Shown here piece after piece: positions 1 to 64,000 of a DNA stretch of 64,000 bases. Origin of the DNA: Iodidimonas sp. SYSU 1G8 (GTDB lineage: Bacteria; Pseudomonadota; Alphaproteobacteria; SMXS01). Position numbers and translations under genes: made by a program. The stretch's first letter is position 1. Each line of letters starts with the position of its first letter. The notes under the pieces are model-generated. The model made no database searches and was not told the DNA's origin. It saw nothing but the letters and a program-made list of their open reading frames with translations. The stretch lies in assembly GCF_039655775.1 (NCBI RefSeq), contig NZ_JBBYXJ010000002.1:682001-746000 (forward strand). Reading direction: 5' to 3'.

Positions 1-63
1 ATGAAGGCGGATTTTGCAACCGCAAAAAGCATGCCTGTCCGCGGACACCAGCGGGGGCACTAA
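1..63 (+). CDS. Possible 3' end of an upstream gene (partial)
   Basis: The first 63 bases read as an open frame on the plus strand, closed by TAA at 61-63. An ATG happens to sit at base 1, but there is no sequence before it, so this may be the last 20 codons of a gene that starts outside the window or chance. The short peptide has no recognisable motif. Confidence 0.2.
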   Translation: MKADFATAKSMPVRGHQRGH

Positions 64-165
64 TCGCGTGCTTGATTGTTAGTGACGTGACGACCCGTAA
101 ATACCGTCTATAGTGACTGACACAGGACAACCGTCCATTCGGCAAGGACGGGACGAGGACAACGA

Positions 166-954
166 ATGAACGCCAACGCGCACAAGATGCCTCATGCCGG
201 CCACTACGATCCTCCGGCAGCGGTCTGGTCCATGCTCGAGCCGGCCCGGGCCCTCATGGAATTCGGAATGTTGCCGTTCGCCGCGGCCTGCCTGGGGCAG
301 GCACCGCGCGGTGACGGCCATCCGGTCATGGTGATCCCCGGTTTCATGGGCACGGACAACTCGACGGCCGTGCTCCGGACCTATCTCTCGACGCTGGGTT
401 ACGAGGTCTATCCCTGGGCGCTGGGCCGGAACTTCGGCCCGCGAGGCGACACGGAACAGCGGATGGTGGAACGCGCCAATCATCTGGCCGCGACCCACGG
501 CCGGAAGGTCAGCCTTGTCGGCTGGAGCCTGGGAGGCATCTTTGCCCGGCAGATCGCGCGGGACATTCCCGACGCGGTCCGTCAGGTCATCACCATGGGC
601 AGCCCTTTCGGCAGCGCCGGAATGGGCGGCACCAACAAGGAAATCGCCGAGCTTTACGAGATGTTGTCGGGCGACATGGTCGCTCACGCGGACGAGCACG
701 TGAAGCAGCGCCACAGCGCGCGTCCTCCCGTTCCGTGTACCGCGATCTACTCGAAGACGGACGGCGTCGCGGTGTGGCAGGTCTGTTCGGAGGAGGATGG
801 TCCCGACACGGATAATATCGAGGTGTTCGGCAGCCATACCGGTCTCGGCTTCAATGCCTTCGTGCTCTATGCGGTGGCCGACCGCCTGGCCCAGGCGGAA
901 GGTCACTGGGCGGCGTTCGACCGCAGCGGTCCCAAGGCGCTCTTCTACCGTTAG
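166..954 (+). CDS. Alpha/beta hydrolase (esterase/lipase-like)
   Basis: A 262-residue alpha/beta-hydrolase. The nucleophile elbow reads VGWSLGGIFARQ, a GxSxG motif with the catalytic serine in the first half. It follows a VMVIPGFMG strand-loop that supplies an HGxx-like oxyanion position, and a late SHTGLGF supplies the likely catalytic histidine. The family includes triacylglycerol-lipase-like and PGAP1-like esterases; the substrate cannot be told. There is no clear signal peptide, so a cytoplasmic enzyme is likely. The ATG at 166 is preceded by an AGGAC-type ribosome site. It stands alone, 71 bases upstream of an MDR oxidoreductase on the same strand. Confidence 0.85.
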   Translation: MNANAHKMPHAGHYDPPAAVWSMLEPARALMEFGMLPFAAACLGQAPRGDGHPVMVIPGFMGTDNSTAVLRTYLSTLGYEVYPWALGRNFGPRGDTEQRMVERANHLAATHGRKVSLVGWSLGGIFARQIARDIPDAVRQVITMGSPFGSAGMGGTNKEIAELYEMLSGDMVAHADEHVKQRHSARPPVPCTAIYSKTDGVAVWQVCSEEDGPDTDNIEVFGSHTGLGFNAFVLYAVADRLAQAEGHWAAFDRSGPKALFYR

Positions 955-1025
955 CCCAAGAACCGCTGTCTCCCGTTCCTCGCTCTGTTATGGTGCCTGC
1001 CGTAACGTCGAGGGGAGGGAAAGAC

Positions 1026-2045
1026 ATGAGCAATCCAGCGAACCGCCAATGGGTACTGGCACGGCGTCCTGAGGGGATGATCTCCGTTGATGATTTCGCG
1101 CCCGCGACGAGCGATATCGCCGAGCCGCTGGATGGCCAGCTCGTCGTAAAGGTCACCCATATCGCCTATGAGCCCGCCATGCGCGGCTGGGTGCGCGAAA
1201 TTCCTGGGCACGGGGCCAACCTGCCGATCGGCGGGGTCATGAAGGCCTCGGGTGTGGGCGAGGTCGTCGCTTCCCGTCATCCCGAGTTTCAGCCCGGCGA
1301 CAAGGTATCCGGCATGTTCGGCTGGCAGCAATATGCCGTGGTCGATGCGGTGGGCCAGTTGTTGCCCGTGCAGAAGATGCCTGCGGGGGTGACCGAGGAA
1401 ATGGCGCTCAGCGTCCTAGGCATCACCGGCCTGACCGCCTATTTCGGCATGCTCGACGTCGGCAAGCCGCGCGCCGGCGACACGGTGGTGGTCTCCGGCG
1501 CGGCGGGCGCGACCGGCTCCATCGCCGGGCAGATCGCGCGGATCGCCGGGTGTCGGGTGATTGGCATCGCCGGCGGCGCCGAGAAATGCGCCTGGCTGAC
1601 CGACGAGGCGGGCTTCGATGCCGCCATCGACTACAAGAACGAGGATGTCTCCGCTCGGCTGCAGGCACTGGCGCCCAAGGGCATCAACGTCTTCTACGAC
1701 AATGTGGGCGGTGCGATTCTCGAAGCGGCGCTGGACAACATCGCGATCGGCAGCCGCATCGTCATCTGTGGCGGCATTTCGGGCTACAACGTCGCCGACG
1801 ACGCCGCTGTCGGCCCGCGCAACTACATGCGCATCGTCAACAGCCCCTCGACCATGAGCGGCTTCCTACTGGGCCAGTTTTCGGCCCGCTTCGACGAGGC
1901 GCGCGAGCAGCTCGGCGCCTGGGCGCGCGAGGGCAAGATCCGCTTCTCGGTGGATGTGCAGGAAGGATTCGACAACGTGCCCGCCACCTTGCTGCGGCTG
2001 TTCCATGGCCAGAATCTCGGCAAGCAGCTCTGCCGCATCGCGTGA
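1026..2045 (+). CDS. NADP-dependent oxidoreductase, MDR superfamily (PTGR/CurA-like)
   Basis: A 339-residue medium-chain dehydrogenase/reductase of the zinc-independent leukotriene B4 dehydrogenase / prostaglandin reductase / curcumin reductase type. The N-terminal NRQWVLARRPEGM and the later YEPAMRGWVRE are family hallmarks. The Rossmann loop is VVSGAAGATGSIAGQIA, followed by the INVFYDNVGG segment. These enzymes reduce alpha,beta-unsaturated ketones and aldehydes with NADPH. I start at 1026 rather than the earlier in-frame ATG at 990, because a strong GAGGGGAGGG site lies just before 1026 and homology begins there. It is followed after 32 bases by ferrochelatase and may share its transcript. 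Confidence 0.9.
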   Translation: MSNPANRQWVLARRPEGMISVDDFAPATSDIAEPLDGQLVVKVTHIAYEPAMRGWVREIPGHGANLPIGGVMKASGVGEVVASRHPEFQPGDKVSGMFGWQQYAVVDAVGQLLPVQKMPAGVTEEMALSVLGITGLTAYFGMLDVGKPRAGDTVVVSGAAGATGSIAGQIARIAGCRVIGIAGGAEKCAWLTDEAGFDAAIDYKNEDVSARLQALAPKGINVFYDNVGGAILEAALDNIAIGSRIVICGGISGYNVADDAAVGPRNYMRIVNSPSTMSGFLLGQFSARFDEAREQLGAWAREGKIRFSVDVQEGFDNVPATLLRLFHGQNLGKQLCRIA

Positions 2046-2077
2046 ACCGCGCCAAACCCGCCGACGTATAGAGCGCC

Positions 2078-3112
2078 ATGACCGATACCGCCCACAAACC
2101 ATCCGGCCATCCGCCCGTCGCCTCCGGGCGCATCGGCGTTCTTCTCGTCAATCTGGGAACACCGGATGCACCCACGCCTTCGGCGGTGCGGCGCTATCTG
2201 CGGGAGTTTCTCAGCGACCGGCGCATCATCGAAACCCATCCGGCGATCTGGCAGCCGATCCTCAATCTCTTCATCCTGCCGTTCCGGCCGCAGAAAACCG
2301 CCAAGGCCTACCAGCTTGTCTGGCGTGACGATGATGATGGCTCGCCCCTGCGGCATTTCACGCGCACCCAGACCGAAGCCTTGGGCCACCTGATCGGCCA
2401 GCGTCGAGGCGACGTGATCGTCGATTGGGCCATGCGCTACGGCACGCCGTCGGTGGCGGACAGGCTCAAGGCCTTGCGTGACCAGGGCTGCGACCGCATT
2501 CTCGCGCTGGCGCTCTATCCGCAGTATAGCGGCACGACGACAGCCTCGGCCTATGATGCGGTGTTCTCGGCGCTGCAGGGCATGCGCTGGCAGCCGGCGC
2601 TGCGCACCGCGCCGCCCTTCCATGACGATCCGGCCTATATCGACGCGCTGGCGTGCGGCATCGAGGCCCATCTGACGGCGCTGCCCTGGACGCCCGATGC
2701 GGTGATCGCGTCCTATCACGGTATTCCGAAGAAGTATTTCGACGCGGGCGATCCCTATTACTGCCACTGCGCCAAGACCACGCGGCTTCTGCGCGAGCGG
2801 CTCGGCTGGAGCGAGGATCGGCTGCTCATGACGTTCCAGTCCCGCTTCGGCCCCATGGAATGGCTCCAGCCCTACACCGACGAAACCCTGGCCGCCCTGC
2901 CGGGCCAGGGCGTCAAGCGCATCGCCATCGTCTCGCCGGCCTTCCTCGCCGACTGTCTGGAAACGCTCGAGGAGATGGCCGAGCGCGGCCGCCACATCTT
3001 TCTCGAGGCCGGCGGCGAGGCGTTCAGCTACATCCCCTGCCTCAACGACACGCCGCCAGCCATCGACGTGCTGAATGGACTCGTCGAGCGCGAACTGGGC
3101 GGGTGGCTTTAG
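2078..3112 (+). CDS. hemH: Ferrochelatase
   Basis: A 344-residue ferrochelatase, which inserts Fe2+ into protoporphyrin IX in the last step of heme synthesis. Visible signatures are the N-terminal GVLLVNLGTPDAPT, the ALYPQYSGTTTASA segment, the catalytic histidine in ASYHGIPKKYF, the SRFGPMEWLQPYT block and the C-terminal SPAFLADCLETLEE. Length is normal for the bacterial enzyme. The residues DPYYCHCAKTT carry cysteines, but I do not infer a [2Fe-2S] cluster from them. The other heme genes of this window (hemC, hemD, hemY) sit about 45 kb away, so heme genes are not in one cluster. Confidence 0.96.
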   Translation: MTDTAHKPSGHPPVASGRIGVLLVNLGTPDAPTPSAVRRYLREFLSDRRIIETHPAIWQPILNLFILPFRPQKTAKAYQLVWRDDDDGSPLRHFTRTQTEALGHLIGQRRGDVIVDWAMRYGTPSVADRLKALRDQGCDRILALALYPQYSGTTTASAYDAVFSALQGMRWQPALRTAPPFHDDPAYIDALACGIEAHLTALPWTPDAVIASYHGIPKKYFDAGDPYYCHCAKTTRLLRERLGWSEDRLLMTFQSRFGPMEWLQPYTDETLAALPGQGVKRIAIVSPAFLADCLETLEEMAERGRHIFLEAGGEAFSYIPCLNDTPPAIDVLNGLVERELGGWL

Positions 3113-3203
3113 CGGCAGATACCGCCCCACTCTGATGCCGGATGCGCCCCTCCGCCACTTCCGCTAGGATCAGGGAACAAGGTAGCGCGTTTGAGGGGGC
3201 TCG

Positions 3204-3926
3204 ATGGCGCAGGAGCAGGCCGGCGAAGGCCGGTGGTTCTATTTTTCCATGGCCGTTCTGTCGGCGGCGATCATCTTCGCCGGCTTCGCGCCGTCCTATT
3301 ACCTCAAGAATGTCTTCCAGGCCCCGCCGCCGCTGTCACCGCTGACATCCCTGCATGGTATCGTGTTCACGGCGTGGACGCTGCTGTCCGTGCTCCAGAC
3401 GGGGCTGATCGCCGTCAATCGCCCCGGTCTCCACCGAAATCTCGGCATTCTTGGCGCGGTCCTGTTCGGCGTGGTCATTGCCGTCGGGGTGACCACGGCC
3501 ATCGTCGCCGGACAATTGGGGCACGTGCCGCCGGGCGCGCCGCCGCCGCTGGTCTTCATGGCCCTGCCGCTCGTGGCCATGACGGGCGTTACGATTCTGG
3601 TGCTCATCGCGCTCGCGAACCGGTCGCGGCCCGGCGTGCACAAGCGCCTGATGCTGGCCGGCTTCTTCCTGATGACCGCGCCGGCTCTGCACCGGCTCAG
3701 CCTCGGCGCGGGTTACGTGGAGGCCGGAACGTGGGTGTCGCTGATCGGGCCGGACCTGCTGCTGCTCGGCGCCGCTTTGTATGATCTCGTTTCCCGCCGC
3801 CGCATCCACCCAGCCTATCTGTGCAGTGCACTGATCTACGCGGCCCTGAACGTGGCGGTGATCTGGGCATTTTCGAGCCCGTCCTGGCTCGCGTTCGCGA
3901 CGCGTCTGGTGGGCGGCTCCTCTTGA
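3204..3926 (+). CDS. Seven-helix membrane protein of unknown function
   Basis: A 240-residue integral membrane protein with about seven hydrophobic segments, roughly residues 13-35, 47-72, 79-107, 115-140, 148-167, 175-197 and 205-235. A histidine in helix 2 (SLHGIVFTAW) and another at the start of helix 5 (GVHKRLMLAGF) resemble the layout of DUF2306 or cytochrome b561-like proteins, so heme binding is possible but unproven. The ATG at 3204 follows a GAGGGGG ribosome site. It ends 54 bases before the hopanoid cyclase gene and could be co-transcribed with it. I cannot assign a function. Confidence 0.75.
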   Translation: MAQEQAGEGRWFYFSMAVLSAAIIFAGFAPSYYLKNVFQAPPPLSPLTSLHGIVFTAWTLLSVLQTGLIAVNRPGLHRNLGILGAVLFGVVIAVGVTTAIVAGQLGHVPPGAPPPLVFMALPLVAMTGVTILVLIALANRSRPGVHKRLMLAGFFLMTAPALHRLSLGAGYVEAGTWVSLIGPDLLLLGAALYDLVSRRRIHPAYLCSALIYAALNVAVIWAFSSPSWLAFATRLVGGSS

Positions 3927-3980
3927 CACACCCCGGCACCTGACCCAAAACCGTCGCAACGGAAACACGCCGGGGCGATC

Positions 3981-6017
3981 ATGAACGTCGAAAATCCGCT
4001 CGCTGGCCAGACCATGGACGAGACGCTGCGCGCCGCCATCGAGAGCGGATTCGGCTGGTCCGTGGCGCGTCAGCACCCCGAGGGCTACTGGGTCGGCAAG
4101 CTGCAGACCAATTCCTGCATGGAAGCCGAGTGGATTCTGGCGCTGCATTTCCTCGGCCTGCACGATCATCCGCGCCGGGCCGGACTGGTGCGCTCGCTGC
4201 TGCGCGAGCAGCGGGCGGATGGGTCATGGGGCATCTATCACGGCGCATCCGCCGGCGACATCAATGCCACGGTGGAGAGTTACGCCGCGCTGCGATCCGT
4301 CGGCATGGCGGCGGACGATCCGGTTCTCGCCACGGCACGCGCGTGGATTTTCCAGCGCGGCGGTCTGCGCAACGTACGCGTGTTCACCCGCTACTGGCTG
4401 GCCCTGATCGGCGAATGGCCGTGGGAGAGCACGCCCAACATCCCGCCGGAAGTCATCCGCTTTCCCCTGTGGTTTCCCTTCAACATCTATAATTTCGCGT
4501 CATGGGCGCGCGCCACCCTGATGCCCATCGCCGTGCTGTCGGCGCGCCGCCCGGTGCGTCCACTCGCCGATGGTAATCGCCTGGACGAGTTGTTTCCCGA
4601 AGGGCGTGAAGGCTTCGACTATTCCCTCCCCAAGGTGATCAGGCCCTTCACCTGGGAACAGTTCTTCATGACCACGGACAGGATCCTGCACTGGGCCCAG
4701 TCGCGCCGTGCGGTGCCGGGGCGCGAGGCGGCCATTGCCCGCGTGATGGAATGGATCGTCAAGCATCAGGACGCGGATGGCGCCTGGGGCGGCATCCAGC
4801 CGCCGTGGATCTACAGCCTGATGGCGCTGCAGATCGAGGGCTATCCCATGGGCCATCCGGTCATCGCCAAGGGACTGGACGCGTTGCACGATCCGCGGTG
4901 GTCTTATGAGGTGGATGGTGCCGTTTACATCCAGGCGTCCGTTTCACCCGTGTGGGACACGGTGCTGACCTTGCTCGCCATGGACGATTGCGAGGTTCAG
5001 GAGGAGCACGCCGAGGCGGTCGACAAGGCGATCGGCTGGCTGCTGGACAATGAGGTGCGCCACTACGGCGACTGGGCGCGAAAGGTCAGGGGCGTGGCGC
5101 CGGGCGGCTGGGCGTTCGAATACGCCAACCAGTTCTATCCCGACGTGGACGACACGGCCGTGGCACTGATCGTGCTGGCCAAGCATCGGCAAGACCCCAA
5201 ATGGCGGGCGCGGGGCATCGACGGCGTCATCGAACGGGCCGTGAACTGGGTGCTCGCCATGCAATGCTCGGCGGGGGGCTGGGCCGCGTTCGACCGCGAC
5301 AATGACGCCCAGATCCTCACCCGCATCCCGTTCAGCGATTTCGGCGAGGCGCTCGATCCGCCCAGCGTCGACGTCACCGCCCATGTGCTCGAGGCGCTCG
5401 GCGCGCTGGGCTATGACAGGCATCATCCGGCAATAGCGCGCGGCGTCGCCTTCCTGCGCAAGGAGCAGGAAAGGGACGGCAGCTGGTGGGGGCGCTGGGG
5501 CGTCAACTACATCTACGGCACGTCGGCCGCGCTGCCGGCGCTCAAGGCCGTGGGCGAGGACATGCGCGACGATCACGTGCTGCGAGCGGCCGATTGGATC
5601 GCCGCGCACCAGAACGCCGATGGCGGCTGGGGCGAAACCTGCGGGTCCTACATGGACCGTTCGCTGGCGGGCAAGGGCGACAGCACGGCGTCGCAGACCG
5701 CCTGGGCGCTCATGTCGCTATTGGCGGTGGGACGGCCGCAGGATCGCGCCGTGGTATGGAAGGGGCTCGGCTTCCTCACGTCGCGTCAGCAGGATGGCAC
5801 CTGGGACGAGGCGGAATATACCGGCACTGGGTTTCCGGGTTATGGCCTGGGGCGGCCCATCGATCTCGCCGACGGTGCCGAGGAGGCCCTGGGGCAATCC
5901 GTCGAACTCAGCCGCGGCTTCATGATCAATTACAACCTGTACCGCCACTATTTCCCGCTCATGGCCATGGGCCGGGCGCGGAACTATCTGGCCCGGCTGG
6001 GAAACGAGCCGGAATAA
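3981..6017 (+). CDS. shc: Squalene-hopene cyclase
   Basis: A 678-residue class II triterpene cyclase that converts squalene to hopene/hopanol, giving bacteria their sterol-like membrane hopanoids. The catalytic DxDD motif is present as DVDDTA with aspartates at 388, 390 and 391. Several QW repeats are visible, for example QRADGSWGIYHG, QDADGAWGG, QNADGGWGETCGSYMD and QQDGTWDEAEYTGTG. The C-terminus GRARNYLARL is typical. The enzyme is a monotopic inner-membrane protein. No other hopanoid gene (hpn) follows, so squalene synthesis must be encoded elsewhere. Confidence 0.97.
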   Translation: MNVENPLAGQTMDETLRAAIESGFGWSVARQHPEGYWVGKLQTNSCMEAEWILALHFLGLHDHPRRAGLVRSLLREQRADGSWGIYHGASAGDINATVESYAALRSVGMAADDPVLATARAWIFQRGGLRNVRVFTRYWLALIGEWPWESTPNIPPEVIRFPLWFPFNIYNFASWARATLMPIAVLSARRPVRPLADGNRLDELFPEGREGFDYSLPKVIRPFTWEQFFMTTDRILHWAQSRRAVPGREAAIARVMEWIVKHQDADGAWGGIQPPWIYSLMALQIEGYPMGHPVIAKGLDALHDPRWSYEVDGAVYIQASVSPVWDTVLTLLAMDDCEVQEEHAEAVDKAIGWLLDNEVRHYGDWARKVRGVAPGGWAFEYANQFYPDVDDTAVALIVLAKHRQDPKWRARGIDGVIERAVNWVLAMQCSAGGWAAFDRDNDAQILTRIPFSDFGEALDPPSVDVTAHVLEALGALGYDRHHPAIARGVAFLRKEQERDGSWWGRWGVNYIYGTSAALPALKAVGEDMRDDHVLRAADWIAAHQNADGGWGETCGSYMDRSLAGKGDSTASQTAWALMSLLAVGRPQDRAVVWKGLGFLTSRQQDGTWDEAEYTGTGFPGYGLGRPIDLADGAEEALGQSVELSRGFMINYNLYRHYFPLMAMGRARNYLARLGNEPE

Positions 6018-6028
6018 CATCCAGCGGA

Positions 6029-6054
6029 CAAAAAAACGGCCTCGGAATCGAGGC
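6029..6054 (-). terminator. Rho-independent terminator of the cold-shock gene
   Basis: On the minus strand GCCTCG (6054-6049), a 4-base loop, and CGAGGC (6044-6039) form a 6-bp stem. This is followed by CG and then an unbroken T run (complement of the A run at 6029-6036). It would end the leftward cold-shock transcript about 110 bases after its stop codon. On the plus strand the A run precedes the hairpin, so it is one-directional. Confidence 0.7.
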
Positions 6055-6119
6055 AGTTTGGTAGTCGAACTTCTCAAATGACGCGCTAATGCCGGCTGTC
6101 CGGCCCGAGGCCTGCGGTC

Positions 6120-6146
6120 GGAGGGCTCATCACGATGAGACCCTCC
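6120..6146. other. Long hairpin in the csp 3' region
   Basis: GGAGGGCTCATC (6120-6131), a 2-base loop, and GATGAG-A-CCCTCC (6134-6146) form a 12-bp stem with one bulged A. It lies between the convergent shc and cold-shock genes, just beyond the csp stop codon. It may stabilise the csp message end or act as a back-up terminator for shc; there is no T run on either side. Confidence 0.45.
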
Positions 6147-6164
6147 TTGCAGGTCTTCGGCGAA

Positions 6165-6374
6165 TTAGCCGAGGATCTTCAGTTCTTCAGCTGAGCTCTT
6201 GCCGTTGCGGCCACGCGTCAGTTCGTAAGAGACCTTCTGGCCCTCATTCAGGCCAGAAAGGCCGGCCCGCTCGACGGCGGAGATATGGACGAAGGCGTCG
6301 GCCGAACCATCGTCCGGCTGGATGAAGCCATAGCCCTTGGTCGCATTGAACCACTTCACGGTTCCGTTGGTCAT
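6165..6374 (-). CDS. Cold-shock protein, CspA family
   Basis: A 69-residue single cold-shock domain. The RNP1 motif reads KGYGFIQPDD and RNP2 reads DAFVHISAV; the start TNGTVKWFNATKGYG is typical. The protein binds single-stranded RNA and DNA as a chaperone that melts secondary structure. The ATG is preceded by an AAGGAAG ribosome site. It has its own promoter about 140 bases upstream and a long leader, as usual for cold-regulated csp genes. A DEAD-box RNA helicase lies directly upstream on the same strand, which suggests a shared role in RNA unfolding. Confidence 0.95.
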   Translation of the reverse strand: MTNGTVKWFNATKGYGFIQPDDGSADAFVHISAVERAGLSGLNEGQKVSYELTRGRNGKSSAEELKILG

Positions 6375-6513
6375 AGATAGTGCTTCCTTAATGATGACGT
6401 AACGACCGGGCGCGCCAACGGCACGCTCGGCTTTTCAGCTCGCTGAAGTCCTGGGAGTCGATAGCTATGTCGGCGACGAAGCATACGCCGGGCCTTAGGT
6501 CACTGATCTTGCG

Positions 6514-6542
6514 GATATAATCCCGGACACGCAAGAATACAA
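6514..6542 (-). promoter_or_regulatory. Promoter of the cold-shock gene
   Basis: Read on the minus strand, TTGTAT (6542-6537), 17 bases, then TATATC (6519-6514) is a good sigma-70-type promoter. Transcription from about 6507 would leave a leader of about 130 bases before the csp ATG at 6374, similar to the long structured leaders of cspA-type genes. Judged by eye only. Confidence 0.5.
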
Positions 6543-6611
6543 CCCAAAACGAGCCGTTTCCAATGCCGTGCTCCGGACCACAAATGGCCCGGAGCCTCGG
6601 TTTATCGGGTA

Positions 6612-7952
6612 TCAGGCCGCCTGCTGCATCGGGGAGCGGCGCGGGCGGCGACGACGACGCGCGGCACCGGATTTGGCGTCGCCCGTGCGTCCGTCGGCCT
6701 GCTGGCCCTCTGCTGGCCGGCCTTCGCCGTGACGGCTTTCCTGCGGCCGGCCACCGCGACCGCGCGGCGCCTGCGTGCGCGGACGGTTGCGGCCATTCTC
6801 CGGCGGGCTCTCGCCCGTGTCGCGGGGCGTTTCGCCGACGACGCTGAGCGTCACGCGGGTCAGTTTCTCGATGCCGCGCAGATAGGCGCGCTCGGTCGGG
6901 TCGCAGAACGCGATGGCGATGCCCTCGGCGCCGGCGCGCGCGGTGCGGCCGATGCGGTGGACGTAGCTCTCGGGCTCGTTCGGCAGCTCGAAATTGATCA
7001 CGTGGGTGATGCCGTCGACGTCAATGCCGCGCGCGGCGATGTCGGTCGCGACAAGCACGCGCGCCGCGCCGGTCTTGAAACGGTCCAGGGCGTTCTGGCG
7101 CGCGCTCTGGGACTTGTTGCCGTGGATGGCGTCGGCGGGCAGGCCGCTCTTGCTCAGCTGCTCGGCGACGCGGTTGGCGCGGTGCTTGGTGCGCGTGAAC
7201 ACGATCACCTTGCTCATCGCCTTGTCCTGCAGCAGGCGGGTGAGCAAGGCCTGCTTGCCGCCAGCGTCGATGAAATACACGCTCTGGTCGATCCGTTCGA
7301 CCGTGGTGGCGGCGGGGGTCACCTCGACGCGTACCGGATCGATCAGCATGTCCGACGCCAGCTTGGCCACGTCGGTCGGCATGGTGGCCGAGAACAGCAG
7401 CGACTGGCGCTTGCGCGGCATGACCGACACGATTTTGCGCACGTCGCGGATGAAGCCCATGTCGAGCATCCGGTCGGCCTCGTCGAGCACAAGGATACCC
7501 GTGCCCGAGAGGTTGACGTGCTTCTGGTTGACCAGATCGAGCAGGCGGCCGGGCGTGGCGACGAGAACGTCGACGCCGCGCGACATCGCCTTGATCTGCG
7601 GGTTCTGGCCGACACCGCCCAGGATGACGGCTTGGCGCAAGCCAAGATTGCGGCCATAGTTGCGGATGCTGTCGGCGATCTGCACCGCCAGTTCGCGGGT
7701 CGGCGCCAGGATCAGCGCCCGCGCGGTCTTCGGCGCGGCCTGGATCTTTTCGGCGGCCAGACGCTGCAGCATGGGAAGGGTGAACGCGGCGGTCTTGCCG
7801 GTACCCGTCTGGGCGATGCCCAGCAGATCCTTACCCTGCAGCAGCAGCGGGATCGCCTGCGCCTGAATCGGGGTCGGAATGGTGTAGTTCTCGGTGGTCA
7901 GGGCACGCAGAAGCGGCTCGATGAGACCGAGGTCGTTGAAAGTCGTCGTCAC
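6612..7952 (-). CDS. DEAD-box ATP-dependent RNA helicase, RhlE-like
   Basis: A 446-residue DEAD-box helicase that unwinds short RNA duplexes with ATP. All motifs are present: Q motif PTPIQAQAIP, motif I AQTGTGKT, Ia APTRELA, Ib ATPGR, II DEAD, III SAT, V ATDIAARGIDVDG and VI HRIGRTARAG. The two RecA domains span about residues 1-370. The last 75 residues are a basic Arg/Gly/Pro-rich tail typical of RhlE proteins and probably disordered. The start is GTG at 7952 with AAGGA about 13 bases upstream. Its neighbour downstream is a cold-shock protein. Confidence 0.95.
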   Translation of the reverse strand: MTTTFNDLGLIEPLLRALTTENYTIPTPIQAQAIPLLLQGKDLLGIAQTGTGKTAAFTLPMLQRLAAEKIQAAPKTARALILAPTRELAVQIADSIRNYGRNLGLRQAVILGGVGQNPQIKAMSRGVDVLVATPGRLLDLVNQKHVNLSGTGILVLDEADRMLDMGFIRDVRKIVSVMPRKRQSLLFSATMPTDVAKLASDMLIDPVRVEVTPAATTVERIDQSVYFIDAGGKQALLTRLLQDKAMSKVIVFTRTKHRANRVAEQLSKSGLPADAIHGNKSQSARQNALDRFKTGAARVLVATDIAARGIDVDGITHVINFELPNEPESYVHRIGRTARAGAEGIAIAFCDPTERAYLRGIEKLTRVTLSVVGETPRDTGESPPENGRNRPRTQAPRGRGGRPQESRHGEGRPAEGQQADGRTGDAKSGAARRRRRPRRSPMQQAA

Positions 7953-8361
7953 TTAAACAGAATCCTTCCGCGCCGGGCGCTCGCGCTTTGTCGCGAACGC
8001 TCACAGCGTGTTGCCTTTTCCACGCGCACCTGGAAATGAAGCAGGGTTTTTGAGAATTGACCCGGGAGGAAACGCCACCATAAGGGGCGCATCGCGCGAT
8101 CACGGGAAACCGAGACGGTAAGTGCGCTTGCGGGGTGCCCATGTCAAGCGGTATCACCCAACCGGCCGGAAAAGTGGTGCCATTTCGCAACACCCACGGA
8201 TTTTTTCCCGGCGCGAGCGTGAATGGGTTTCGTCTTCCTACGTCTTATGCAACCTCTGCGCCCGTGACACGGCGATCGGCGGACCTGACACGAAAAGTTC
8301 AAGGGAGACAGCGACGTGCGGCGCGCACCGTTCTTTCCGGAAGGCCCTATCGGCAGGTGGT

Positions 8362-8381
8362 GCCCAGCTTTGCAGTTGGGC
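8362..8381. promoter_or_regulatory. Inverted repeat overlapping a candidate -35 element
   Basis: GCCCAGCT (8362-8369), TTGC, AGTTGGGC (8374-8381) forms an 8-bp inverted repeat with one G:T wobble. It overlaps the candidate -35 box of the autotransporter promoter, so it may be an operator for an unseen regulator, or a hairpin if transcription starts further upstream. Confidence 0.35.
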
Positions 8382-8397
8382 GCTTGCAATTTATGGT
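8370..8397 (+). promoter_or_regulatory. Candidate promoter of the autotransporter gene
   Basis: TTGCAG (8370-8375), 16 bases, TATGGT (8392-8397) is a plausible sigma-70-type promoter, with the ATG 54 bases downstream. The match is moderate and judged by eye. Confidence 0.3.
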
Positions 8398-8450
8398 ATG
8401 AACAGTTGAGATTGCGCTCGCGCACTCAGGATCAGTAACGAGGCTTCTGC

Positions 8451-11400
8451 ATGTATCAAGTCCAAACCCGCCGCCGACTGCGCGCCGGCAGCGTCATCGC
8501 CAGAAGTCTTCTGATCGCGGGTACCGTCGCGACGCCGGGCTATGCCCTGGCCGCCGATCTGACGCTCGACAACAGCCGGAATGAGACGGTTCGGACCTCG
8601 AACGCCAGCAGCGGCGCGGGCAACATCACCATCAATTCGGGCGGCTCGGTGTCCGTCGACGAAGGCGACGCGGTGATCGTCGACAGCAGCCACAAGGTCA
8701 CCAATGGTGGCCGCATTGAGTCCAAATCGGGTTCGGACGGGGTCGGGATTCTTATCGATGGCGCCGGCACCATCACCAGCGTCATCACCAACAATGGTAC
8801 CATCTCGCTCGTCGCCGACACGGACACGGACACGGTCGACCAGAAGAATTATGGCATCCTGCTCGAGGGTGACACCAATCTGGCGGGCGACATCATCAAT
8901 GGCGCGGCGGGGACCATCACCGTCGATGGCCAGGATTCCGTCGGCATCTACACCAAGGGCAGCGTCACCGGGAATATCAAGAACCAGGGCACGATCAACG
9001 CCAGTGGTCTCAGCGGCAACGGCATGCTCATCGACGGACCGGTGACCGGGTCGGTCAGCAACAGCGGTACCATCAACACGGGCAAGGCATCCTTCACCAC
9101 CGGCTTCGGTGATCAGGCCAAGACCACGCCCGAGACGCGCGGCGGCGAAGGCATCGCGGTCAGTGGCAGCGTAACGGCGGGCGTGATCAATGACGGCGAC
9201 GCGCTGACCCAGCAGGAGGAGGCCGATCTCACCTCGGGAAAGGCCGAGGAAATCCGGGGCAAGAAGAAAGACGACGTCGGCACCGACGGCACCATCGCGG
9301 TCCTTGGCGGCGCCAATGCCCTGTGGGTGGGCGCGGGCGGCGGCACGGCCGGCGACATCACCATTGGCGCGGTCGGCACCGAAGGCAACGCCTATGGCGT
9401 GATCAATCGCGGTGATCTCGCCAGTTCCTCGACCACGGAAGGTCAGGCGGTGGAAACCGTGCGGATCGGCGGCCTGACGGGCAGCGCCGGGAGCACCACG
9501 GTCGTCGGCGGATTCTTCAATGATGGCGGTGAGATCACGTCGAAAGCCGTCGGCACGGGCACATCGACCGCGGTCGCGATCGGGGCATTCGCCAATGTGC
9601 CGGAAATCAGGAATACCGGCCTGATCGAGGCCACGGCCGCTGGCGGCATCGCCAACGGCATCGTCATCGAACAGAGCGCCGAAGTCGGCAAGATCGAAAA
9701 TTCCGGGACGATCGTCGCCACATCCGCGACCGCCGCCGCGAACGGCATCGTCGACCGCTCGGGGTCGGTCACCAGCTTCAACAATACGGGCACCGTCGAG
9801 GCTACCGGCTCGACGGCGACGGCCATCGACTTTTCGGCCTCGTCCCAGGACATCACCTTCACGAATACGGGCGACATCACCGGCGCGGTAAAGTTGGGCG
9901 GCGGGGGCGATACGGTGACCATCACCGGCGGCACGCTGACCGGCGACCTCGAACTGGGCGCGGGCAGCAATACACTTACCCTGGCGGATGAGGCGGTCTT
10001 CACCGGCGATCTCACCGCGACACAGGGTCAGGTCGACCTGGTGGTCACCAATGCGACCTTCGCCATCGCGAGCAGCAAGGGCGCGCAGGTCAACAACGCC
10101 AGCTTCGACAAGGATTCGACCTTGTCGATCCCGATCTTCGGCAGCGATTCGACGGCCGGCACGCTCAAGGCCAGTGGCACCGTTTCGTTCGCGGACGGCG
10201 CGACCCTTGTCACCGATTTCAAGACGCTGTCGTCGGAGGACATCACCTTCACCCTGGTCGATTCCACGGCGCTGGCTTTCGAGAGCGATCTGAACGGTCT
10301 CAACATCAATGACACGTCCGCCTTCTTCGACACCATCGTGTCCCTGGACGAGGCCGATCCGACCAACATCATCGTCACCGTCAAGCGGGCGACGGCGGAA
10401 GATCTCGGGCTGAATCCGAACCAGACGGCGATCTTCAATGCGTCGGGCTCGGTACTGGAAGCCGATACGGAACTGGGCGGCGCCATGGCGCGGCTACAGA
10501 CGGACGAGCAGGTGCAGGACGCCTTCAACCAGCTGATGCCGGACAACAGCGGTGCGACCCAGCAAGGCATCTTCAAGAGTCAGGCCGCTATTTTCGGCGC
10601 GATCAACAAGCGTATGGACGGCATCTACAAACTGGATCAGCGCTACAAGGAGCGGGTCGACCGTCTGGCGGGCAAGGATCCAAAGCGGGCCGAAAAGCTG
10701 CGCAAGCGTAATGACTTCACCATCTGGGCCGAACAACTGGTCTATGTCGCCAAGCAGAGCCCGTATGGCAATCAGCTCGGTTTCGGCGGTTACAGCTATG
10801 GCATCGCGGCGGGCGTTGATTACCCGCTCTTCGGTCTCGATGCGGTTGGTGTCAGCATCTCCCAGGTCTGGTCGGAGTACCGGGAAAAGACGTCGTTCGA
10901 CAAACCGACCTCCGTCCAGACGACACAGTTCAACATTTATGCCGGCTATGAGACCAACGGCTTCTTTATCGATGCGACGGGCGGCTATGGCATCAGTTCA
11001 TACGACCAGGAACGCCGTCTGGTGATCGGCACGGTTGACCGGCGCATGTTCAGCGACTGGAGCGGACATCACTTCGCCGCCAATGTGCGTGCCGGTTATG
11101 GCGCCAAGATCGGACGATTCTCGCTCTCGGCCGCGGCCAGCCTCAGCTACATGAAGCTTCATGAAAGCGGCTATGTGGAACGAAGCATCCAGGCCACCAA
11201 CGAGGAAGCCACCAAGACGGAAGCCACCACGCCCGACGGTGTGAAGCTGGTGGTCTCGTCACAGGATGTGGAGTTCCTGCGCGGCAATATCGGCGTCCAG
11301 CTCGGCATGCGGATCGAGGACGGCACCGGCATCATCGAACCGCAGCTGCGCGCCGGCATGACACGCGAGTTCAGCTACAAGGGGCCCGTCAACGTCGCTC

Positions 11401-11591
11401 ACTTCCTGCAGGGCGGGCCGGCCACCGCGTTCACAACCCTTGGCGAACTGGGCTCGGCCAGCACGTTCTATGCGGGTACGGGTGTCGACCTCAGCGCTTA
11501 TTTCGGCACGTTGTCCTTCGACTACGATGTGGAATTCGGCGGCGGCAAGCTGAACCATGTCGGTTCCGCCACGGTCCGCGTCAGCTTCTGA
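8451..11591 (+). CDS. Type V autotransporter with repeat-rich passenger
   Basis: A 1046-residue secreted protein. A signal peptide (LLIAGTVATPGYALA then ADLT) ends near residue 35. The passenger, about 36-680, is rich in Gly, Thr, Ser, Asn and Asp with recurring N-x-G-T-I turns (NNGTISL, NQGTINAS, NSGTINTG, NTGTVEA), the pattern of a right-handed beta-helix. A helical linker near 690-750 leads to a C-terminal beta-barrel from about residue 755 (FTIWAEQLVY) to the terminal aromatic F of TVRVSF. The family threads its passenger across the outer membrane. No protease triad was seen, so an adhesin or surface-coat role is more likely. It stands alone with a hairpin after its stop. Confidence 0.88.
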   Translation: MYQVQTRRRLRAGSVIARSLLIAGTVATPGYALAADLTLDNSRNETVRTSNASSGAGNITINSGGSVSVDEGDAVIVDSSHKVTNGGRIESKSGSDGVGILIDGAGTITSVITNNGTISLVADTDTDTVDQKNYGILLEGDTNLAGDIINGAAGTITVDGQDSVGIYTKGSVTGNIKNQGTINASGLSGNGMLIDGPVTGSVSNSGTINTGKASFTTGFGDQAKTTPETRGGEGIAVSGSVTAGVINDGDALTQQEEADLTSGKAEEIRGKKKDDVGTDGTIAVLGGANALWVGAGGGTAGDITIGAVGTEGNAYGVINRGDLASSSTTEGQAVETVRIGGLTGSAGSTTVVGGFFNDGGEITSKAVGTGTSTAVAIGAFANVPEIRNTGLIEATAAGGIANGIVIEQSAEVGKIENSGTIVATSATAAANGIVDRSGSVTSFNNTGTVEATGSTATAIDFSASSQDITFTNTGDITGAVKLGGGGDTVTITGGTLTGDLELGAGSNTLTLADEAVFTGDLTATQGQVDLVVTNATFAIASSKGAQVNNASFDKDSTLSIPIFGSDSTAGTLKASGTVSFADGATLVTDFKTLSSEDITFTLVDSTALAFESDLNGLNINDTSAFFDTIVSLDEADPTNIIVTVKRATAEDLGLNPNQTAIFNASGSVLEADTELGGAMARLQTDEQVQDAFNQLMPDNSGATQQGIFKSQAAIFGAINKRMDGIYKLDQRYKERVDRLAGKDPKRAEKLRKRNDFTIWAEQLVYVAKQSPYGNQLGFGGYSYGIAAGVDYPLFGLDAVGVSISQVWSEYREKTSFDKPTSVQTTQFNIYAGYETNGFFIDATGGYGISSYDQERRLVIGTVDRRMFSDWSGHHFAANVRAGYGAKIGRFSLSAAASLSYMKLHESGYVERSIQATNEEATKTEATTPDGVKLVVSSQDVEFLRGNIGVQLGMRIEDGTGIIEPQLRAGMTREFSYKGPVNVAHFLQGGPATAFTTLGELGSASTFYAGTGVDLSAYFGTLSFDYDVEFGGGKLNHVGSATVRVSF

Positions 11592-11599
11592 AGGCACGA

Positions 11600-11626
11600 A
11601 GCCCGGCCGGCGATGCCGACCGGGCT
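11600..11626 (+). terminator. Hairpin after the autotransporter gene
   Basis: AGCCCGG-C-CGGC, GAT, GCCG-A-CCGGGCT is a strong 11-bp stem with one mismatch, 8 bases after the autotransporter stop. It also lies between convergent genes, so it can serve both strands. There is no T run, so termination efficiency is uncertain. Confidence 0.5.
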
Positions 11627-11655
11627 CCGTCCTGCGGTAGCCGGTTGAGGGACGA

Positions 11656-12348
11656 CTACAGCGTTGAGACCGCCTTGGTGGACTTGATCCGGGGCAGGGC
11701 CTCCAGTTCGGATTTGCTCAGAGACAGACTCATGGGCTTGCCCTCCGGCGCCGTGGCGAGCTTGTCCGGCGCGACGACAAAGCGTGTTTGGCCCACCCCC
11801 AGCACACCGCCGAATTCGACGATCAGATGCTCGACGGTGCCGTCCTCGTTCAGGATCAGGTCGTGAATTTTGCCGCTCTCGGACATGGCGGCCAAGGTCA
11901 CGGTCCTGTCGATGAAGGAACTCGCGAGGCGATCGCCGTCGCTGGCCAGCGTCGATGGATCGAATGACGGCGCGTTGTCCATTTCCTCCGGCGTGACCTG
12001 CATCTGGATTATCGGCGCCTTTTCCTGGTCTCGCCGGATCACGGTCGCCTTGAATTCCACCTGTACGTTTTTGCCGCCCACGCCAAGAACGGTGCCGCTG
12101 GAGACGACGACTTTCTGAATTCTGTTGGCGCTATCCAGGACGAGATTTGCGACGCTGCCGAGGCGCTCACCTGCAGCCGAGAACACTGGCGCGCCGATGG
12201 TGTGACGGGCCGAGACAGCGTGAGCGCCCAAAATGGCGCGGCCCTGTTCGACCATCATGATGTCCGTAGCGCTCGCTTCCTGCGCCGTCGCGGGCAGTGT
12301 CGGCGCGAGGCAGGCAACGACTCCGGCGGCGAAAGCCAATCGGCGCAT
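11656..12348 (-). CDS. Exported PRC-barrel domain protein
   Basis: A 230-residue protein with a signal peptide (MRRLAFAAGVVACLAP...ATAQEAS) and two PRC-barrel units. The first is around residues 45-100 (GAPVFSAAGERLGSVANLVLD); the second is around 145-205 (LAAMSESGKIHDLILNEDG). PRC-barrels are small beta-barrels that mediate binding in photosynthetic reaction centres, RimM and many stress proteins. I start at 12348 because GGGAG lies 8 bases before this ATG and the signal peptide begins here; an in-frame start at 12402 would add an odd basic extension. A stress sigma-factor promoter match lies just upstream. Confidence 0.85.
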   Translation of the reverse strand: MRRLAFAAGVVACLAPTLPATAQEASATDIMMVEQGRAILGAHAVSARHTIGAPVFSAAGERLGSVANLVLDSANRIQKVVVSSGTVLGVGGKNVQVEFKATVIRRDQEKAPIIQMQVTPEEMDNAPSFDPSTLASDGDRLASSFIDRTVTLAAMSESGKIHDLILNEDGTVEHLIVEFGGVLGVGQTRFVVAPDKLATAPEGKPMSLSLSKSELEALPRIKSTKAVSTL

Positions 12349-12400
12349 AGTCTCGACTCCCATGCTGCACGGCGCTCGCCGCCGTCGCGCACGGGTTTTC

Positions 12401-12426
12401 AACGTCAGCCGTAATCCGATTGTTCC
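12401..12426 (-). promoter_or_regulatory. EcfG-type general-stress promoter upstream of the PRC-barrel gene
   Basis: On the minus strand GGAAC (12426-12422), 17 bases, CGTT (12404-12401) matches the GGAAC-N16/17-CGTT consensus of alphaproteobacterial EcfG sigma factors. The ATG of the PRC-barrel gene is 52 bases downstream, a sensible leader length. PRC-barrel genes are common members of this regulon. Confidence 0.65.
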
Positions 12427-12433
12427 GCTGGCG

Positions 12434-13483
12434 TCAGGTCACGCCCGACCAGACGGCGGCGGTGCCCCTGCCATTCTCTTTCGCGGCATAAAGCGCCTGA
12501 TCGGCGGCTTTCAGCAGGCGCGCGGCAAAATCCGTTCCGGTGTCGACGGGTGCCTGAGCCAGGCCTGCCGTGATGCTGAAGGGAATTTCAAGGGCGCCGA
12601 ACGACAGCGGGCCGCGCGCGACGACCGAACGGCACAGCTTGGCGCCGAACTCTTCCAGGTCGCCGCGCGGAACGCCCGGGGCGATGACGATGAGTTCGTC
12701 GCCGCCCCAGCGCCCGAGAATATCGTACGGACGTAGCTGTTCGCGCAGGCGGCTTGTCGCCTCCTTCAACACGGCATCGCCGGCGGGGTGGCCGAAGCGA
12801 TCGTTGATTCCCTTGAAGTGGTCCAGATCGATCGCCACGACGGTCACCGGCTCGCGGCTGCGGGCCGCCCGCTTGATCTCCCGCTGCATCAGGTCCTCGA
12901 CACCACGCCGGTTCCAGATCCAGAGCAGCGGATCGATCAGCATCTCGCGACGGGTCGCCTCCAGTTCCCGGATCAGCTCGGACTGCGCCTCGCCCAGGTC
13001 GCGGTTCAGCAGCATGGCTTCGAGCCAGGCACCCAGATCGTCGAGGGATTGCCGGTCGGCCTCCGAGAATGCTCTCGGCGTGCGGTCTATGATGCAGAGC
13101 GTGCCGATGCAGTGACCTTCGCTGTTATGGATCGGCCTGCCGGCATAGAAGCGGATGTTCGGATCGCCGGTCACCAGTGGATTATCGGCGAAGCGTGGGT
13201 CGTCCAGCGCGTTCGGAACGATCATGGTATGGCCGCTGGCGACCACATGACCGCAAAACGAGATGTCCCGTCCCGTTTCCCTGACGTCCAGGCCGACCGG
13301 AGACTTGAACCATTGCCGGTCACCGTCGACAAGGGTGAATGAGGTCATGGGCGTGCCGAACAGCCGCTGCGCCGTGCGGGTGACACGGTCGAATTGCGCT
13401 TCCGCCGGCGTCGACAGCAGCAACATGCGGTCAAGGGATTGCTGACGGGCTTCCTCATTGTCTGGATGGGGGGGAGTCAGCAT
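12434..13483 (-). CDS. GAF-GGDEF diguanylate cyclase
   Basis: A 349-residue cytoplasmic protein. A GAF domain (about 25-165) of the type linked to GGDEF proteins is marked by DISFCGHVVASG and FYAGRPI. A GGDEF domain (about 183-345) follows. The active-site loop reads RWGGDEL at 258-264, with Leu in place of the usual Phe, a substitution found in active enzymes. RPYD at 251-254 sits exactly five residues upstream and fits the RxxD inhibitory site for product feedback. The predicted product is cyclic di-GMP. No transmembrane segment is seen, so the GAF domain should sense a cytosolic signal. Confidence 0.92.
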   Translation of the reverse strand: MLTPPHPDNEEARQQSLDRMLLLSTPAEAQFDRVTRTAQRLFGTPMTSFTLVDGDRQWFKSPVGLDVRETGRDISFCGHVVASGHTMIVPNALDDPRFADNPLVTGDPNIRFYAGRPIHNSEGHCIGTLCIIDRTPRAFSEADRQSLDDLGAWLEAMLLNRDLGEAQSELIRELEATRREMLIDPLLWIWNRRGVEDLMQREIKRAARSREPVTVVAIDLDHFKGINDRFGHPAGDAVLKEATSRLREQLRPYDILGRWGGDELIVIAPGVPRGDLEEFGAKLCRSVVARGPLSFGALEIPFSITAGLAQAPVDTGTDFAARLLKAADQALYAAKENGRGTAAVWSGVT

Positions 13484-13561
13484 GTCACATCGTGCCTCGT
13501 AACAGGTTCGGGCGGGTGATCAAATCACCTGGTCCAGCGGCGATCAACCCCCAGAACGTCG

Positions 13562-15238
13562 TCAAATCGCCGCCTGCCCCAGCGCTTGGGCGATCATGGA
13601 TCGCGCGGTTTCCCGCTCCGCCATCACCACGGTCGTCGCGCCATGGCCGGCCAGATAATCCAGCTCGGCGTCGGAATGCGCGCGGGCGATGATGTTGAGC
13701 GACGGATTGATCGCTCTCGCCTGCGAGACGACCTGGCCGGCCTCGAACGATTCCGGAATGGCGACGAACAGCCAGCGCGCCTCGGCGAGATTGGCGGCGG
13801 CGAGAACCTCGGCCGAGGCGGCGTTGCCAGCAATGGCCTCGATGCCGCGTCCGTGGAGATGTTCCAGGCGACCCTTGTTGTCCTCGATGACGACGACAGG
13901 CTGGCCACGATCCTGGAACGTCTGTCCAATCAGGCTTCCCACCCGGCCAAACCCGATGATCACCGCGTGATCCACCTTCGAGGTCGTGGTCAAGGGTTCG
14001 GCCTCGGGCGTTTCGACCGCCACGCCTGCCGGCGCCTTGCGCTTTTTCTCCCAGTGGTCGAGCAGGGTGAAAAAGAACGGATTGGCGAAGATGGAAATGA
14101 TCGCGCCGGCCAGGATCAGGTCCTGTCCTTCCTGCGGCAACAGCCCGAGACCGACACCGAGCGCCGCCAGGATGAATGAGAATTCACCAATCTGGGCCAG
14201 GCTGGCCGAAATGGTGAGGGCGGTTCCCTTGGCGTGGCCGAAGGCGCGGACGATGAAGTACGCGGCCATCGACTTGCCGATCAGGATGATGAAGACGGTT
14301 GCCAGCAGCGGCAGCGGATGCTCGATGATGATCTTTGGATCGAACAGCATGCCGACCGACACGAAGAACAGGACGGCGAAGGCGTCGCGCAGCGGCAGGG
14401 TCTCTTCCGCGGCGCGGTGGCTGAGATGGGACTCGCTCAGGATCATGCCGGCGAAGAACGCGCCGAGCGCGAAGGAGACGCCGAACAATTCGGCGGCGCC
14501 ATAGGCCACGCCCAGAGCGATCGCCAGCACGGCGAGCCGGAACAGCTCGCGTGATCCGGTGTGCGCCATGTAGTGCAGCGCCCAGGGGATGACCCGGCGG
14601 CCGACCACGAGCATGAAAGCGATGAACGCCGCCACCTTGCCCAAGGTAATCGCCAAGGTCACGGCGATGTCGCCGAAGCCCAGCGACGGGGCTGCGCCGC
14701 CATCGGCGGCATTGAGCAGACTGGCCAGCGCGGGCATCAGTACCAGCGCGAGCACCATGGCCAGATCCTCGACGATCAGCCAGCCGACGGCGATGCGTCC
14801 GCGTTCGGTCTCGATCAGCCGCCTCTCCTGTAGCGCGCGCAGCAGCACCACGGTACTGGCGACCGATAGCGCCAGGCCGAAGACCAGTCCCGCGCCGATC
14901 GGCCATCCCATGGCCCAGCCAAGCGCCACGCCAAGGACCGTCGCCAGCGAGATTTGTCCGATAGCGCCGGGGATGGCGATGGCCTTGACCGTGAGCAGAT
15001 CGCGCAGGGAAAAGTGCAGGCCGACACCGAACATGAGCAGGATGACGCCGATCTCCGCCAGTTCCGTCGCCAAGGCTGCGTCCGCCACGAAGCCGGGGGT
15101 GCCGGGTCCGACCAGCACGCCCGCGAGTAGATATCCCACGAGAGGCGAGATGCGCAGGCGATTGGCGATGGCGCCGAAGATGAAAGCCAGGCCGATGCCG
15201 GCTACGATCATGGTGATAAGCGGTGTCTCGTGGGGCAT
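13562..15238 (-). CDS. Kef-type cation:proton antiporter (CPA2) with RCK domain
   Basis: A 558-residue transporter. About 12 membrane segments fill residues 1-385, with the CPA2 signature VILLMFGVGLHFSLRDLL and FFAGMILSES. A TrkA-N/RCK nucleotide-binding domain follows at about 415-540 (HAVIIGFGRVGSLIGQ). The architecture matches YbaL/RosB-like members that exchange K+ or Na+ for protons. There is no C-terminal TrkA-C domain. The gene is divergent from a small XRE regulator across 118 bases that contain a 23-bp palindrome, so it may be under that regulator's control. Confidence 0.92.
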   Translation of the reverse strand: MPHETPLITMIVAGIGLAFIFGAIANRLRISPLVGYLLAGVLVGPGTPGFVADAALATELAEIGVILLMFGVGLHFSLRDLLTVKAIAIPGAIGQISLATVLGVALGWAMGWPIGAGLVFGLALSVASTVVLLRALQERRLIETERGRIAVGWLIVEDLAMVLALVLMPALASLLNAADGGAAPSLGFGDIAVTLAITLGKVAAFIAFMLVVGRRVIPWALHYMAHTGSRELFRLAVLAIALGVAYGAAELFGVSFALGAFFAGMILSESHLSHRAAEETLPLRDAFAVLFFVSVGMLFDPKIIIEHPLPLLATVFIILIGKSMAAYFIVRAFGHAKGTALTISASLAQIGEFSFILAALGVGLGLLPQEGQDLILAGAIISIFANPFFFTLLDHWEKKRKAPAGVAVETPEAEPLTTTSKVDHAVIIGFGRVGSLIGQTFQDRGQPVVVIEDNKGRLEHLHGRGIEAIAGNAASAEVLAAANLAEARWLFVAIPESFEAGQVVSQARAINPSLNIIARAHSDAELDYLAGHGATTVVMAERETARSMIAQALGQAAI

Positions 15239-15293
15239 CCTGCTACCAACTCTCCTGTGATCGTCCTATGGCGAGTAGAATGAACGGTCCGCC

Positions 15294-15322
15294 TTGACAA
15301 ATCAACCAATTTGGTTGATTTA
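15294..15322 (+). promoter_or_regulatory. Promoter with a 23-bp palindromic operator before the XRE gene
   Basis: Perfect half sites AAATCAACCAA (15299-15309) and TTGGTTGATTT (15311-15321) flank one central T. The palindrome lies directly after a TTGACA (15294-15299), with GATTTA (15317-15322) 17 bases further as a -10. A repressor bound here would block RNA polymerase. It is 36 bases before the xre start and 60 bases before the antiporter start on the other strand. Confidence 0.65.
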
Positions 15323-15356
15323 ATTCAAAATAACTGAAACGCAAAGGTCGCAGGAC

Positions 15357-15596
15357 GTGTCCAAGATCGAGCCAGCGCAGTGCCGTGCCGCCCGTGGTCT
15401 GCTCAACTGGAACCAGGAGGACCTGGCGCGGCATGCCGGTGTCTCGCGCAGCACCGTCCGGGAGTTCGAAGCGGGCCACCATGAGTTGCACCGGGCAACC
15501 GAGGCGCAGCTCGTCCGCGCGCTGGAGGATGCGGGGGTGTGTCTGATCGTCGCGGATGACCAAGGGGTGGGGGTGCGGATGGCGCGCCCGGCCTAG
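15357..15596 (+). CDS. Small XRE-family helix-turn-helix regulator
   Basis: A 79-residue protein that is almost only a Cro/C1-type helix-turn-helix domain (AARGLLNWNQEDLARHAGVSRSTVREFEAG). It starts with GTG. Similar short single-domain regulators are common in alphaproteobacteria. The perfect palindrome between the -35 and -10 of its own promoter strongly suggests autorepression, with possible control of the divergent antiporter gene. Confidence 0.85.
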   Translation: MSKIEPAQCRAARGLLNWNQEDLARHAGVSRSTVREFEAGHHELHRATEAQLVRALEDAGVCLIVADDQGVGVRMARPA

Positions 15597-15618
15597 CAGC
15601 GGATGCCGGCGCCGCTGC
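15596..15618 (+). terminator. Hairpin after the XRE gene
   Basis: GCAGCGG (15596-15602), 9 bases, CCGCTGC (15612-15618) forms a 7-bp GC stem starting at the stop codon. No T run follows, so it is a weak terminator candidate. Confidence 0.3.
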
Positions 15619-15720
15619 CGACGCGAAAATCCGTGGTAGCGTTCGCGGCGATGGATTATTGAATAGACGCTTCCGGACGAGGAAACCGGCGGCGTTTCTC
15701 AGTCCGCGAGCACCCAGCCC

Positions 15721-17019
15721 ATGATACCTGCCGCCGCCGATGCACGGACCACGCGTCCGCTGTCCCGCAAGGATATGAAGACCCTGACGCTGTCCGCCCT
15801 GGGCGGCGCGCTGGAATTCTACGACTTCATCATCTTCGTGTTCTTCACGGCGGTCATCAGCCAGCTGTTCTTCTCGCCCGAGCAATCGTCCTGGGCCAAG
15901 GAGGCGCAGACCTACGGCCTGTTCGCGGCGGCCTATCTGGCGCGGCCGCTGGGCGGCATCGTCATGGCGCATTTCGGCGATCTGGTCGGCCGCAAGCGCA
16001 TGTTCACCTTCAGCATCTTCCTGATGGCCGTGCCGACCTTCGCCATGGGCGTTTTGCCGACCTACGCCGATATCGGCATCTGGGCGCCCATCCTGATGCT
16101 GCTGCTGCGCATCGTGCAGGGCGCGGCGATCGGCGGCGAGGTGCCCGGCGCCTGGGTCTTCGTGTCCGAGCATGTGCCGGACCGGCATATCGGCTTCGCC
16201 TGTGGCACGCTGACCGCCGGTTTGACCTTCGGAATCCTGCTCGGCTCGATCACGGCGACCGTCATCAACCAGGTGCTGCCGCCCGCCGAGGTGATGGAGT
16301 ATGGCTGGAGGATCGCCTTCATTCTCGGCGGCGTCTTCGGACTGTTCGGCGTCTACCTGCGACGTTATCTCAGCGAAACCCCGGTCTTCGAGGAGATGCG
16401 CCAGCACAAGGCGCTGGCCCGCGAGCTTCCGGTCAAGACCGTGATCGTCGGCCACCCCGGCTCGGTCGTGCTGTCCATGCTGCTGACCTGGATGCTGACG
16501 GCGGCCATCGTGGTCGTGATCCTGATGACGCCCGGCATCCTGCAAAATCAGTACGGCTTCACCCCGGTCATGGCGCTCGAGGCGAATATCGCGGCGGTGG
16601 TGTCGCTGACTTTCGGCTGTCTCATCGCCGGCTGGGCGGTGGACCGCTACGGCCCGGGCCTGACGTTCATGGTCGGCAGTGTTCTGCTCGCCGTTACCGT
16701 GCATTCCTTCTACACCACGATCGGCGAGCAGCCGTCACTGCTGCTGCCGCTCTATGCGGTGACCGGCTTGACCGTCGGGATCGTCGGCGCGGTGCCGTTC
16801 GTCATGGTTCGCGCGTTTCCCGCCGCCGTGCGTTTTTCCGGCCTGTCGTTCTCCTACAACATCGCCTACGCGATCTTCGGCGGCCTGACGCCAGTCGCGG
16901 TCGCGGCGCTGCTCAAGGAAAGCACCCTCGCGCCGGCCTACTACGTGATGGGAACCTGCGTGATGGGCTTCGTCATCGGCATTTATCTCAAGGTGACGGG
17001 CTTCGCCCGCCGCGGTTGA
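15721..17019 (+). CDS. MFS transporter, metabolite:H+ symporter (MHS) family
   Basis: A 432-residue protein with 12 predicted membrane segments. The start of helix 1 reads GGALEFYDFIIFVFF, and the loop motif ARPLGGIVMAHFGDLVGRKRM is the MHS signature, followed by RIVQGAAIGGEVPGAW. This family takes up organic acids and osmolytes such as citrate, alpha-ketoglutarate, proline or shikimate with protons; the substrate here is unknown. It is flanked by the XRE gene and a small protein gene and is probably transcribed alone. Confidence 0.9.
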   Translation: MIPAAADARTTRPLSRKDMKTLTLSALGGALEFYDFIIFVFFTAVISQLFFSPEQSSWAKEAQTYGLFAAAYLARPLGGIVMAHFGDLVGRKRMFTFSIFLMAVPTFAMGVLPTYADIGIWAPILMLLLRIVQGAAIGGEVPGAWVFVSEHVPDRHIGFACGTLTAGLTFGILLGSITATVINQVLPPAEVMEYGWRIAFILGGVFGLFGVYLRRYLSETPVFEEMRQHKALARELPVKTVIVGHPGSVVLSMLLTWMLTAAIVVVILMTPGILQNQYGFTPVMALEANIAAVVSLTFGCLIAGWAVDRYGPGLTFMVGSVLLAVTVHSFYTTIGEQPSLLLPLYAVTGLTVGIVGAVPFVMVRAFPAAVRFSGLSFSYNIAYAIFGGLTPVAVAALLKESTLAPAYYVMGTCVMGFVIGIYLKVTGFARRG

Positions 17020-17072
17020 CAGGGTGTTAGCAGACACTACCTCAGGTTCAGGGAACAGTGAGGAGAGGTGTC

Positions 17073-17243
17073 ATGCAAGCGACCCAGATCATCGACTATG
17101 CCCAGCGGCTTTATCGCGCGCACGGCGACCACGCCGAATACGAAGCGGCGACGAAAGCCGAGGAATGTAGCGCGCGCGGCAACAAGGACGAGGCCGCCGT
17201 TTGGGAGAAGGTCAGGCTGGCCATCCGCGAGATGCGGCCCTGA
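17073..17243 (+). CDS. Small conserved-looking protein of 56 residues
   Basis: A short acidic/basic helical protein (MQATQIIDYAQRLYRAHGDH at its start) rich in Ala, Glu, Arg and Lys, ending KVRLAIREMRP. I choose the ATG at 17073 because AGGAGAGG sits 6 bases before it; the in-frame GTG at 17058 has none. Coding character is good and a clean ribosome site is present, but I cannot name a family or function. Confidence 0.6.
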   Translation: MQATQIIDYAQRLYRAHGDHAEYEAATKAEECSARGNKDEAAVWEKVRLAIREMRP

Positions 17244-17268
17244 CCAGCCTGTGGCCTGATCCGCGGCG

Positions 17269-18129
17269 TCAGAGCGCCGAGATGATCTCGTCGCCCAGCT
17301 TCTTGATCATGTCGGCGCCCTCGTCGGGCCAGATCGCGAAGATCGGTACCGTCAAGCGGTGAACGCCGATGTCCTGCAGCCGCTTGATGCTGTCCAGACC
17401 GCCGCGCATGATCCATACGCCCGTGATCTCGATCTCGGAGAAGTCACGGCCGACGTCGTCGCAGGCCTGACGAAGCAGCGCCAGATGCTCGCTCAGTTCG
17501 GCGACGCTGCCGCTGGGTGAATACCAGCCATTGCCATAACGGGCGACACGCTCGAACGCCTTGCCCTTGTTGCCGCCGATATGCACGGGCAGGGGCGTCT
17601 GCACTGGAACCGGATAGGACTTGAAGTTGTGCCAGCTCAGGAATTCGCTCTCGTGCTCGACGACCTCGCCCGACCAGACCTTGCGCATGGCCTGGATGTA
17701 ATCGTCGAAGCGGGCGCCGCGCTTCTCGAACGGGGTTCCCATGGCGGCGAATTCTTCCTGCAGCCAGCCAATTCCGGCGCCCAGCATGAACCGGCCTTTT
17801 GAGATGAAATCCAGGCTTGCGACCTGCTTGGCCATCAGCAGCGGATTGGCCTGTGACAGGATGTTGACGCCGGTTCCCAGCCGCAGTGTTGCCGTCTCGG
17901 CGGCGATAGCGGTCAGCGCGAGTAGCGGGTCCACATAATTCGTTTCGGGCTCGGAGGCCATCCGGCCGCTGGCGTTGTAGGGATAGCGGCTCTCGTAATC
18001 GAGCGGGATGATGACGTGCTCGAAGGTCCATACGGACTCGACGCCGGCGGATTCCGCAAGCTTGGCGTGGGCGATCATGTCGTCGGGCGACGCGACGCCC
18101 TTGTTGATCGGGGCGATACCGAATTTCAT
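17269..18129 (-). CDS. LLM-class (luciferase-like) flavin oxidoreductase, F420-type
   Basis: A 286-residue bacterial-luciferase-like TIM-barrel protein of the group usually annotated as F420-dependent oxidoreductases. Signatures are ESAGVESVWTFEHVIIP, LRLGTGVNILSQANPLLMAKQ and FMLGAGIGWLQEEF. Members use F420 or FMN to hydroxylate or reduce diverse substrates. AAGGAGA precedes the ATG. It lies 15 bases downstream of an MFS transporter gene on the same strand, so an uptake-plus-oxidation operon is likely. No F420 synthesis gene is in the window, and cofactor use is unproven. Confidence 0.88.
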   Translation of the reverse strand: MKFGIAPINKGVASPDDMIAHAKLAESAGVESVWTFEHVIIPLDYESRYPYNASGRMASEPETNYVDPLLALTAIAAETATLRLGTGVNILSQANPLLMAKQVASLDFISKGRFMLGAGIGWLQEEFAAMGTPFEKRGARFDDYIQAMRKVWSGEVVEHESEFLSWHNFKSYPVPVQTPLPVHIGGNKGKAFERVARYGNGWYSPSGSVAELSEHLALLRQACDDVGRDFSEIEITGVWIMRGGLDSIKRLQDIGVHRLTVPIFAIWPDEGADMIKKLGDEIISAL

Positions 18130-18144
18130 CGCTGTCTCCTTGGG

Positions 18145-19365
18145 TCAGGTCCGTTTTTTGGCGGTCGGCAGGAAATACACACCCGCCGCCGCGATCAGGG
18201 CAAGGCCGATATAGACTTCATGCGCCAGGTCATAGGATCCGGTGCTGTCCCGGATCCAGGCCGAGATGACGGCGCCGGTCGCGCTCAGGGTCAGAAAGGG
18301 CAACAGCAGGCCGATGACCTTGCCGAAGGAAGCCGGCCCGAAGCGCGCGCCGACGATGGCGCCCATCAGCGCCATGTGCGAGCCGCCGGTGAAGCCGATC
18401 ATGGTGGCCATCACCAGCATCAGGGGGTAGCTCGGCGTGCCCAGCATCAACGCCATGGCCGCGATCATGGGCAATGCGGCGGCCCAGTACAGAAAGCGCA
18501 GATCGACCCGGTCGGCGAGTGCGCCGATGCCGAATTTCGACGCGAACATGGAAATGGCGATAGCGGACATCAACGTCGCCGATTGCTGCGGCGTGATCCC
18601 GATATCCGCCGTATAGGGGCGAAGATTCGCCATGATGCCGGCGAAGGCGAGGGCCGGCGGCAGGATGGCGACGATCAGCAGCCAGAACGTGCGCTCGCGC
18701 GCGATCTGGGGATAGGTCCAGCTACGGTGCAGCCCGTCGGCCACGGCCTGGCGCGAGATATCGCTTTCCGGATCGGGGTCGATGCCCGCCGCCTCGGGAC
18801 TGTTGCGGATGATCAGCCAGGCCAGCGGAATGATGGCGGCCGCCGTGAAGACCGCGAGAATACGCTGCGCCGTGCGCCAGTCATACTCACCGATCAGGAA
18901 GGCGACCATGGGCGGCAGCAGGAAGCCACCGATGGAACTGCCGATCGACACGATGCCGATGGCGAAGCCGCGCTTGCCGCGAAACCATTTGGCCGCCAGC
19001 GTCTGGCCCGCCAGCGAGCCAGCCAGAGTAAAGCCCATGCCGAGCAGCACGGCATAAATCGCGATAATCTGCCACAGGGCTGTGGAGACCGAGATCAGCG
19101 CCAGGCCCAGGGCATAGACGAGGCCGCCGCAGCAGATCAGCAGACGCATGGACACCCGGTCGAAGGCCCAGCCGGCCGCGGGGCCCATCACCCCCAGCGC
19201 GACGGTGAACAGCGTGGTCGCGACCATGACGTCGGCACGGTCGGCGCTGAATTCGCTGGTCCAGGACTCGACCCAGAAGGTGAAGGAGTAGCTGCCCAGC
19301 CCGAAGGTGACGGCCTGAAACAGCATGGCCACCGCCACCACGTACCAACCATAGTAGATTTTCAT
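18145..19365 (-). CDS. MFS transporter (monocarboxylate/OFA-like)
   Basis: A 406-residue 12-helix major facilitator. The N-terminus YYGWYVVAVAMLFQAVTFGLG and the helix-4 region MGFTLAGSLAGQTLAAKWF resemble the monocarboxylate porter and oxalate/formate antiporter groups. Substrate unknown. It is the first gene of a two-gene unit with the LLM oxidoreductase downstream. Confidence 0.88.
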   Translation of the reverse strand: MKIYYGWYVVAVAMLFQAVTFGLGSYSFTFWVESWTSEFSADRADVMVATTLFTVALGVMGPAAGWAFDRVSMRLLICCGGLVYALGLALISVSTALWQIIAIYAVLLGMGFTLAGSLAGQTLAAKWFRGKRGFAIGIVSIGSSIGGFLLPPMVAFLIGEYDWRTAQRILAVFTAAAIIPLAWLIIRNSPEAAGIDPDPESDISRQAVADGLHRSWTYPQIARERTFWLLIVAILPPALAFAGIMANLRPYTADIGITPQQSATLMSAIAISMFASKFGIGALADRVDLRFLYWAAALPMIAAMALMLGTPSYPLMLVMATMIGFTGGSHMALMGAIVGARFGPASFGKVIGLLLPFLTLSATGAVISAWIRDSTGSYDLAHEVYIGLALIAAAGVYFLPTAKKRT

Positions 19366-19588
19366 TCAGGCGCTCTCCCCAGGGCGGCGATCTTAGGGAT
19401 TTTGCACGCGTGCGGAACCCGTATTCGTGATCCCGCCGAGACAGGGGCCACGCCCTGCTCCGTAACGCCGGCCTCGGCGGTTTTCAACATCGCGCCCAAA
19501 TCTTCAAGAGCACCCGATACGGCAACTGGCTGTGTCGTGGCCATTCAGGTATGGAATGGCGAACGCGACCGAAATGAATGGCTGCTGA

Positions 19589-22171
19589 TTGGACGACCTG
19601 ACCAACGTCAAAGCGGATGGGGCGCTCGGCAGGGTGCTGCAATGGCGCCCGCTGCTTGCGTCGGCCGCGGTCGTGCTCGTGGCTGTCCTGATGGCGGTTG
19701 CGATCTCGCATCTCGTGCGGGAGGTGTCCTATGGCGAGGTCGTCGATGCGCTCCGCGCGACCTCTGCCGGACAGCTGGCCGCCGCCGTTCTGTTCACGGC
19801 GGCCAGCTTCATGTTGCTCAGTCTCTACGATGTCTCCGCGCTGGCCTATGTGGGACGCAAGCTACCGTACCGGGTGGTCGGCCTCGCGGCGTTCTGTGCC
19901 TACGCGGTCTCCAACACGGCCGGTTTCGGCCCGTTGACGGGCGGTGCCATCCGTTACCGCTTTTTCGCTCCACTGGGCTTCGAGCCGGAGGATATCGGCC
20001 GCATCGTTGCGTTCGTCACCGCGTCCTTCGGCATCGGTCTTGTCGCTGTCACCGGTCTTGGCCTTGTCGCCGCGGCCGGCGATGTCGCTGGCTACCTGGG
20101 CGTGCCCGATTCTCTGCTCCGTATTGCCGGGGCGCTGGTGCTTGCGATGATCGCGGGGGCTGTCGCCGTCGCGGCCCGGCGCAGGGGTGCCGTCACGGTC
20201 GGGCGCACCACCCTGCAACTGCCGCGCCCCGGGCTCATGCTTCGGCAGCTCATGGTCACACTGCTGGATGTCTCGGCCTCGGCGGCGGTCCTCTGGGTGT
20301 TGCTGCCCGGTTCGGCTATCGACCTGCCCGGCTTCATCGCCATATACGCGATCGCTGTCGGGCTGGGGGTGCTCAGCCATGTGCCGGGCGGGCTCGGCGT
20401 ATTCGAGACGGTCATCGTGGCGGCTGTCGGCGGCAATATTCCAGTCCATGAAGTCCTCGGTGCGCTCGTCCTTTACCGCGCCGTCTATCACGGGTTGCCG
20501 CTGCTGTTGGCGGGGTTGATCGTCGCCGCTGTCGAGCTCCGCCGCATTGCCATGGGCGCGGCGGTGACGCGGGCGGCGGCTGCCGTGGCGCCGCTCGCGC
20601 CGCCAGTGCTTGGAGCATTGACGTTGCTGCTCGGCGTCATGCTGATCTTCTCGGGGGTTACGCCGGCGCTGAATTCACGTCTCGACGTGCTGGCGCAGCA
20701 TGTGCCGCTGCCCTTTATCGAAGGCGCCCATTTTCTGGCCAGTGTACTGGGGCTCGGCTTGATGGTGGCCTCGCGCGGCCTCGCCTACCGCCTGGACGGC
20801 GCATGGTGGGCCGCGTGCATGATGACCGGTCTCGCGATTGTCCTGTCGCTCGTGAAGGCCATCGCCGCGACGGAAGCCGGGTTGCTGATCTTGCTGCTCG
20901 CGGCGTTGTTGGCGAGCCGTCGTCAATTCGACCGTCCGGCCTCGCTGTTGCATCAGGCGCTGAGGCCCGGCTGGCTTGCGGCAGTGGCGGTGGTGTTGAT
21001 CACCGCGACTGCGATCCTGTTCTTCGTCTATCGCGATGTGGAATACGGCCACGACCTCTGGTGGCAGTTCGAGTTTTCCGCCGAGGCGCCGCGCAGTCTC
21101 AGAGCGCTGGTGGGCGCAGCGCTGGTCTCCGGTGTGCTGGCCGGCGCGGCCCTGCTGCGTCCCGCGAGGAGTGCCAACGAGCGACCCTCGCAGCAAGACC
21201 TGGATCGGGCTGTCGCGATCACCGCACGTCAGTCCAGCGTTGATGCCGATCTCGTCCGCATGGGCGACAAGAGCATCATGTTCTCGGATGTTGGCGATGC
21301 CTTCATCATGTATGCGCGTCAGGGGCGCTCGTGGATCGCGCTTTTCGATCCGGTTGGGGCGCCCGCCGCGTGGCCTGAATTGGTCTGGCGCTTCGTCGAG
21401 GCTGCCCAGAGGGAGGGAGGCAGGGCAGTGTTCTATCAGGTGGGCCCTGACGCACTGTCGCTTTACGTGGACGCCGGCCTGCGCGCGTTCAAGCTGGGCG
21501 AGGACGCCCAAGTCGCCTTGCCCGGTTTCGATCTGAAGGGCGCGTCGAAAGCCAGTCTGCGGCACGCCCTGAACCGGGGCATCCGGGAGGGGCTTGAGTT
21601 CGCGATCCTCTCACCGGACGAGGTCGGCGGGCAGATGGATCGGCTGCAGGAAATTTCCGACAGTTGGCTGGCGCATCACAAGGCGCGGGAGAAGCGTTTC
21701 TCGCTGGGAGCATTCGACCGGAATTATGTGGGCGCTCAACCGGTGGCGGTGCTGAGGCGCGACGGCGCGATCGTCGCATTCGCGACCATCCTGATGACGG
21801 AGCTGCGAGAGGAAGTCTCTATCGACCTGATGCGCTTCGGGCCAGCCGCGCCGGGCGGCGCCATGGAATACCTCTTCATCCGCCTGATGGAGCACTATCG
21901 GGATGCAGGCTACCAATGGTTCAATCTGGGGATGGCGCCGTTGTCGGGCTTTTCAGAAAGTCCCGCCGCGCCTGCCTGGCACCGGATCGGCGCCGCCATC
22001 TTCGAGCATGGCGAGCGCTTCTATAATTTTCGGGGTCTTCGGGCTTTCAAGGCCAAGTATCAGCCGGTCTGGCGACCTCGTTACATGGCGGTCTCCGGCA
22101 GCCCGACGCTGGCCCTCGCCGATGCGACCATCCTCATCGGCGGTGGACTGAAAGGCGTGGTCGGGAAATGA
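19589..22171 (+). CDS. mprF: Bifunctional lysylphosphatidylglycerol synthetase/flippase
   Basis: An 860-residue MprF (LpiA) protein. Residues about 20-520 hold some 14 membrane helices that form the flippase. Residues about 540-850 are the cytosolic DUF2156 aminoacyl-transferase domain, marked by GDKSIMFSD, VFYQVGPDALSLYVDAG and YQWFNLGMAPLSGF. It moves lysine from Lys-tRNA to phosphatidylglycerol and flips the product, lowering surface charge and giving resistance to cationic peptides and acid. The frame opens right after a TGA, so TTG at 19589 is the most upstream start; the true start may be slightly inside. It overlaps the acvB-like gene by four bases. Confidence 0.93.
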   Translation: MDDLTNVKADGALGRVLQWRPLLASAAVVLVAVLMAVAISHLVREVSYGEVVDALRATSAGQLAAAVLFTAASFMLLSLYDVSALAYVGRKLPYRVVGLAAFCAYAVSNTAGFGPLTGGAIRYRFFAPLGFEPEDIGRIVAFVTASFGIGLVAVTGLGLVAAAGDVAGYLGVPDSLLRIAGALVLAMIAGAVAVAARRRGAVTVGRTTLQLPRPGLMLRQLMVTLLDVSASAAVLWVLLPGSAIDLPGFIAIYAIAVGLGVLSHVPGGLGVFETVIVAAVGGNIPVHEVLGALVLYRAVYHGLPLLLAGLIVAAVELRRIAMGAAVTRAAAAVAPLAPPVLGALTLLLGVMLIFSGVTPALNSRLDVLAQHVPLPFIEGAHFLASVLGLGLMVASRGLAYRLDGAWWAACMMTGLAIVLSLVKAIAATEAGLLILLLAALLASRRQFDRPASLLHQALRPGWLAAVAVVLITATAILFFVYRDVEYGHDLWWQFEFSAEAPRSLRALVGAALVSGVLAGAALLRPARSANERPSQQDLDRAVAITARQSSVDADLVRMGDKSIMFSDVGDAFIMYARQGRSWIALFDPVGAPAAWPELVWRFVEAAQREGGRAVFYQVGPDALSLYVDAGLRAFKLGEDAQVALPGFDLKGASKASLRHALNRGIREGLEFAILSPDEVGGQMDRLQEISDSWLAHHKAREKRFSLGAFDRNYVGAQPVAVLRRDGAIVAFATILMTELREEVSIDLMRFGPAAPGGAMEYLFIRLMEHYRDAGYQWFNLGMAPLSGFSESPAAPAWHRIGAAIFEHGERFYNFRGLRAFKAKYQPVWRPRYMAVSGSPTLALADATILIGGGLKGVVGK

Positions 22172-23391
22172 TCCGCCTCCTACTGGTGTGCCTGGTGCTG
22201 GGGTGGTGGTCGAGCGCCGCCTCGGCATTCGACGCGGGCGCGCTGGGCAAGCCCGACATCCGCCTGCCGGATGGTCCTGTTTCGTCAACCGTGTTCCTCA
22301 TCTCGGATGCCGATGGCTGGGGATGGGCCGAACGGCGCCTCGCGTTCGGGCTGCGAGCCCAAGGTGTCGCCGTGGTGGGTATTGACCTGCCCGACTGGAT
22401 CGCCCGCATCGACGCTGGCGGTGACCGGTGCGCTTATGTCGTGTGGGATATCGAAGCGCTCAGCCACCAGATCCAGCGGGCGGCGGGAGCCGCCCACTAC
22501 CGATCGCCCATCGTCGCTGGGATCGGCGCCGGCGGCGTCCTCGCCATGGCGATCAGGGATCAGGCGCCGGCCGCGACCCTTGGACAGATCCTCGCGGTCG
22601 ATCCTGCTCCCGCGTTACCGTTGACCAAGCCCCTGTGTCCTCCCGATCCGGCACAGGCCTCCATGGCAGGCAGCGGCTCGTTTGAGGTGCTGCGCAGTGG
22701 CAGGGTGGCGGCGACCAGAACGCTCGATGCGCGGCTGCTCGGCATCGCTGCACGGGCCGCGGCGGATGACAGCGATGCCCCCTCCGTCATCGAGCTTCCG
22801 GCAAGACCGGTCTTCGACACTCTCGCCATTGTCTACTCGGGCGACGGCGGCTGGCGGGATCTGGACCGGACCATCGCCGGTATCCTGCAGCGGCGCGGCG
22901 TGCCTACCATCGGGATCGATACGCTCAGATACTTTTGGGCGCGCAAGACGCCGGTCCAGACGGCCGAAGATCTGTCCCGGCTGATCGCGACATATGGTGA
23001 GCGCTGGGGAACCCGGCATGTATTGCTCGTCGGCTATTCCTTCGGCGCCGACCTGCTGCCGGCCACGATCGCCGCGCTGCCGCCGATGGACCGGGAAAAA
23101 ATCGCACAGGTCTCGCTGCTCGGACTAGGGCGAACCGCCAGTTTCGAAATATCCGTCGCGGGCTGGGTCGGCAGCGACAATGACGGTGCGCCAACCTTGC
23201 CTGACGTGCGGCGCATGAAGATGGCGCGGGTCCAGTGCATCTTCGGGGCGGAGGATGAATCGGCCTGCGCCGACCTTCGCAAGGACGGCGCCGAAGTCAT
23301 CAAGACGTCCGGCGGACACCATTTCGACGGCGATTACGAGGCGCTCGCCGAGGTGATCCTGTCGGGTCTCAAGCGCCGGCTTGGTCCCTGA
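22168..23391 (+). CDS. acvB: AcvB/VirJ-family periplasmic lipid hydrolase
   Basis: A 407-residue exported protein with a signal peptide (LLLVCLVLGWWSSAASA). It has two related halves. The C-terminal half (about 215-400) is an alpha/beta hydrolase with LAIVYSGDGGWRDLD and the nucleophile elbow VGYSFGADLLP. The N-terminal half keeps the fold pattern but shows GIGAGG where the serine would be. AcvB/AtvA/VirJ proteins are partners of LpiA/MprF in rhizobia and Agrobacterium, where AcvB was shown to hydrolyse lysyl-phosphatidylglycerol. The ATGA overlap with mprF shows translational coupling of maker and remover. Confidence 0.88.
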   Translation: MIRLLLVCLVLGWWSSAASAFDAGALGKPDIRLPDGPVSSTVFLISDADGWGWAERRLAFGLRAQGVAVVGIDLPDWIARIDAGGDRCAYVVWDIEALSHQIQRAAGAAHYRSPIVAGIGAGGVLAMAIRDQAPAATLGQILAVDPAPALPLTKPLCPPDPAQASMAGSGSFEVLRSGRVAATRTLDARLLGIAARAAADDSDAPSVIELPARPVFDTLAIVYSGDGGWRDLDRTIAGILQRRGVPTIGIDTLRYFWARKTPVQTAEDLSRLIATYGERWGTRHVLLVGYSFGADLLPATIAALPPMDREKIAQVSLLGLGRTASFEISVAGWVGSDNDGAPTLPDVRRMKMARVQCIFGAEDESACADLRKDGAEVIKTSGGHHFDGDYEALAEVILSGLKRRLGP

Positions 23392-23393
23392 AA

Positions 23394-23969
23394 TCAGTCT
23401 GTCCAGACGGGCGCGGTGCCTTCGGGCAATGTCACGTCGAACGCGTTGAGCGTGAAGGACACCAGGGAATAGAAGCCCACCAGAGCCACCAGTTCGACCA
23501 GCGCCGGGCGCCCGAGCGCCGTCGTGATGGCCTCCGCCAGATCGTCAGGCAGGCGGCCGGTGCGCAGGATGGCGCAGGCCGCCTCATGCACCATCCGCTG
23601 CTCCGTCGTTTCATAGGGAGGCGGCGCGCCGGTCCGGACCGCCTCGATGATCGCCTCGGGCAATCCCGCGGCGCGGGCGACGCGGGCGTGAGCCCAGAAT
23701 TCATATTCCGCCTTCCAATGCGCGCCGGTTGCCAGGATCGCCAGCTCGCGCAGCTTGCCGTCGAGAACCGACTCGAACCGCAGGCGTTCGCCCATCCGCG
23801 CACCGATCTGGCCGAACGACGGGATCTGCAACCAGGCATTGTAGGGACCGGGCAGCGGATCGTCCGCGCTCTCGATCATGCTCTTGCGCGGTCCGCCGGC
23901 GACGTGGTCCCACAAGGCGCGCTGCTCCTCCGTCAACATGTCCGGGGTCAGTTTCGGAAAAGGCGCCAT
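23394..23969 (-). CDS. Carboxymuconolactone decarboxylase-like protein without the redox cysteines
   Basis: A 191-residue all-helical protein of the CMD/AhpD superfamily. KLRELAILATGAHWKAEYEFWAH is the core motif, where AhpD peroxidases carry CxxC; here no cysteine pair is present, so peroxidase activity is unlikely. A decarboxylase-like or uncharacterised role is possible. It shares strand with a P450 142 bases upstream and may take part in the same catabolic route. Its stop lies two bases from the convergent acvB stop. Confidence 0.8.
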   Translation of the reverse strand: MAPFPKLTPDMLTEEQRALWDHVAGGPRKSMIESADDPLPGPYNAWLQIPSFGQIGARMGERLRFESVLDGKLRELAILATGAHWKAEYEFWAHARVARAAGLPEAIIEAVRTGAPPPYETTEQRMVHEAACAILRTGRLPDDLAEAITTALGRPALVELVALVGFYSLVSFTLNAFDVTLPEGTAPVWTD

Positions 23970-24111
23970 CGGGTGTCTCCCTGCGGATTCGGCGGATCAT
24001 GTCAGGCTTGCGGTGCCGGTCGAAGCGGTTTTCCACTGTTCCGGTATCAGCGACAGCGCAAACCCGTTCCCCGCGGCGATCCGTTTCATGGATGCCGCTG
24101 CTACGCCAAGC

Positions 24112-25368
24112 TCAGCGCTTGCGGAAGCGGATCGGCAACTCCTTCATGGGCATGAAATAGAGGCTGGGATTATGCACCGGCTGTGGCAACTCGCGGGCCA
24201 GTTCGATGTCGTCCAGCCGGGTGAGAAGGGCGGTGAACGAACTGACCATTTCCTGCCGCGCCAGGCTGGCGCCGACGCAGAAATGGACGCCCGCGCCGAA
24301 CGCGATCTGGGCGCCGGCATTCTTGCGGTCGATGTCGAACAGGTGCGGACACGCGAACTTTTCGGGATCACGATTGGCGGCGCCATAGCGCGTCAGCACC
24401 ATGGACCCGGCCGGGATCGTCGTGCCGTTCAGTTCCACCTCGCGGGTCGTCTTGCGCGCCAGCCCTTGGACAGGGCTCTCGATGCGCATGGCCTCCTCGC
24501 AGAACGGCTTGATCAGGCTCATGTCGTCGCGCATGCGCTGCATGGTCTCGGGATGGCGCAGCAGTAGCCACATGCCGTGGGCGATGGCGCTCTGCGTCGT
24601 CTCGAAGCCGCCGCTGATCAGCTGGTGCATCAGGTTCTGCAACTCGTGCATGCTCAGCGCCTCCTCGTCGTCGCCATGGGCGTGCACGAGGGCCGAGATC
24701 AGGTCGCCCGTGGGTTTTTCACGCCGCTTCTCGAACTCGTGGAACAGATAATGCTGCATCTCCAGTTCGGTCTCGGCGATCTGGCGGATTTCCGCCTCGG
24801 TCCATTTGCGGATCGACAGGGCGATCAGCGCGTCGGCCCAGCGCTTGAAGGTCGCGACCTGGCTCCGGTCCAGCCCGAGCTGCTCGGCGATGATGATGCC
24901 CGGCATGGGCATGGCGAACCGCATGTTGAATTCGCATTCGCCGTCATCGATCCATGAGTCGATCAGATCGTTGGCGACTTGGTCCACATAGGGCTGCATC
25001 TCGCGCACCCGCTTGGCCGTGAACACCCGGTCCAGCAGCTTGCGGTAGCGCGAATGGAGGGGCGGGTCGGTCCGCTGAAGGGTCTGGACATGGGCCCATC
25101 CTCGCTCGGCGATGATCTCCTCGTACAGCACGCCCAGTTCGCCCTGCAGCCCTTTGCCATCCTTGGCGCTGACATCGTTGGAGAAGGTCTCGGTATCCTT
25201 CAGCACCTGTCGCAAATCGTCATATCTGGTGACCACGTAGAAGCCGGTCTCCGGCATGCGGTATACGGGGCACTGGGAATGGGCCGCGGCGTAGAACGCG
25301 AACGGATCGCTCTGCGTGGCGTGATCCATGAGGCTGAAGTCTTCGACACGTCTCGTGGCATCATCCAT
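24112..25368 (-). CDS. Cytochrome P450
   Basis: A 418-residue soluble bacterial P450. The heme loop reads FGAGVHFCVGASLARQE with the ligand cysteine at 364. The I-helix oxygen-binding motif is GGFETTQ and the K-helix ExxR is EAMR. It hydroxylates small hydrophobic molecules using electrons from a ferredoxin and reductase, neither of which is adjacent. I start at ATG 25368, with GGGAG upstream; the in-frame TTG at 25383 is less likely. The group resembles CYP enzymes of terpenoid, steroid or fatty-acid breakdown, but substrate is unknown. Confidence 0.93.
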   Translation of the reverse strand: MDDATRRVEDFSLMDHATQSDPFAFYAAAHSQCPVYRMPETGFYVVTRYDDLRQVLKDTETFSNDVSAKDGKGLQGELGVLYEEIIAERGWAHVQTLQRTDPPLHSRYRKLLDRVFTAKRVREMQPYVDQVANDLIDSWIDDGECEFNMRFAMPMPGIIIAEQLGLDRSQVATFKRWADALIALSIRKWTEAEIRQIAETELEMQHYLFHEFEKRREKPTGDLISALVHAHGDDEEALSMHELQNLMHQLISGGFETTQSAIAHGMWLLLRHPETMQRMRDDMSLIKPFCEEAMRIESPVQGLARKTTREVELNGTTIPAGSMVLTRYGAANRDPEKFACPHLFDIDRKNAGAQIAFGAGVHFCVGASLARQEMVSSFTALLTRLDDIELARELPQPVHNPSLYFMPMKELPIRFRKR

Positions 25369-25496
25369 GGTTCGTCTCCCCAACGTCCGCGTGGCTGCTG
25401 GTCGTCATAGTGATGGCCAATTGGGGAGCGTGCAACGGCACGCTTGCGGCGCGGCCGGTACCGCACGATCATGCCGACGACCAGGGGAGATGCTCC

Positions 25497-26135
25497 ATGA
25501 CCGATCCAGGGCTGTTCGAGATCATCCACTCCACGCGGGCCATGCGCCGGCTGAAACCGGATCCGGTGCCGCGCGAGGCGATCGAGCGTATCCTGCGCGC
25601 GGGTCAGGCGGCGCCCAGCGGCGGCAACGCACAGAACTGGGGTTTCATCGTGGTCGAAAGTCCCGACATCAAGCGCCAGGTGCAGCACTACTATCAGCGC
25701 GCCTATGACGAGGGTGTCGGTCGGCATTACGCCGAGCGTCTGGGAGCCATGCCCGCTGGCGAGGCACGCGACAAGCTGGCGCGACAGGTCGCGGCGGTAA
25801 GCCACCTGACCGAGCGGTTCCACGAGGCACCGGTCTGGATCGTCGCCTGCCTTGATGTGGGGCCAAAAGGCGGCATGCCGGGCAGCGGCGCGTCTATCTA
25901 TCCGGCGGTTCAGAACATGCTTTTGGCGGCTCGGGCGCTTGGCCTGGGCGCGACCCTGACCATGCGCCACATGATGTTCGGCGCCGAGGTTGACGCCATA
26001 TTCGGCCTTCCAGAGGGAATCCGCTCTTTCGCGATCCTGCCGATCGGCTATCCCGAAGGCCGTTTCGGCCCCGTCCAACGGGGACCCTTGTCCGAGGTGA
26101 CGCACCACGACCGGTGGGGCAACAGCTACTTCTGA
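25497..26135 (+). CDS. Nitroreductase-family FMN oxidoreductase
   Basis: A 212-residue nitroreductase-like flavoprotein. The N-terminal FMN-binding motif is IHSTRAMRRLKPDPV, followed by RAGQAAPSGGNAQNW; QNMLLAARALGLGATLT and the C-terminal arginine-containing LPIGYP block complete the family pattern. It reduces nitro compounds, quinones or enones with NAD(P)H. A GGGGAG ribosome site precedes ATG 25497; an in-frame ATG at 25410 has none. It is divergent from the P450 gene, with 128 bases between starts, which may reflect joint regulation. Confidence 0.88.
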   Translation: MTDPGLFEIIHSTRAMRRLKPDPVPREAIERILRAGQAAPSGGNAQNWGFIVVESPDIKRQVQHYYQRAYDEGVGRHYAERLGAMPAGEARDKLARQVAAVSHLTERFHEAPVWIVACLDVGPKGGMPGSGASIYPAVQNMLLAARALGLGATLTMRHMMFGAEVDAIFGLPEGIRSFAILPIGYPEGRFGPVQRGPLSEVTHHDRWGNSYF

Positions 26136-26351
26136 GCGCACGCGACTCGGGTGCGGAGCCGATGATTCCGATCTGGCGTCGCGATCTGATCAGATTCCAG
26201 CGGCGCTGTTGGGACCATTTCCCGTGTATCAGGGCGGCCTTGCGCCCGCTGGCGTTGCGTTCAGGCCGCACTGTGGTAGAAATTCGGAGTGGGCGGATGC
26301 CCATGCGTTTCCCGCTTTGACTTGTCCTCTCTCGATAAATACGGTCGCCCC

Positions 26352-27428
26352 ATGAAAAAAGCATTGCTGACAGCTCTAGTTGTTTTCGCGGCGACTGTGT
26401 CTCCCGCGCTCTCCGCGGTCGTGGGCACCGATGCGCTGCGCGAGTGGAACCTCATCGTGCTGGGCGATCTGACATCCAGCTCCGAGGTCGAGGGCCGCAC
26501 TTTCGTCGGCGGCAATTTGAACGGCAATTCGTCCAACTATCAGATCAGGACGCCGGCCGCGTCCCCGACCGGCCAGCCCGGTCTGACCGTGGTGGGCGAT
26601 GTCAACGGCAGCCACAAGAATCTGAACAACGGCTCCGGCGCCATCGTCGGTGGCAACGTGAACAGCGGCTTCAATCTGAACGGCAACCCCCAGACGGTCA
26701 AGGTGGGCGGTACCATCAGCAATACCAACGTGAACCAGAATACCGTGGTGTCGGGACTGGCCAAGTCGGACGCCTACTTCACGTCCAACCTGACCCAGCA
26801 GAAGGAATTGCTGACCAGCAGCCTCACCGATCTGTCGAGCACCCTGTCGAAACTCGAGGCGACCGCCACGGTTACCATCGATCAGAACCGGGCGACGTTC
26901 GTGTCCAAGCCGGATTCCGCCGGGGTCGCGGTGTTCAACATGACGGCGGCGGATCTGTCCAAGTTCAGTGAAATCGCGTTGAACGTTAACGGCGCCGACA
27001 CGGTGGTCATCAACGTCAGCGGCGCCAATATCGCTCTCTCGCAGAACTTCCTGGGCGGCACAACCGGTCTTGGCGAGCACGTGATCTGGAATTTCTATGA
27101 GGCGCAGACATTCGCCTCCTCCACGGCATGGGGCGGCTCGGTCCTGGCGCCCAAGGCGGCCGCCTCGACCAGCAATTATATCGAGGGATCGGCCGTTTTC
27201 GGCAGCTTGCAGCAGAATGGCGAGTTCCACCTGGGCACCTATACCGGCAAATATTATCCGCCCACCTTCCCGCCGGGCAACCCGGGTGGCGACAATGGTG
27301 GCGGTAATACCGGCGGGGGCAACACCGGTGGCGGCACCACGGTGCCCGAGCCGGAAACCTGGCTGATGCTGATCGGCGCCCTCGCGCTGCTATGGTTCGG
27401 CCGCCGCCGGTTACTCCGCCGCGCCTGA
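26352..27428 (+). CDS. Choice-of-anchor-A protein with PEP-CTERM sorting signal
   Basis: A 358-residue exported protein. The signal peptide is MKKALLTALVVFAATVSPALS. The choice-of-anchor-A domain (about 25-310) begins WNLIVLGDLTSSSEVEGRTFVGG and has many Asn/Gly/Ser turns. A Gly/Asn/Pro linker (about 315-330) leads to the PEP-CTERM tail: VPEPETW, a hydrophobic helix and RRRLLRR. PEP-CTERM proteins are processed by an exosortase and usually act with exopolysaccharide production. No exosortase gene lies in this window, so it must be elsewhere. Confidence 0.88.
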   Translation: MKKALLTALVVFAATVSPALSAVVGTDALREWNLIVLGDLTSSSEVEGRTFVGGNLNGNSSNYQIRTPAASPTGQPGLTVVGDVNGSHKNLNNGSGAIVGGNVNSGFNLNGNPQTVKVGGTISNTNVNQNTVVSGLAKSDAYFTSNLTQQKELLTSSLTDLSSTLSKLEATATVTIDQNRATFVSKPDSAGVAVFNMTAADLSKFSEIALNVNGADTVVINVSGANIALSQNFLGGTTGLGEHVIWNFYEAQTFASSTAWGGSVLAPKAAASTSNYIEGSAVFGSLQQNGEFHLGTYTGKYYPPTFPPGNPGGDNGGGNTGGGNTGGGTTVPEPETWLMLIGALALLWFGRRRLLRRA

Positions 27429-27467
27429 AGCCGCGTCGATTTATCGTAGGCCGGCGCCATCCCGATC

Positions 27468-27496
27468 TTGATTTAGCCCGGCGCATCGTCTATCCG
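27468..27496 (+). promoter_or_regulatory. Promoter of tRNA-Thr
   Basis: TTGATT (27468-27473), 17 bases, TATCCG (27491-27496). It ends 16 bases before the mature tRNA 5' end, a usual distance. Confidence 0.5.
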
Positions 27497-27512
27497 TTGC
27501 GTCGTTTCCGGG

Positions 27513-27588
27513 GCCGCTTTAGCTCAGCCGGTAGAGCATCGCATTCGTAATGCGAGGGTCAGGTGTTCGAGTCACCTAAGCGGCACCA
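27513..27588 (+). tRNA. tRNA-Thr (anticodon CGT)
   Basis: A full 76-base cloverleaf. The acceptor stem GCCGCTT pairs with AAGCGGC. The D arm is GCTC/GAGC, the anticodon stem TCGCA/TGCGA carries the loop TTCGTAA with anticodon CGT (reads ACG, threonine), and the T arm AGGTG-TTCGAGT-CACCT is intact. The discriminator A and the terminal CCA are encoded. Confidence 0.95.
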
Positions 27589-27592
27589 CTCC

Positions 27593-27618
27593 CAACCCGT
27601 CGAGCATGCGACGGGTTG
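27593..27618 (+). terminator. Hairpin terminator after tRNA-Thr
   Basis: CAACCCGTCG, AGCATG, CGACGGGTTG is a perfect 10-bp stem with a 6-base loop, 4 bases after the tRNA. It lacks a following T run but is well placed to end the short tRNA transcript. Confidence 0.6.
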
Positions 27619-27750
27619 ATGCAGTCAAACCTTCCCCATCCTCTGCGCTTGCGCGCCCGGTTACCGGCGCACGCGTCCCTTCGTGACGTCCGTCCCGCGT
27701 GGCGCGTGGGCCGGCGCAAATACCGGCATTGCCTGGGCTCTTGCGCTCCT

Positions 27751-27776
27751 CAATATATTCATATATTCAAATATAC
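27751..27776 (+). promoter_or_regulatory. AT-rich operator/promoter of the sulfide oxidation operon
   Basis: A markedly AT-rich patch in otherwise GC-rich DNA. It holds the tandem octamer TATATTCA (27754-27761 and 27762-27769) followed by AATATAC, giving an imperfect palindrome. It lies about 75 bases before the persulfide dioxygenase start and offers several -10 hexamers. ArsR-family BigR regulators control equivalent operons through AT-rich sites; equivalence here is inferred. Confidence 0.5.
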
Positions 27777-27848
27777 GGATTAATTGTTTGAGCGAATGCC
27801 GCCGCCGTGTCCGTCCGGGCGCGCGGGGCGAGATGACGGGAGATTGCC

Positions 27849-28772
27849 ATGCAGGACCTGCCCCTCGAAACAGCCACCGATCTTGTCGGGCGCGCGCGCC
27901 GGTCCGGCGCCGCGGCGGAGGTCGTGAGCTTCTTCGACAAGGCGACCTTCACGGCCACTCATCTGGTGATCGACCCGGCCACGCGGCGCGCGGCCATCGT
28001 CGATTCGGTGCTGGATTACGACCCGAATTCGGGCAGGACCAGCACGGATTCGGCCGACGCGGTGATCCGCGCCGTGCGCGAGCGGGGGCTGACCATCGAC
28101 TGGCTGCTCGAGACCCATGCCCATGCCGACCATCTGTCGGCCGCGCCCTATCTGCAGGAAAAGCTGGGCGGCACGCTGGCGATCGGCCGGCACATCCTGA
28201 CCGTGCAGAACACATTCGGTAAAATCTTCAACGCCGGCACCGATTTCGCCCGCGACGGCTCGCAGTTCGACCGTCTGTTCGACGATGGCGAGACGTTCCG
28301 CATCGGCGAGATCGACGCCATCGCCCTGCATGTCCCGGGTCATACGCCGGCCGACATGGCCTATGTGGTGGGCGAGGCGGCATTCATCGGCGACACCCTG
28401 TTCATGCCAGATTATGGCACCGCGCGGGCCGATTTCCCCGGCGGCGACGCACGTGAGCTGTTTCGCTCGACCCGCCGCCTCCTGTCGCTGCCCGACGAGA
28501 CCCGCTTGTTCCTGTGCCACGACTACAAGGCGCCCAACCGCGAGGAATTCGTCTGGGAAACCACGGTGCGCGCGGAACGAGTCGGCAACGTGCACGTGCA
28601 TGAAGGCGTGAGCGAGGACGATTTCGTCGCCATGCGCACGGCCCGCGATGCCACGCTCGACATGCCCCGGCTGATCCTGCCCTCGGTGCAGGTCAACATG
28701 CGCGGCGGCCATCTGCCCGAGGCCGAGGACAATGGCGTGCGCTATCTCAAGATACCGCTCAACGTGATCTGA
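27849..28772 (+). CDS. MBL-fold persulfide dioxygenase (ETHE1/Blh-like)
   Basis: A 307-residue metallo-beta-lactamase-fold protein. The metal motif is LETHAHADHLSAAPYL (HxHxDH), with further ligands in VPGHTPADMAY, FIGDTLFMPDYG and FLCHDYK. This set is that of ETHE1-type dioxygenases, which use one Fe(II) to oxidise glutathione persulfide to sulfite. Its N-terminus and length are closer to the Blh proteins of sulfide detoxification operons. GGGAG precedes the ATG. It is followed by a DUF442 phosphatase-like sulfurtransferase and a sulfide:quinone oxidoreductase, forming one pathway. Confidence 0.92.
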   Translation: MQDLPLETATDLVGRARRSGAAAEVVSFFDKATFTATHLVIDPATRRAAIVDSVLDYDPNSGRTSTDSADAVIRAVRERGLTIDWLLETHAHADHLSAAPYLQEKLGGTLAIGRHILTVQNTFGKIFNAGTDFARDGSQFDRLFDDGETFRIGEIDAIALHVPGHTPADMAYVVGEAAFIGDTLFMPDYGTARADFPGGDARELFRSTRRLLSLPDETRLFLCHDYKAPNREEFVWETTVRAERVGNVHVHEGVSEDDFVAMRTARDATLDMPRLILPSVQVNMRGGHLPEAEDNGVRYLKIPLNVI

Positions 28773-28787
28773 AACAGGAGCCGCTCA

Positions 28788-29129
28788 ATGAACCTGAAGC
28801 CACTCTCGGCCGACTTCTCGGTCTCGCCCCAGCTCCGGCCCGAGGACCTGACAATCCTGGCGGGTCAGGGCGTTCGCGCCATCATCAACAATCGCCCCGA
28901 TGGCGAGGAAGCCGGACAGCCCGGCGATGCCGTGATGCGCGCGGCGGCGGAACAGGCCGGTCTCGCCTACGCCCATCTGCCCGTGACGCCGGGCCAACAG
29001 CCCGCGCCCGATCTGGTGGGGCGCTTTTCGGAAGTGCTGGGCACGCTGCCCGGCCCGGTGGTCGCCTATTGCCGCAGCGGCGCGCGTTCGGCGTCGCTCT
29101 GGACCCTGTCCCAAGCGGCGCGTTCATGA
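28788..29129 (+). CDS. DUF442 / TIGR01244-family sulfur transferase
   Basis: A 113-residue cysteine-based protein related to protein tyrosine phosphatases. The active loop is YCRSGARSASLW (CxxxxxR), and the early GVRAIINNRPDGEE is typical. In Blh fusion proteins this domain is joined to the dioxygenase; here the two are separate genes 15 bases apart. It probably carries or transfers sulfane sulfur between SQR and the dioxygenase. Its stop codon overlaps the ATG of the SQR gene. Confidence 0.9.
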   Translation: MNLKPLSADFSVSPQLRPEDLTILAGQGVRAIINNRPDGEEAGQPGDAVMRAAAEQAGLAYAHLPVTPGQQPAPDLVGRFSEVLGTLPGPVVAYCRSGARSASLWTLSQAARS

Positions 29130-30373
29130 ACGGCACGGAGCGGACCAGCCACGACATCGTCATCGTCGGCGGCGGCGCGGCCGGTATTTCGGTGGCGGCC
29201 AGCATTCTGCGCCGGCGCCCCCGCGCCGACATCGCCATCATCGAACCCTGCCAGACTCACTACTATCAGCCCGGCTGGACCCTAGTGGGCGGCGGCGTCT
29301 TCGATCTCGCGCAGACCAGCCGTCCCATGGCGGAGGTGATCCCGAAGGGTGCCCGTTGGCTGTGGCAGGCGGCGTCGAGCTTTCAGCCCAACCAGAATCT
29401 GGTGGTGCTCAATGACGGCAGGCGGATCGCCTACAAGGTGCTGATCGCCGCGCCGGGCATCGCCCTTGATTGGGATGCGATTCCGGGGCTGGCCGAAACC
29501 CTCGGCCGTAATGGCGTGACGTCCAACTATCACCGCGACCATGCGCCCTATACCTGGCAGCTGGTGCGACAGCTGGGCGACGGCGCGACCGCGCTGTTCA
29601 CCCAGCCGCCCATGCCGATCAAATGCGCCGGCGCGCCTCAGAAAGCCATGTACCTGTCCTGCGATCACTGGCGCCGCTCTGGCGTGCTGGACGGCATGAC
29701 CGTCGCGTTTCATACGGCGGGCGCGGTGCTGTTCGGGGTGAAGGACTACGTTCTGGCGCTCGAGGACTACATCGCGCGCTATGGCGTGCACCTGTGTCTC
29801 GAATCCCGTCTGATCGCGGTCGATGGGCCCGCGAGACAGGCAACATTCCTGGACAAGATGGCCGATGGCACGGCGGTCGAGCGCACCGTCGCCTTCGACA
29901 TGCTGCATGTCTGCCCGCCCCAGGTGGCACCGTCGTTCATTGCCCGCAGTCCGTTGGCGGATGCCGCCGGTTTCGTCGATGTGGATCAGGAAACCCTGCG
30001 GCATCGCCGCTTCGCCAACGTGTTCGGGCTGGGCGACGGCTGCAGCGCGCCCAACGCCAAGACGGCCGCGGCCGCGCGCAAGCAGGCGCCGGTCGTCGCG
30101 CTCAACGCTCTCGCCGTTCTCGACGGCCACGATCCGGACGCGATCTATGACGGCTATGGCTCGTGCCCGCTCACGGTCGAGCGGGGCCGGATCGTGCTGG
30201 CGGAATTCGGGTATGGCGGCAAGCTGATGCCGTCCTTCCCCCGCTGGTTCATCGACGGCACGCGCCCCAGCCGGCTGTCCTGGTTCCTCAAGGAAAAGCT
30301 GCTGCCGCCCATCTACTGGCACGCCATGCTGAAGGGCCGTGAATGGCTCGTGGCACCGGCGCGGCGGCGGTAG
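29126..30373 (+). CDS. sqr: Sulfide:quinone oxidoreductase (FAD-dependent)
   Basis: A 415-residue flavoprotein with an N-terminal dinucleotide fold (HDIVIVGGGAAGISVAASIL) and a late FAD motif (FANVFGLGDGCSAPNAKTAAAARKQ). Redox cysteines are likely those in PIKCAGAPQ and HVCPPQVAPS. The YQPGWTLVGGG block and the amphipathic C-terminus (PRWFIDGTRPSRLSWFLKEK) are those of membrane-bound, mitochondrial-SQOR-like enzymes. It oxidises sulfide to persulfide and passes electrons to ubiquinone. I start at 29126, the ATGA overlap with the DUF442 gene. Earlier in-frame starts lie inside that gene. Confidence 0.9.
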   Translation: MNGTERTSHDIVIVGGGAAGISVAASILRRRPRADIAIIEPCQTHYYQPGWTLVGGGVFDLAQTSRPMAEVIPKGARWLWQAASSFQPNQNLVVLNDGRRIAYKVLIAAPGIALDWDAIPGLAETLGRNGVTSNYHRDHAPYTWQLVRQLGDGATALFTQPPMPIKCAGAPQKAMYLSCDHWRRSGVLDGMTVAFHTAGAVLFGVKDYVLALEDYIARYGVHLCLESRLIAVDGPARQATFLDKMADGTAVERTVAFDMLHVCPPQVAPSFIARSPLADAAGFVDVDQETLRHRRFANVFGLGDGCSAPNAKTAAAARKQAPVVALNALAVLDGHDPDAIYDGYGSCPLTVERGRIVLAEFGYGGKLMPSFPRWFIDGTRPSRLSWFLKEKLLPPIYWHAMLKGREWLVAPARRR

Positions 30374-30485
30374 GGCGCGGGTCTCCCGCCATGCAGAATG
30401 CCGGTGATTTCCACACGCTCAGCGTGTAATCATGGGGACGAGGCGGTGGTGGGGGCTACCGGCGGTGGTTGTTGCCGCATTTCCG

Positions 30486-30507
30486 TGCCGCGCGTGATCG
30501 CGCGGCA
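30486..30507. other. Perfect GC hairpin in the intergenic region after sqr
   Basis: TGCCGCGCG, TGAT, CGCGCGGCA forms a 9-bp perfect stem at the middle of the 273-base space between sqr and the next gene. A smaller GCGGG/CCCGC hairpin sits at 30377-30389 just after the sqr stop. Together they may end the sulfide operon transcript. No gene was seen in this space. Confidence 0.4.
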
Positions 30508-30646
30508 TCGGAGCGGCCACGGTCCTGCCCGTTCAAATCACTGGCATCGAGGGGCGTGTGCTTTGCAGCGGCACGGCGCGCTCGTCGTGCCATATGGCGC
30601 CGAACGGCCTGCAAGGCGCCCGGATCGACCAGCTAACGAGGATCAT

Positions 30647-30889
30647 ATGGCCGACATGATGAAAGACGACTTGCAGGAGATCGCCCGCGAAGTGTGCCGG
30701 GCGGCCTATCGTGAAATGAAGGCGCGCGGCATTTCGGAAGTCGCGACCGCTGGCGCCTTCCTGCAGTACAGCGCCAGTGGCCTCGCCCAGCTCGGCATGG
30801 ATCGGGAAGATATCCACGACATCGTCGACGGTGTGATCGACCGCACCATCGAGATGTCGCCCATTTCGGTTCCAGCCGGCCGGGCCTAG
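30647..30889 (+). CDS. Small orphan protein of 80 residues
   Basis: A short, mostly helical, acidic protein (DDLQEIAREVCRAAYREMKA at residues 6-25) with one cysteine and a Pro-rich tail. Codon use looks genuine and a GAGGA-like site lies upstream of ATG 30647, although spacing is loose. No known domain was recognised. It lies 84 bases before the ECF sigma gene but is separated from it by a sigma-type promoter, so it is probably transcribed separately. Confidence 0.55.
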   Translation: MADMMKDDLQEIAREVCRAAYREMKARGISEVATAGAFLQYSASGLAQLGMDREDIHDIVDGVIDRTIEMSPISVPAGRA

Positions 30890-30908
30890 CAGAAAAAACT
30901 CCCCTCTC

Positions 30909-30935
30909 TGTAACCTCGGGCCATTCCCGGGCGAA
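30909..30935 (+). promoter_or_regulatory. SigF-type ECF promoter before the sigma/NrsF operon
   Basis: TGTAACC (30909-30915), 16 bases, CGAA (30932-30935) equals the GTAACC-N16-CGAA consensus I recall for Caulobacter SigF. It lies directly upstream of an ECF sigma gene paired with an NrsF-type anti-sigma factor, so it is most likely an autoregulatory promoter. Transcription would begin near 30942, which excludes the ATG at 30935 as the translation start. Confidence 0.7.
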
Positions 30936-30973
30936 TGGAGATGACAGCGGAAGCGCCGCTGGAGGAATGGGGA

Positions 30974-31657
30974 ATGAGCTTGACCTTTGCCGTCGCAGGC
31001 GTTGACCTGAACGTCCCGGAACGAGGCGAAACCGCCTCTCGGGCGACAGGGGCGCCGCGGGTGGATGAGGCGAGACAGGAAGTGGCGCGCGCCGCCGACG
31101 CGCGGCGCGCGGGTCTGATGGCCGCGGCGCAGGCTGGTGATCGCGGCGCTTATGAGGCCCTGCTGCGCGAGTGCCTGCCCGTGGTGGCCATGATCGCGCG
31201 CGGGCGCGGTGTGCCGCCCGACAGCATCGACGACGTGGTGCAGGAAACCCTGGTCACCCTGCACCGCGCCCGGCATACCTATGATCCCTCGCGGTCCTTC
31301 ATGGCCTGGTTGCGGACCATCGCCGACCGGCGGGCGATCGACGCGCTGCGCGGCCAGGGCCGGCGCCGCGCGCGCGAGGTCCACGATCCTGTCGCCTATG
31401 ACGCCCACGTCGATCCCACGCCAGATGCCGTCCAAACCGTTGATCGGCATGACGAGGACCGGCGCCTGCGCGCGGCGATCGTCACGCTGCCGGAGGGCCA
31501 GCGCGAGGCGGTGGAACAACTGTCGCTGCACGGGCGGTCGCTGACGGAAGCGTCGGCGGTGACCGGGCGGACCACGGGCGCGCTGAAGGTAAATCTGCAC
31601 CGTGCCTTGCGCAGCTTGCAGGCCCGGCTGAAGGGCGAGGAACAGCGGCATGACTGA
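30974..31657 (+). CDS. ECF RNA polymerase sigma factor (SigF/NrsF type)
   Basis: A 227-residue sigma-70-family factor with region 2 (DSIDDVVQETLVTLHRARHTYDPSRSFMAWLRTIADRRAIDALR, about 80-125) and region 4 (about 168-220, LPEGQREAVEQLSLHGRSLTEAS). I start at 30974 because GGAGG sits 8 bases upstream; an in-frame ATG at 30935 has no such site and precedes the predicted transcription start. The first 40 residues are a poorly conserved extension. It overlaps the downstream anti-sigma gene by eight bases. In Caulobacter the comparable SigF responds to heavy-metal stress. Confidence 0.9.
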   Translation: MSLTFAVAGVDLNVPERGETASRATGAPRVDEARQEVARAADARRAGLMAAAQAGDRGAYEALLRECLPVVAMIARGRGVPPDSIDDVVQETLVTLHRARHTYDPSRSFMAWLRTIADRRAIDALRGQGRRRAREVHDPVAYDAHVDPTPDAVQTVDRHDEDRRLRAAIVTLPEGQREAVEQLSLHGRSLTEASAVTGRTTGALKVNLHRALRSLQARLKGEEQRHD

Positions 31658-32300
31658 CCCGTCCGAACATGATCGGCTGCTGCGTGAGCTGGGCGCCGAC
31701 CTGACGCCGGTCAGGCGGCTGCGCGCGCCTGGCCTGCGTGCCCTGGGCTGGTTCTCGGTTGTGCTCGCCATCGCCGCCGTTCTCGCGATGGTCGCCGACG
31801 GGGCGGCCACGCTGGCGCGGCTGGCCGCCGTTCCGGATTTGTGGCTGAGTGCCTTGGGCTCGGCGTCCACCGCCGTGCTGGCGGGCTGGGCCGCGTTCGA
31901 GCTTTCGACGCCGGGAAGCCGCCGCCGCTGGGCGCTGCTGCCCGTGCCGGCATTTGTGCTCTGGATCGGGGCCAGCGGGCTGGGATGCCTGCGCGTGTGG
32001 CCTGCGCCGGGGACCGGTCCGATGGCGCACGGTGAATCCGGCGAGTGCCTGATGTTCATTGTCGGCCTGTCGCTGCCGCTGGCGATCCTGATCACCATTA
32101 TGCTGCGCCGCGCCTGGCCGCTGCATCCCGCGCTGACAGCAGGCGTCGCCGGCCTTGCCTGCGCCGCCGCCGCGGCCACCCTGCTGAACTTCGTCCATCC
32201 GTTCGACGCGGCGGCCACCGATCTCGCCCTGCATGCGCTCGGCGTGGCGATCGTCGTCGCGGCCACGGCCCTTTGGGGCAGGCGACCCCTGACCCGTTGA
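31650..32300 (+). CDS. NrsF-family (DUF1109) membrane anti-sigma factor
   Basis: A 216-residue protein with six membrane helices after a cytosolic start that reads LLRELGADLTPVRRLRAPGLR, the DUF1109/NrsF signature. It should hold the sigma factor at the membrane. Three cysteines are at 113, 133 and 171; NrsF senses metal through conserved cysteines near such positions, so 113 or 133 with 171 may do so here. Overlap with the sigma gene fits a fixed stoichiometry. Confidence 0.88.
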   Translation: MTDPSEHDRLLRELGADLTPVRRLRAPGLRALGWFSVVLAIAAVLAMVADGAATLARLAAVPDLWLSALGSASTAVLAGWAAFELSTPGSRRRWALLPVPAFVLWIGASGLGCLRVWPAPGTGPMAHGESGECLMFIVGLSLPLAILITIMLRRAWPLHPALTAGVAGLACAAAAATLLNFVHPFDAAATDLALHALGVAIVVAATALWGRRPLTR

Positions 32301-32441
32301 CGGACAGGCAACGCCATCGGTAGTGCGGGAGCCTTTTGGTATTGCCGGGGCATGGTTCGTCCGGTCAATATTGAAACACGCTTCAAGGATGCCCGGCAGA
32401 AATCCATGCAGGATCGCGGGCGTGCACCAGGGGAGAACCAG

Positions 32442-32978
32442 ATGGCCGGCCGCGCCGATGACACGCTCGAAATTCACGAGACCCTCTACCGCTATTGCCG
32501 TTCCATGGACCGGATGGATGCGCCGCTGTCGCTGGACTGTTTCTGGCCCGACGCCCATCTGGAATACAGCAGCCTGTTCAACGGCTCGGCCGCCGGGTTC
32601 GTCGAATGGCTCTGGCCGGTGCATGCGTCCATGGTGTGCCACACGCACCGGGTGACCAATATCCTTGTCGATTTCAAGGGCGCGGACGATGCCGCCAGCG
32701 AGGCCATGGTTCACGTGACGCTGCGCATGAACGACAAGGGCGAGCTGGTCGACCTCGTCGGCCATGGCCGCTATCTTGACCGCTGGCAACGCCGTGACGG
32801 GCGCTGGCGTATTTCAGGCCGGACCTACGTCACCGACCTCGGCACCGTGGTCCCGGTCGCCAGTCGCGATCTTAGCGGCATCCTCTATCCGGGCACGCCC
32901 GGCCAGCGCCCACTGCAGGGTACGCGGGACACCAGTGACCTGTCCTATGCCCTTTTGCCACCCATCGGGAGTGAGTGA
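32442..32978 (+). CDS. NTF2/SnoaL-like domain protein
   Basis: A 178-residue cone-shaped alpha+beta protein of the SnoaL-like group (bile-acid 7-alpha dehydratase type). Its early ETLYRYCRSMDRMDAPLSLDCFWPDA and later GHGRYLDRWQRRDGRWRISGR are the helix and sheet hallmarks. The family includes dehydratases, isomerases and non-enzymes. ATG 32442 has GGGGAG 7 bases before it, while earlier in-frame starts lack a site. It is two bases from an LLM oxidoreductase gene, so the two probably act in one catabolic or steroid-like pathway. Confidence 0.8.
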   Translation: MAGRADDTLEIHETLYRYCRSMDRMDAPLSLDCFWPDAHLEYSSLFNGSAAGFVEWLWPVHASMVCHTHRVTNILVDFKGADDAASEAMVHVTLRMNDKGELVDLVGHGRYLDRWQRRDGRWRISGRTYVTDLGTVVPVASRDLSGILYPGTPGQRPLQGTRDTSDLSYALLPPIGSE

Positions 32979-32980
32979 CC

Positions 32981-33862
32981 ATGAAGATCGGCGTCGTTTA
33001 TCCGCAAACCGAATTGCAGGGCGATCCCGACGCGGTGCGCGAGATCGGCCTGGCGACCGAGGCGCTGGGCTACAATCATCTGCTGGTGTTCGATCATGTG
33101 GTCGGTGCGTCCCACGACCGCGAACCCAAGCTGTGGGGACCTTATACCGAGCTTCATCCCTTTCATGATCCGTTCGTGATGTTCGGGTTTTTGGCCGGCA
33201 TCACCAAGCGCATCGAGTTAGCGACGGGGGTCCTGATCCTGCCGCAGCGCCAGACCGTGCTGGTTGCCCAGCAGGCCGCCGACGTGGACCTGCTGTCCCA
33301 CCAGCGGCTGCGCCTGGGGATCGGGACCGGCTGGAACTATGTGGAATATCACGCGCTGGGGCAGGATTTCGAGACCCGCGGCGCCCGCGCCGACGAGCAG
33401 ATTCCCTTCCTGCGCCGGCTCTGGAGCGAGCCTCTCGTTACGTTCGAGGGGCGCTTCGACCGTATCGACAAGGGCAATATCCTGCCGCGTCCCAAGCGCC
33501 AGATCCCGATCTGGGTCGGCGGCTTCACCGAACCGGCATTCCGGCGCGGCGGGCGGCTGGGCGACGGTTACATCTTCGCCGGCGATATCGATCATGCGCG
33601 GGAAGGACTGGCACGGGTCCGGCATCATCTGGCTGAGTCCGGTCGCAGCGAGGAAGGGTTCGGTCTCGATCTGGTGCTGATCCGCGCCAGGGATGTGGAC
33701 GAGACCATCGACACGCTGAATCGCTGGCGCGATCTGGGGGGCACCCACGCGACCGTCCACACCATGGGCAAGGGCTTCACCACCGCGCAGGCGCATATCG
33801 ACTTCATGGCCGAGGTGCGCCATCGGATCGATGCCGGTCAGACAACGCCTATGGTCGTGTGA
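32981..33862 (+). CDS. LLM-class flavin oxidoreductase, F420-type (TIGR03619-like)
   Basis: A 293-residue luciferase-like TIM-barrel protein: GLATEALGYNHLLVFDHVVG, ELATGVLILPQRQTVLVAQQ and LRLGIGTGWNYVEY are typical. Cofactor may be F420 or FMN. The ATG at 32981 follows GGGAGTGAG. Together with the NTF2-like gene it makes a two-gene unit. Its 3' end overlaps the convergent ASST-like gene by 14 bases. It is a second LLM enzyme in this window, distantly similar to the one at 17.3-18.1 kb. Confidence 0.88.
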   Translation: MKIGVVYPQTELQGDPDAVREIGLATEALGYNHLLVFDHVVGASHDREPKLWGPYTELHPFHDPFVMFGFLAGITKRIELATGVLILPQRQTVLVAQQAADVDLLSHQRLRLGIGTGWNYVEYHALGQDFETRGARADEQIPFLRRLWSEPLVTFEGRFDRIDKGNILPRPKRQIPIWVGGFTEPAFRRGGRLGDGYIFAGDIDHAREGLARVRHHLAESGRSEEGFGLDLVLIRARDVDETIDTLNRWRDLGGTHATVHTMGKGFTTAQAHIDFMAEVRHRIDAGQTTPMVV

Positions 33863-35114
33863 ACCCTCGGAAGTCGGCGTCCAGCCAGTAAAGCTCGATC
33901 CGCTGGCCCGAGGTGACGACGGGAATCCGGGCATCTCCCTGCGCGCCGCGCACCGGGTTGGTGAACTCCCATACCACCGTACCGGATCTGTCCACCTCGA
34001 AAAGCCGGCCGCCATCGGCTTCGGTGATCAGCGTGTTGCCGCCGGGCAGCCGCTCGGCCGAGCCGCGCGTGGCGCTGGCGAACGGCGTCTGTCCGGGCCG
34101 CGCGGTGTAACTCCACACGGTCGTCATGGTCACCGGATCGATCTCGAGGACGCGCGACGCCTTGCCGTCCCCCGCCTCGCCCCGATTGTCGAAGATCAGA
34201 ATGTGCCCATCGGCGACGATGCTGGCGTCATACTGGCCGTTCCAGGCGCCTCTCGCGGCCCAGGTGATCTGGCCGCTGGCCGGGTCGATCACCGCCAGAA
34301 CGCCGAGATCGGGAAAGGACAACAGCGCCTGACCGGCTCGGCCTTCGAAAAGCCCCGTGGCCTCGGCGTCGTCGATCACGTCGATGCTGGTGGCGCGCGG
34401 CGCGGCGCTCCGCGACGGCGCGAGCAAACCGCTGAATGGTGAGGCCTCGAAGGCGTCGGACAAAGACAGTTTCGCCGCTTCCCGGCCGTCCGGTGTCAGG
34501 ATGGTCAGGTAACTCTCCAGGATGACAGGCTTGTCGTCTTCCTTGAGGAAGTCCTCGGCGAGCACGAAGACGCGGCCATCGGGCGCCAGGTCGAAGTCGC
34601 TGTGCACGCGCTGGAGATAGGCCCAGATTATCCCGGAGTTTTTGTCGACCTTCACCAGACCATAGCCCGGCGGTGTATGTCCCGCCGCTTCGTACAGGCC
34701 GATCAGGTCGCCATTGGGGAACATCCGCGCCTTGCGCAGGAACACGAGTGAGTCCGGCTGGGGCTGAGCGACAGCGGCGTTTCCGCCCGCCGCCGCGGCG
34801 CTGTAGGGCAAGGTCCATTCGTGCATGGGGTGGCCGATCATGGTGACCAGCTGCGCCGTCGCCGCATGGCCCGACGTATAAAGGGTAAAGCCCCGCTCGG
34901 CATTGCGCGGGTCCCAGACGGTGACCAGCCTTTCGGCGCGGGTGGCATCGCGCCAGTGGTCGCTTGTCACGGGATCGGCGATGTCGGTGCGCTGCTCGGT
35001 GGCATCGGGGACCCGATTCAGGAGCCCATCCATGGGGAGGATCCAGACAAACGCGGCAAGCCCGGCCGCGATGATGGCGGCGACTCCTCCTGCGATCAGG
35101 ATTTTCTTGGGCAC
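33849..35114 (-). CDS. Arylsulfotransferase (ASST)-like beta-propeller protein
   Basis: A 421-residue protein with an N-terminal membrane anchor (ILIAGGVAAIIAAGLAAFVWI) and a repeated propeller body: GLVKVDKNSGIIWAY, HSDFDLAPDGRVFVLAEDF, VLEIDPVTMTTVWSY and LFEVDRSGTVVWEFTNP. This is the Arylsulfotran_2 pattern of periplasmic phenol sulfotransferase-like proteins. Catalytic histidine assignment is unsure, so activity is not claimed. It starts with GTG after AAAGGA. Its end overlaps the LLM gene on the opposite strand. Confidence 0.8.
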   Translation of the reverse strand: MPKKILIAGGVAAIIAAGLAAFVWILPMDGLLNRVPDATEQRTDIADPVTSDHWRDATRAERLVTVWDPRNAERGFTLYTSGHAATAQLVTMIGHPMHEWTLPYSAAAAGGNAAVAQPQPDSLVFLRKARMFPNGDLIGLYEAAGHTPPGYGLVKVDKNSGIIWAYLQRVHSDFDLAPDGRVFVLAEDFLKEDDKPVILESYLTILTPDGREAAKLSLSDAFEASPFSGLLAPSRSAAPRATSIDVIDDAEATGLFEGRAGQALLSFPDLGVLAVIDPASGQITWAARGAWNGQYDASIVADGHILIFDNRGEAGDGKASRVLEIDPVTMTTVWSYTARPGQTPFASATRGSAERLPGGNTLITEADGGRLFEVDRSGTVVWEFTNPVRGAQGDARIPVVTSGQRIELYWLDADFRGFTRP

Positions 35115-35325
35115 GGCGATATCCTTTCGGTGCGGCTGGGCAGCCAGCGTCTTCTAGACTTACTGTGCCGCAACGGCCTTATCCACCGTATTGGGCCCGC
35201 TTTCTCGTTCAGGCGACATTCACGGTCCGTCAAATATTCTCAAGTATCTCTCGTCCGTTGCATGCGACAGAGGAAATCCCTTGGTGTGAACCATGCGTGA
35301 TTCAAGCTGACCGATCGCTTGTGCG

Positions 35326-35350
35326 GGAACCCCTGACAATAAATCTCGTT
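35326..35350 (+). promoter_or_regulatory. EcfG-type general-stress promoter before the small lipoprotein
   Basis: GGAAC (35326-35330), 16 bases, CGTT (35347-35350) matches the EcfG consensus. The small lipoprotein ATG lies 52 bases downstream, the same spacing as at the PRC-barrel gene site. The remaining part of the 288-base space holds no gene. Confidence 0.65.
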
Positions 35351-35402
35351 TCGAGATCAGGTCTTGTCTCGACGCATACGGAGAAAACTGAAAGGAAGAA
35401 TC

Positions 35403-35684
35403 ATGAATTCATCGGAAAATGATGACAAATCAATTCCAGTGAGCTCGAGTCCCTGGGCACGGCGTGCCTTGATAGGTGTGGTGGCGGCCGGTGTTCTGGG
35501 GCTGGCCGCATGCAGCGGGCATGGCGGCTATGGCCACGGCCATGGGTATTACCGCGATGGCTATCATCATGGCGGCTATCACAAGGATCGGCATGATCGG
35601 TACGACCGCCATGACCGGTATGACCGCAGTGGCTACCGTGACCGCGATCGCCGCGACGGGCGCGGTTACTGGCGCCGCGATTGA
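35403..35684 (+). CDS. Small His/Gly/Tyr/Arg-rich lipoprotein
   Basis: A 93-residue protein. Its twin-basic start and hydrophobic core (ARRALIGVVAAGVLGLAAC) end in a lipobox LAAC, so Cys36 is probably lipidated. The rest is low-complexity: GHGGYGHGHGYYRDGYHHGG, then repeated HDRYD units and an Arg/Asp tail. His clusters could bind metal. I start at ATG 35403 with AAAGGAAG before it; the N-terminal 18 residues ahead of the hydrophobic part are longer than usual. A stress-type promoter lies upstream. Confidence 0.7.
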   Translation: MNSSENDDKSIPVSSSPWARRALIGVVAAGVLGLAACSGHGGYGHGHGYYRDGYHHGGYHKDRHDRYDRHDRYDRSGYRDRDRRDGRGYWRRD

Positions 35685-35738
35685 CGAGGCGGGCAGGTTT
35701 GACGCAACCGTGAGCCCATCGGCAATGCCGGTCGGGCG

Positions 35739-38700
35739 CTAAAGGTCCCGTCCGTCAAGTACGGCGCGGACCTTCTGCGCCATCTCGGTCTTGCGGAACG
35801 GCTTGTTCAGCAGGTTGACGCCATCATCCAGCCGTCCGTGATGGACGATCGCGTTATCGGTGTACCCTGACGAATAGAGGACACGCGTTCCCGGCGCACG
35901 GCGCAACACTTCTTCGGCGATCTGGCGGCCGTTCATGCCGCCCGGCAACACGATGTCGGTGAACAGAAGATCGAAGGCCAGGCCCTGATCCATGGCTGCC
36001 AGCAGGTCGGGGCCCGTTGCGAAAGCGGTCACCTCATAGCCCAGATGGCGAAGGTTCATCTCGGCGAACTGACGCACCAGCGCCTCGTCCTCGACCAGCG
36101 CGATCCGCTCCTGCCCATGTGGTGACAGCTCGGCGTCCGGTCGGGCGGCTTCGACCGCGATATGCCGGTCGAGCGCGCGCGGGAGATAGAGTTTCACGGT
36201 GGTGCCGTAGCCGGGCTCGCTGTAGAGCTTCACATGACCGCCCGACTGTTTGGCAAATCCGTAGACCATGCTCAGGCCAAGGCCGCTCCCCTTGCCAACG
36301 GGCTTGGTCGTGAAGAAGGGGTCGAAGGCCCGCTCCAGCACCTTGGCCTCCATGCCTTCGCCCGTGTCTGACAGCGCGACCATCACATACTGGCCGGGTT
36401 TGACCTCGTCATTGTCGAGCGCATAGGAATTGTCCAGCCGCGCATTGGCGGTTTCGATGGTGAGCTTGCCACCCTCTCCCATCGCATCGCGGGCGTTGAT
36501 GGCGATATTGAGCAGCGCGCTTTCCAGTTGCGAGCCATCGACCACCGCGCGCCACAGGCCGGCGCCGCGGACGATCTCCAGGTCGATACTTTCGTTCAAC
36601 GTCCGCCGCAACAGGGCTTCGAGGCCCGTGATCAGCTGGTTGACGTCGATGATTTTCGGCGCGAGCGGTTGCCGGCGCGAGAATGCCAGCAGTCGGTGGG
36701 TCAGGTCCGCGCCGCGTTCGGCGGCCGTCTGGATCATCTCCGCCACCATGCGCAGGCGGTCGTTTTCGCGCACTTCCTCGACAAGCAGGTCGGCGTTGCC
36801 CATGATCACGGTCAGCAGATTGTTGAAATCATGGGCGACACCGCCGGTCAACTGGCCGACCGCTTCCATCTTCTGGGCCTGGCGCAGCTGCTGTTCGGCC
36901 TTCATGCGCTGGGTGATATCGCTGGTATAGACCGTCAGTCCCGAGGAACCGGGAAAGAGCCGGATCATGTGAAACCGGTCGAGCGGCGCATAATAATTCT
37001 CGAACGTCACCTGTTCGCGGCGCTCGACGGCCTGATGGAAACGCGTCCAGACATCGGACCCGTAAAGGTCGGGGAAGACTTCCCACATGGATTTGCCGAG
37101 CACCTCGGCTTCGCTCACGCCGAACATCTCTTCGGCCGCGCGATTCACGTGGGTATACCGCCAGTTCGCGTCGAGATGATAAACGCCGTCCGACATGGCC
37201 TCGAAGATGCGGGAAATCTCGTCCCGCGCCGCTTCCGTCGCCGCCAGCGCATCCGTGCGCGCGCCCAGCAGCTTCACGTTCTCCACCGCGATGGACACGG
37301 TGCGGGCCAGTTGCGCCAGCAGGGCCTCGTCCTGGGCGTCGAACTCGCCGGTATCGCGGTCGGAAAGACCGATCAGGCCGAGATTCTCGCCCGTCTGGGC
37401 CATCAGCGGAACCGCGAGCCATCCGCGCATGGGCGGGTGACGGTCACGCGCGTCGCCAAATCCCTTCCAGTCGGGATGCGCGAGCAACTCCTCCTGGGTC
37501 AGCCGGGTCGGCGCGTTATCGCGGCAAACCAGCCGGTAGATGCCCGAGCCATCCGATTGCTCGTCATAGGTGCGCCACGCCGCGTATTTTTCCGAGAGGG
37601 AGACGGTGTGGATGGCCTGCGCGAAACTGTCCCCGATGGTGAGGCTGACCACGCTCTGATGGCACGGCACCAGTTCGCGGGCTGCTGCCGCGGCACGGTT
37701 CAGCACGTGGTCGATGCTACGGGCGGCGGCCAGTTCGGCCGAGATACTCGCCAGCCGGTTCAGGCGATCCGTGGTGTCGACCTGCGCCTGCTGCCGCAGC
37801 GACAGGGCGCGGACGGCCAGGGCCGTGGCACCGGCCATCAGGGACAGGAGAATCAGATCGACGATGAAACTGGTCAGCGCCCTGTAGGTCCAGTTCGCCA
37901 GCACCTCGCTCTCCGGCAGACCCGCCGCCACGACCATGGGAAGCCCGGGCACGCGCGCGAACACCATCATGTGCCGCGTCTGGTTTTCGTCCGACTCCGT
38001 CCAGAACCATCCGGAGTCGCGGCCCTTTACATGCTCCTTGAACAAGGATTCCCGCATGTCGGGATTGATAAGGCTGGAGGCGCCTCCGACGCGTTCCGCC
38101 AACAGTATGCCGTCATCGCGGAACAGCATGATGGCGGTTCGGGGCGTCAGGCTGAGGGACTCGAACAACGAGGCGAAATGATCGACGGCGATGGTACCCA
38201 CGGCCCAGCCCTGCAACTGTCCGTCGGCGGTCATCCCGGGACGGGCGACCCTGATGATCGGCTCGCCAACGGCCTCGCCCAATTTCCCGACGAGAGGCGG
38301 GCTGACACGGATGCGGCGGTCACCGCTCGCAGGAGGCGGCGCGAAGGGTGGCTCCTGAGCGAGGTTTAACCGGTCGGGTACCGGGCTGTAGGAGGCCTGC
38401 GCGATCCGGCCCGTGGCATCCACGATGAAGAACTCCAGCACGCTCGGCGCGGCGTTCCGCGCCGCCCCTAGTGTCTCGTGGATCGCGCCGGGCGGTGAGT
38501 CGGCGCCGATTGTGCCGGTGCTCAATTCGTCGGCAAAGCGGATCAGACCGCGATCGGTGGTCCCCAGGGTCTGCTCGGTGTGTTTGGCGATGCCTTGAAC
38601 GATGTTGCGCAGGCTGTCACGGGCCTTGTCAGCTTCCCAGCCCCGGTCCAGATAGAGCTGGATCGCGTGGGTCGCGAGCAGGACTGCGGAGATGGTCGCG

Positions 38701-38750
38701 ACAATCGCGACCAGCAGCCTTACAGATGCTTTCAGATGCCCCCTCGGCAA
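35739..38750 (-). CDS. Hybrid sensor histidine kinase with periplasmic sensor, GAF and PAS domains
   Basis: A 1003-residue protein. Two membrane segments (about 10-30 and 288-318) flank a periplasmic Cache-like sensor. Then follow a GAF domain (about 335-490), a PAS domain (about 505-615), HisKA with the phospho-acceptor in VAHDFNNLLTV (His640), HATPase_c (DTGEGM, FDPFFTTKPVGKGSGLG, about 745-865) and a C-terminal receiver with Asp932 in FTDIVLPGG. The receiver fused to the kinase suggests a phosphorelay. The start is TTG, with a GAGG-type site. It is divergent from a large exported Sel1-repeat protein. Confidence 0.92.
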   Translation of the reverse strand: MPRGHLKASVRLLVAIVATISAVLLATHAIQLYLDRGWEADKARDSLRNIVQGIAKHTEQTLGTTDRGLIRFADELSTGTIGADSPPGAIHETLGAARNAAPSVLEFFIVDATGRIAQASYSPVPDRLNLAQEPPFAPPPASGDRRIRVSPPLVGKLGEAVGEPIIRVARPGMTADGQLQGWAVGTIAVDHFASLFESLSLTPRTAIMLFRDDGILLAERVGGASSLINPDMRESLFKEHVKGRDSGWFWTESDENQTRHMMVFARVPGLPMVVAAGLPESEVLANWTYRALTSFIVDLILLSLMAGATALAVRALSLRQQAQVDTTDRLNRLASISAELAAARSIDHVLNRAAAAARELVPCHQSVVSLTIGDSFAQAIHTVSLSEKYAAWRTYDEQSDGSGIYRLVCRDNAPTRLTQEELLAHPDWKGFGDARDRHPPMRGWLAVPLMAQTGENLGLIGLSDRDTGEFDAQDEALLAQLARTVSIAVENVKLLGARTDALAATEAARDEISRIFEAMSDGVYHLDANWRYTHVNRAAEEMFGVSEAEVLGKSMWEVFPDLYGSDVWTRFHQAVERREQVTFENYYAPLDRFHMIRLFPGSSGLTVYTSDITQRMKAEQQLRQAQKMEAVGQLTGGVAHDFNNLLTVIMGNADLLVEEVRENDRLRMVAEMIQTAAERGADLTHRLLAFSRRQPLAPKIIDVNQLITGLEALLRRTLNESIDLEIVRGAGLWRAVVDGSQLESALLNIAINARDAMGEGGKLTIETANARLDNSYALDNDEVKPGQYVMVALSDTGEGMEAKVLERAFDPFFTTKPVGKGSGLGLSMVYGFAKQSGGHVKLYSEPGYGTTVKLYLPRALDRHIAVEAARPDAELSPHGQERIALVEDEALVRQFAEMNLRHLGYEVTAFATGPDLLAAMDQGLAFDLLFTDIVLPGGMNGRQIAEEVLRRAPGTRVLYSSGYTDNAIVHHGRLDDGVNLLNKPFRKTEMAQKVRAVLDGRDL

Positions 38751-38952
38751 CCCTCAATCCTCGTGAGACCCGGCGTCAATGCGCCGTGCCCTTCGCCCGT
38801 CGGCGTTCCCGCGCCCGATCCATCATTATACTACACCCTTTTTGGCGTGATGCGGCGATCATCTTGGTCGCTCGCGTTCTTATTGAGTCGCCGGATTGTG
38901 CCCAAGGGGCCACTTCGTGCATTGATAAGGCGACAAGGCGAAGGAGATTGAC

Positions 38953-41628
38953 GTGCGATTGGGGTTTATGGGGCTTGGGGCGGCGATGCTGATGGTCGTG
39001 GCGTCTTCCGCGGCGCATGGCGCGGTCGGCGAAGCGCCCCGCATCGACATGACCCTGATCGAGCCGGGCGCGGCGCGCGGTGCCGAACCCTTGGCCGGTG
39101 GCGGCGTCGATGGCGACTACCTGCTGACCCTCAAGACCTTCTCCGATCTGCTGGACCAGGCGCAGCGCGGCGATGCCGATGCACAGTGGCGCGTCGCCCT
39201 CAGCTATTACCGCGGAATCGGCGTCACCGCCGATCCGGAAGCCGGCTTCGGCTGGCTCCTCAAGGCCGCGGAGCAGGGCGACAGCACGGCCGCCGCCTTT
39301 CTCGGCAGTGTCTATCAGCGCGGCCTGGGCACCGGCGTCGATCATGCCCAGGCGGTGCGCTGGTTCGAGAAGGCGGCCGAAGGTCAGATTCCCATGGCGC
39401 TCTACCAGCTCGGACTGCATTCCCTGAATGGCTGGGGCGTGCCCGCCAACCTGGATGAGGCGCGGACGTATTTCCGGCTCTCGCACGAACGCGGCATGCC
39501 CGATGGCCTGTGCGTGCTGGCCCAGATCGACTACGATCAGGAAGCCGTCAAGGACGAGGCCGCCATCCGCCGCATGACCGACGCTTTCGCCCTCGCCGCC
39601 GAGGAAGGCTCGGAGCTTTGCATGGTCTCGCTCGCCCAGCTTCGCCTGCAGGGAGATCTCATCCCGCGCGACGAGGCCGGTGCGCGCACCCTGCTGCTCA
39701 AGGCGGCGGATGCGGGCAATCCGCAGGCGCAATATCTGGGCGGCCTGATGCTGTTCCGCGGCGATGGCGGTGACAGGGATCCGGCACGCGCCATCGAACT
39801 GTTCGGCAAGGCGTCCGACCGCGGCTTTCCGGACGCCCAGGCCTTCATGTCGGTGGCCTACAGCCAGGGCGAGGGCGTCGAGAAGGACGAAACCAGGGCC
39901 CTCGATCTCGCGCGGAAAGCTGGTGAAAAAGGCTCGGGCTACGCCCAGATGCTGCTTTTCAGCTATTACCTCGAGGGCGTCGGAACGCCGGCCGATCCGG
40001 CCACCGCCCTGAAATGGCTGGAGAAATGCGCCGAATCGGGGCTGCTCGACTGCCTCTACAACGCGGGGGTCGTGTATCTGCGAGGCGATGGGGTGGAGGC
40101 CGACGCGCCGCGTGCCGCTGGCTATTTCAGCAAGGCGGCGGGAAGCGGACACCACGACGCCCAATACGCGCTCGGTACCCTCTATCTCAAAGGCGATGGC
40201 GTGCCGCGCGATATCGTCAAGGCTCGGGCGCTATTCGAACAGGCGGCGGCGGGCGGTGTCGATTCAGCCCGATCGGCGCTCGATTACGTCTCGGCCATCG
40301 AAGCGGCCGGACGGACCGGGCGCATCCTGCCGATGACATCGCCGGGCGAAGCCCTGCAGGCAGCGGCCATGAACGGCGCCGCGCCGCTGGGCGAAGCGGA
40401 GGCCAGGATCGCCGAGGCGCGCGACCTGCTCTCCCGGGCGCGCAAGGCGGGGGATGGCGAGATGGCGGCCTTGGTGACGAAGGCAATTGAACTGCTGGAG
40501 TCGGCGACGGCCCTCGGATCGGCGGAAGCGGGCTATCTGCAGGCACGGGTGCTCGGCGACCCTGCCTATGGCCGTCCTGATGCCGAAGCCTCGTTCGCGG
40601 CCGCCCTCAAGGCGGCGCAGCGGGGCAACGCGGACGCGCAGCGGCTCGCCGGCGTCGCCTATTACGCGGGCAAGGGCGTGGCCGTGGACGCGGTCGAGGC
40701 CAGGCGCTGGTTCACGGCGGCGGCCGAGCAGGACAATTGGGAGGCGCTGGCTAATCTCGCCTATATGCGGCTGACCGGCGCCGGCGGCCCACGTGACGAG
40801 GCGCAGGCCCGGGAAGATTACCGGCGGGCCGCCGAGAACGGCGTCGCCGTGGCGCAGTACTGGACGGGCCGGTTCCTCGGCCAGCCCGGCGAGGGACAAG
40901 ACCAGGAAGCGGCGCGGCGCTGGTTCGAGCGTTCGGCCGACCAAGGTTGGCGCAGCGCGCGCGTCTGGCTCGCCAGATATGCCCGCGAAGGTCTCGGCGG
41001 ACCGGTCGATCCGGCATTGGCACGCCGCCTGTTCGCCGCCGCGTCCGCCGACGGCGATGGCGAGGCCAGCCGGAATCTCGCTCTCATGTACGAACTGGGC
41101 GAGGGGGGGGCGAAGGATTTGGCCGAGTCCCTTCGGTATCTGCGGCTGGCCGGTGAACAGGGAAACGGGACGGCGCTCACCGCGCTGGGCGAGGCCTATT
41201 ACTACGGCCGCGGCGTGGAGCGGGATCTTGCCGAGGCACGCGACTGGTTCCGCAGGGCGGCGGAGCGGGGCAATGCGGCGGGACAATATGCGCTGGGCAT
41301 GCTGCATGCGCGCGGCGAAGGGACTCCGGCTGATCCCGACAAGGCGCTCGAATGGTTCCGCAAGGCCGCCGCCAACCGTCATCTCGACGCGCAGGTGAAG
41401 GCCGGACTCACGCTCGCCTCACGCCAGGCCGATGCCGAAGAGGCTCTGTTCTGGTTGCTATCGGCGCTGGAACGGCTGAAGGCCGGCGCTGTCCGGACGC
41501 AGGCGGAAGCGGCGGTCGAGGCTCTTGAAAAGCGCCTCGATGCGGAGCAGGTCCTGGCGGTGCGCCAGAGGATCGCCGATTCCCATGCGGTGACGTCTGG
41601 GTCATCCGCCTCCGGAATGGCCGAATAG
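38953..41628 (+). CDS. Exported Sel1-like repeat protein
   Basis: An 891-residue protein with a signal peptide (LGAAMLMVVASSAAHGAVG). It then consists almost wholly of about 20 Sel1-like repeats of 36 residues, an alpha/alpha solenoid, such as DAQWRVALSYYRGIGV and AQYALGMLHARGEGTP. A less regular stretch at about 440-530 may be a hinge. The start is GTG with AAGGAG before it. Sel1 proteins are scaffolds; periplasmic ExoR uses the same fold to restrain the ExoS kinase. The divergent kinase next door makes a similar partnership possible but untested. Confidence 0.85.
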   Translation: MRLGFMGLGAAMLMVVASSAAHGAVGEAPRIDMTLIEPGAARGAEPLAGGGVDGDYLLTLKTFSDLLDQAQRGDADAQWRVALSYYRGIGVTADPEAGFGWLLKAAEQGDSTAAAFLGSVYQRGLGTGVDHAQAVRWFEKAAEGQIPMALYQLGLHSLNGWGVPANLDEARTYFRLSHERGMPDGLCVLAQIDYDQEAVKDEAAIRRMTDAFALAAEEGSELCMVSLAQLRLQGDLIPRDEAGARTLLLKAADAGNPQAQYLGGLMLFRGDGGDRDPARAIELFGKASDRGFPDAQAFMSVAYSQGEGVEKDETRALDLARKAGEKGSGYAQMLLFSYYLEGVGTPADPATALKWLEKCAESGLLDCLYNAGVVYLRGDGVEADAPRAAGYFSKAAGSGHHDAQYALGTLYLKGDGVPRDIVKARALFEQAAAGGVDSARSALDYVSAIEAAGRTGRILPMTSPGEALQAAAMNGAAPLGEAEARIAEARDLLSRARKAGDGEMAALVTKAIELLESATALGSAEAGYLQARVLGDPAYGRPDAEASFAAALKAAQRGNADAQRLAGVAYYAGKGVAVDAVEARRWFTAAAEQDNWEALANLAYMRLTGAGGPRDEAQAREDYRRAAENGVAVAQYWTGRFLGQPGEGQDQEAARRWFERSADQGWRSARVWLARYAREGLGGPVDPALARRLFAAASADGDGEASRNLALMYELGEGGAKDLAESLRYLRLAGEQGNGTALTALGEAYYYGRGVERDLAEARDWFRRAAERGNAAGQYALGMLHARGEGTPADPDKALEWFRKAAANRHLDAQVKAGLTLASRQADAEEALFWLLSALERLKAGAVRTQAEAAVEALEKRLDAEQVLAVRQRIADSHAVTSGSSASGMAE

Positions 41629-41746
41629 CTGCGCCCTCTTTGTCTTGCGGCCGACTTCTGCGATGATTTGGGGGCAGAATGACTTATGTGCCGTGCGACG
41701 GAGCCGATTGTAAGGTCGGCGCTCCATGCAACGACAAGGCGAGCGA

Positions 41747-42223
41747 ATGACTGCCGCGACACCGCCACATGATCTTGCCGACCGGATCGACCGCATTCTG
41801 GCGGCGCACGCGGATATGGAAGGGGCCTGCCTTTCCGTGTTGCAGGCCGTCCAGCGGGAAGTTGGCTACGTGCCGGGCGACGCGCTCGCACCCATCGCCC
41901 GCGCGCTTCATCTGTCCCACGCCGAGGTCTATGGCGTGCTGACCTTCTACCATGACCTACGGCAGACGCCGGCGGGACGCCATGTGGTCCGGGTCTGCCA
42001 GGCCGAGGCGTGCCAGTCCATGGGCGCGCGCGGTCTGACCGACGCTCTCGTCCGGCACTTCGGTGTGGCCCTGGGCGAAACCGCGGCCAGCGGCGAAGTC
42101 ACGCTTGAGGCGGTGTACTGCCTCGGAAACTGTGCCCTGTCGCCGGCGGTCAGCGTGGATGGCACGCTTCTCGGCCGGGCGACGCCGCATAGGGTGACAG
42201 CGCGCCTGGGAGCGGCGACGTGA
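41747..42223 (+). CDS. fdsG: NAD-dependent formate dehydrogenase, gamma subunit
   Basis: A 158-residue NuoE-like thioredoxin-fold subunit. Its [2Fe-2S] ligands are the cysteine pairs in VCQAEACQSMG and CLGNCALSP. The core LQAVQREVGYVPGDALAPIA and EVYGVLTFYHDLRQ are typical. It relays electrons to the beta subunit. Two in-frame starts exist, 41726 and 41747; I prefer 41747 for its nearby AAGGCGAG. It is the first gene of the formate dehydrogenase operon and overlaps fdsB by four bases. Confidence 0.92.
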   Translation: MTAATPPHDLADRIDRILAAHADMEGACLSVLQAVQREVGYVPGDALAPIARALHLSHAEVYGVLTFYHDLRQTPAGRHVVRVCQAEACQSMGARGLTDALVRHFGVALGETAASGEVTLEAVYCLGNCALSPAVSVDGTLLGRATPHRVTARLGAAT

Positions 42224-43773
42224 GCGGCTACACCATCTATATTTCGGCCGATTCCGCCTCCGTGTCGGTCGGCGCGGACGATCTTCGCGATGCGCTCATG
42301 GCCGAGGCGCAGACCCGTGGCATTTCCCTGCGGATCGTGCGCACGGGCAGCCGAGGCGCCTATTTCCTCGAGCCCATGCTGGAGGTGGCGACGCCGGACG
42401 GCCGGCTCGGCTTCAACGGCTTCGAAGATATGCGCGCTGGGGTGGCGACACTGTTCGACAGCGGTTTTTCCCCGCAAAGCCCACATTGCCTGGGGCTGGT
42501 CGACGCGCTTCCGTGGCTTGCCCGTCAGGAGCGGCTGACCTTTGTCCGTTGCGGCATCACCGATCCGCTCTCCATCGAGGACTACCGCGCTCATGAGGGC
42601 TTCGACGGGCTCGAGAAAGCGCTCGCGCTGTCACCGCAAGCCATCATCGACGCCGTCGCCGAATCCGGCCTGCGTGGGCGCGGCGGCGCGGGGTTCCCGG
42701 CCGCGATCAAATGGGGGACGGTCCAAGGCGCGCCAGGCGATGTGAAGTACATCTGCTGCAATGCCGACGAGGGTGACAGCGGCACCTTCGCCGACCGCAT
42801 GCTGATGGAAGGCGATCCGCTGCTGCTGATCGAGGGCATGACCATCGCGGGTCTGGCCGTCGGCGCCGCTCAGGGCTTCGTCTATATCCGCTCGGAGTAT
42901 CCCGCCGCCATCGCGGTGATGCGGCAGGCGATCGGTCTGGCGCAGGCCGCCGGCTGGCTGGGCAGTGACATTCGCGGCACGGGCCATGCTTTCCATATCG
43001 AGGTGCGGGAAGGCGCAGGTGCCTATATCTGCGGCGAGGAAACCGCCATGCTGGAAAGCCTCGAAGGCAAGCGCGGCATGGTCCGTGCCAAGCCGCCGCT
43101 GCCCGCGCTCGAGGGCCTGTTCGGCAAGCCGACCGTGGTCAACAATGTTCTCACCCTGGCGGCGGTGCCGACCATCCTGGCGCGGGGCGGCGCCTTTTAC
43201 CGGGATTACGGGATCGGCCGCTCGCGCGGCACGCAGCCGTTCCAGCTTGCTGGGTGCATCCGGCGCGGCGGACTGGTCGAAAAGGCGTTCGGCGTCACGC
43301 TGCGCGACCTGATCGAGGATTTCGGCGGCGGCACCGCCACGGGCCGACCTTTCAAGGCGGTGCAGGTCGGCGGACCGCTGGGCGGCTATATCCCCGAGGC
43401 GCTGCTCGATCTGCCGGCGGATTACGAAAGCCTGGCCGGCGCCGGATTCATGCTGGGGCATGGCGGTCTGGTGGTGTTTGACGAAAGCGCCGACATGCTG
43501 CGGCAGGCCCGCTTCGCCATGGCGTTCTGCGCCGAGGAATCCTGCGGCAAGTGCACGCCATGCCGGATCGGCGCGGTGCGCGGTGTCGAGGTGATCGACC
43601 GGATCAATGCCGGTCTCGATCAGGCCAGGCAACTGGCGCTGCTTGAGGATCTGTGCACGCTGATGACCGACGGGTCGCTGTGCGCAATGGGCGGGCTGAC
43701 GCCCATGCCTGTCCTGAGCGCGCTGCATCATTTTCCCGAAGATTTCCGGCGGCCCGCCGCCGCTGCCGAGTAA
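42220..43773 (+). CDS. fdsB: NAD-dependent formate dehydrogenase, beta subunit
   Basis: A 517-residue NuoF-like subunit with an N-terminal thioredoxin-like part (about 1-110). Then come the FMN/NADH-binding region (GLRGRGGAGFPAAIKWG and CCNADEGDSGTFADRMLMEG) and the C-terminal [4Fe-4S] site ESCGKCTPCRIGAVRG. It passes electrons from the cluster chain to NAD+. The start is a GTG overlapping the fdsG stop. Confidence 0.95.
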   Translation: MSGYTIYISADSASVSVGADDLRDALMAEAQTRGISLRIVRTGSRGAYFLEPMLEVATPDGRLGFNGFEDMRAGVATLFDSGFSPQSPHCLGLVDALPWLARQERLTFVRCGITDPLSIEDYRAHEGFDGLEKALALSPQAIIDAVAESGLRGRGGAGFPAAIKWGTVQGAPGDVKYICCNADEGDSGTFADRMLMEGDPLLLIEGMTIAGLAVGAAQGFVYIRSEYPAAIAVMRQAIGLAQAAGWLGSDIRGTGHAFHIEVREGAGAYICGEETAMLESLEGKRGMVRAKPPLPALEGLFGKPTVVNNVLTLAAVPTILARGGAFYRDYGIGRSRGTQPFQLAGCIRRGGLVEKAFGVTLRDLIEDFGGGTATGRPFKAVQVGGPLGGYIPEALLDLPADYESLAGAGFMLGHGGLVVFDESADMLRQARFAMAFCAEESCGKCTPCRIGAVRGVEVIDRINAGLDQARQLALLEDLCTLMTDGSLCAMGGLTPMPVLSALHHFPEDFRRPAAAAE

Positions 43774-43778
43774 AAGCC

Positions 43779-46577
43779 ATGGGACTGCTCAAGGAAACCG
43801 ACTACGGCACGCCGGCCCGCGCCGCCGCCGCGCATGCCGTCACGCTCGAGATCGACGGGATCGCCGTCACCGTCCCCGGCGGCACCTCGGTGATGCGCGC
43901 GGCGATGGACGCGGGGGTGAAGGTCCCCAAGCTGTGCGCCACCGACAGTCTGGAAGCGTTCGGCTCGTGCCGGCTCTGTCTGGTGGAGATCGAGGGCCGC
44001 AAGGGTACGCCGGCCTCCTGCACCACGCCGGTCGCGCCGGGCATGAAGGTTCGCACCCATACGCCGCGTCTTGCCGATCTGCGGCGCGGCGTGATGGAGC
44101 TTTATATTTCCGATCACCCGCTCGATTGCCTGACCTGCGCCGCCAATGGCGACTGCGAGCTGCAGGATATGGCGGGCGCGGTCGGGCTGCGCGAGGTGCG
44201 CTATGGTTATAGCGGCCAGAACCATTTCGACGCGGTGAAGGATGACAGCAATCCGTATTTCGCCTTCGACCCGGCCAAATGCATCCTGTGCTCGCGCTGC
44301 GTACGGGCGTGCGAGGAGGTTCAGGGCACCTTCGCGCTGACGCTGGACGGGCGCGGCTTCGAGTCCCAGATCGCCGCCGGCGGTTTCGACAGTTTCCTGG
44401 AGTCGGAATGCGTCTCATGCGGCGCCTGCGTGCAGGCCTGTCCGACCGCGACGCTGATCGAGAAGTCGGTCATCGACAAGGGCCAACCCGAGCACAGCGT
44501 GCTGACCACCTGCGCCTATTGCGGCGTCGGCTGCTCGTTCAAGGCCGAGATGCAGGGCAACGAGGTCGTGCGCATGGTGCCGCAGAAGGATGGCGGGGCC
44601 AATGAGGGGCATTCCTGCGTCAAGGGCCGCTTCGCGTGGGGCTATGCGACCCATGACGACCGTATCCTCAACCCCATGATCCGCGACCGGATCGAGGATC
44701 CCTGGCGCGAGGTGTCCTGGGACGAGGCCATCGCCTTTACCGCCGACCGTATGCGCGCGATCCAGCAGCAGCATGGCCGCGGCGCCATCGGCGGGATCAC
44801 CTCCTCGCGCTGCACCAACGAGGAAGTCTACGTGGTGCAGAAGATGATCCGCGCCGCGTTCGGCAACAACAATGTGGATACCTGTGCCCGCGTCTGCCAT
44901 TCGCCCACGGGCTATGGCCTGAAGCAGACCTTCGGCACCTCGGCCGGCACGCAGGATTTCCGCAGCGTGGAGAAGGCCGATGTCATCATGGTCATCGGCG
45001 CCAATCCCACCGATGGTCATCCGGTCTTTGCCTCGCGCATGAAGAAGCGCCTGCGCCAGGGCGCCAAACTGATCGTGATGGACCCGCGCCGGATCGATCT
45101 GGTCGACAGCCCGCACGTGGCCGCGACCTGTCATCTGCCGCTGCGGCCCGGCGCCAACGTGGCCATGATCAACGCGTTGGCCCATGTTGTGGTGACCGAA
45201 GGCCTGGCGGACACCGCCTTTGTCGCCGAGCGCTGCGAGGATGACAGCTTCGCCCACTGGGCCGCCTTCATCGCCGATCCACGCCATGCGCCCGAGGCCG
45301 TCGCCGACATTACCGGCGTCGCCGCGCCGCTGGTGCGCGAGGCGGCGCGGCTCTACGCCAACGGCGGCAACGCGGCGATCTATTACGGCCTCGGTGTCAC
45401 GGAGCATTCGCAGGGGTCGACCATGGTGATGGGCCTCGCCAACCTCGCCATGGCCACGGGCAATATCGGCCGGGAAGGCGTCGGGGTGAATCCGCTGCGC
45501 GGCCAGAACAATGTCCAGGGCTCCTGCGACATGGGCTCGTTCCCGCACGAGCTGCCCGGCTATCGCCATGTCAGCGACGACGTCACGCGCGGCCTGTTCG
45601 AAGCGGCATGGGGTGCCGCGCTCGACCCCGAGCCGGGCCTGCGCATTCCGAACATGCTCGACGCGGCGCTCGACGGCAGTTTCCGCGCGATCTTCGTACA
45701 AGGCGAAGACATCGCCCAGTCGGACCCCAACACCCAGCATGTCACCGCCGCGCTCAGGGCCATGGACTGCGTCGTGGTCCAGGACCTGTTCCTCAACGAG
45801 ACGGCGGCGTTCGCCCACGTTTTCCTTCCGGGCACTTCGTTTCTGGAAAAGGATGGCACGTTCACCAACGCGGAGCGGCGCATCAACCGCGTGCGCCCGG
45901 TGATGCCGTCGAAGACGGGTCTGGCCGAATGGGAAGTGGCGTGCCGCCTGTCGTCGGCGCTCGGCTATCCCATGCACTATGCCAGCAGCGCCGAGATCAT
46001 GGACGAGATTGCCCGCCTGACGCCCACCTTCGCCGGGGTCAGTTTCGAGACGCTGGACCGGCTGGGCAGCGTGCAATGGCCCTGCAACGAGGCCGCGCCC
46101 GAGGGCACGCCGATCATGCACATGGACGGGTTCGTGCGCGGCAAGGGCCACTTCGTCATCACCGAGTTCGTGGCGACGCAGGAGCGCAGCACGCGCATGT
46201 TCCCGCTGATTCTGACGACGGGCCGTATCCTCAGCCAGTACAATGTGGGGGCGCAGACCCGCCGTACCGACAACGTGGTGTGGCACCGCGAGGATGTGCT
46301 GGAGCTGCATCCGCACGACGCCGAGGAACGCGGCATTGCCGATGGCGACCGGGTGATGCTCGCCAGCCGCAAGGGCACGACGACACTGCACGCGGTGATC
46401 ACCGACCGCATGCCGCAGGGCGTGGTTTATACGACCTTCCATTATCCGGTGACCGGGGCGAACATCGTTACCACCGAGTTTTCGGACTGGGCGACCAATT
46501 GTCCCGAATACAAGGTCACGGCTGTCCAGGTGACGCGGACCAACCTTCAGGCCGATGCGGCCGCGGCGGCGGAGTAG
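43779..46577 (+). CDS. fdsA: NAD-dependent formate dehydrogenase, molybdenum alpha subunit
   Basis: A 932-residue molybdopterin enzyme that oxidises formate to CO2. The NuoG-like N-terminus (about 15-240) carries a [2Fe-2S] site (SCRLC), a His/Cys cluster (HPLDCLTCAANGDCELQ) and two ferredoxin clusters (CILCSRCVRAC, CVSCGACVQAC). The catalytic part has a further [4Fe-4S] cluster at CAYCGVGC. The metal ligand is a cysteine, Cys373 in ARVCHSPTGYG, not selenocysteine. ATG 43779 lies 5 bases after the fdsB stop; homology does not extend to earlier in-frame starts. Confidence 0.96.
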   Translation: MGLLKETDYGTPARAAAAHAVTLEIDGIAVTVPGGTSVMRAAMDAGVKVPKLCATDSLEAFGSCRLCLVEIEGRKGTPASCTTPVAPGMKVRTHTPRLADLRRGVMELYISDHPLDCLTCAANGDCELQDMAGAVGLREVRYGYSGQNHFDAVKDDSNPYFAFDPAKCILCSRCVRACEEVQGTFALTLDGRGFESQIAAGGFDSFLESECVSCGACVQACPTATLIEKSVIDKGQPEHSVLTTCAYCGVGCSFKAEMQGNEVVRMVPQKDGGANEGHSCVKGRFAWGYATHDDRILNPMIRDRIEDPWREVSWDEAIAFTADRMRAIQQQHGRGAIGGITSSRCTNEEVYVVQKMIRAAFGNNNVDTCARVCHSPTGYGLKQTFGTSAGTQDFRSVEKADVIMVIGANPTDGHPVFASRMKKRLRQGAKLIVMDPRRIDLVDSPHVAATCHLPLRPGANVAMINALAHVVVTEGLADTAFVAERCEDDSFAHWAAFIADPRHAPEAVADITGVAAPLVREAARLYANGGNAAIYYGLGVTEHSQGSTMVMGLANLAMATGNIGREGVGVNPLRGQNNVQGSCDMGSFPHELPGYRHVSDDVTRGLFEAAWGAALDPEPGLRIPNMLDAALDGSFRAIFVQGEDIAQSDPNTQHVTAALRAMDCVVVQDLFLNETAAFAHVFLPGTSFLEKDGTFTNAERRINRVRPVMPSKTGLAEWEVACRLSSALGYPMHYASSAEIMDEIARLTPTFAGVSFETLDRLGSVQWPCNEAAPEGTPIMHMDGFVRGKGHFVITEFVATQERSTRMFPLILTTGRILSQYNVGAQTRRTDNVVWHREDVLELHPHDAEERGIADGDRVMLASRKGTTTLHAVITDRMPQGVVYTTFHYPVTGANIVTTEFSDWATNCPEYKVTAVQVTRTNLQADAAAAAE

Positions 46578-46580
46578 CCC

Positions 46581-47378
46581 GTGGCCCGTCCAGCTCTCCG
46601 CAGGCCGCCGCGCTTCAACGCCGAGCGTGCCATGGCCGAGGGGCGGCGCGGCGCGGAACGGGTTCGCTGGCATCTGGCCGAGGAAGTGCCGGCGGCGCTG
46701 ACCTTCAATCAGCGGTCCTCGGTGGTGATGATGGTCACGCCTGCCGACCTCGAGGATTTCGCCGTCGGTTTTGCCGTGACGGAAGGCATGGTTCCCGCCG
46801 CGTCGGCGATCAGGGGCGTCCAGGCGCTGGCCACCGCCAACGGCTACGTCATCGATATCCGCGCCGATGCGTTGACGGAACGGGCGGGGCGCGAGCGCGT
46901 CATCGCCGGAAGGACGGGATGCGGCATGTGCGGTGTCGACTCCCTTGAGGACGCCGTCCGTCCCGCACGCCCGATCCGGACAGGGGATTTCCCGGATGCC
47001 GGCGCGATCGCCCGGGCTTTCCAGGCCTTGCCCGATCATCAACCGCTCAATGGCCTGAACCACTCGGTGCATGCGGCGGGCTGGTGCGCGCAGGACGGCG
47101 CGGTGCGCCGGGTACGCGAGGATGTCGGGCGGCATAACGCCCTCGACAAGCTGATCGGCGCTCTTTTGCGCGATGGGCTCGATCCGGCAGACGGCTTCGT
47201 GGTCCTGTCCAGCCGGTGCAGCTTCGAGCTGGTTCAGAAAGCGGCCTCGGTGGGTGTCGCGTGCCTTGCGAGTATCTCGGCGCCGACCACGCTGGCGCTG
47301 TCCATGGCCCATGACGCAGGCATGATGCTTGCCTGCCGCTCGCCCGAGGGCGTCGTCGTTTTCGAAAGGGACGCCTGA
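46581..47378 (+). CDS. fdhD: Formate dehydrogenase accessory sulfurtransferase FdhD
   Basis: A 265-residue FdhD (FdsC) protein. The sulfur-carrying CxxC loop is GRTGCGMCGVDSLED, and TFNQRSSVVMMVTPADLEDF and VREDVGRHNALDKLIG are family marks. It sulfurates the bis-MGD cofactor before insertion into fdsA. It lies 3 bases after fdsA, starts with GTG and shares its final base with the fdsD start. Confidence 0.94.
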   Translation: MARPALRRPPRFNAERAMAEGRRGAERVRWHLAEEVPAALTFNQRSSVVMMVTPADLEDFAVGFAVTEGMVPAASAIRGVQALATANGYVIDIRADALTERAGRERVIAGRTGCGMCGVDSLEDAVRPARPIRTGDFPDAGAIARAFQALPDHQPLNGLNHSVHAAGWCAQDGAVRRVREDVGRHNALDKLIGALLRDGLDPADGFVVLSSRCSFELVQKAASVGVACLASISAPTTLALSMAHDAGMMLACRSPEGVVVFERDA

Positions 47379-47608
47379 TGGACGAAGTGGCGATTGTCAG
47401 GATGGCCAACCAGATCGCCGCCTTTTTCGCGGCGGCTGGTCATGATGCCGCCATCGACGGTATCGCCGGGCATATCCGCAGCTTCTGGGATCCGCGCATG
47501 CGCCGGGCGCTTTTTGCGCTGGTGGACAAGGGCGGTGAAGGGTTAGAGCCGCTCGTTCTGGAAGCGGCTGCCCGGCTCCGCCAGACGGAACGCGCGCCCT
47601 CCTCCTGA
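47378..47608 (+). CDS. fdsD: Formate dehydrogenase delta subunit
   Basis: A 76-residue small helical protein of the FdsD family (MANQIAAFFAAAGHDAA, HIRSFWDPRMRRALF). It is the last gene of the operon and its start overlaps the fdhD stop. FdsD stabilises or helps assemble the holoenzyme. The operon ends in a convergent junction with hemY, 22 bases away. Confidence 0.9.
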   Translation: MDEVAIVRMANQIAAFFAAAGHDAAIDGIAGHIRSFWDPRMRRALFALVDKGGEGLEPLVLEAAARLRQTERAPSS

Positions 47609-47630
47609 CCGTGCCGGTCTGGGCAGCCTG

Positions 47631-48926
47631 CTATCCGGCCGTCAGGAGCGCGCCGCGATCGTCCGGGGTCCAGTCCAGCGTGCCGAAGGCGCCGCAACCG
47701 CCGCACAATTCCGACCATACGCTCTGGCGATGCCCGCACTGGCCGCAGTGCCATGTGGGATCGCGCGGCGCGCTCTCGGCCTTTGCCGCGGCGATGCGGG
47801 CGCTGCCCTCATTGCCCTGCGCCTGCTCCAGGGCTTCCAGCGCGCGGTACACGCGTCGCTGGGGCGCCAGGGCCGCGGCGGCCGCCAGATGGTCCCGAGC
47901 CGGGCCGGGAAGATCGGCGATCATCGCCTGCCGCGACAGCGCCAGATGCCCGTCGACGCTCTCGCGCTCGTCCACCAGGGTCTGCACGTATTTGTAGAGG
48001 GCCGCAGGCTGCGACGGTTCGGCCAGCGTCAGCCACGCGGCGGCAAGATCGGGGTGAGGCGCCGCGCGCCAGCCCTCGCGGATCACGGCCCGGGCACGGC
48101 GGATGGCGGATTTTGCCTTGTAGCCCTCGGCGGTCAGCAGCCTTGCCGGCACCAGCGCCGGATCGAGCTTGCTGGCTTCGCGCGACAGTTTCAGAGCGGC
48201 CTCGGGATGGCCCTCCGCCCTGGCCTTTCGGGCCTCGGCGAGGCGGATCACCGCCCGGCGTCGGCGGAACACCACCTCCGTGATCCGTCCGGACTTCAGG
48301 GACGCCAGCAGCGCCGTGTCCGCCGCCGTCCAGTCGCCGAGCGCCACCGCGTTGTCGAACAGTCCTGCCTGTGCCCAATCCGCCCTGGGGTTCTGTTCGA
48401 TGGCGCGCTTGGCGGTGGCCAGCATGGCCGGCCTATCGCCTTCGGTGGTATCCACGGCGAACAGGCCGTGCAGCGCGAGCGCCCTGGTGCGCCGGTCGCC
48501 TTCCAGCGCGCGGAAACGCTGCCGCGCCGTCGCCACGTCGCCCTGCGCCAGCGCGGCCTGCCCGGCCAGCACGTCCGACAGGGCGGTTTCGCCCACCAGA
48601 CTCTCGAACTTCTTGGCATGACGCTCGGCGCGCTTGCCGTCGCCCTCCATCAGAGCCGACAGGCCCCACGCCAGTTCGTTGTAGCCGCGCCGGTGGCGGG
48701 CCAGTTTCCGTTCTTCCCAGATGCCCTGCGTCGCCCACCGCCAGACCAGCATCAGCACGGCCGACAGCACCATCAGCCCGGCGCCGACCATGGCCAGTGC
48801 CGCGACCGAGGTGTCCAGCCGGTGGTTGTCGAACTCGATGGCGACGCTGCCCGGGCGATCCGCGACCCAGGCAATGCCCGCGCTGAGCACGACGACGACG
48901 GCAAGGGCGAAGAGAAGTCTGATCAC
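47631..48926 (-). CDS. hemY: HemY-like inner-membrane protein (TPR)
   Basis: A 431-residue protein with two N-terminal membrane helices (FALAVVVVLSAGIAWVAD and ALAMVGAGLMVLSAVLMLVW) forming the HemY_N domain. TPR-like helical repeats follow, and a C-terminal zinc ribbon (WHCGQCGHRQSVWSELCGGC) closes it. HemY proteins are linked to heme synthesis but their biochemical role is unclear. The GTG start overlaps the stop of the acyl-CoA synthetase gene, placing hemY at the end of the hemC operon. Confidence 0.9.
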   Translation of the reverse strand: MIRLLFALAVVVVLSAGIAWVADRPGSVAIEFDNHRLDTSVAALAMVGAGLMVLSAVLMLVWRWATQGIWEERKLARHRRGYNELAWGLSALMEGDGKRAERHAKKFESLVGETALSDVLAGQAALAQGDVATARQRFRALEGDRRTRALALHGLFAVDTTEGDRPAMLATAKRAIEQNPRADWAQAGLFDNAVALGDWTAADTALLASLKSGRITEVVFRRRRAVIRLAEARKARAEGHPEAALKLSREASKLDPALVPARLLTAEGYKAKSAIRRARAVIREGWRAAPHPDLAAAWLTLAEPSQPAALYKYVQTLVDERESVDGHLALSRQAMIADLPGPARDHLAAAAALAPQRRVYRALEALEQAQGNEGSARIAAAKAESAPRDPTWHCGQCGHRQSVWSELCGGCGAFGTLDWTPDDRGALLTAG

Positions 48927-50836
48927 GCGGGTTCCGCCTTCTGGTCAGGGGCGTAACCCGCGCCACGCAGTGCGACACCCACGTCATCCAGGGTCGCTGG
49001 ATCATCGATCGTCGCGGGCATGGCCCAGGGCGCGCCGTCGGCGATCTTCTGCATGGTGCCGCGCAGGATCTTGCCCGACCGCGTCTTGGGCAGGCGCGGC
49101 ACGACGGCGGCCGTCTTGAACGCCGCCACCGGTCCGATCTGGTCCCGGACCAGGGCTACCAGTTCCCGGATGATCTCCGCATGGTGCCGGTTCGTGCCAG
49201 CCTTCAGCACCACGAGGCCCAGCGGCACCTGTCCCTTCAGCGGATCGGCGACGCCGAAGACGGCGCATTCGGCTACGTCCCCATGACCGCCCAGCACCTC
49301 TTCGATGGCGCCGGTCGATAGACGGTGTCCGGCCACGTTGATGACGTCATCCGTGCGGCTCATCACGAACAGGTAGCCGTCCTCGTCGATGAAGCCGGCA
49401 TCGCCGGTCTTGTAGAAACCGGGGAAGTCGGTCAGGTATTTCTCGCGGAACGCCTCGTCATGGCCCCACAGGGTGGGAAAGCAGCCGGGTGGCAGCGGCA
49501 GCTTGATCACGATGGCGCCGGTTTCACCGGCCGCGACCGGACGCGCCGCCTCGTCCACCACCTGGACATCGAATCCCGGCGCGGGTTTGCCCGGCGAGCC
49601 GTGCTTGACCGGATAGAACCCGAGCCCGCGATGATTGGCGTTGATCGGCCAGCCGGTTTCGGTCTGCCACCAATGGTCGATGACCGGCACACCCAATGTC
49701 CGCTCCGCCCACCGGATCGTATCGGGGTCGCCGCGCTCGCCCGCGACAAACAGGGCAGCGAACCGGCTCAGGTCGAAATTCCCGGCCAGTTGGCCGTCCG
49801 GGTCCTGCTGCTTGATCGCGCGCAGGGCGGTCGGCGCGGTGAACATCACCTTGACCTGGTGGCGCTCGATCAGGCGCCAGTAGGTCGCCGCGTCTGGCGT
49901 GCCGACCGGCTTGCCCTCGAACAGGATACTGGTATTGCCGTTCAGCAAAGGCCCGTAGCAGATGTAGGAATGGCCGACCACCCAGCCCACGTCGCTGGCC
50001 GCCCAGAAGACCTCGCCGGGCTCGACGCCGTAGATGTTGCGCATGGACCAGGCCAGCGCCACCAGGTGTCCGCCATTGTCGCGCACGATTCCCTTGGGCT
50101 CGCCCGTGGTGCCGGACGTGTACAGGATGTACAGCGGATCGGTCGCGTCCACGGTGACGCACCCGGCGGGCGCCGCGGCGGCTTCCCACTCGGCCCAGTC
50201 GACGTCGCGGCCTTCGATCAGCGCGGCAGGGGCCTGTTCGCGCTGCAGGATGACGCAGGCGCCGACCTTGGCCGCGCTCAACGCGATGGCTTTGTCCAAC
50301 AGCGGCTTGTACGGCACGACCCGGCCCGGCTCGATGCCGCAGGAGGCCGACAGGATCACCTTGGGCGTGGCATCGTCGATGCGCGTCGCCAGTTCATGCG
50401 CGGCGAACCCGCCGAACACCACCGAATGCACCGCGCCGATGCGGGCGCAGGCCAGCATGGCGATGATCGCCTCGGGCACCATTGGCATGTAGATGATGAC
50501 CCGGTCGCCCTTGCCCACCCCGAGCGCCGCCAGACCGCCAGCCGCCTTGGCGACGCGCGCCAGCAGCTCGCGGTAGGTGAAATGACGGATCGTGCCGGTG
50601 ATCGGGCTGTCATAGATCAGCGCGTCCTGCTCGCCGCGTCCGGCCTCCACGTGACGGTCGAGGCAATTGTAGCAGGTGTTGACCCGGGCGCCCGCGAACC
50701 AGCGATAAAAGGGCGCGCGGCTGTCGTCCAGTACGCGGTCCCAGGGCTTTTCCCAGTGAACATGCCGCGCCGCGTCGGCCCAGAAGGCATCAGGGTCGCG
50801 GCTTGCGCTGGCATAGGCTGTGTCATACTGGCTCAT
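48923..50836 (-). CDS. AMP-forming acyl-CoA synthetase (propionyl-CoA synthetase/ACSS3-like)
   Basis: A 637-residue ANL-superfamily enzyme. Motifs: PLYILYTSGTTGEPKGIVRD (P-loop), WWQTETGW, YKTGDAGFIDEDGYL, and the catalytic lysine in KTRSGKILRGTM. Its closer likeness is to PrpE/ACSS3 short-chain synthetases than to Acs. It forms acyl-CoA from propionate or a similar acid via an acyl-adenylate. It starts at 50836, overlapping the mic60 stop (ATGA); further upstream the same frame is only antisense or out-of-frame sequence. It sits between mic60 and hemY, usually neighbours. Confidence 0.92.
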   Translation of the reverse strand: MSQYDTAYASASRDPDAFWADAARHVHWEKPWDRVLDDSRAPFYRWFAGARVNTCYNCLDRHVEAGRGEQDALIYDSPITGTIRHFTYRELLARVAKAAGGLAALGVGKGDRVIIYMPMVPEAIIAMLACARIGAVHSVVFGGFAAHELATRIDDATPKVILSASCGIEPGRVVPYKPLLDKAIALSAAKVGACVILQREQAPAALIEGRDVDWAEWEAAAAPAGCVTVDATDPLYILYTSGTTGEPKGIVRDNGGHLVALAWSMRNIYGVEPGEVFWAASDVGWVVGHSYICYGPLLNGNTSILFEGKPVGTPDAATYWRLIERHQVKVMFTAPTALRAIKQQDPDGQLAGNFDLSRFAALFVAGERGDPDTIRWAERTLGVPVIDHWWQTETGWPINANHRGLGFYPVKHGSPGKPAPGFDVQVVDEAARPVAAGETGAIVIKLPLPPGCFPTLWGHDEAFREKYLTDFPGFYKTGDAGFIDEDGYLFVMSRTDDVINVAGHRLSTGAIEEVLGGHGDVAECAVFGVADPLKGQVPLGLVVLKAGTNRHHAEIIRELVALVRDQIGPVAAFKTAAVVPRLPKTRSGKILRGTMQKIADGAPWAMPATIDDPATLDDVGVALRGAGYAPDQKAEPA

Positions 50837-51897
50837 CGATCGGCTCCCCCCGCATCGGTCGCGGCCGTGTCGAGCACCGCGCTTTCGAGAACGCCGACCG
50901 CGCCGATCACGGATTGCCTTGTCTGCGCCTTGTGCAGCCAGTCGGCGGCGGCGAGGGCCGCCGTCGGCGGCAGCGCCTGCAACTCGCGAACTGCCGTGTC
51001 CACTTCGCCCCGAGCAAGCGCCGCTTCGGCCCGGGCCACGAGGGCGGGCGTGTCCTGCCCCTTGACCTCGCCGGTCGGGCGCACGGTGAAGATGCCTTCG
51101 ATGCGGGCCATGGTCTTGTCCCACCAGGAGGCATTCGCCGGCATGGATTCCGCTTCGATGATCGCGGGAATATCCGCCGCGAAGGAGTCGCGCAATGCGG
51201 CCGTCGATGCCACGCCGGTGGTCTTGTGGGCATCCAGCGTCAGGAGCCCGGTCCGGCCTTCCTCGGGCAGCGCGGCAGCGTCGATCAAACGTTCCGTCCC
51301 GTCCAGCGCGCCGGCGTAGGGAACGCCCTGCTCCACGGCCTGACGCAGCCGCGACAGGGCCAGAACCGTCAGGGGCTGCAGCATCTTCTTGCCGGCGTTG
51401 TCCTCCAGCGTGGCGAGCCGTGCCTGCTGCTGGGTCACTTGCTGGAATAGCTGATTGATCTGGCTGCCCAGCGCGGCGACCTGGCCGGCCGAGACGTGGC
51501 CTTCTTGGGTCTCCTGACGCTCGATCTCGTCCTCCAGTGCGGCAAGCCGTTCCTGCACGGCGCCCAGCATGTCGCCCGCCGCCATGTAGGGCGACACGGC
51601 CGGTGTTTCGGCGGCAGTGGCCGGTTCGGTCGCCTCCGCTTCCGGTGCGGGTGCGGGCGCCGGGACAAGGGCAGGCGGCGGTGAGGCGAGGGTGCTGTCC
51701 ACCGTTGTCGGGGCCACGGGCCCGTCCTCCTCGCCGCTCATCCACGCGGGAAGCGCGGCGATGATCCGGGGGGCGAGCGCGACGCCGGCGATGAAAACCC
51801 CGAACAGCAGGAACAGCAGCAACAGCGGCATGGTCATCCGGCGTTTGCGATGCGTTGCCTTGGGCGGGGTGGCGGCGGCTGGTGGTGTGTCTGTCAT
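50833..51897 (-). CDS. Mitofilin/Mic60-family inner-membrane protein
   Basis: A 354-residue protein with one N-terminal membrane helix (MPLLLLFLLFGVFIAGVALA), a Pro/Ala/Glu-rich spacer, a coiled-coil region (about 105-150, QERLAALEDEIERQETQEGH) and a C-terminal mitofilin-like helical domain (about 270-350). Its place between hemD and hemY is that of the alphaproteobacterial ancestor of mitochondrial Mic60, which shapes inner-membrane invaginations. Sequence similarity is low, so context adds much of the support. Confidence 0.82.
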   Translation of the reverse strand: MTDTPPAAATPPKATHRKRRMTMPLLLLFLLFGVFIAGVALAPRIIAALPAWMSGEEDGPVAPTTVDSTLASPPPALVPAPAPAPEAEATEPATAAETPAVSPYMAAGDMLGAVQERLAALEDEIERQETQEGHVSAGQVAALGSQINQLFQQVTQQQARLATLEDNAGKKMLQPLTVLALSRLRQAVEQGVPYAGALDGTERLIDAAALPEEGRTGLLTLDAHKTTGVASTAALRDSFAADIPAIIEAESMPANASWWDKTMARIEGIFTVRPTGEVKGQDTPALVARAEAALARGEVDTAVRELQALPPTAALAAADWLHKAQTRQSVIGAVGVLESAVLDTAATDAGGADR

Positions 51898-52595
51898 GCG
51901 ATCAGTTCAATCAGGGCGTCCTGCGTCGGCTCGGCGGCGACGCGTCTGTGCCGATGTGGCAAGGTTCCGAGGGCATCGGCCACTGGCCGGCTCAGGCAGA
52001 GCATGTCTACCTTGGTGAGCATAGGCTCCACCCCCGCATCTCGCGCCAGTTTAGCAAAGGTTCGGGCCGTGCGCGGGGAAAACAGCGCCACCGCGTCGAT
52101 GTGGCCGGCGCGAAGAGCGCCCAAGGTCGCCTCGGACAAAGCCGTCGCGGCCTCGGAATCATAGAGCACGGCCCGGCGAACGTTAAATCCGGCGGCGGTG
52201 AGCGTACCGGCCAGGTCGCCGGCCACCGCGCTTCCCGCCACATGCACCAGCGGCCCTTTCGCGGGATCGCCGAGGCGCCGGACCAGTGCCGCGAGCGCAT
52301 GAACGTCCCCCGAGGCACTCGATACGGACTGGAAGCCGGCGTCGCGCGCGGCGCGCGCGCTGGCGTCTCCCACGCACCATGCGGCCAGACTTCGGTCCGG
52401 CGTCGCGCGGGCGGCGGCCCGGACGCCGTTGGCGCTGGTGAACAACACGGCCTGGACGTTGTCCAGCGACAGGGGCACGTCGCGAAACCGGATGCGCAGC
52501 AACGGCTCCAGCGTGACGTCGTGGCCCCGTGCCTGCAACAGCTGCGCCAGCGGCGCCGCGTCGTCCTCAGGCCGGGTGACGAGGATGCGCATCAT
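51894..52595 (-). CDS. hemD: Uroporphyrinogen-III synthase
   Basis: A 233-residue HemD with the two-domain pattern ILVTRPEDDAAPLAQLLQARG at the start, AVLFTSANGVRAAA, WCVGDASARAARDAGF, and IDAVALFSPRTARTFA near residue 160-175. It cyclises hydroxymethylbilane with inversion of ring D. It follows hemC by three bases and overlaps mic60 by four. A second ATG one codon later is equally possible. Confidence 0.9.
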   Translation of the reverse strand: MMRILVTRPEDDAAPLAQLLQARGHDVTLEPLLRIRFRDVPLSLDNVQAVLFTSANGVRAAARATPDRSLAAWCVGDASARAARDAGFQSVSSASGDVHALAALVRRLGDPAKGPLVHVAGSAVAGDLAGTLTAAGFNVRRAVLYDSEAATALSEATLGALRAGHIDAVALFSPRTARTFAKLARDAGVEPMLTKVDMLCLSRPVADALGTLPHRHRRVAAEPTQDALIELIA

Positions 52596-52598
52596 GCC

Positions 52599-53537
52599 TC
52601 ACGTGCGGAAAAAATCGGGCCCGCCGCGCCGCCGCAGTTCCTCGCCCGCATCCCAGCCCATGGCCGCCGCGTCGCTCACCGGCCCTTCGCGCTCGGTGGT
52701 GTGATGCAGGCGGCCGTCCGGCGTGAGGATTTCGCCGCGCAGCCTGATCCTGCCGTCGCGCAAGGTCGCCAGTCCGGCGATGGGCGTGCGGCACGAGCCG
52801 TCCAGCGCGGCCAGCAGCGCGCGTTCGGCATTGACGCAATGCCGCGTTCCGGCATGGTCCAGCGGCAGCAGCAACCGGCTCATTTCCGCGTCGCCGAGCC
52901 GTGCCTCGATGCCGAGGGCGCCCTGGGCGATGGCGGGGAGCATGGTGTCGCTGTCGATGATGGCCGTCGCCACGTCGGTCATGCCGAGCCGGTTCAGGCC
53001 GGCCAGCGCGAGCAGGGTGGCGTCGGCGACGCCTTCATGCAGCTTGCGCAATCGGGTCTGGACGTTGCCGCGAAAGGTCTCGACCCGCAGATCTGGACGC
53101 TGGCGCAGGACCTGTGCCTGACGGCGCAGCGAGGCCGTGCCCACCAGTGCGCCGGGCGCCAGGGCCGCGAGACTGGGCGCCTTGTCACTGATGAACGTGT
53201 CCCGCACGTCTTCGCGCTCCAGCATGCAGATGATGCCGAGCCCGTCGGGCAGCACGGTTGGCATGTCTTTCATGCTGTGCACGGCGATGTCGAGTGACCC
53301 ATCCAGCAGGCCGTTCTCGATCTCCTCGGTGAACAGACCCTTGCCGCCCAGTTCGGACAGGGCGCGATTCTGGATGCGGTCGCCCTTGGTCGACATCGGC
53401 ACGATCTCGATGTCGGACTCGGCGTAGCACGTATGCGCGGCAAGCAGCCGCTGTTTGACTTCATGGGCCTGCGCCAGCGCCAGCGGGCTGCTGCGGGTGC
53501 CGATGCGTACCGGGCGTTGTCGGGTTGTCTCGCTCAT
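52599..53537 (-). CDS. hemC: Hydroxymethylbilane synthase (porphobilinogen deaminase)
   Basis: A 312-residue HemC. RIGTRSSPLALAQAHEVKQR opens the protein, AVHSMKDMPT and GTASLRRQAQVL are substrate-binding segments, and the dipyrromethane cofactor attaches to the cysteine in DGSCRTPIAGLA. It condenses four porphobilinogens. It is the first gene of the heme operon and is divergent from tsaD over 51 bases, an order common in alphaproteobacteria. Confidence 0.96.
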   Translation of the reverse strand: MSETTRQRPVRIGTRSSPLALAQAHEVKQRLLAAHTCYAESDIEIVPMSTKGDRIQNRALSELGGKGLFTEEIENGLLDGSLDIAVHSMKDMPTVLPDGLGIICMLEREDVRDTFISDKAPSLAALAPGALVGTASLRRQAQVLRQRPDLRVETFRGNVQTRLRKLHEGVADATLLALAGLNRLGMTDVATAIIDSDTMLPAIAQGALGIEARLGDAEMSRLLLPLDHAGTRHCVNAERALLAALDGSCRTPIAGLATLRDGRIRLRGEILTPDGRLHHTTEREGPVSDAAAMGWDAGEELRRRGGPDFFRT

Positions 53538-53552
53538 GTTTGAGGCTATAAC
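53525..53552 (+). promoter_or_regulatory. Candidate tsaD promoter in the hemC-tsaD space
   Basis: TTGTCT (53525-53530), 16 bases, TATAAC (53547-53552) would start tsaD transcription near 53559. On the other strand, TTCAAG (53573-53568), 16 bases, TTATAG (53551-53546) could serve hemC and would give an almost leaderless message. Both share the same TATA region, so the two promoters would compete. Confidence 0.4.
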
Positions 53553-53588
53553 AGGCCCCGGCCCGAACTTGAAGCCTAAGGGAACAGC

Positions 53589-54644
53589 GTGCGCGTCCTC
53601 GGCATCGAAACCAGTTGCGACGAAACCGCCGCCGCCGTCGTGGACAGCGAGCGGGGCATCCTATCCAATATCGTCCTCAGCCAGCTCGACGAGCACCGTC
53701 CCTATGGCGGCGTGGTGCCGGAAATCGCCGCGCGCGCCCATATCGATCATCTCGATGGTTTGATCCGCGAAGCGATGGAGACGGCGGGCGTGTCCTATGC
53801 CGATCTGGACGGCGTGGCGGTCACCTCCGGGCCGGGGCTGATCGGCGGCGTCATGGTCGGGCTGATGACGGCGAAGGCCGTGGCCAGCGCGCATGGCCTG
53901 AAGTTTGTCGCGATCAATCATCTGGAAGCGCACGCACTTGCCGTGCGCATGACCGACAAGGTCGCGTTTCCCTACCTGCTGCTGCTGGTCTCCGGCGGCC
54001 ATTGCCAGCTGCTGGTGGTCGAGGGCGTCGGCCGGTTCCGCCGTCTCGGCACCACAATCGACGATGCCGTCGGCGAGGCCTTCGACAAGACGGCCAAGCT
54101 GCTGGGCCTCGGTTATCCCGGCGGTCCCGCGGTGGAAGCCGCCGCGCAGGCTGGCGATCCGGCACGGTTTCACCTGCCGCGGCCGCTGATCGGCCGGGAT
54201 GATTGCCATTTCTCCTTCTCGGGCCTGAAGACGGCGATCCGCCGCGAAACCGAACGCCTCGGCGTTCCCACCGATCAGGACAAGGCGGATCTGTGCGCCG
54301 GTTTCCAGGCCGCGGCGGGCGACGTGCTTGCTGACCGGACACGGCGCGCCATGGTCATCTTCAACGAGATGACCGGCGGGGCGAACCGGACCTTCGTGAT
54401 CTCGGGCGGCGTCGCGGCCAACAAATACCTGCGTGCGCGCCTGGGCGTGCTGTGCGAACAGCAGGATTTCGCGATGGTGTGCCCGCCCATTTCCCTCTGC
54501 ACGGACAATGGCGCGATGATCGCCTGGGCCGGGCTGGAACGCCTGGCCCTGGGCATGACCGACACGCTGGAGGCGCCGGCCCGTGCCCGCTGGCCGCTCG
54601 ATCCGGATGCGCCCGCCGCCATGGGCGCGGGCGTCAAAGCCTAA
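53589..54644 (+). CDS. tsaD: tRNA N6-adenosine threonylcarbamoyltransferase
   Basis: A 351-residue TsaD (Kae1/Gcp). The ASKHA nucleotide fold begins [17 protein letters not shown]. The metal site is [11 protein letters not shown] (HxxxH), and [21 protein letters not shown] and [12 protein letters not shown] are further signatures. It transfers threonylcarbamoyl to A37 of ANN-decoding tRNAs. It starts with GTG after an AAGGGAA-type site. Its stop lies three bases from a convergent TetR gene. Confidence 0.96.
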
Positions 54645-54647
54645 GGG

Positions 54648-55247
54648 TCAGCGCCGGGTCAGGCCACTGATCAGCAACTGGATGACACCTTCCACCTGCG
54701 GCTCCAGATCCGTCAGGGTGCACTGGGTGTGAAGCTGGGGATAACGAAACTTCAGGGTGGCGTCCTGGATGAACGAGGCGGCGGCATCCGGATCCTCGAT
54801 GGCGAATTCCCCGGTCGTCGCGCCCGCTTTCAAAATATCAGCCAGCAGGCCGCGTGACCGCTCGAGATATTCCTGGGCCAGCATCGGCCCCTTGCCGTGC
54901 GGATCGCGGACCTGCTCCTGCAGGGTCGGATAGGTCTGGAGCTGCTCGAAGGTGAAGTGCATCTCGCGTAGCACGAACTCGCGGAACTGGCCCGCCACCG
55001 TCAGGTGCGGCAGGGCGAACACCGACTTCAGCGCGGCCAGGGTCTCGTCCATGGCCTCGCGCATGATGACTTCGGCGATATCGGCCTTGTTCCTGAAGTA
55101 GCGGTACAGGTTGCCCGGAGACATGCTGCAATCCGCCGCGATTTCCGCCACGTTGGTCTTGCCGTAGCCATACTGGCTGAAACGGGCGGCCGCTGCGTCC
55201 AGGATGCGGCGGCGGACATCGGCGATGGATTTGAGGGTGCTTGCCAT
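54648..55247 (-). CDS. TetR-family transcriptional regulator
   Basis: A 199-residue regulator. The DNA-binding domain (about 5-60) includes RILDAAAARFSQYGYGKTNV and the recognition helix region CSMSPGNLYRYFRNKADI. A ligand-binding helical domain follows (about 75-195) with no identified ligand. It is divergent from gpsA over 127 bases and stands between tsaD and gpsA, which are commonly adjacent in relatives. I did not find a convincing palindrome in that space. Confidence 0.9.
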   Translation of the reverse strand: MASTLKSIADVRRRILDAAAARFSQYGYGKTNVAEIAADCSMSPGNLYRYFRNKADIAEVIMREAMDETLAALKSVFALPHLTVAGQFREFVLREMHFTFEQLQTYPTLQEQVRDPHGKGPMLAQEYLERSRGLLADILKAGATTGEFAIEDPDAAASFIQDATLKFRYPQLHTQCTLTDLEPQVEGVIQLLISGLTRR

Positions 55248-55374
55248 GGCCGGACATTACGGAGCGAAATCGTTACGCGCAATCGAGGATTTGGAACGCC
55301 GGTTATGTCTTGGGCGCGGGGTTGCGGCCCGTCCGCCGAGCGGGCATAAACAGGTCTCCTGAGGAGCGGCATCT

Positions 55375-56364
55375 TTGCACCACATCGGTATTATCGGCGG
55401 AGGCGCGTGGGGAACGGCGCTGGCGGCCAGCGCGGTTCGCGCGGGACGCAAGGTCACCCTGTGGGCGCTGGAGGACGAAGTCGTCTCGGCGGTCAACATC
55501 CGGCATGAGAACACGCTTTATCTGCCCGGCATTCCGCTCGACCCGGCGCTGCGCGCCACGGGCGACATGGCCGAGGCCGCGGCGGCCGATGCCATTCTGC
55601 TGGTGGCGCCCGCGCAGCATATGCGTGCCGTGGCCGGCCAGCTGGTCGATGCGGGGGCCGACGCGCCGCTGGTCATCTGTTCCAAGGGCGTCGAGCAGAA
55701 GACGCTCGCGCTGATGAGCGATGTCCTGTCAGACGTGGCGCCGGGCGCGGACATCGCGGTGCTCTCCGGCCCCACCTTCGCGGCGGAGCTGGCCCGCAAC
55801 TTGCCCACGGCGGTGACCCTGGCGGCACGGGACGAGGCGCTCGGCGGCCGCCTGATCGAGGCGCTGGGTCATAACCGCTTCCGTCCCTACCTGTCCCATG
55901 ACGTGGTCGGCGCCCAGATCGGCGGCGCGGTGAAGAACGTGCTGGCCATCGCGGCGGGCATCGTCGCCGGCGCCCGGCTGGGCGACAACGCCGCCGCGGC
56001 GCTCATTACCCGCGGCCTCGCCGAAATCATGCGTCTTGGCCAGGCCCTCGGCGCCCAGCGCGAGACGCTGATGGGCCTGTCCGGGCTTGGCGATCTGGTG
56101 CTGACCTGCGGCAGCACCCAGTCGCGCAACATGTCGCTGGGCAAGGCGCTGGGCGAGGGACGCGCGCTGGCCGAAATCCTCGGCGAGCGGCGGTCCGTGG
56201 CCGAGGGCGTGTTCACCGCCAGTGGCGTCGCCGCACTTGCCGATCGCCACGAGATCGAAATGCCGATCTGCGGTGCCATGGATCGCGTGCTGAATCATGG
56301 CGCGGTCGTCACCGACGAGATCGACGCCCTGCTCAGCCGTCCGTTCAAGCTGGAAACTCTTTAG
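55375..56364 (+). CDS. gpsA: NAD(P)-dependent glycerol-3-phosphate dehydrogenase
   Basis: A 329-residue GpsA. It opens with HHIGIIGGGAWGTALAAS (Rossmann loop); LSGPTFAAELARNLPTA, the catalytic lysine in GGAVKNVLAIAAG and GLGDLVLTCGSTQSRN follow. It makes sn-glycerol 3-phosphate for phospholipids. The start codon is TTG, with GAGGAG 8 bases upstream; that ribosome site could pair with a preceding CTCC. It leads the gpsA-YciI-EVE-Rieske operon. Confidence 0.95.
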   Translation: MHHIGIIGGGAWGTALAASAVRAGRKVTLWALEDEVVSAVNIRHENTLYLPGIPLDPALRATGDMAEAAAADAILLVAPAQHMRAVAGQLVDAGADAPLVICSKGVEQKTLALMSDVLSDVAPGADIAVLSGPTFAAELARNLPTAVTLAARDEALGGRLIEALGHNRFRPYLSHDVVGAQIGGAVKNVLAIAAGIVAGARLGDNAAAALITRGLAEIMRLGQALGAQRETLMGLSGLGDLVLTCGSTQSRNMSLGKALGEGRALAEILGERRSVAEGVFTASGVAALADRHEIEMPICGAMDRVLNHGAVVTDEIDALLSRPFKLETL

Positions 56365-56373
56365 GAGCATGAC

Positions 56374-56670
56374 ATGCACTATGTGATCTGGGGCCTGGAC
56401 AAGCCGGACTCTCCCGACGCCCGCGCCAATACCCGCCCGCGCCATCTGGAATACTGGCAGAAGACGCCGCTTAAGGTGCTGCTGGCCGGGCCGATGATCG
56501 ACGAAAGCACGGGCAACATGAAGGGCAGCATGCTGCTGATCGACGCCGACGACATCGAGACCGTCCGCGAGCACGCCTTCAACGATCCTTACTGGACCGA
56601 AGGGGTTTTCGGCAGCATCGACGTGACCGCGATCCGCCTGCCGCTGGGCGTCCTGGCCGGAAAGCTCTGA
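56374..56670 (+). CDS. YciI-family protein
   Basis: A 98-residue YciI-like ferredoxin-fold protein (HYVIWGLDKPDSPDARANTR, FNDPYWTEGVFGSIDV). The conserved His/Asp pair of the family is visible around residues 2-15. Function is unknown; relatives include dehydrochlorinase-like and signalling proteins. GGAG lies just before the ATG. It is nine bases after gpsA and two before the EVE gene. Confidence 0.9.
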   Translation: MHYVIWGLDKPDSPDARANTRPRHLEYWQKTPLKVLLAGPMIDESTGNMKGSMLLIDADDIETVREHAFNDPYWTEGVFGSIDVTAIRLPLGVLAGKL

Positions 56671-56672
56671 GC

Positions 56673-57086
56673 ATGGCGTTCTGGCTGGTGAAGTCCGAAC
56701 CGGGCGCGTGGTCGTGGGACGATCAGGTGCGTGATGGCGTGACCTCCTGGACCGGCGTGCGCAACCATCAGGCCGCGCTCAACCTCAAAACCATGAAGGT
56801 GGGCGAGAAGGCCTTCTTCTATCATTCGGTCGATCAGAAAAAGATCGTCGGCGTGGTGGAGGTGGTCAAGGAAGCCTATCCGGATGCGACGGATCCATCC
56901 GGCCGGTTCGTCACGGTTGACCTGAAGGCGGTCGCACCGGTGCCGGAGCCGGTGTCGCTCGCCCAGATCAAGGCCGATCCGCGCCTTGCCGATCTGGCGC
57001 TGGTGCGCCAGTCGCGCCTATCCGTGGTGCCGGTCGGCGACGAGCACTGGCAGATCATCTGCGGCCTGGCGGGCATCGACCCGTGA
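56673..57086 (+). CDS. EVE-domain protein
   Basis: A 137-residue EVE (PUA-like/YTH-related) domain protein: MAFWLVKSEPGAWSWDDQV, WTGVRNHQAALNLKTMKVGE and FFYHSV are the family core. EVE domains bind modified bases in nucleic acids. The gpsA-YciI-EVE arrangement is widespread in alphaproteobacteria. Its stop overlaps the GTG start of the Rieske gene. Confidence 0.93.
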   Translation: MAFWLVKSEPGAWSWDDQVRDGVTSWTGVRNHQAALNLKTMKVGEKAFFYHSVDQKKIVGVVEVVKEAYPDATDPSGRFVTVDLKAVAPVPEPVSLAQIKADPRLADLALVRQSRLSVVPVGDEHWQIICGLAGIDP

Positions 57087-57463
57087 AACGGCCCCGGCCG
57101 GAGAGTCTGGGCGAAATCCCGGGCGCTCCACCAGCGGGGACGGTGCTGTGCCGCGTCAGCGATCTGGCGGCGCAAGGCGCGCGCGCCCTGCAGTTCCGCG
57201 ATGGCGAATTGCGTTACGACATCTTCATCCAGCGCTGGAGGGACGAGATTCATGCCTACCGGGATTCATGCCCGCACCTGAAGCTGCCGCTGGATTACCG
57301 GGGCGGTCAGTATCTGGATGCGTCGGGGCGCTACCTCCGGTGCGCCCATCATGGCGCGCTTTTCCGGGTCGAGGACGGCTACTGCGTCGAAGGCCCGTGC
57401 AAGGGCCGCTGGCTCACGCCGATCCGCCTGCGCGTCGATGGTGACAACATCCTCGCCGGCTGA
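57083..57463 (+). CDS. Rieske [2Fe-2S] domain protein
   Basis: A 126-residue small Rieske-type ferredoxin. The cluster ligands are C and H in SCPHLKLPLDY and CAHHGALFRVED. No membrane segment is seen, so it is soluble, like NirD or oxygenase ferredoxins. It overlaps the EVE gene by four bases, so it is translated with it; the joint role is unknown. It precedes acs by 78 bases. Confidence 0.9.
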   Translation: MKRPRPESLGEIPGAPPAGTVLCRVSDLAAQGARALQFRDGELRYDIFIQRWRDEIHAYRDSCPHLKLPLDYRGGQYLDASGRYLRCAHHGALFRVEDGYCVEGPCKGRWLTPIRLRVDGDNILAG

Positions 57464-57541
57464 CCCCGCCGAATCATCCATATTGTGCGGGTACGCGCTC
57501 GCCCCCTATCATCCCGCTCCGGCAGACAGGGAGAGCGTGCG

Positions 57542-59482
<1,941 letters not shown>

Positions 59483-59503
59483 CGCGTCGAGGGGACGATC
59501 CAC

Positions 59504-60223
59504 ATGGAGTTGCTGACCAATCCTGACGCATGGGCGTCGCTGCTTACGCTCACCCTGATGGAAATCGTCCTCGGTATCGACAACGTGATTTTCATCGCGT
59601 TGCTGGTCCAGCGGCTACCGCCCGAACAACAGGCCAAGGCGCGTGTGCTCGGCCTGGGCGCGGCTCTGGTGATGCGCGTGATCCTGCTGTTCGCCATCGT
59701 CTGGCTGATTCAGCTTACCGAGCCGCTGTTCACCGTCATGGACAACGAGATTTCATGGCGCGACATCATCCTGATCGCCGGCGGCGTCTTTCTCGTCGTC
59801 AAGGCGACCACGGAGATCCATCATTCCATCGAGGGCGTCGAGGAAGTGCGCAAGGTCGGGGTTCATGCCGCCTTCGGCATGACCATCCTGCAGATCATGT
59901 TGCTCGACATCGTGTTCTCGTTCGACTCGGTGCTGACCGCCATCGGCATGGCCGAGCATATCGAGATCATGATCGTCGCGGTCGTCATCGCCATCGGGGT
60001 GATGCTGTTCGCGGCCGGACCGATCTCGGATTTCATTCATAAACATCCGACCACCAAGATGCTTGCGCTCAGCTTCCTGCTCATGATCGGCATGGCGCTG
60101 ATCGCCGATGGCTTTGGCTTCCATCTGCCACGCGGCTACATCTATGCGGCGATCGGCTTCTCCGTCCTGGTCGAGGTGCTGAACCTCGCCGTGCAGAAGC
60201 GGCGCGCGAACAAGAGCCACTAG
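59504..60223 (+). CDS. TerC-family integral membrane protein
   Basis: A 239-residue protein with about seven helices. LMEIVLGIDNVIFIALLVQR near the N-terminus and LQIMLLDIVFSFDSVLTAIG mid-protein are the two acidic signature segments of TerC. TerC proteins are linked to tellurite resistance and, in several bacteria, to Mn2+ or other metal export during protein secretion. GAGGGGA precedes the ATG. It is 21 bases after acs. Confidence 0.9.
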   Translation: MELLTNPDAWASLLTLTLMEIVLGIDNVIFIALLVQRLPPEQQAKARVLGLGAALVMRVILLFAIVWLIQLTEPLFTVMDNEISWRDIILIAGGVFLVVKATTEIHHSIEGVEEVRKVGVHAAFGMTILQIMLLDIVFSFDSVLTAIGMAEHIEIMIVAVVIAIGVMLFAAGPISDFIHKHPTTKMLALSFLLMIGMALIADGFGFHLPRGYIYAAIGFSVLVEVLNLAVQKRRANKSH

Positions 60224-60261
60224 CCCGCGGCCTGCCGCGCCAGGTTCAGGGACTTGTCACG

Positions 60262-60287
60262 GCGCTCTTGCCTCTCGGCAAGGGCGC
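60262..60287. terminator. Bidirectional hairpin between terC-like and MAPEG genes
   Basis: GCGCTCTTGCC (60262-60272), TCTC, GGCAAGGGCGC (60277-60287) forms an 11-bp stem with one G:T wobble. The two flanking genes converge here. A short T-rich stretch (GGTTTCGTT) follows on the plus strand. Confidence 0.6.
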
Positions 60288-60296
60288 CGGTTTCGT

Positions 60297-60692
60297 TCAG
60301 GCCATGAAGCCCCGCGCCACGCCGACGACCGTGATCGCCATCAGGGCCAGGGTCGCGCCCAGGGTGATCAGCATGCCGGCGCCTCGCTTCGCCGGGTCCC
60401 TCGTGTAGGTAACGGCGTAAAGCACACGCCCGATCAGCCATACCACGCCGATGGCTGCCGTCCAGACGTCTCCGACGACAGGCACCGCGAGCCAGAGAAC
60501 CGGCAGGAACAGCACCAGCTGCTCCACCGTGTTGAGGTGAACGCGGTAGGCCCGTTCGAAAGTGGGATGGCCGCTGGTCGCCGGCGCGGCAACACCGGTC
60601 TTGCCGCGTAGCGCACCCACGCGGAAACTCAGCAAAATGGTGTAGAAGATGACGGCGATGGTCACCAGCGCCGTCAGTTTGGCCTCGATCAT
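60297..60692 (-). CDS. MAPEG-family membrane protein
   Basis: A 131-residue protein with four membrane helices. [23 protein letters not shown] is the MAPEG signature, shared with microsomal glutathione transferases and leukotriene synthases; bacterial members may use glutathione. I choose ATG 60692, since GGGGAGG lies 6 bases before it and directly abuts the alternative ATG at 60698. Confidence 0.88.
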
Positions 60693-60736
60693 GGACATCC
60701 TCCCCTGGTCAGGAAGGGATCATATCGCGACGCGGC

Positions 60737-60892
60737 TTAGAAATCGCTGACGATGCCATTGCGCTCCCAGTCGCCGTACCGCGTCGGCTCGGGACCCTTG
60801 GGCCCACCATACTCTTTCGGCTTATCGTCCACCTTCGCCGGCTCGGCCGGCTTTACCGTCTCGTCGGGCTGCTTTTTTGTCTCATCGGTCAT
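60737..60892 (-). CDS. DUF1674 protein (succinate dehydrogenase assembly factor 4-like)
   Basis: A 51-residue protein with a Lys/Pro/Glu-rich start and the conserved tail [26 protein letters not shown]. This tail is the DUF1674/SDHAF4 motif, whose members help assemble flavinated SdhA in mitochondria and alphaproteobacteria. I start at ATG 60892; the upstream in-frame extension to 61021 has no similarity. It is divergent from htpX. Confidence 0.85.
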
Positions 60893-61039
60893 GCAAGGCT
60901 CCGCCTGATTGCCAGAACCAGATATGGCACCGGTCGGCCATGCGGCCAAGCCGCGATTTCCCCACGACCGAACGGGATTGAAGACGGAACCGGAGTTATT
61001 ACATACCGGAGGCTCAATCACTCAGAGGCCCGAACGACA

Positions 61040-61894
61040 ATGAACTGGTTTCGCACAACCTTGCTGATGGCGGCGCTGACCGCGCTGTTCATGGGTATCG
61101 GCGCCATGATCGGCGGCGGGGCCGGCGCACTGGTCGCGCTGCTGGTCGCGGCGGGCATGAACATGTTCGCCTACTGGAACTCCGACAAGATGCTGCTGCG
61201 CATGCACAACGCGCAGCCGGTGGATCAGCGCTCGGCGCCCGAGCTTTATGAAATGGTCGCGGACCTGGCGCACAATGCCGGCATTCCCATGCCGAAGGTC
61301 TACATTGTCGACGAAGACCAGCCCAATGCCTTTGCCACAGGCCGCGATCCCCAGCATGGCGCGGTGGCGGTGACTACCGGCCTTCTGCGCATGCTGAGCC
61401 ATCAGGAACTGGCCGGTGTGGTGGCGCACGAGCTGGCGCACATCAAGAACCGCGACACGCTGATCATGACTATCACGGCGACGGTCGCGGGCGCGATCTC
61501 CATGCTGGCGAACTTCGCCTTCTTCTTCGGTGGCAACCGCGACAATCCCATGGGCATCGTCGGCTCCATCGCCATGATGATCCTGGCCCCGATCGCCGCC
61601 ATGCTGGTGCAGATGGCGATCTCGCGCACCCGCGAATATGCGGCGGACCGCGCCGGCGCGGAAATCTGCGGCCGCCCCATGTGGCTGGCCTCGGCGCTGG
61701 GCAAGCTGGAGCAGGGCGCGCGCCGGATCGACAATCCGGCGGCCGAGCAGAACCCGGCGACGGCGCACATGTTCATCGTCAACCCGCTGCATGGCGGCCG
61801 CATGGATGGGCTGTTCACGACCCACCCCCGTACTGAGAACCGCATCGCCGCCCTGCGCCAGATGGCGGACGCGGGTGCCGGTCCGTGGGGCTGA
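61040..61894 (+). CDS. htpX: Membrane zinc metalloprotease HtpX
   Basis: A 284-residue M48 protease. Two N-terminal helices (about 5-40) precede the zinc motif [13 protein letters not shown] (His130, Glu131, His134); two further helices follow at about 150-200. The downstream glutamate ligand is in [11 protein letters not shown]. It degrades misfolded membrane proteins and cooperates with FtsH. Its stop codon sits inside a hairpin shared with the convergent exoD-like gene. Confidence 0.95.
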
Positions 61895-61911
61895 GCCCTA
61901 TTTCGGGCTCA
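61892..61911. terminator. Hairpin spanning both stop codons of htpX and exoD-like gene
   Basis: TGAGCCC (61892-61898), TATTTC, GGGCTCA (61905-61911) is a perfect 7-bp stem. The htpX TGA is its 5' end and the complementary-strand TAG (61900-61898) lies at the stem-loop border, so one element may end both convergent transcripts. There is no T run. Confidence 0.5.
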
Positions 61912-62578
61912 CAAGGCCGAGGACGTCCGACAGCAGGAAGATGGCGCTCTTGACCATGGCGTAAACCACGCCGGATACGACGGCGACCGAGACGATCGCC
62001 GTCAGCCAGCCCAGCAGCGCCACGGCGCCATCGCGCTCCAGCAGGGCCAGCGAGAACAGGCAGATGGCCAGGGCCGGCAGCATGTTGCCCAGCGGGATCG
62101 GCAGAAACAATATCGCGGCGAGAACGACGCAGGCGGCGCCGATGATCTGGTCCAGCGGCCGCGTGGCCAACAGCGTCAGCCGCGGCCGCATCAGCCGCTC
62201 CGCCCGTTCCATCAGCGGCGCGATTCGTGCGATGATCGCCGCGAAATCGGTCAGCAGCAACGACCGGCTGCCGATGATCCGGGGGAGCCATGGTACCCGC
62301 ATGCCGATGGTCAACTGCGCGGCGAGAAACAGCAGCGGCGTGCCGAGGATCAACGATGTTCCCGGCGGTGTCGGCAGCAGGTTCGGCATCGCGAAAATGA
62401 ACATCAGCGCGCCATACGCCCGGTCGTCCATGCGCGCCATGATGTCGGCGATGGAGATTCGCTCGCGCGGATGATCGGCGGCGATCTGGGTCAGCAGCTC
62501 CGACAATTTGGGCCCATGCCCATCGCCGCGCCGGGGCGCTGCGGGAACGGGAAGCGATGGGTCGGGAGGCATGTCCAT
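61898..62578 (-). CDS. ExoD-family membrane protein
   Basis: A 226-residue protein of the ExoD (exopolysaccharide synthesis) family, with four to six helices. FIFAMPNLLPTPPGTSLILG and MRVPWLPRIIGSRSLL are family marks. ExoD in Sinorhizobium affects exopolysaccharide production and alkali tolerance, but the activity is unknown. Start at ATG 62578 is chosen over a longer 62656 form that lacks similarity; ATG 62572 is also possible. Confidence 0.85.
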   Translation of the reverse strand: MDMPPDPSLPVPAAPRRGDGHGPKLSELLTQIAADHPRERISIADIMARMDDRAYGALMFIFAMPNLLPTPPGTSLILGTPLLFLAAQLTIGMRVPWLPRIIGSRSLLLTDFAAIIARIAPLMERAERLMRPRLTLLATRPLDQIIGAACVVLAAILFLPIPLGNMLPALAICLFSLALLERDGAVALLGWLTAIVSVAVVSGVVYAMVKSAIFLLSDVLGLVSPK

Positions 62579-62698
62579 GATCACGAATGTCAGCCTTATC
62601 AGATCATTCGGTGACTGTCTCCGCCCGTCTCCGTGAAATGCTTGCGACACATCCAAACAGCGCTTGAATAGCGCCTTGCCGCCGACTACTGAAAGGCC

Positions 62699-63991
62699 AT
62701 GGATGTCGCTCGCCAGACTGCTCTCGCCCTGCTCGAAACGGTGCTCGCCAAGCGCCTTCCCTTCGACGATTCATTCGCGCGTGCCGCGGAGCCGTTGAGC
62801 CCGCAGGATCGCGGCTTCGTCCGTCAGCTGACCGCGACCACCCTGCGCAGGCTGGGCCAGATCGACGATCTCATCGACGGCTGCCTGCAGAAACCGCTCC
62901 CGCCGGCCATGCCCGTGCCGCGCGACATTCTGCGCCTCGGCGTCGCCCAGCTGCTGTTTCTCAATACGCCGGCCCATGCCGCCATCGACACCTCGGTCAC
63001 CCTGGCGGACGAGCATGCGGACCGGCGCGTGGCGAATTTCAAAGGTGTCATCAACGCCGTGCTGCGCCGTCTGTCGCAGGAGGGCGTGCCGAAGCGGGCC
63101 CAGCAGGACGGCCCGCGCCTCAACACGCCGAAATGGCTCTGGGACAGCTGGTCCAAGGCCTATGGTGGCAAGACCGCGCGCCAGATCGCCGAGTTGCATC
63201 TGCGTGAGGCGCCTCTCGATATCACGTTCAAGCCAGGCCAGGACCTGAAGCCATGGGCGGCCAAACTGGGCGGGCAGGTGTTGCCGACCGGGACGGTGCG
63301 GATGCCCGCGGGCGGCCGGATCGAGGAATTGCCGGGCTACAGTGATGGCCTGTGGTGGATTCAGGATGCGGCGGCGGCCATGCCGGTGCGTCTGTTCGGC
63401 GATGTCGCCGGAAAGACCGCGGTGGATCTGTGCGCGGCGCCCGGTGGCAAGACGGCGCAGCTCGCCTCGGGCGGCGCGGCGGTGACCGCCATCGATCGTT
63501 CCGCGCCCCGCCTGCGCACCCTCAACGCCAATCTGCGCCGGCTGAAGTTGACGGCCGAGGTCGTGACCGCCGATGGCGCGGCCTGGACACCGCCCGCGCC
63601 GGTCGACATCGTGCTGCTCGATGCGCCCTGTTCCGCCACCGGCACCATCCGGCGCCACCCCGACGTGCTCTGGCTGAAGACCGAGCGGGACGTCGCCACC
63701 GTGCGCCCCGTCCAGGCCCAGCTGCTGAAGAACGCCGCGTCCATGCTGAAGCCCGGCGGCATGCTGGTCTATTGCGTCTGCTCGCTGCAGCCCGAGGAAG
63801 GCCCCCAGCAGATCGCGGGCTTCCTGAAAGCCAATCCGGACTTCCGCCGCGCCCCCGTGACCGCCGCCGAAGTTGGCGGCCTCGCCGACCTGATCACCGG
63901 CGACGGCGACCTGCGGACTCTGCCGTTCCATCTCGCCGAACAGGGCGGCATGGACGGCTTTTACGCGGCACGCCTGGTCAAGCAGGGCTAA
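62699..63991 (+). CDS. rsmB: RsmB-family 16S rRNA (cytosine-5)-methyltransferase
   Basis: A 430-residue enzyme. Residues about 1-135 are a NusB-like RNA-binding domain (RQTALALLETVLAKRLPFDD). Then comes a Rossmann methyltransferase with SAM motif DLCAAPGGKTAQLA, the DAPCSATGTIRRHPDVLW cysteine, and the second cysteine in YCVCSLQPEEG. It probably methylates C967 of 16S rRNA, as RsmB does. The gene ends nine bases before the window end, so its downstream neighbour is not visible. Confidence 0.94.
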   Translation: MDVARQTALALLETVLAKRLPFDDSFARAAEPLSPQDRGFVRQLTATTLRRLGQIDDLIDGCLQKPLPPAMPVPRDILRLGVAQLLFLNTPAHAAIDTSVTLADEHADRRVANFKGVINAVLRRLSQEGVPKRAQQDGPRLNTPKWLWDSWSKAYGGKTARQIAELHLREAPLDITFKPGQDLKPWAAKLGGQVLPTGTVRMPAGGRIEELPGYSDGLWWIQDAAAAMPVRLFGDVAGKTAVDLCAAPGGKTAQLASGGAAVTAIDRSAPRLRTLNANLRRLKLTAEVVTADGAAWTPPAPVDIVLLDAPCSATGTIRRHPDVLWLKTERDVATVRPVQAQLLKNAASMLKPGGMLVYCVCSLQPEEGPQQIAGFLKANPDFRRAPVTAAEVGGLADLITGDGDLRTLPFHLAEQGGMDGFYAARLVKQG

Positions 63992-64000
63992 GGCCGGGCA

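Follow-up and report, generated by a model that had tools for sequence, protein, structure and literature searches.

The closest described relatives of the system analysed here are ECF sigma factors of group 16 (ECF16) paired with anti-sigma factors of the NrsF/DUF1109 family. In Caulobacter, Kohler et al. (2012; PMC3511200) found that SigF controls sigF-nrsF, two DUF2282-DUF692-DUF2063 operons and YedY, that cysteine substitutions in NrsF release SigF, and that metal stress brings about no strong autoregulation of sigF itself. Copper induces the same regulon (sigF-nrsF, the DUF2282-DUF692 operons, DoxX and MsrPQ), and mutation of sigF makes the cells copper-sensitive (PMC8224329). In OsrA, the Bradyrhizobium anti-sigma factor, C129 is needed to hold the sigma factor and C179 is needed for the response to H2O2 (PMC3420878). 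The signals to which these relatives answer are Cr, Cd and Cu in Caulobacter, H2O2 in Bradyrhizobium and HOCl in Brucella, while RpoE7 of S. meliloti, a member of the same group, is described as responding to neither H2O2, Cd nor chromate. In Brucella, a protein of the MXKDX type, encoded upstream of the ECF16 sigma gene, contributes to HOCl resistance (PMC8315932). Periplasmic copper is bound by bufferins, and Buf1 clusters are known to have sigma and NrsF genes in their neighbourhood (PMC12452194).

The locus reported here lies in a stretch of 64,000 nucleotides of Iodidimonas sp. SYSU 1G8, hereafter the window. Its features are the following:

30909-30935, + strand: SigF/ECF16-type promoter, TGTAACC (-35), 16-nt spacer, CGAA (-10); exact match
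30961-30965, + strand: Shine-Dalgarno-like GGAGG, 8 nt before ATG 30974; read from the sequence
30974-31657, + strand: sigF-like ECF sigma factor, 227 aa (Pfam Sigma70_r2, Sigma70_r4_2)
31650-32300, + strand: nrsF-like six-helix membrane anti-sigma factor, 216 aa (PF06532); overlaps the sigF stop codon
31986-31988, + strand: Cys113 codon, outer end of helix 3; mark of the C113 subfamily
32046-32048, + strand: Cys133 codon, outer end of helix 4; equivalent to Caulobacter C131 and OsrA C129
32196-32198, + strand: His183 codon, in the place of OsrA C179 and Caulobacter C181 by alignment

A preliminary description of this DNA had reported TGTAACC-N16-CGAA directly before an ECF sigma gene, and the match is indeed exact: GTAACC occupies 30910-30915 and CGAA 30932-30935, with a spacer of 16 nt, no mismatch and a T in front, and the element ends 38 nt upstream of ATG 30974. 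A scan of the whole window revealed no second exact GTAACC-N16-CGAA site. The consensus given in that description agrees with those published, GTAACC-N16-CGAA for Caulobacter (PMC3511200) and tGTAACc-N16-CGAA for group 16 (PMC3420878). If the 6-bp distance found in Bradyrhizobium ecfF applies, transcription of sigF is expected to start at about 30941-30942. An alternative ATG begins at 30935. It coincides there with the final base of the -10 element and would therefore lie outside the transcript. The earlier choice of 30974 over 30935 is sustained by this overlap, by the GGAGG at 30961-30965 and by a parallel correction in Bradyrhizobium, where the same start-codon conflict over ecfF is reported to have been settled by a transcription start mapped 6 bp past the -10 box (PMC3420878). 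Since the sigF orthologues of the same genus likewise have an N-terminal stretch ahead of region 2, the start at 30974 is reasonable, although not proven.

The sigma factor carries regions 2 and 4 only, as is proper to the ECF16/SigF-NrsF group: Sigma70_r2 (PF04542) covers residues 63-131 (E 8.7e-16), with 62 residues preceding it, and Sigma70_r4_2 (PF08281) covers residues 163-215 (E 2.6e-8). It is 60% identical to two orthologues from the genus, and among the NCBIfam matches listed the general ECF superfamily model alone exceeds its cut-off. The adjacent gene encodes an NrsF/DUF1109 anti-sigma factor with six predicted membrane helices, which matches PF06532 with 82 bits against a cut-off of 26.8; no NCBIfam model names NrsF here. 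The Pfam matches of both genes thus bear out the order of ECF sigma gene and DUF1109/NrsF gene first described. There is only one copy of NrsF in the source genome.

The scan for GTAACC-N16-CGAA proposed in the preliminary description, carried out on the whole genome, yielded two exact copies, one before sigF and one before bufA. The second lies on the minus strand at 1363563-1363538 of contig C2, 63 nt before the bufA ATG, so that a promoter of the tGTAACc-N16-CGAA type is found both before a predicted target operon and before the sigma gene itself. The bufABCD genes form a compact four-gene operon of DUF2282, DUF692 (PF05114, 346 bits), DUF2063 and DoxX, all above the Pfam cut-offs; it lies on the same contig about 650 kb from sigF-nrsF, to which the shared promoter is its only link, and it is the one DUF2282 operon found in this genome. 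A near-exact element, TGTAACC-N16-CGTA, with CGTA instead of CGAA, stands 33 nt before msrP. MsrP scores 478 bits in NCBIfam against a cut-off of 207 and MsrQ 170.6 bits against 130, and the end of msrP overlaps msrQ. Judged from sequence alone, the genome thus holds the regulon known from Caulobacter, DUF2282-DUF692-DUF2063-DoxX together with MsrPQ, and this supports a wiring of sigF to bufABCD and msrPQ. That none of the usual SigF targets is adjacent, as had been remarked, is true locally, but such operons exist elsewhere in the genome; the conclusion drawn from it, that the regulon could differ, is unsupported because the targets are present though unlinked, with exact or near-exact promoters before bufABCD and msrPQ, which are target types of Caulobacter SigF.

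A search for NrsF in 143 genomes found it in 27, the source genome included. Within the genus it is present in G001, G002, G003, G005 and G006 and was not found in G004 (78% complete). In all five NrsF-bearing relatives, two genes stand ahead of sigF-nrsF: one for a cytochrome b561 (the G003 copy matches PF01292) and yedY1, which encodes a YedY-like molybdoenzyme (PF00174). A GTAACC-N16-CGAA site stands before the cytochrome gene (with N17 in G001), back to back with another before msrA-msrB, exact in four of the five and with one mismatch in G002; judged by eye from their N-termini, these Msr proteins look exported. This cytochrome b561-yedY1/msrAB block is absent from the source genome. The promoter of sigF lies there 20 nt past a small conserved gene (30647-30889, + strand), which encodes an 80-residue protein with no Pfam or NCBIfam match and which, sitting beyond and next to msrB in G003 and G006, marks the edge of the absent block. 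The source genome also has one MsrA as against two to four in the sister species. Its msrP stands apart and has a site to itself, whereas the second PF00174 protein of the sisters is encoded next to sigF. DUF2282 and DUF692 were found in the source genome, G001 and G002, and in the latter two an exact promoter copy lies directly upstream of bufA as well; neither domain was found in G003, G005 or G006 (84% complete). Taken together, the six NrsF-bearing genomes of the genus contain 30 exact sites against 18 for the backwards control, and 12 of the 30 precede sigF or its cytochrome gene, msrA or bufA. The regulon would vary within the genus: two relatives combine a bufferin arm with a methionine-repair arm linked to sigF, three show the sigF-linked repair arm only, and in the source genome the bufferin arm is accompanied by an msrPQ that is not linked to sigF.

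Several neighbouring genes deserve mention in their own right. Upstream of sigF, 27849-30373 (+) encodes in a row a persulfide-dioxygenase-like MBL protein, a separate sulfur-transferase (TIGR01244) and an SQR-like flavoprotein, which probably form a sulfide-oxidation module. No exact SigF site precedes these genes and the window has no further one, so they were set aside as SigF targets. After nrsF, 32442-33862 (+) encodes a SnoaL-like protein and a luciferase-like oxidoreductase; both genes follow nrsF in G001, G002 and G003, and the oxidoreductase gene also in G005, while neither was seen after nrsF in the frame list of G006. In G006, the gene that comes directly after nrsF encodes a pentapeptide MXKDX repeat protein (L125:3868-4245, minus strand; TIGR02953, 48.8 bits, cut-off 41), and a one-mismatch promoter site lies between the two genes. 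Further downstream in the window, 35364-35684 (+) encodes a small, His/Tyr/Asp-rich protein, secreted or lipoprotein-like and with no Pfam match; the corresponding region of G005 encodes a small protein that resembles it by eye.

The reading that we prefer, at a probability of about 0.7, is that of an autoregulated, ECF16-like SigF-NrsF circuit, most likely triggered by copper, which drives its own operon, bufABCD and msrPQ. NrsF, a six-helix protein of the inner membrane, would hold SigF inactive at the membrane. Periplasmic thiophilic stress, most likely excess copper and perhaps oxidants, would act on cysteines at the outer face, presumably C133 together with C113, to which we assign by inference the place of the missing C179/C181. 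SigF, freed from NrsF (its binding and release and the signal being themselves predicted), would then transcribe sigF-nrsF, bufABCD, for a periplasmic copper-chelating peptide and its maturation enzymes, and msrPQ, for periplasmic methionine sulfoxide repair. We put copper first, since the exact site that lies apart from the sigF operon belongs to an operon for a copper chelator and since the Caulobacter system is copper-responsive.

The preliminary description had held the circuit to be probably metal-sensing, which finds support in the response of the Caulobacter relative to Cr, Cd and Cu; against it, other relatives are reported to answer H2O2 or HOCl, and RpoE7 does not answer Cd or chromate. 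Metal sensing by the window circuit is plausible by analogy, and oxidant sensing would fit too. Oxidants are indeed a serious rival, because the sister species couple the same sigma factor to methionine sulfoxide repair and because of the MXKDX-repeat gene of G006. In this alternative the circuit is the same, its natural signal is reactive chlorine or oxygen acting through the oxidation of methionine or thiols, and metals act only indirectly. The arrangement in all five NrsF-bearing relatives, where sigF follows the cytochrome b561 and YedY-like oxidoreductase genes back to back with msrA-msrB, speaks for oxidants no less than for metals; the MXKDX-repeat protein after nrsF in G006 has a kindred protein in Brucella that contributes to HOCl resistance; ECF16 systems of Bradyrhizobium respond to H2O2; and msrPQ is a predicted target here. 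That the msrP site reads CGTA and that the cysteine required for the H2O2 response of OsrA is absent also count against our preferred account as it stands. The same missing cysteine, however, weighs against an oxidant signal as well, as do the absence of the yedY1/msrAB block from this genome and the fact that the exact copy outside the sigF operon serves the copper-chelating bufferin operon. On balance, we consider an oxidant as the natural signal possible but on the unlikely side.

The copper-triggered circuit that we favour differs from the described ones mainly in its anti-sigma factor. The NrsF cysteines are at 113, 133 and 171 exactly as first described, but they do not make up the canonical sensing set, for only C133 aligns with a canonical cysteine: His183 stands in the place of C179/C181, to which C171, located within helix 5, does not correspond. 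With the first cysteine of the two-cysteine NrsF/OsrA subfamily (C129/C179) present as C133 and the second absent, the protein is not placed in that subfamily. An AlphaFold model of the window NrsF (mean pLDDT 91.9, pTM 0.87; 89.1 for the model of a C179-type NrsF) has six long helices, and its charged loops fit an N-in/C-in topology with C113, C133 and His183 at the outer ends of helices 3, 4 and 5. In the PDB, Foldseek found nothing below E 0.7 and hmmsearch nothing at E 1, and searches of the open-licence literature in PubMed Central brought up no description of the C113 type.

How common this type is was gauged from 107 aligned NrsF proteins. Of the 31 matches of the genome search, 28 were kept, one having no locus and two (L060 and L061) lying below the Pfam cut-off. 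The other 79 came from named relatives, retrieved by a search with an alignment of sigma factors because a single-protein scan of genome contigs with NrsF had found no relative; this search used a C113-type query, and the best 80 of at least 359 confirmed stretches were retained, NrsF directly following the sigma stretch in 79 of these 80 loci (L199 has no NrsF match). The 107 include at least two near-duplicates (L179 with G002, L254 with G046). Alignment A2 contains the window protein and 35 of the 40 named C113-type proteins (L180, L182, L186, L195 and L227 were left out), and A3 holds 22 named C179-type proteins and L246. The position of C133 is a cysteine in all 107. C113 occurs in 56 and the C179 cysteine in 30, the two never together, while 26 have "CH", a cysteine one place before the histidine (12 of them with C113 also), and seven have none of the three. 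Position 183 is histidine in 55 of the 56 C113-type proteins and arginine in L227. The mutual avoidance of C113 and C179 gives 3.6e-13 in Fisher's test, a value that is not corrected for kinship and that draws in part on named proteins retrieved by a C113-type query.

A tree of the sigma factors, in which NrsF was not used, covers 102 of the 107 rows, five unnamed loci having no extracted sigma; in L253, L182 and L196 a stop within the stretch was set to X. All C113 and CH rows fall into one branch of 69 rows (support 97 by a quick method), together with two rows that have none of the three cysteines, and all 29 C179 rows fall outside it, their own support being 77, so that they are not shown to be one clade. 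Each label requires four changes on the tree. Because of this split, the exclusivity of C113 and C179 is mainly that of one deep division, and the sigma factor of the window, set apart from the C179-type sigmas, is called ECF16-like. By its sequence, the window NrsF belongs to a large C113 clade. The descriptions consulted place the NrsF/OsrA sensor at C129/C179; 70 of the 107 proteins keep the first cysteine and have the second elsewhere (56 with C113 and 14 with CH alone), a share that is not a census since it was a C113-type query that retrieved the named proteins. The cysteine pattern offers a direct test of which residues sense what.

It is conceivable, though we hold it doubtful, that the sensing site of this subfamily has been remodelled, with Cys113, Cys133 and His183 together making a Cys2His site that takes up Cu(I) or some other thiophilic ion. 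One sigma regulon would then be run by two sensor chemistries, and two inputs would converge on a single promoter class in G013 (L036, L063) and G103 (L037, L062), each of which has one C113-type and one C179-type NrsF. The neighbour of the C113-type locus of G013 is a DUF2282 bufferin operon. Ten loci with both C113 and CH (L181, L183, L185, L186, L188, L189, L191, L194, L195 and L236) come from Dyella, Rhodanobacter, Frateuria and one MAG; their fetched flanks contain an msrB-like gene in nine of the ten and bufferin genes in none. The 14 CH loci that lack C113, among L204-L240 (Enterobacterales, Duganella, Novosphingobium and kin), possibly use another promoter class.

The place of the window sigma in a clade apart from the C179-type sigmas would also allow the bufA and msrP sites to be read by another sigma factor, or to be relics, and two members of the same family, G007 and G009, encode a DUF692 enzyme but no NrsF, so that bufferin-type genes can exist without the circuit. 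This is improbable, given that the genome has a single NrsF and that the element precedes sigF here, as well as sigF or bufA at many C113-type loci. The survey behind this last point covered the 350 bases ahead of the matched sigma stretch and the first 30 bases of that stretch. In the best-80 set, the coding strand of the C113-type loci carries an exact copy in 14 of 40, or 17 of 40 at one mismatch or less, while the backwards pattern and the 380 bases after the sigma stretch each gave 0 of 40; the opposite strand carries the element in 9 of 40, as divergent promoters would give. Among the C179-type loci of that set, 1 of 22 has an exact copy and 7 of 22 one within a single mismatch, rhizobial members often having GTAACA or GTAACG, and CGTA; none of the 14 CH loci has GTAACC-N16-CGAA within one mismatch before sigma. 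Where a bufA-like gene lies in the fetched flanks (23 loci), the best site is exact with N16 in six and with N15 in one, and has one mismatch in seven, two in six and three in three, a count without a control. In the genome-search set, where 420-1500 bases upstream of nrsF were covered, 3 of 30 have an exact N16 copy and one more has an N15 copy, the five same-genus sites lying beyond the range scanned. The exact element is therefore not universal even within the C113 type. Its presence before sigF both here and in a good part of the relatives makes autoregulation, as first suggested, likely on sequence grounds.

The bare pattern, by contrast, is not rare but occurs at background frequency. 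The 3.92-Mb genome has two exact copies of GTAACC-N16-CGAA against four of the backwards pattern, and the case therefore rests on position: both copies lie directly before the sigF operon and the bufferin operon, in the correct orientation. With one mismatch allowed there are 148 matches against 151 in the backwards control, so that such scans are useless for finding targets. TGTAACC-N15-17-CGWA gives seven matches (control, five). Two of these belong to sigF and msrP; the remaining five fall within open frames or antisense to them, or face no start. Widening to TGTAAC gives 12 (control, 21); one of the five sites added, L261, precedes the start of a gene that is UDP-sugar-epimerase-like by eye, and was treated as chance. 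The bufA site, which has a C in front, falls outside both lists. That the match before sigF is itself due to chance, as this background frequency would permit, is scarcely credible when both exact copies in the genome stand before sigF and bufA and the count in C113-type relatives of the best-80 set is 14 of 40 against 0 of 40 backwards.

The circuit is thus mostly ordinary, a known copper/oxidant response in another lineage, and its differing part is the position of the second cysteine. The SigF-NrsF system (ECF16) of Caulobacter crescentus shares with it the GTAACC-N16-CGAA promoter, the sigF-nrsF operon and targets of the DUF2282-DUF692-DUF2063-DoxX and MsrPQ types. It has, however, the cysteine pair C131/C181, where the window NrsF has no equivalent of C181 (His183) and has C113; it has two DUF2282 operons against the one found here; and one of these adjoins sigF, by the gene numbers CC3252-CC3257, whereas bufABCD and msrPQ are unlinked here. 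EcfF-OsrA of Bradyrhizobium japonicum is alike in its group 16 sigma factor, its six-helix DUF1109 anti-sigma factor and the promoter before its own gene (PMC3420878), but OsrA has the C179 that the window NrsF lacks, the consensus given is GTAAC(g,a)-N14-15-(c,t)CG(t,a), unlike that found here, and the regulon includes three methionine sulfoxide reductases. BcrS of Brucella melitensis (B0022/B0023) is again an ECF16 sigma factor with an NrsF-family anti-sigma factor; it differs in having the canonical cysteines C129/C179, a linked BcrXQP with a methionine-rich repeat protein, and a role in HOCl resistance (PMC8315932). The Buf1 clusters, finally, share the core of DUF2282, DUF692, DUF2063 and DoxX with bufABCD, and they are known with sigma and NrsF neighbours (PMC12452194), while the sigma/NrsF pair is not adjacent here.
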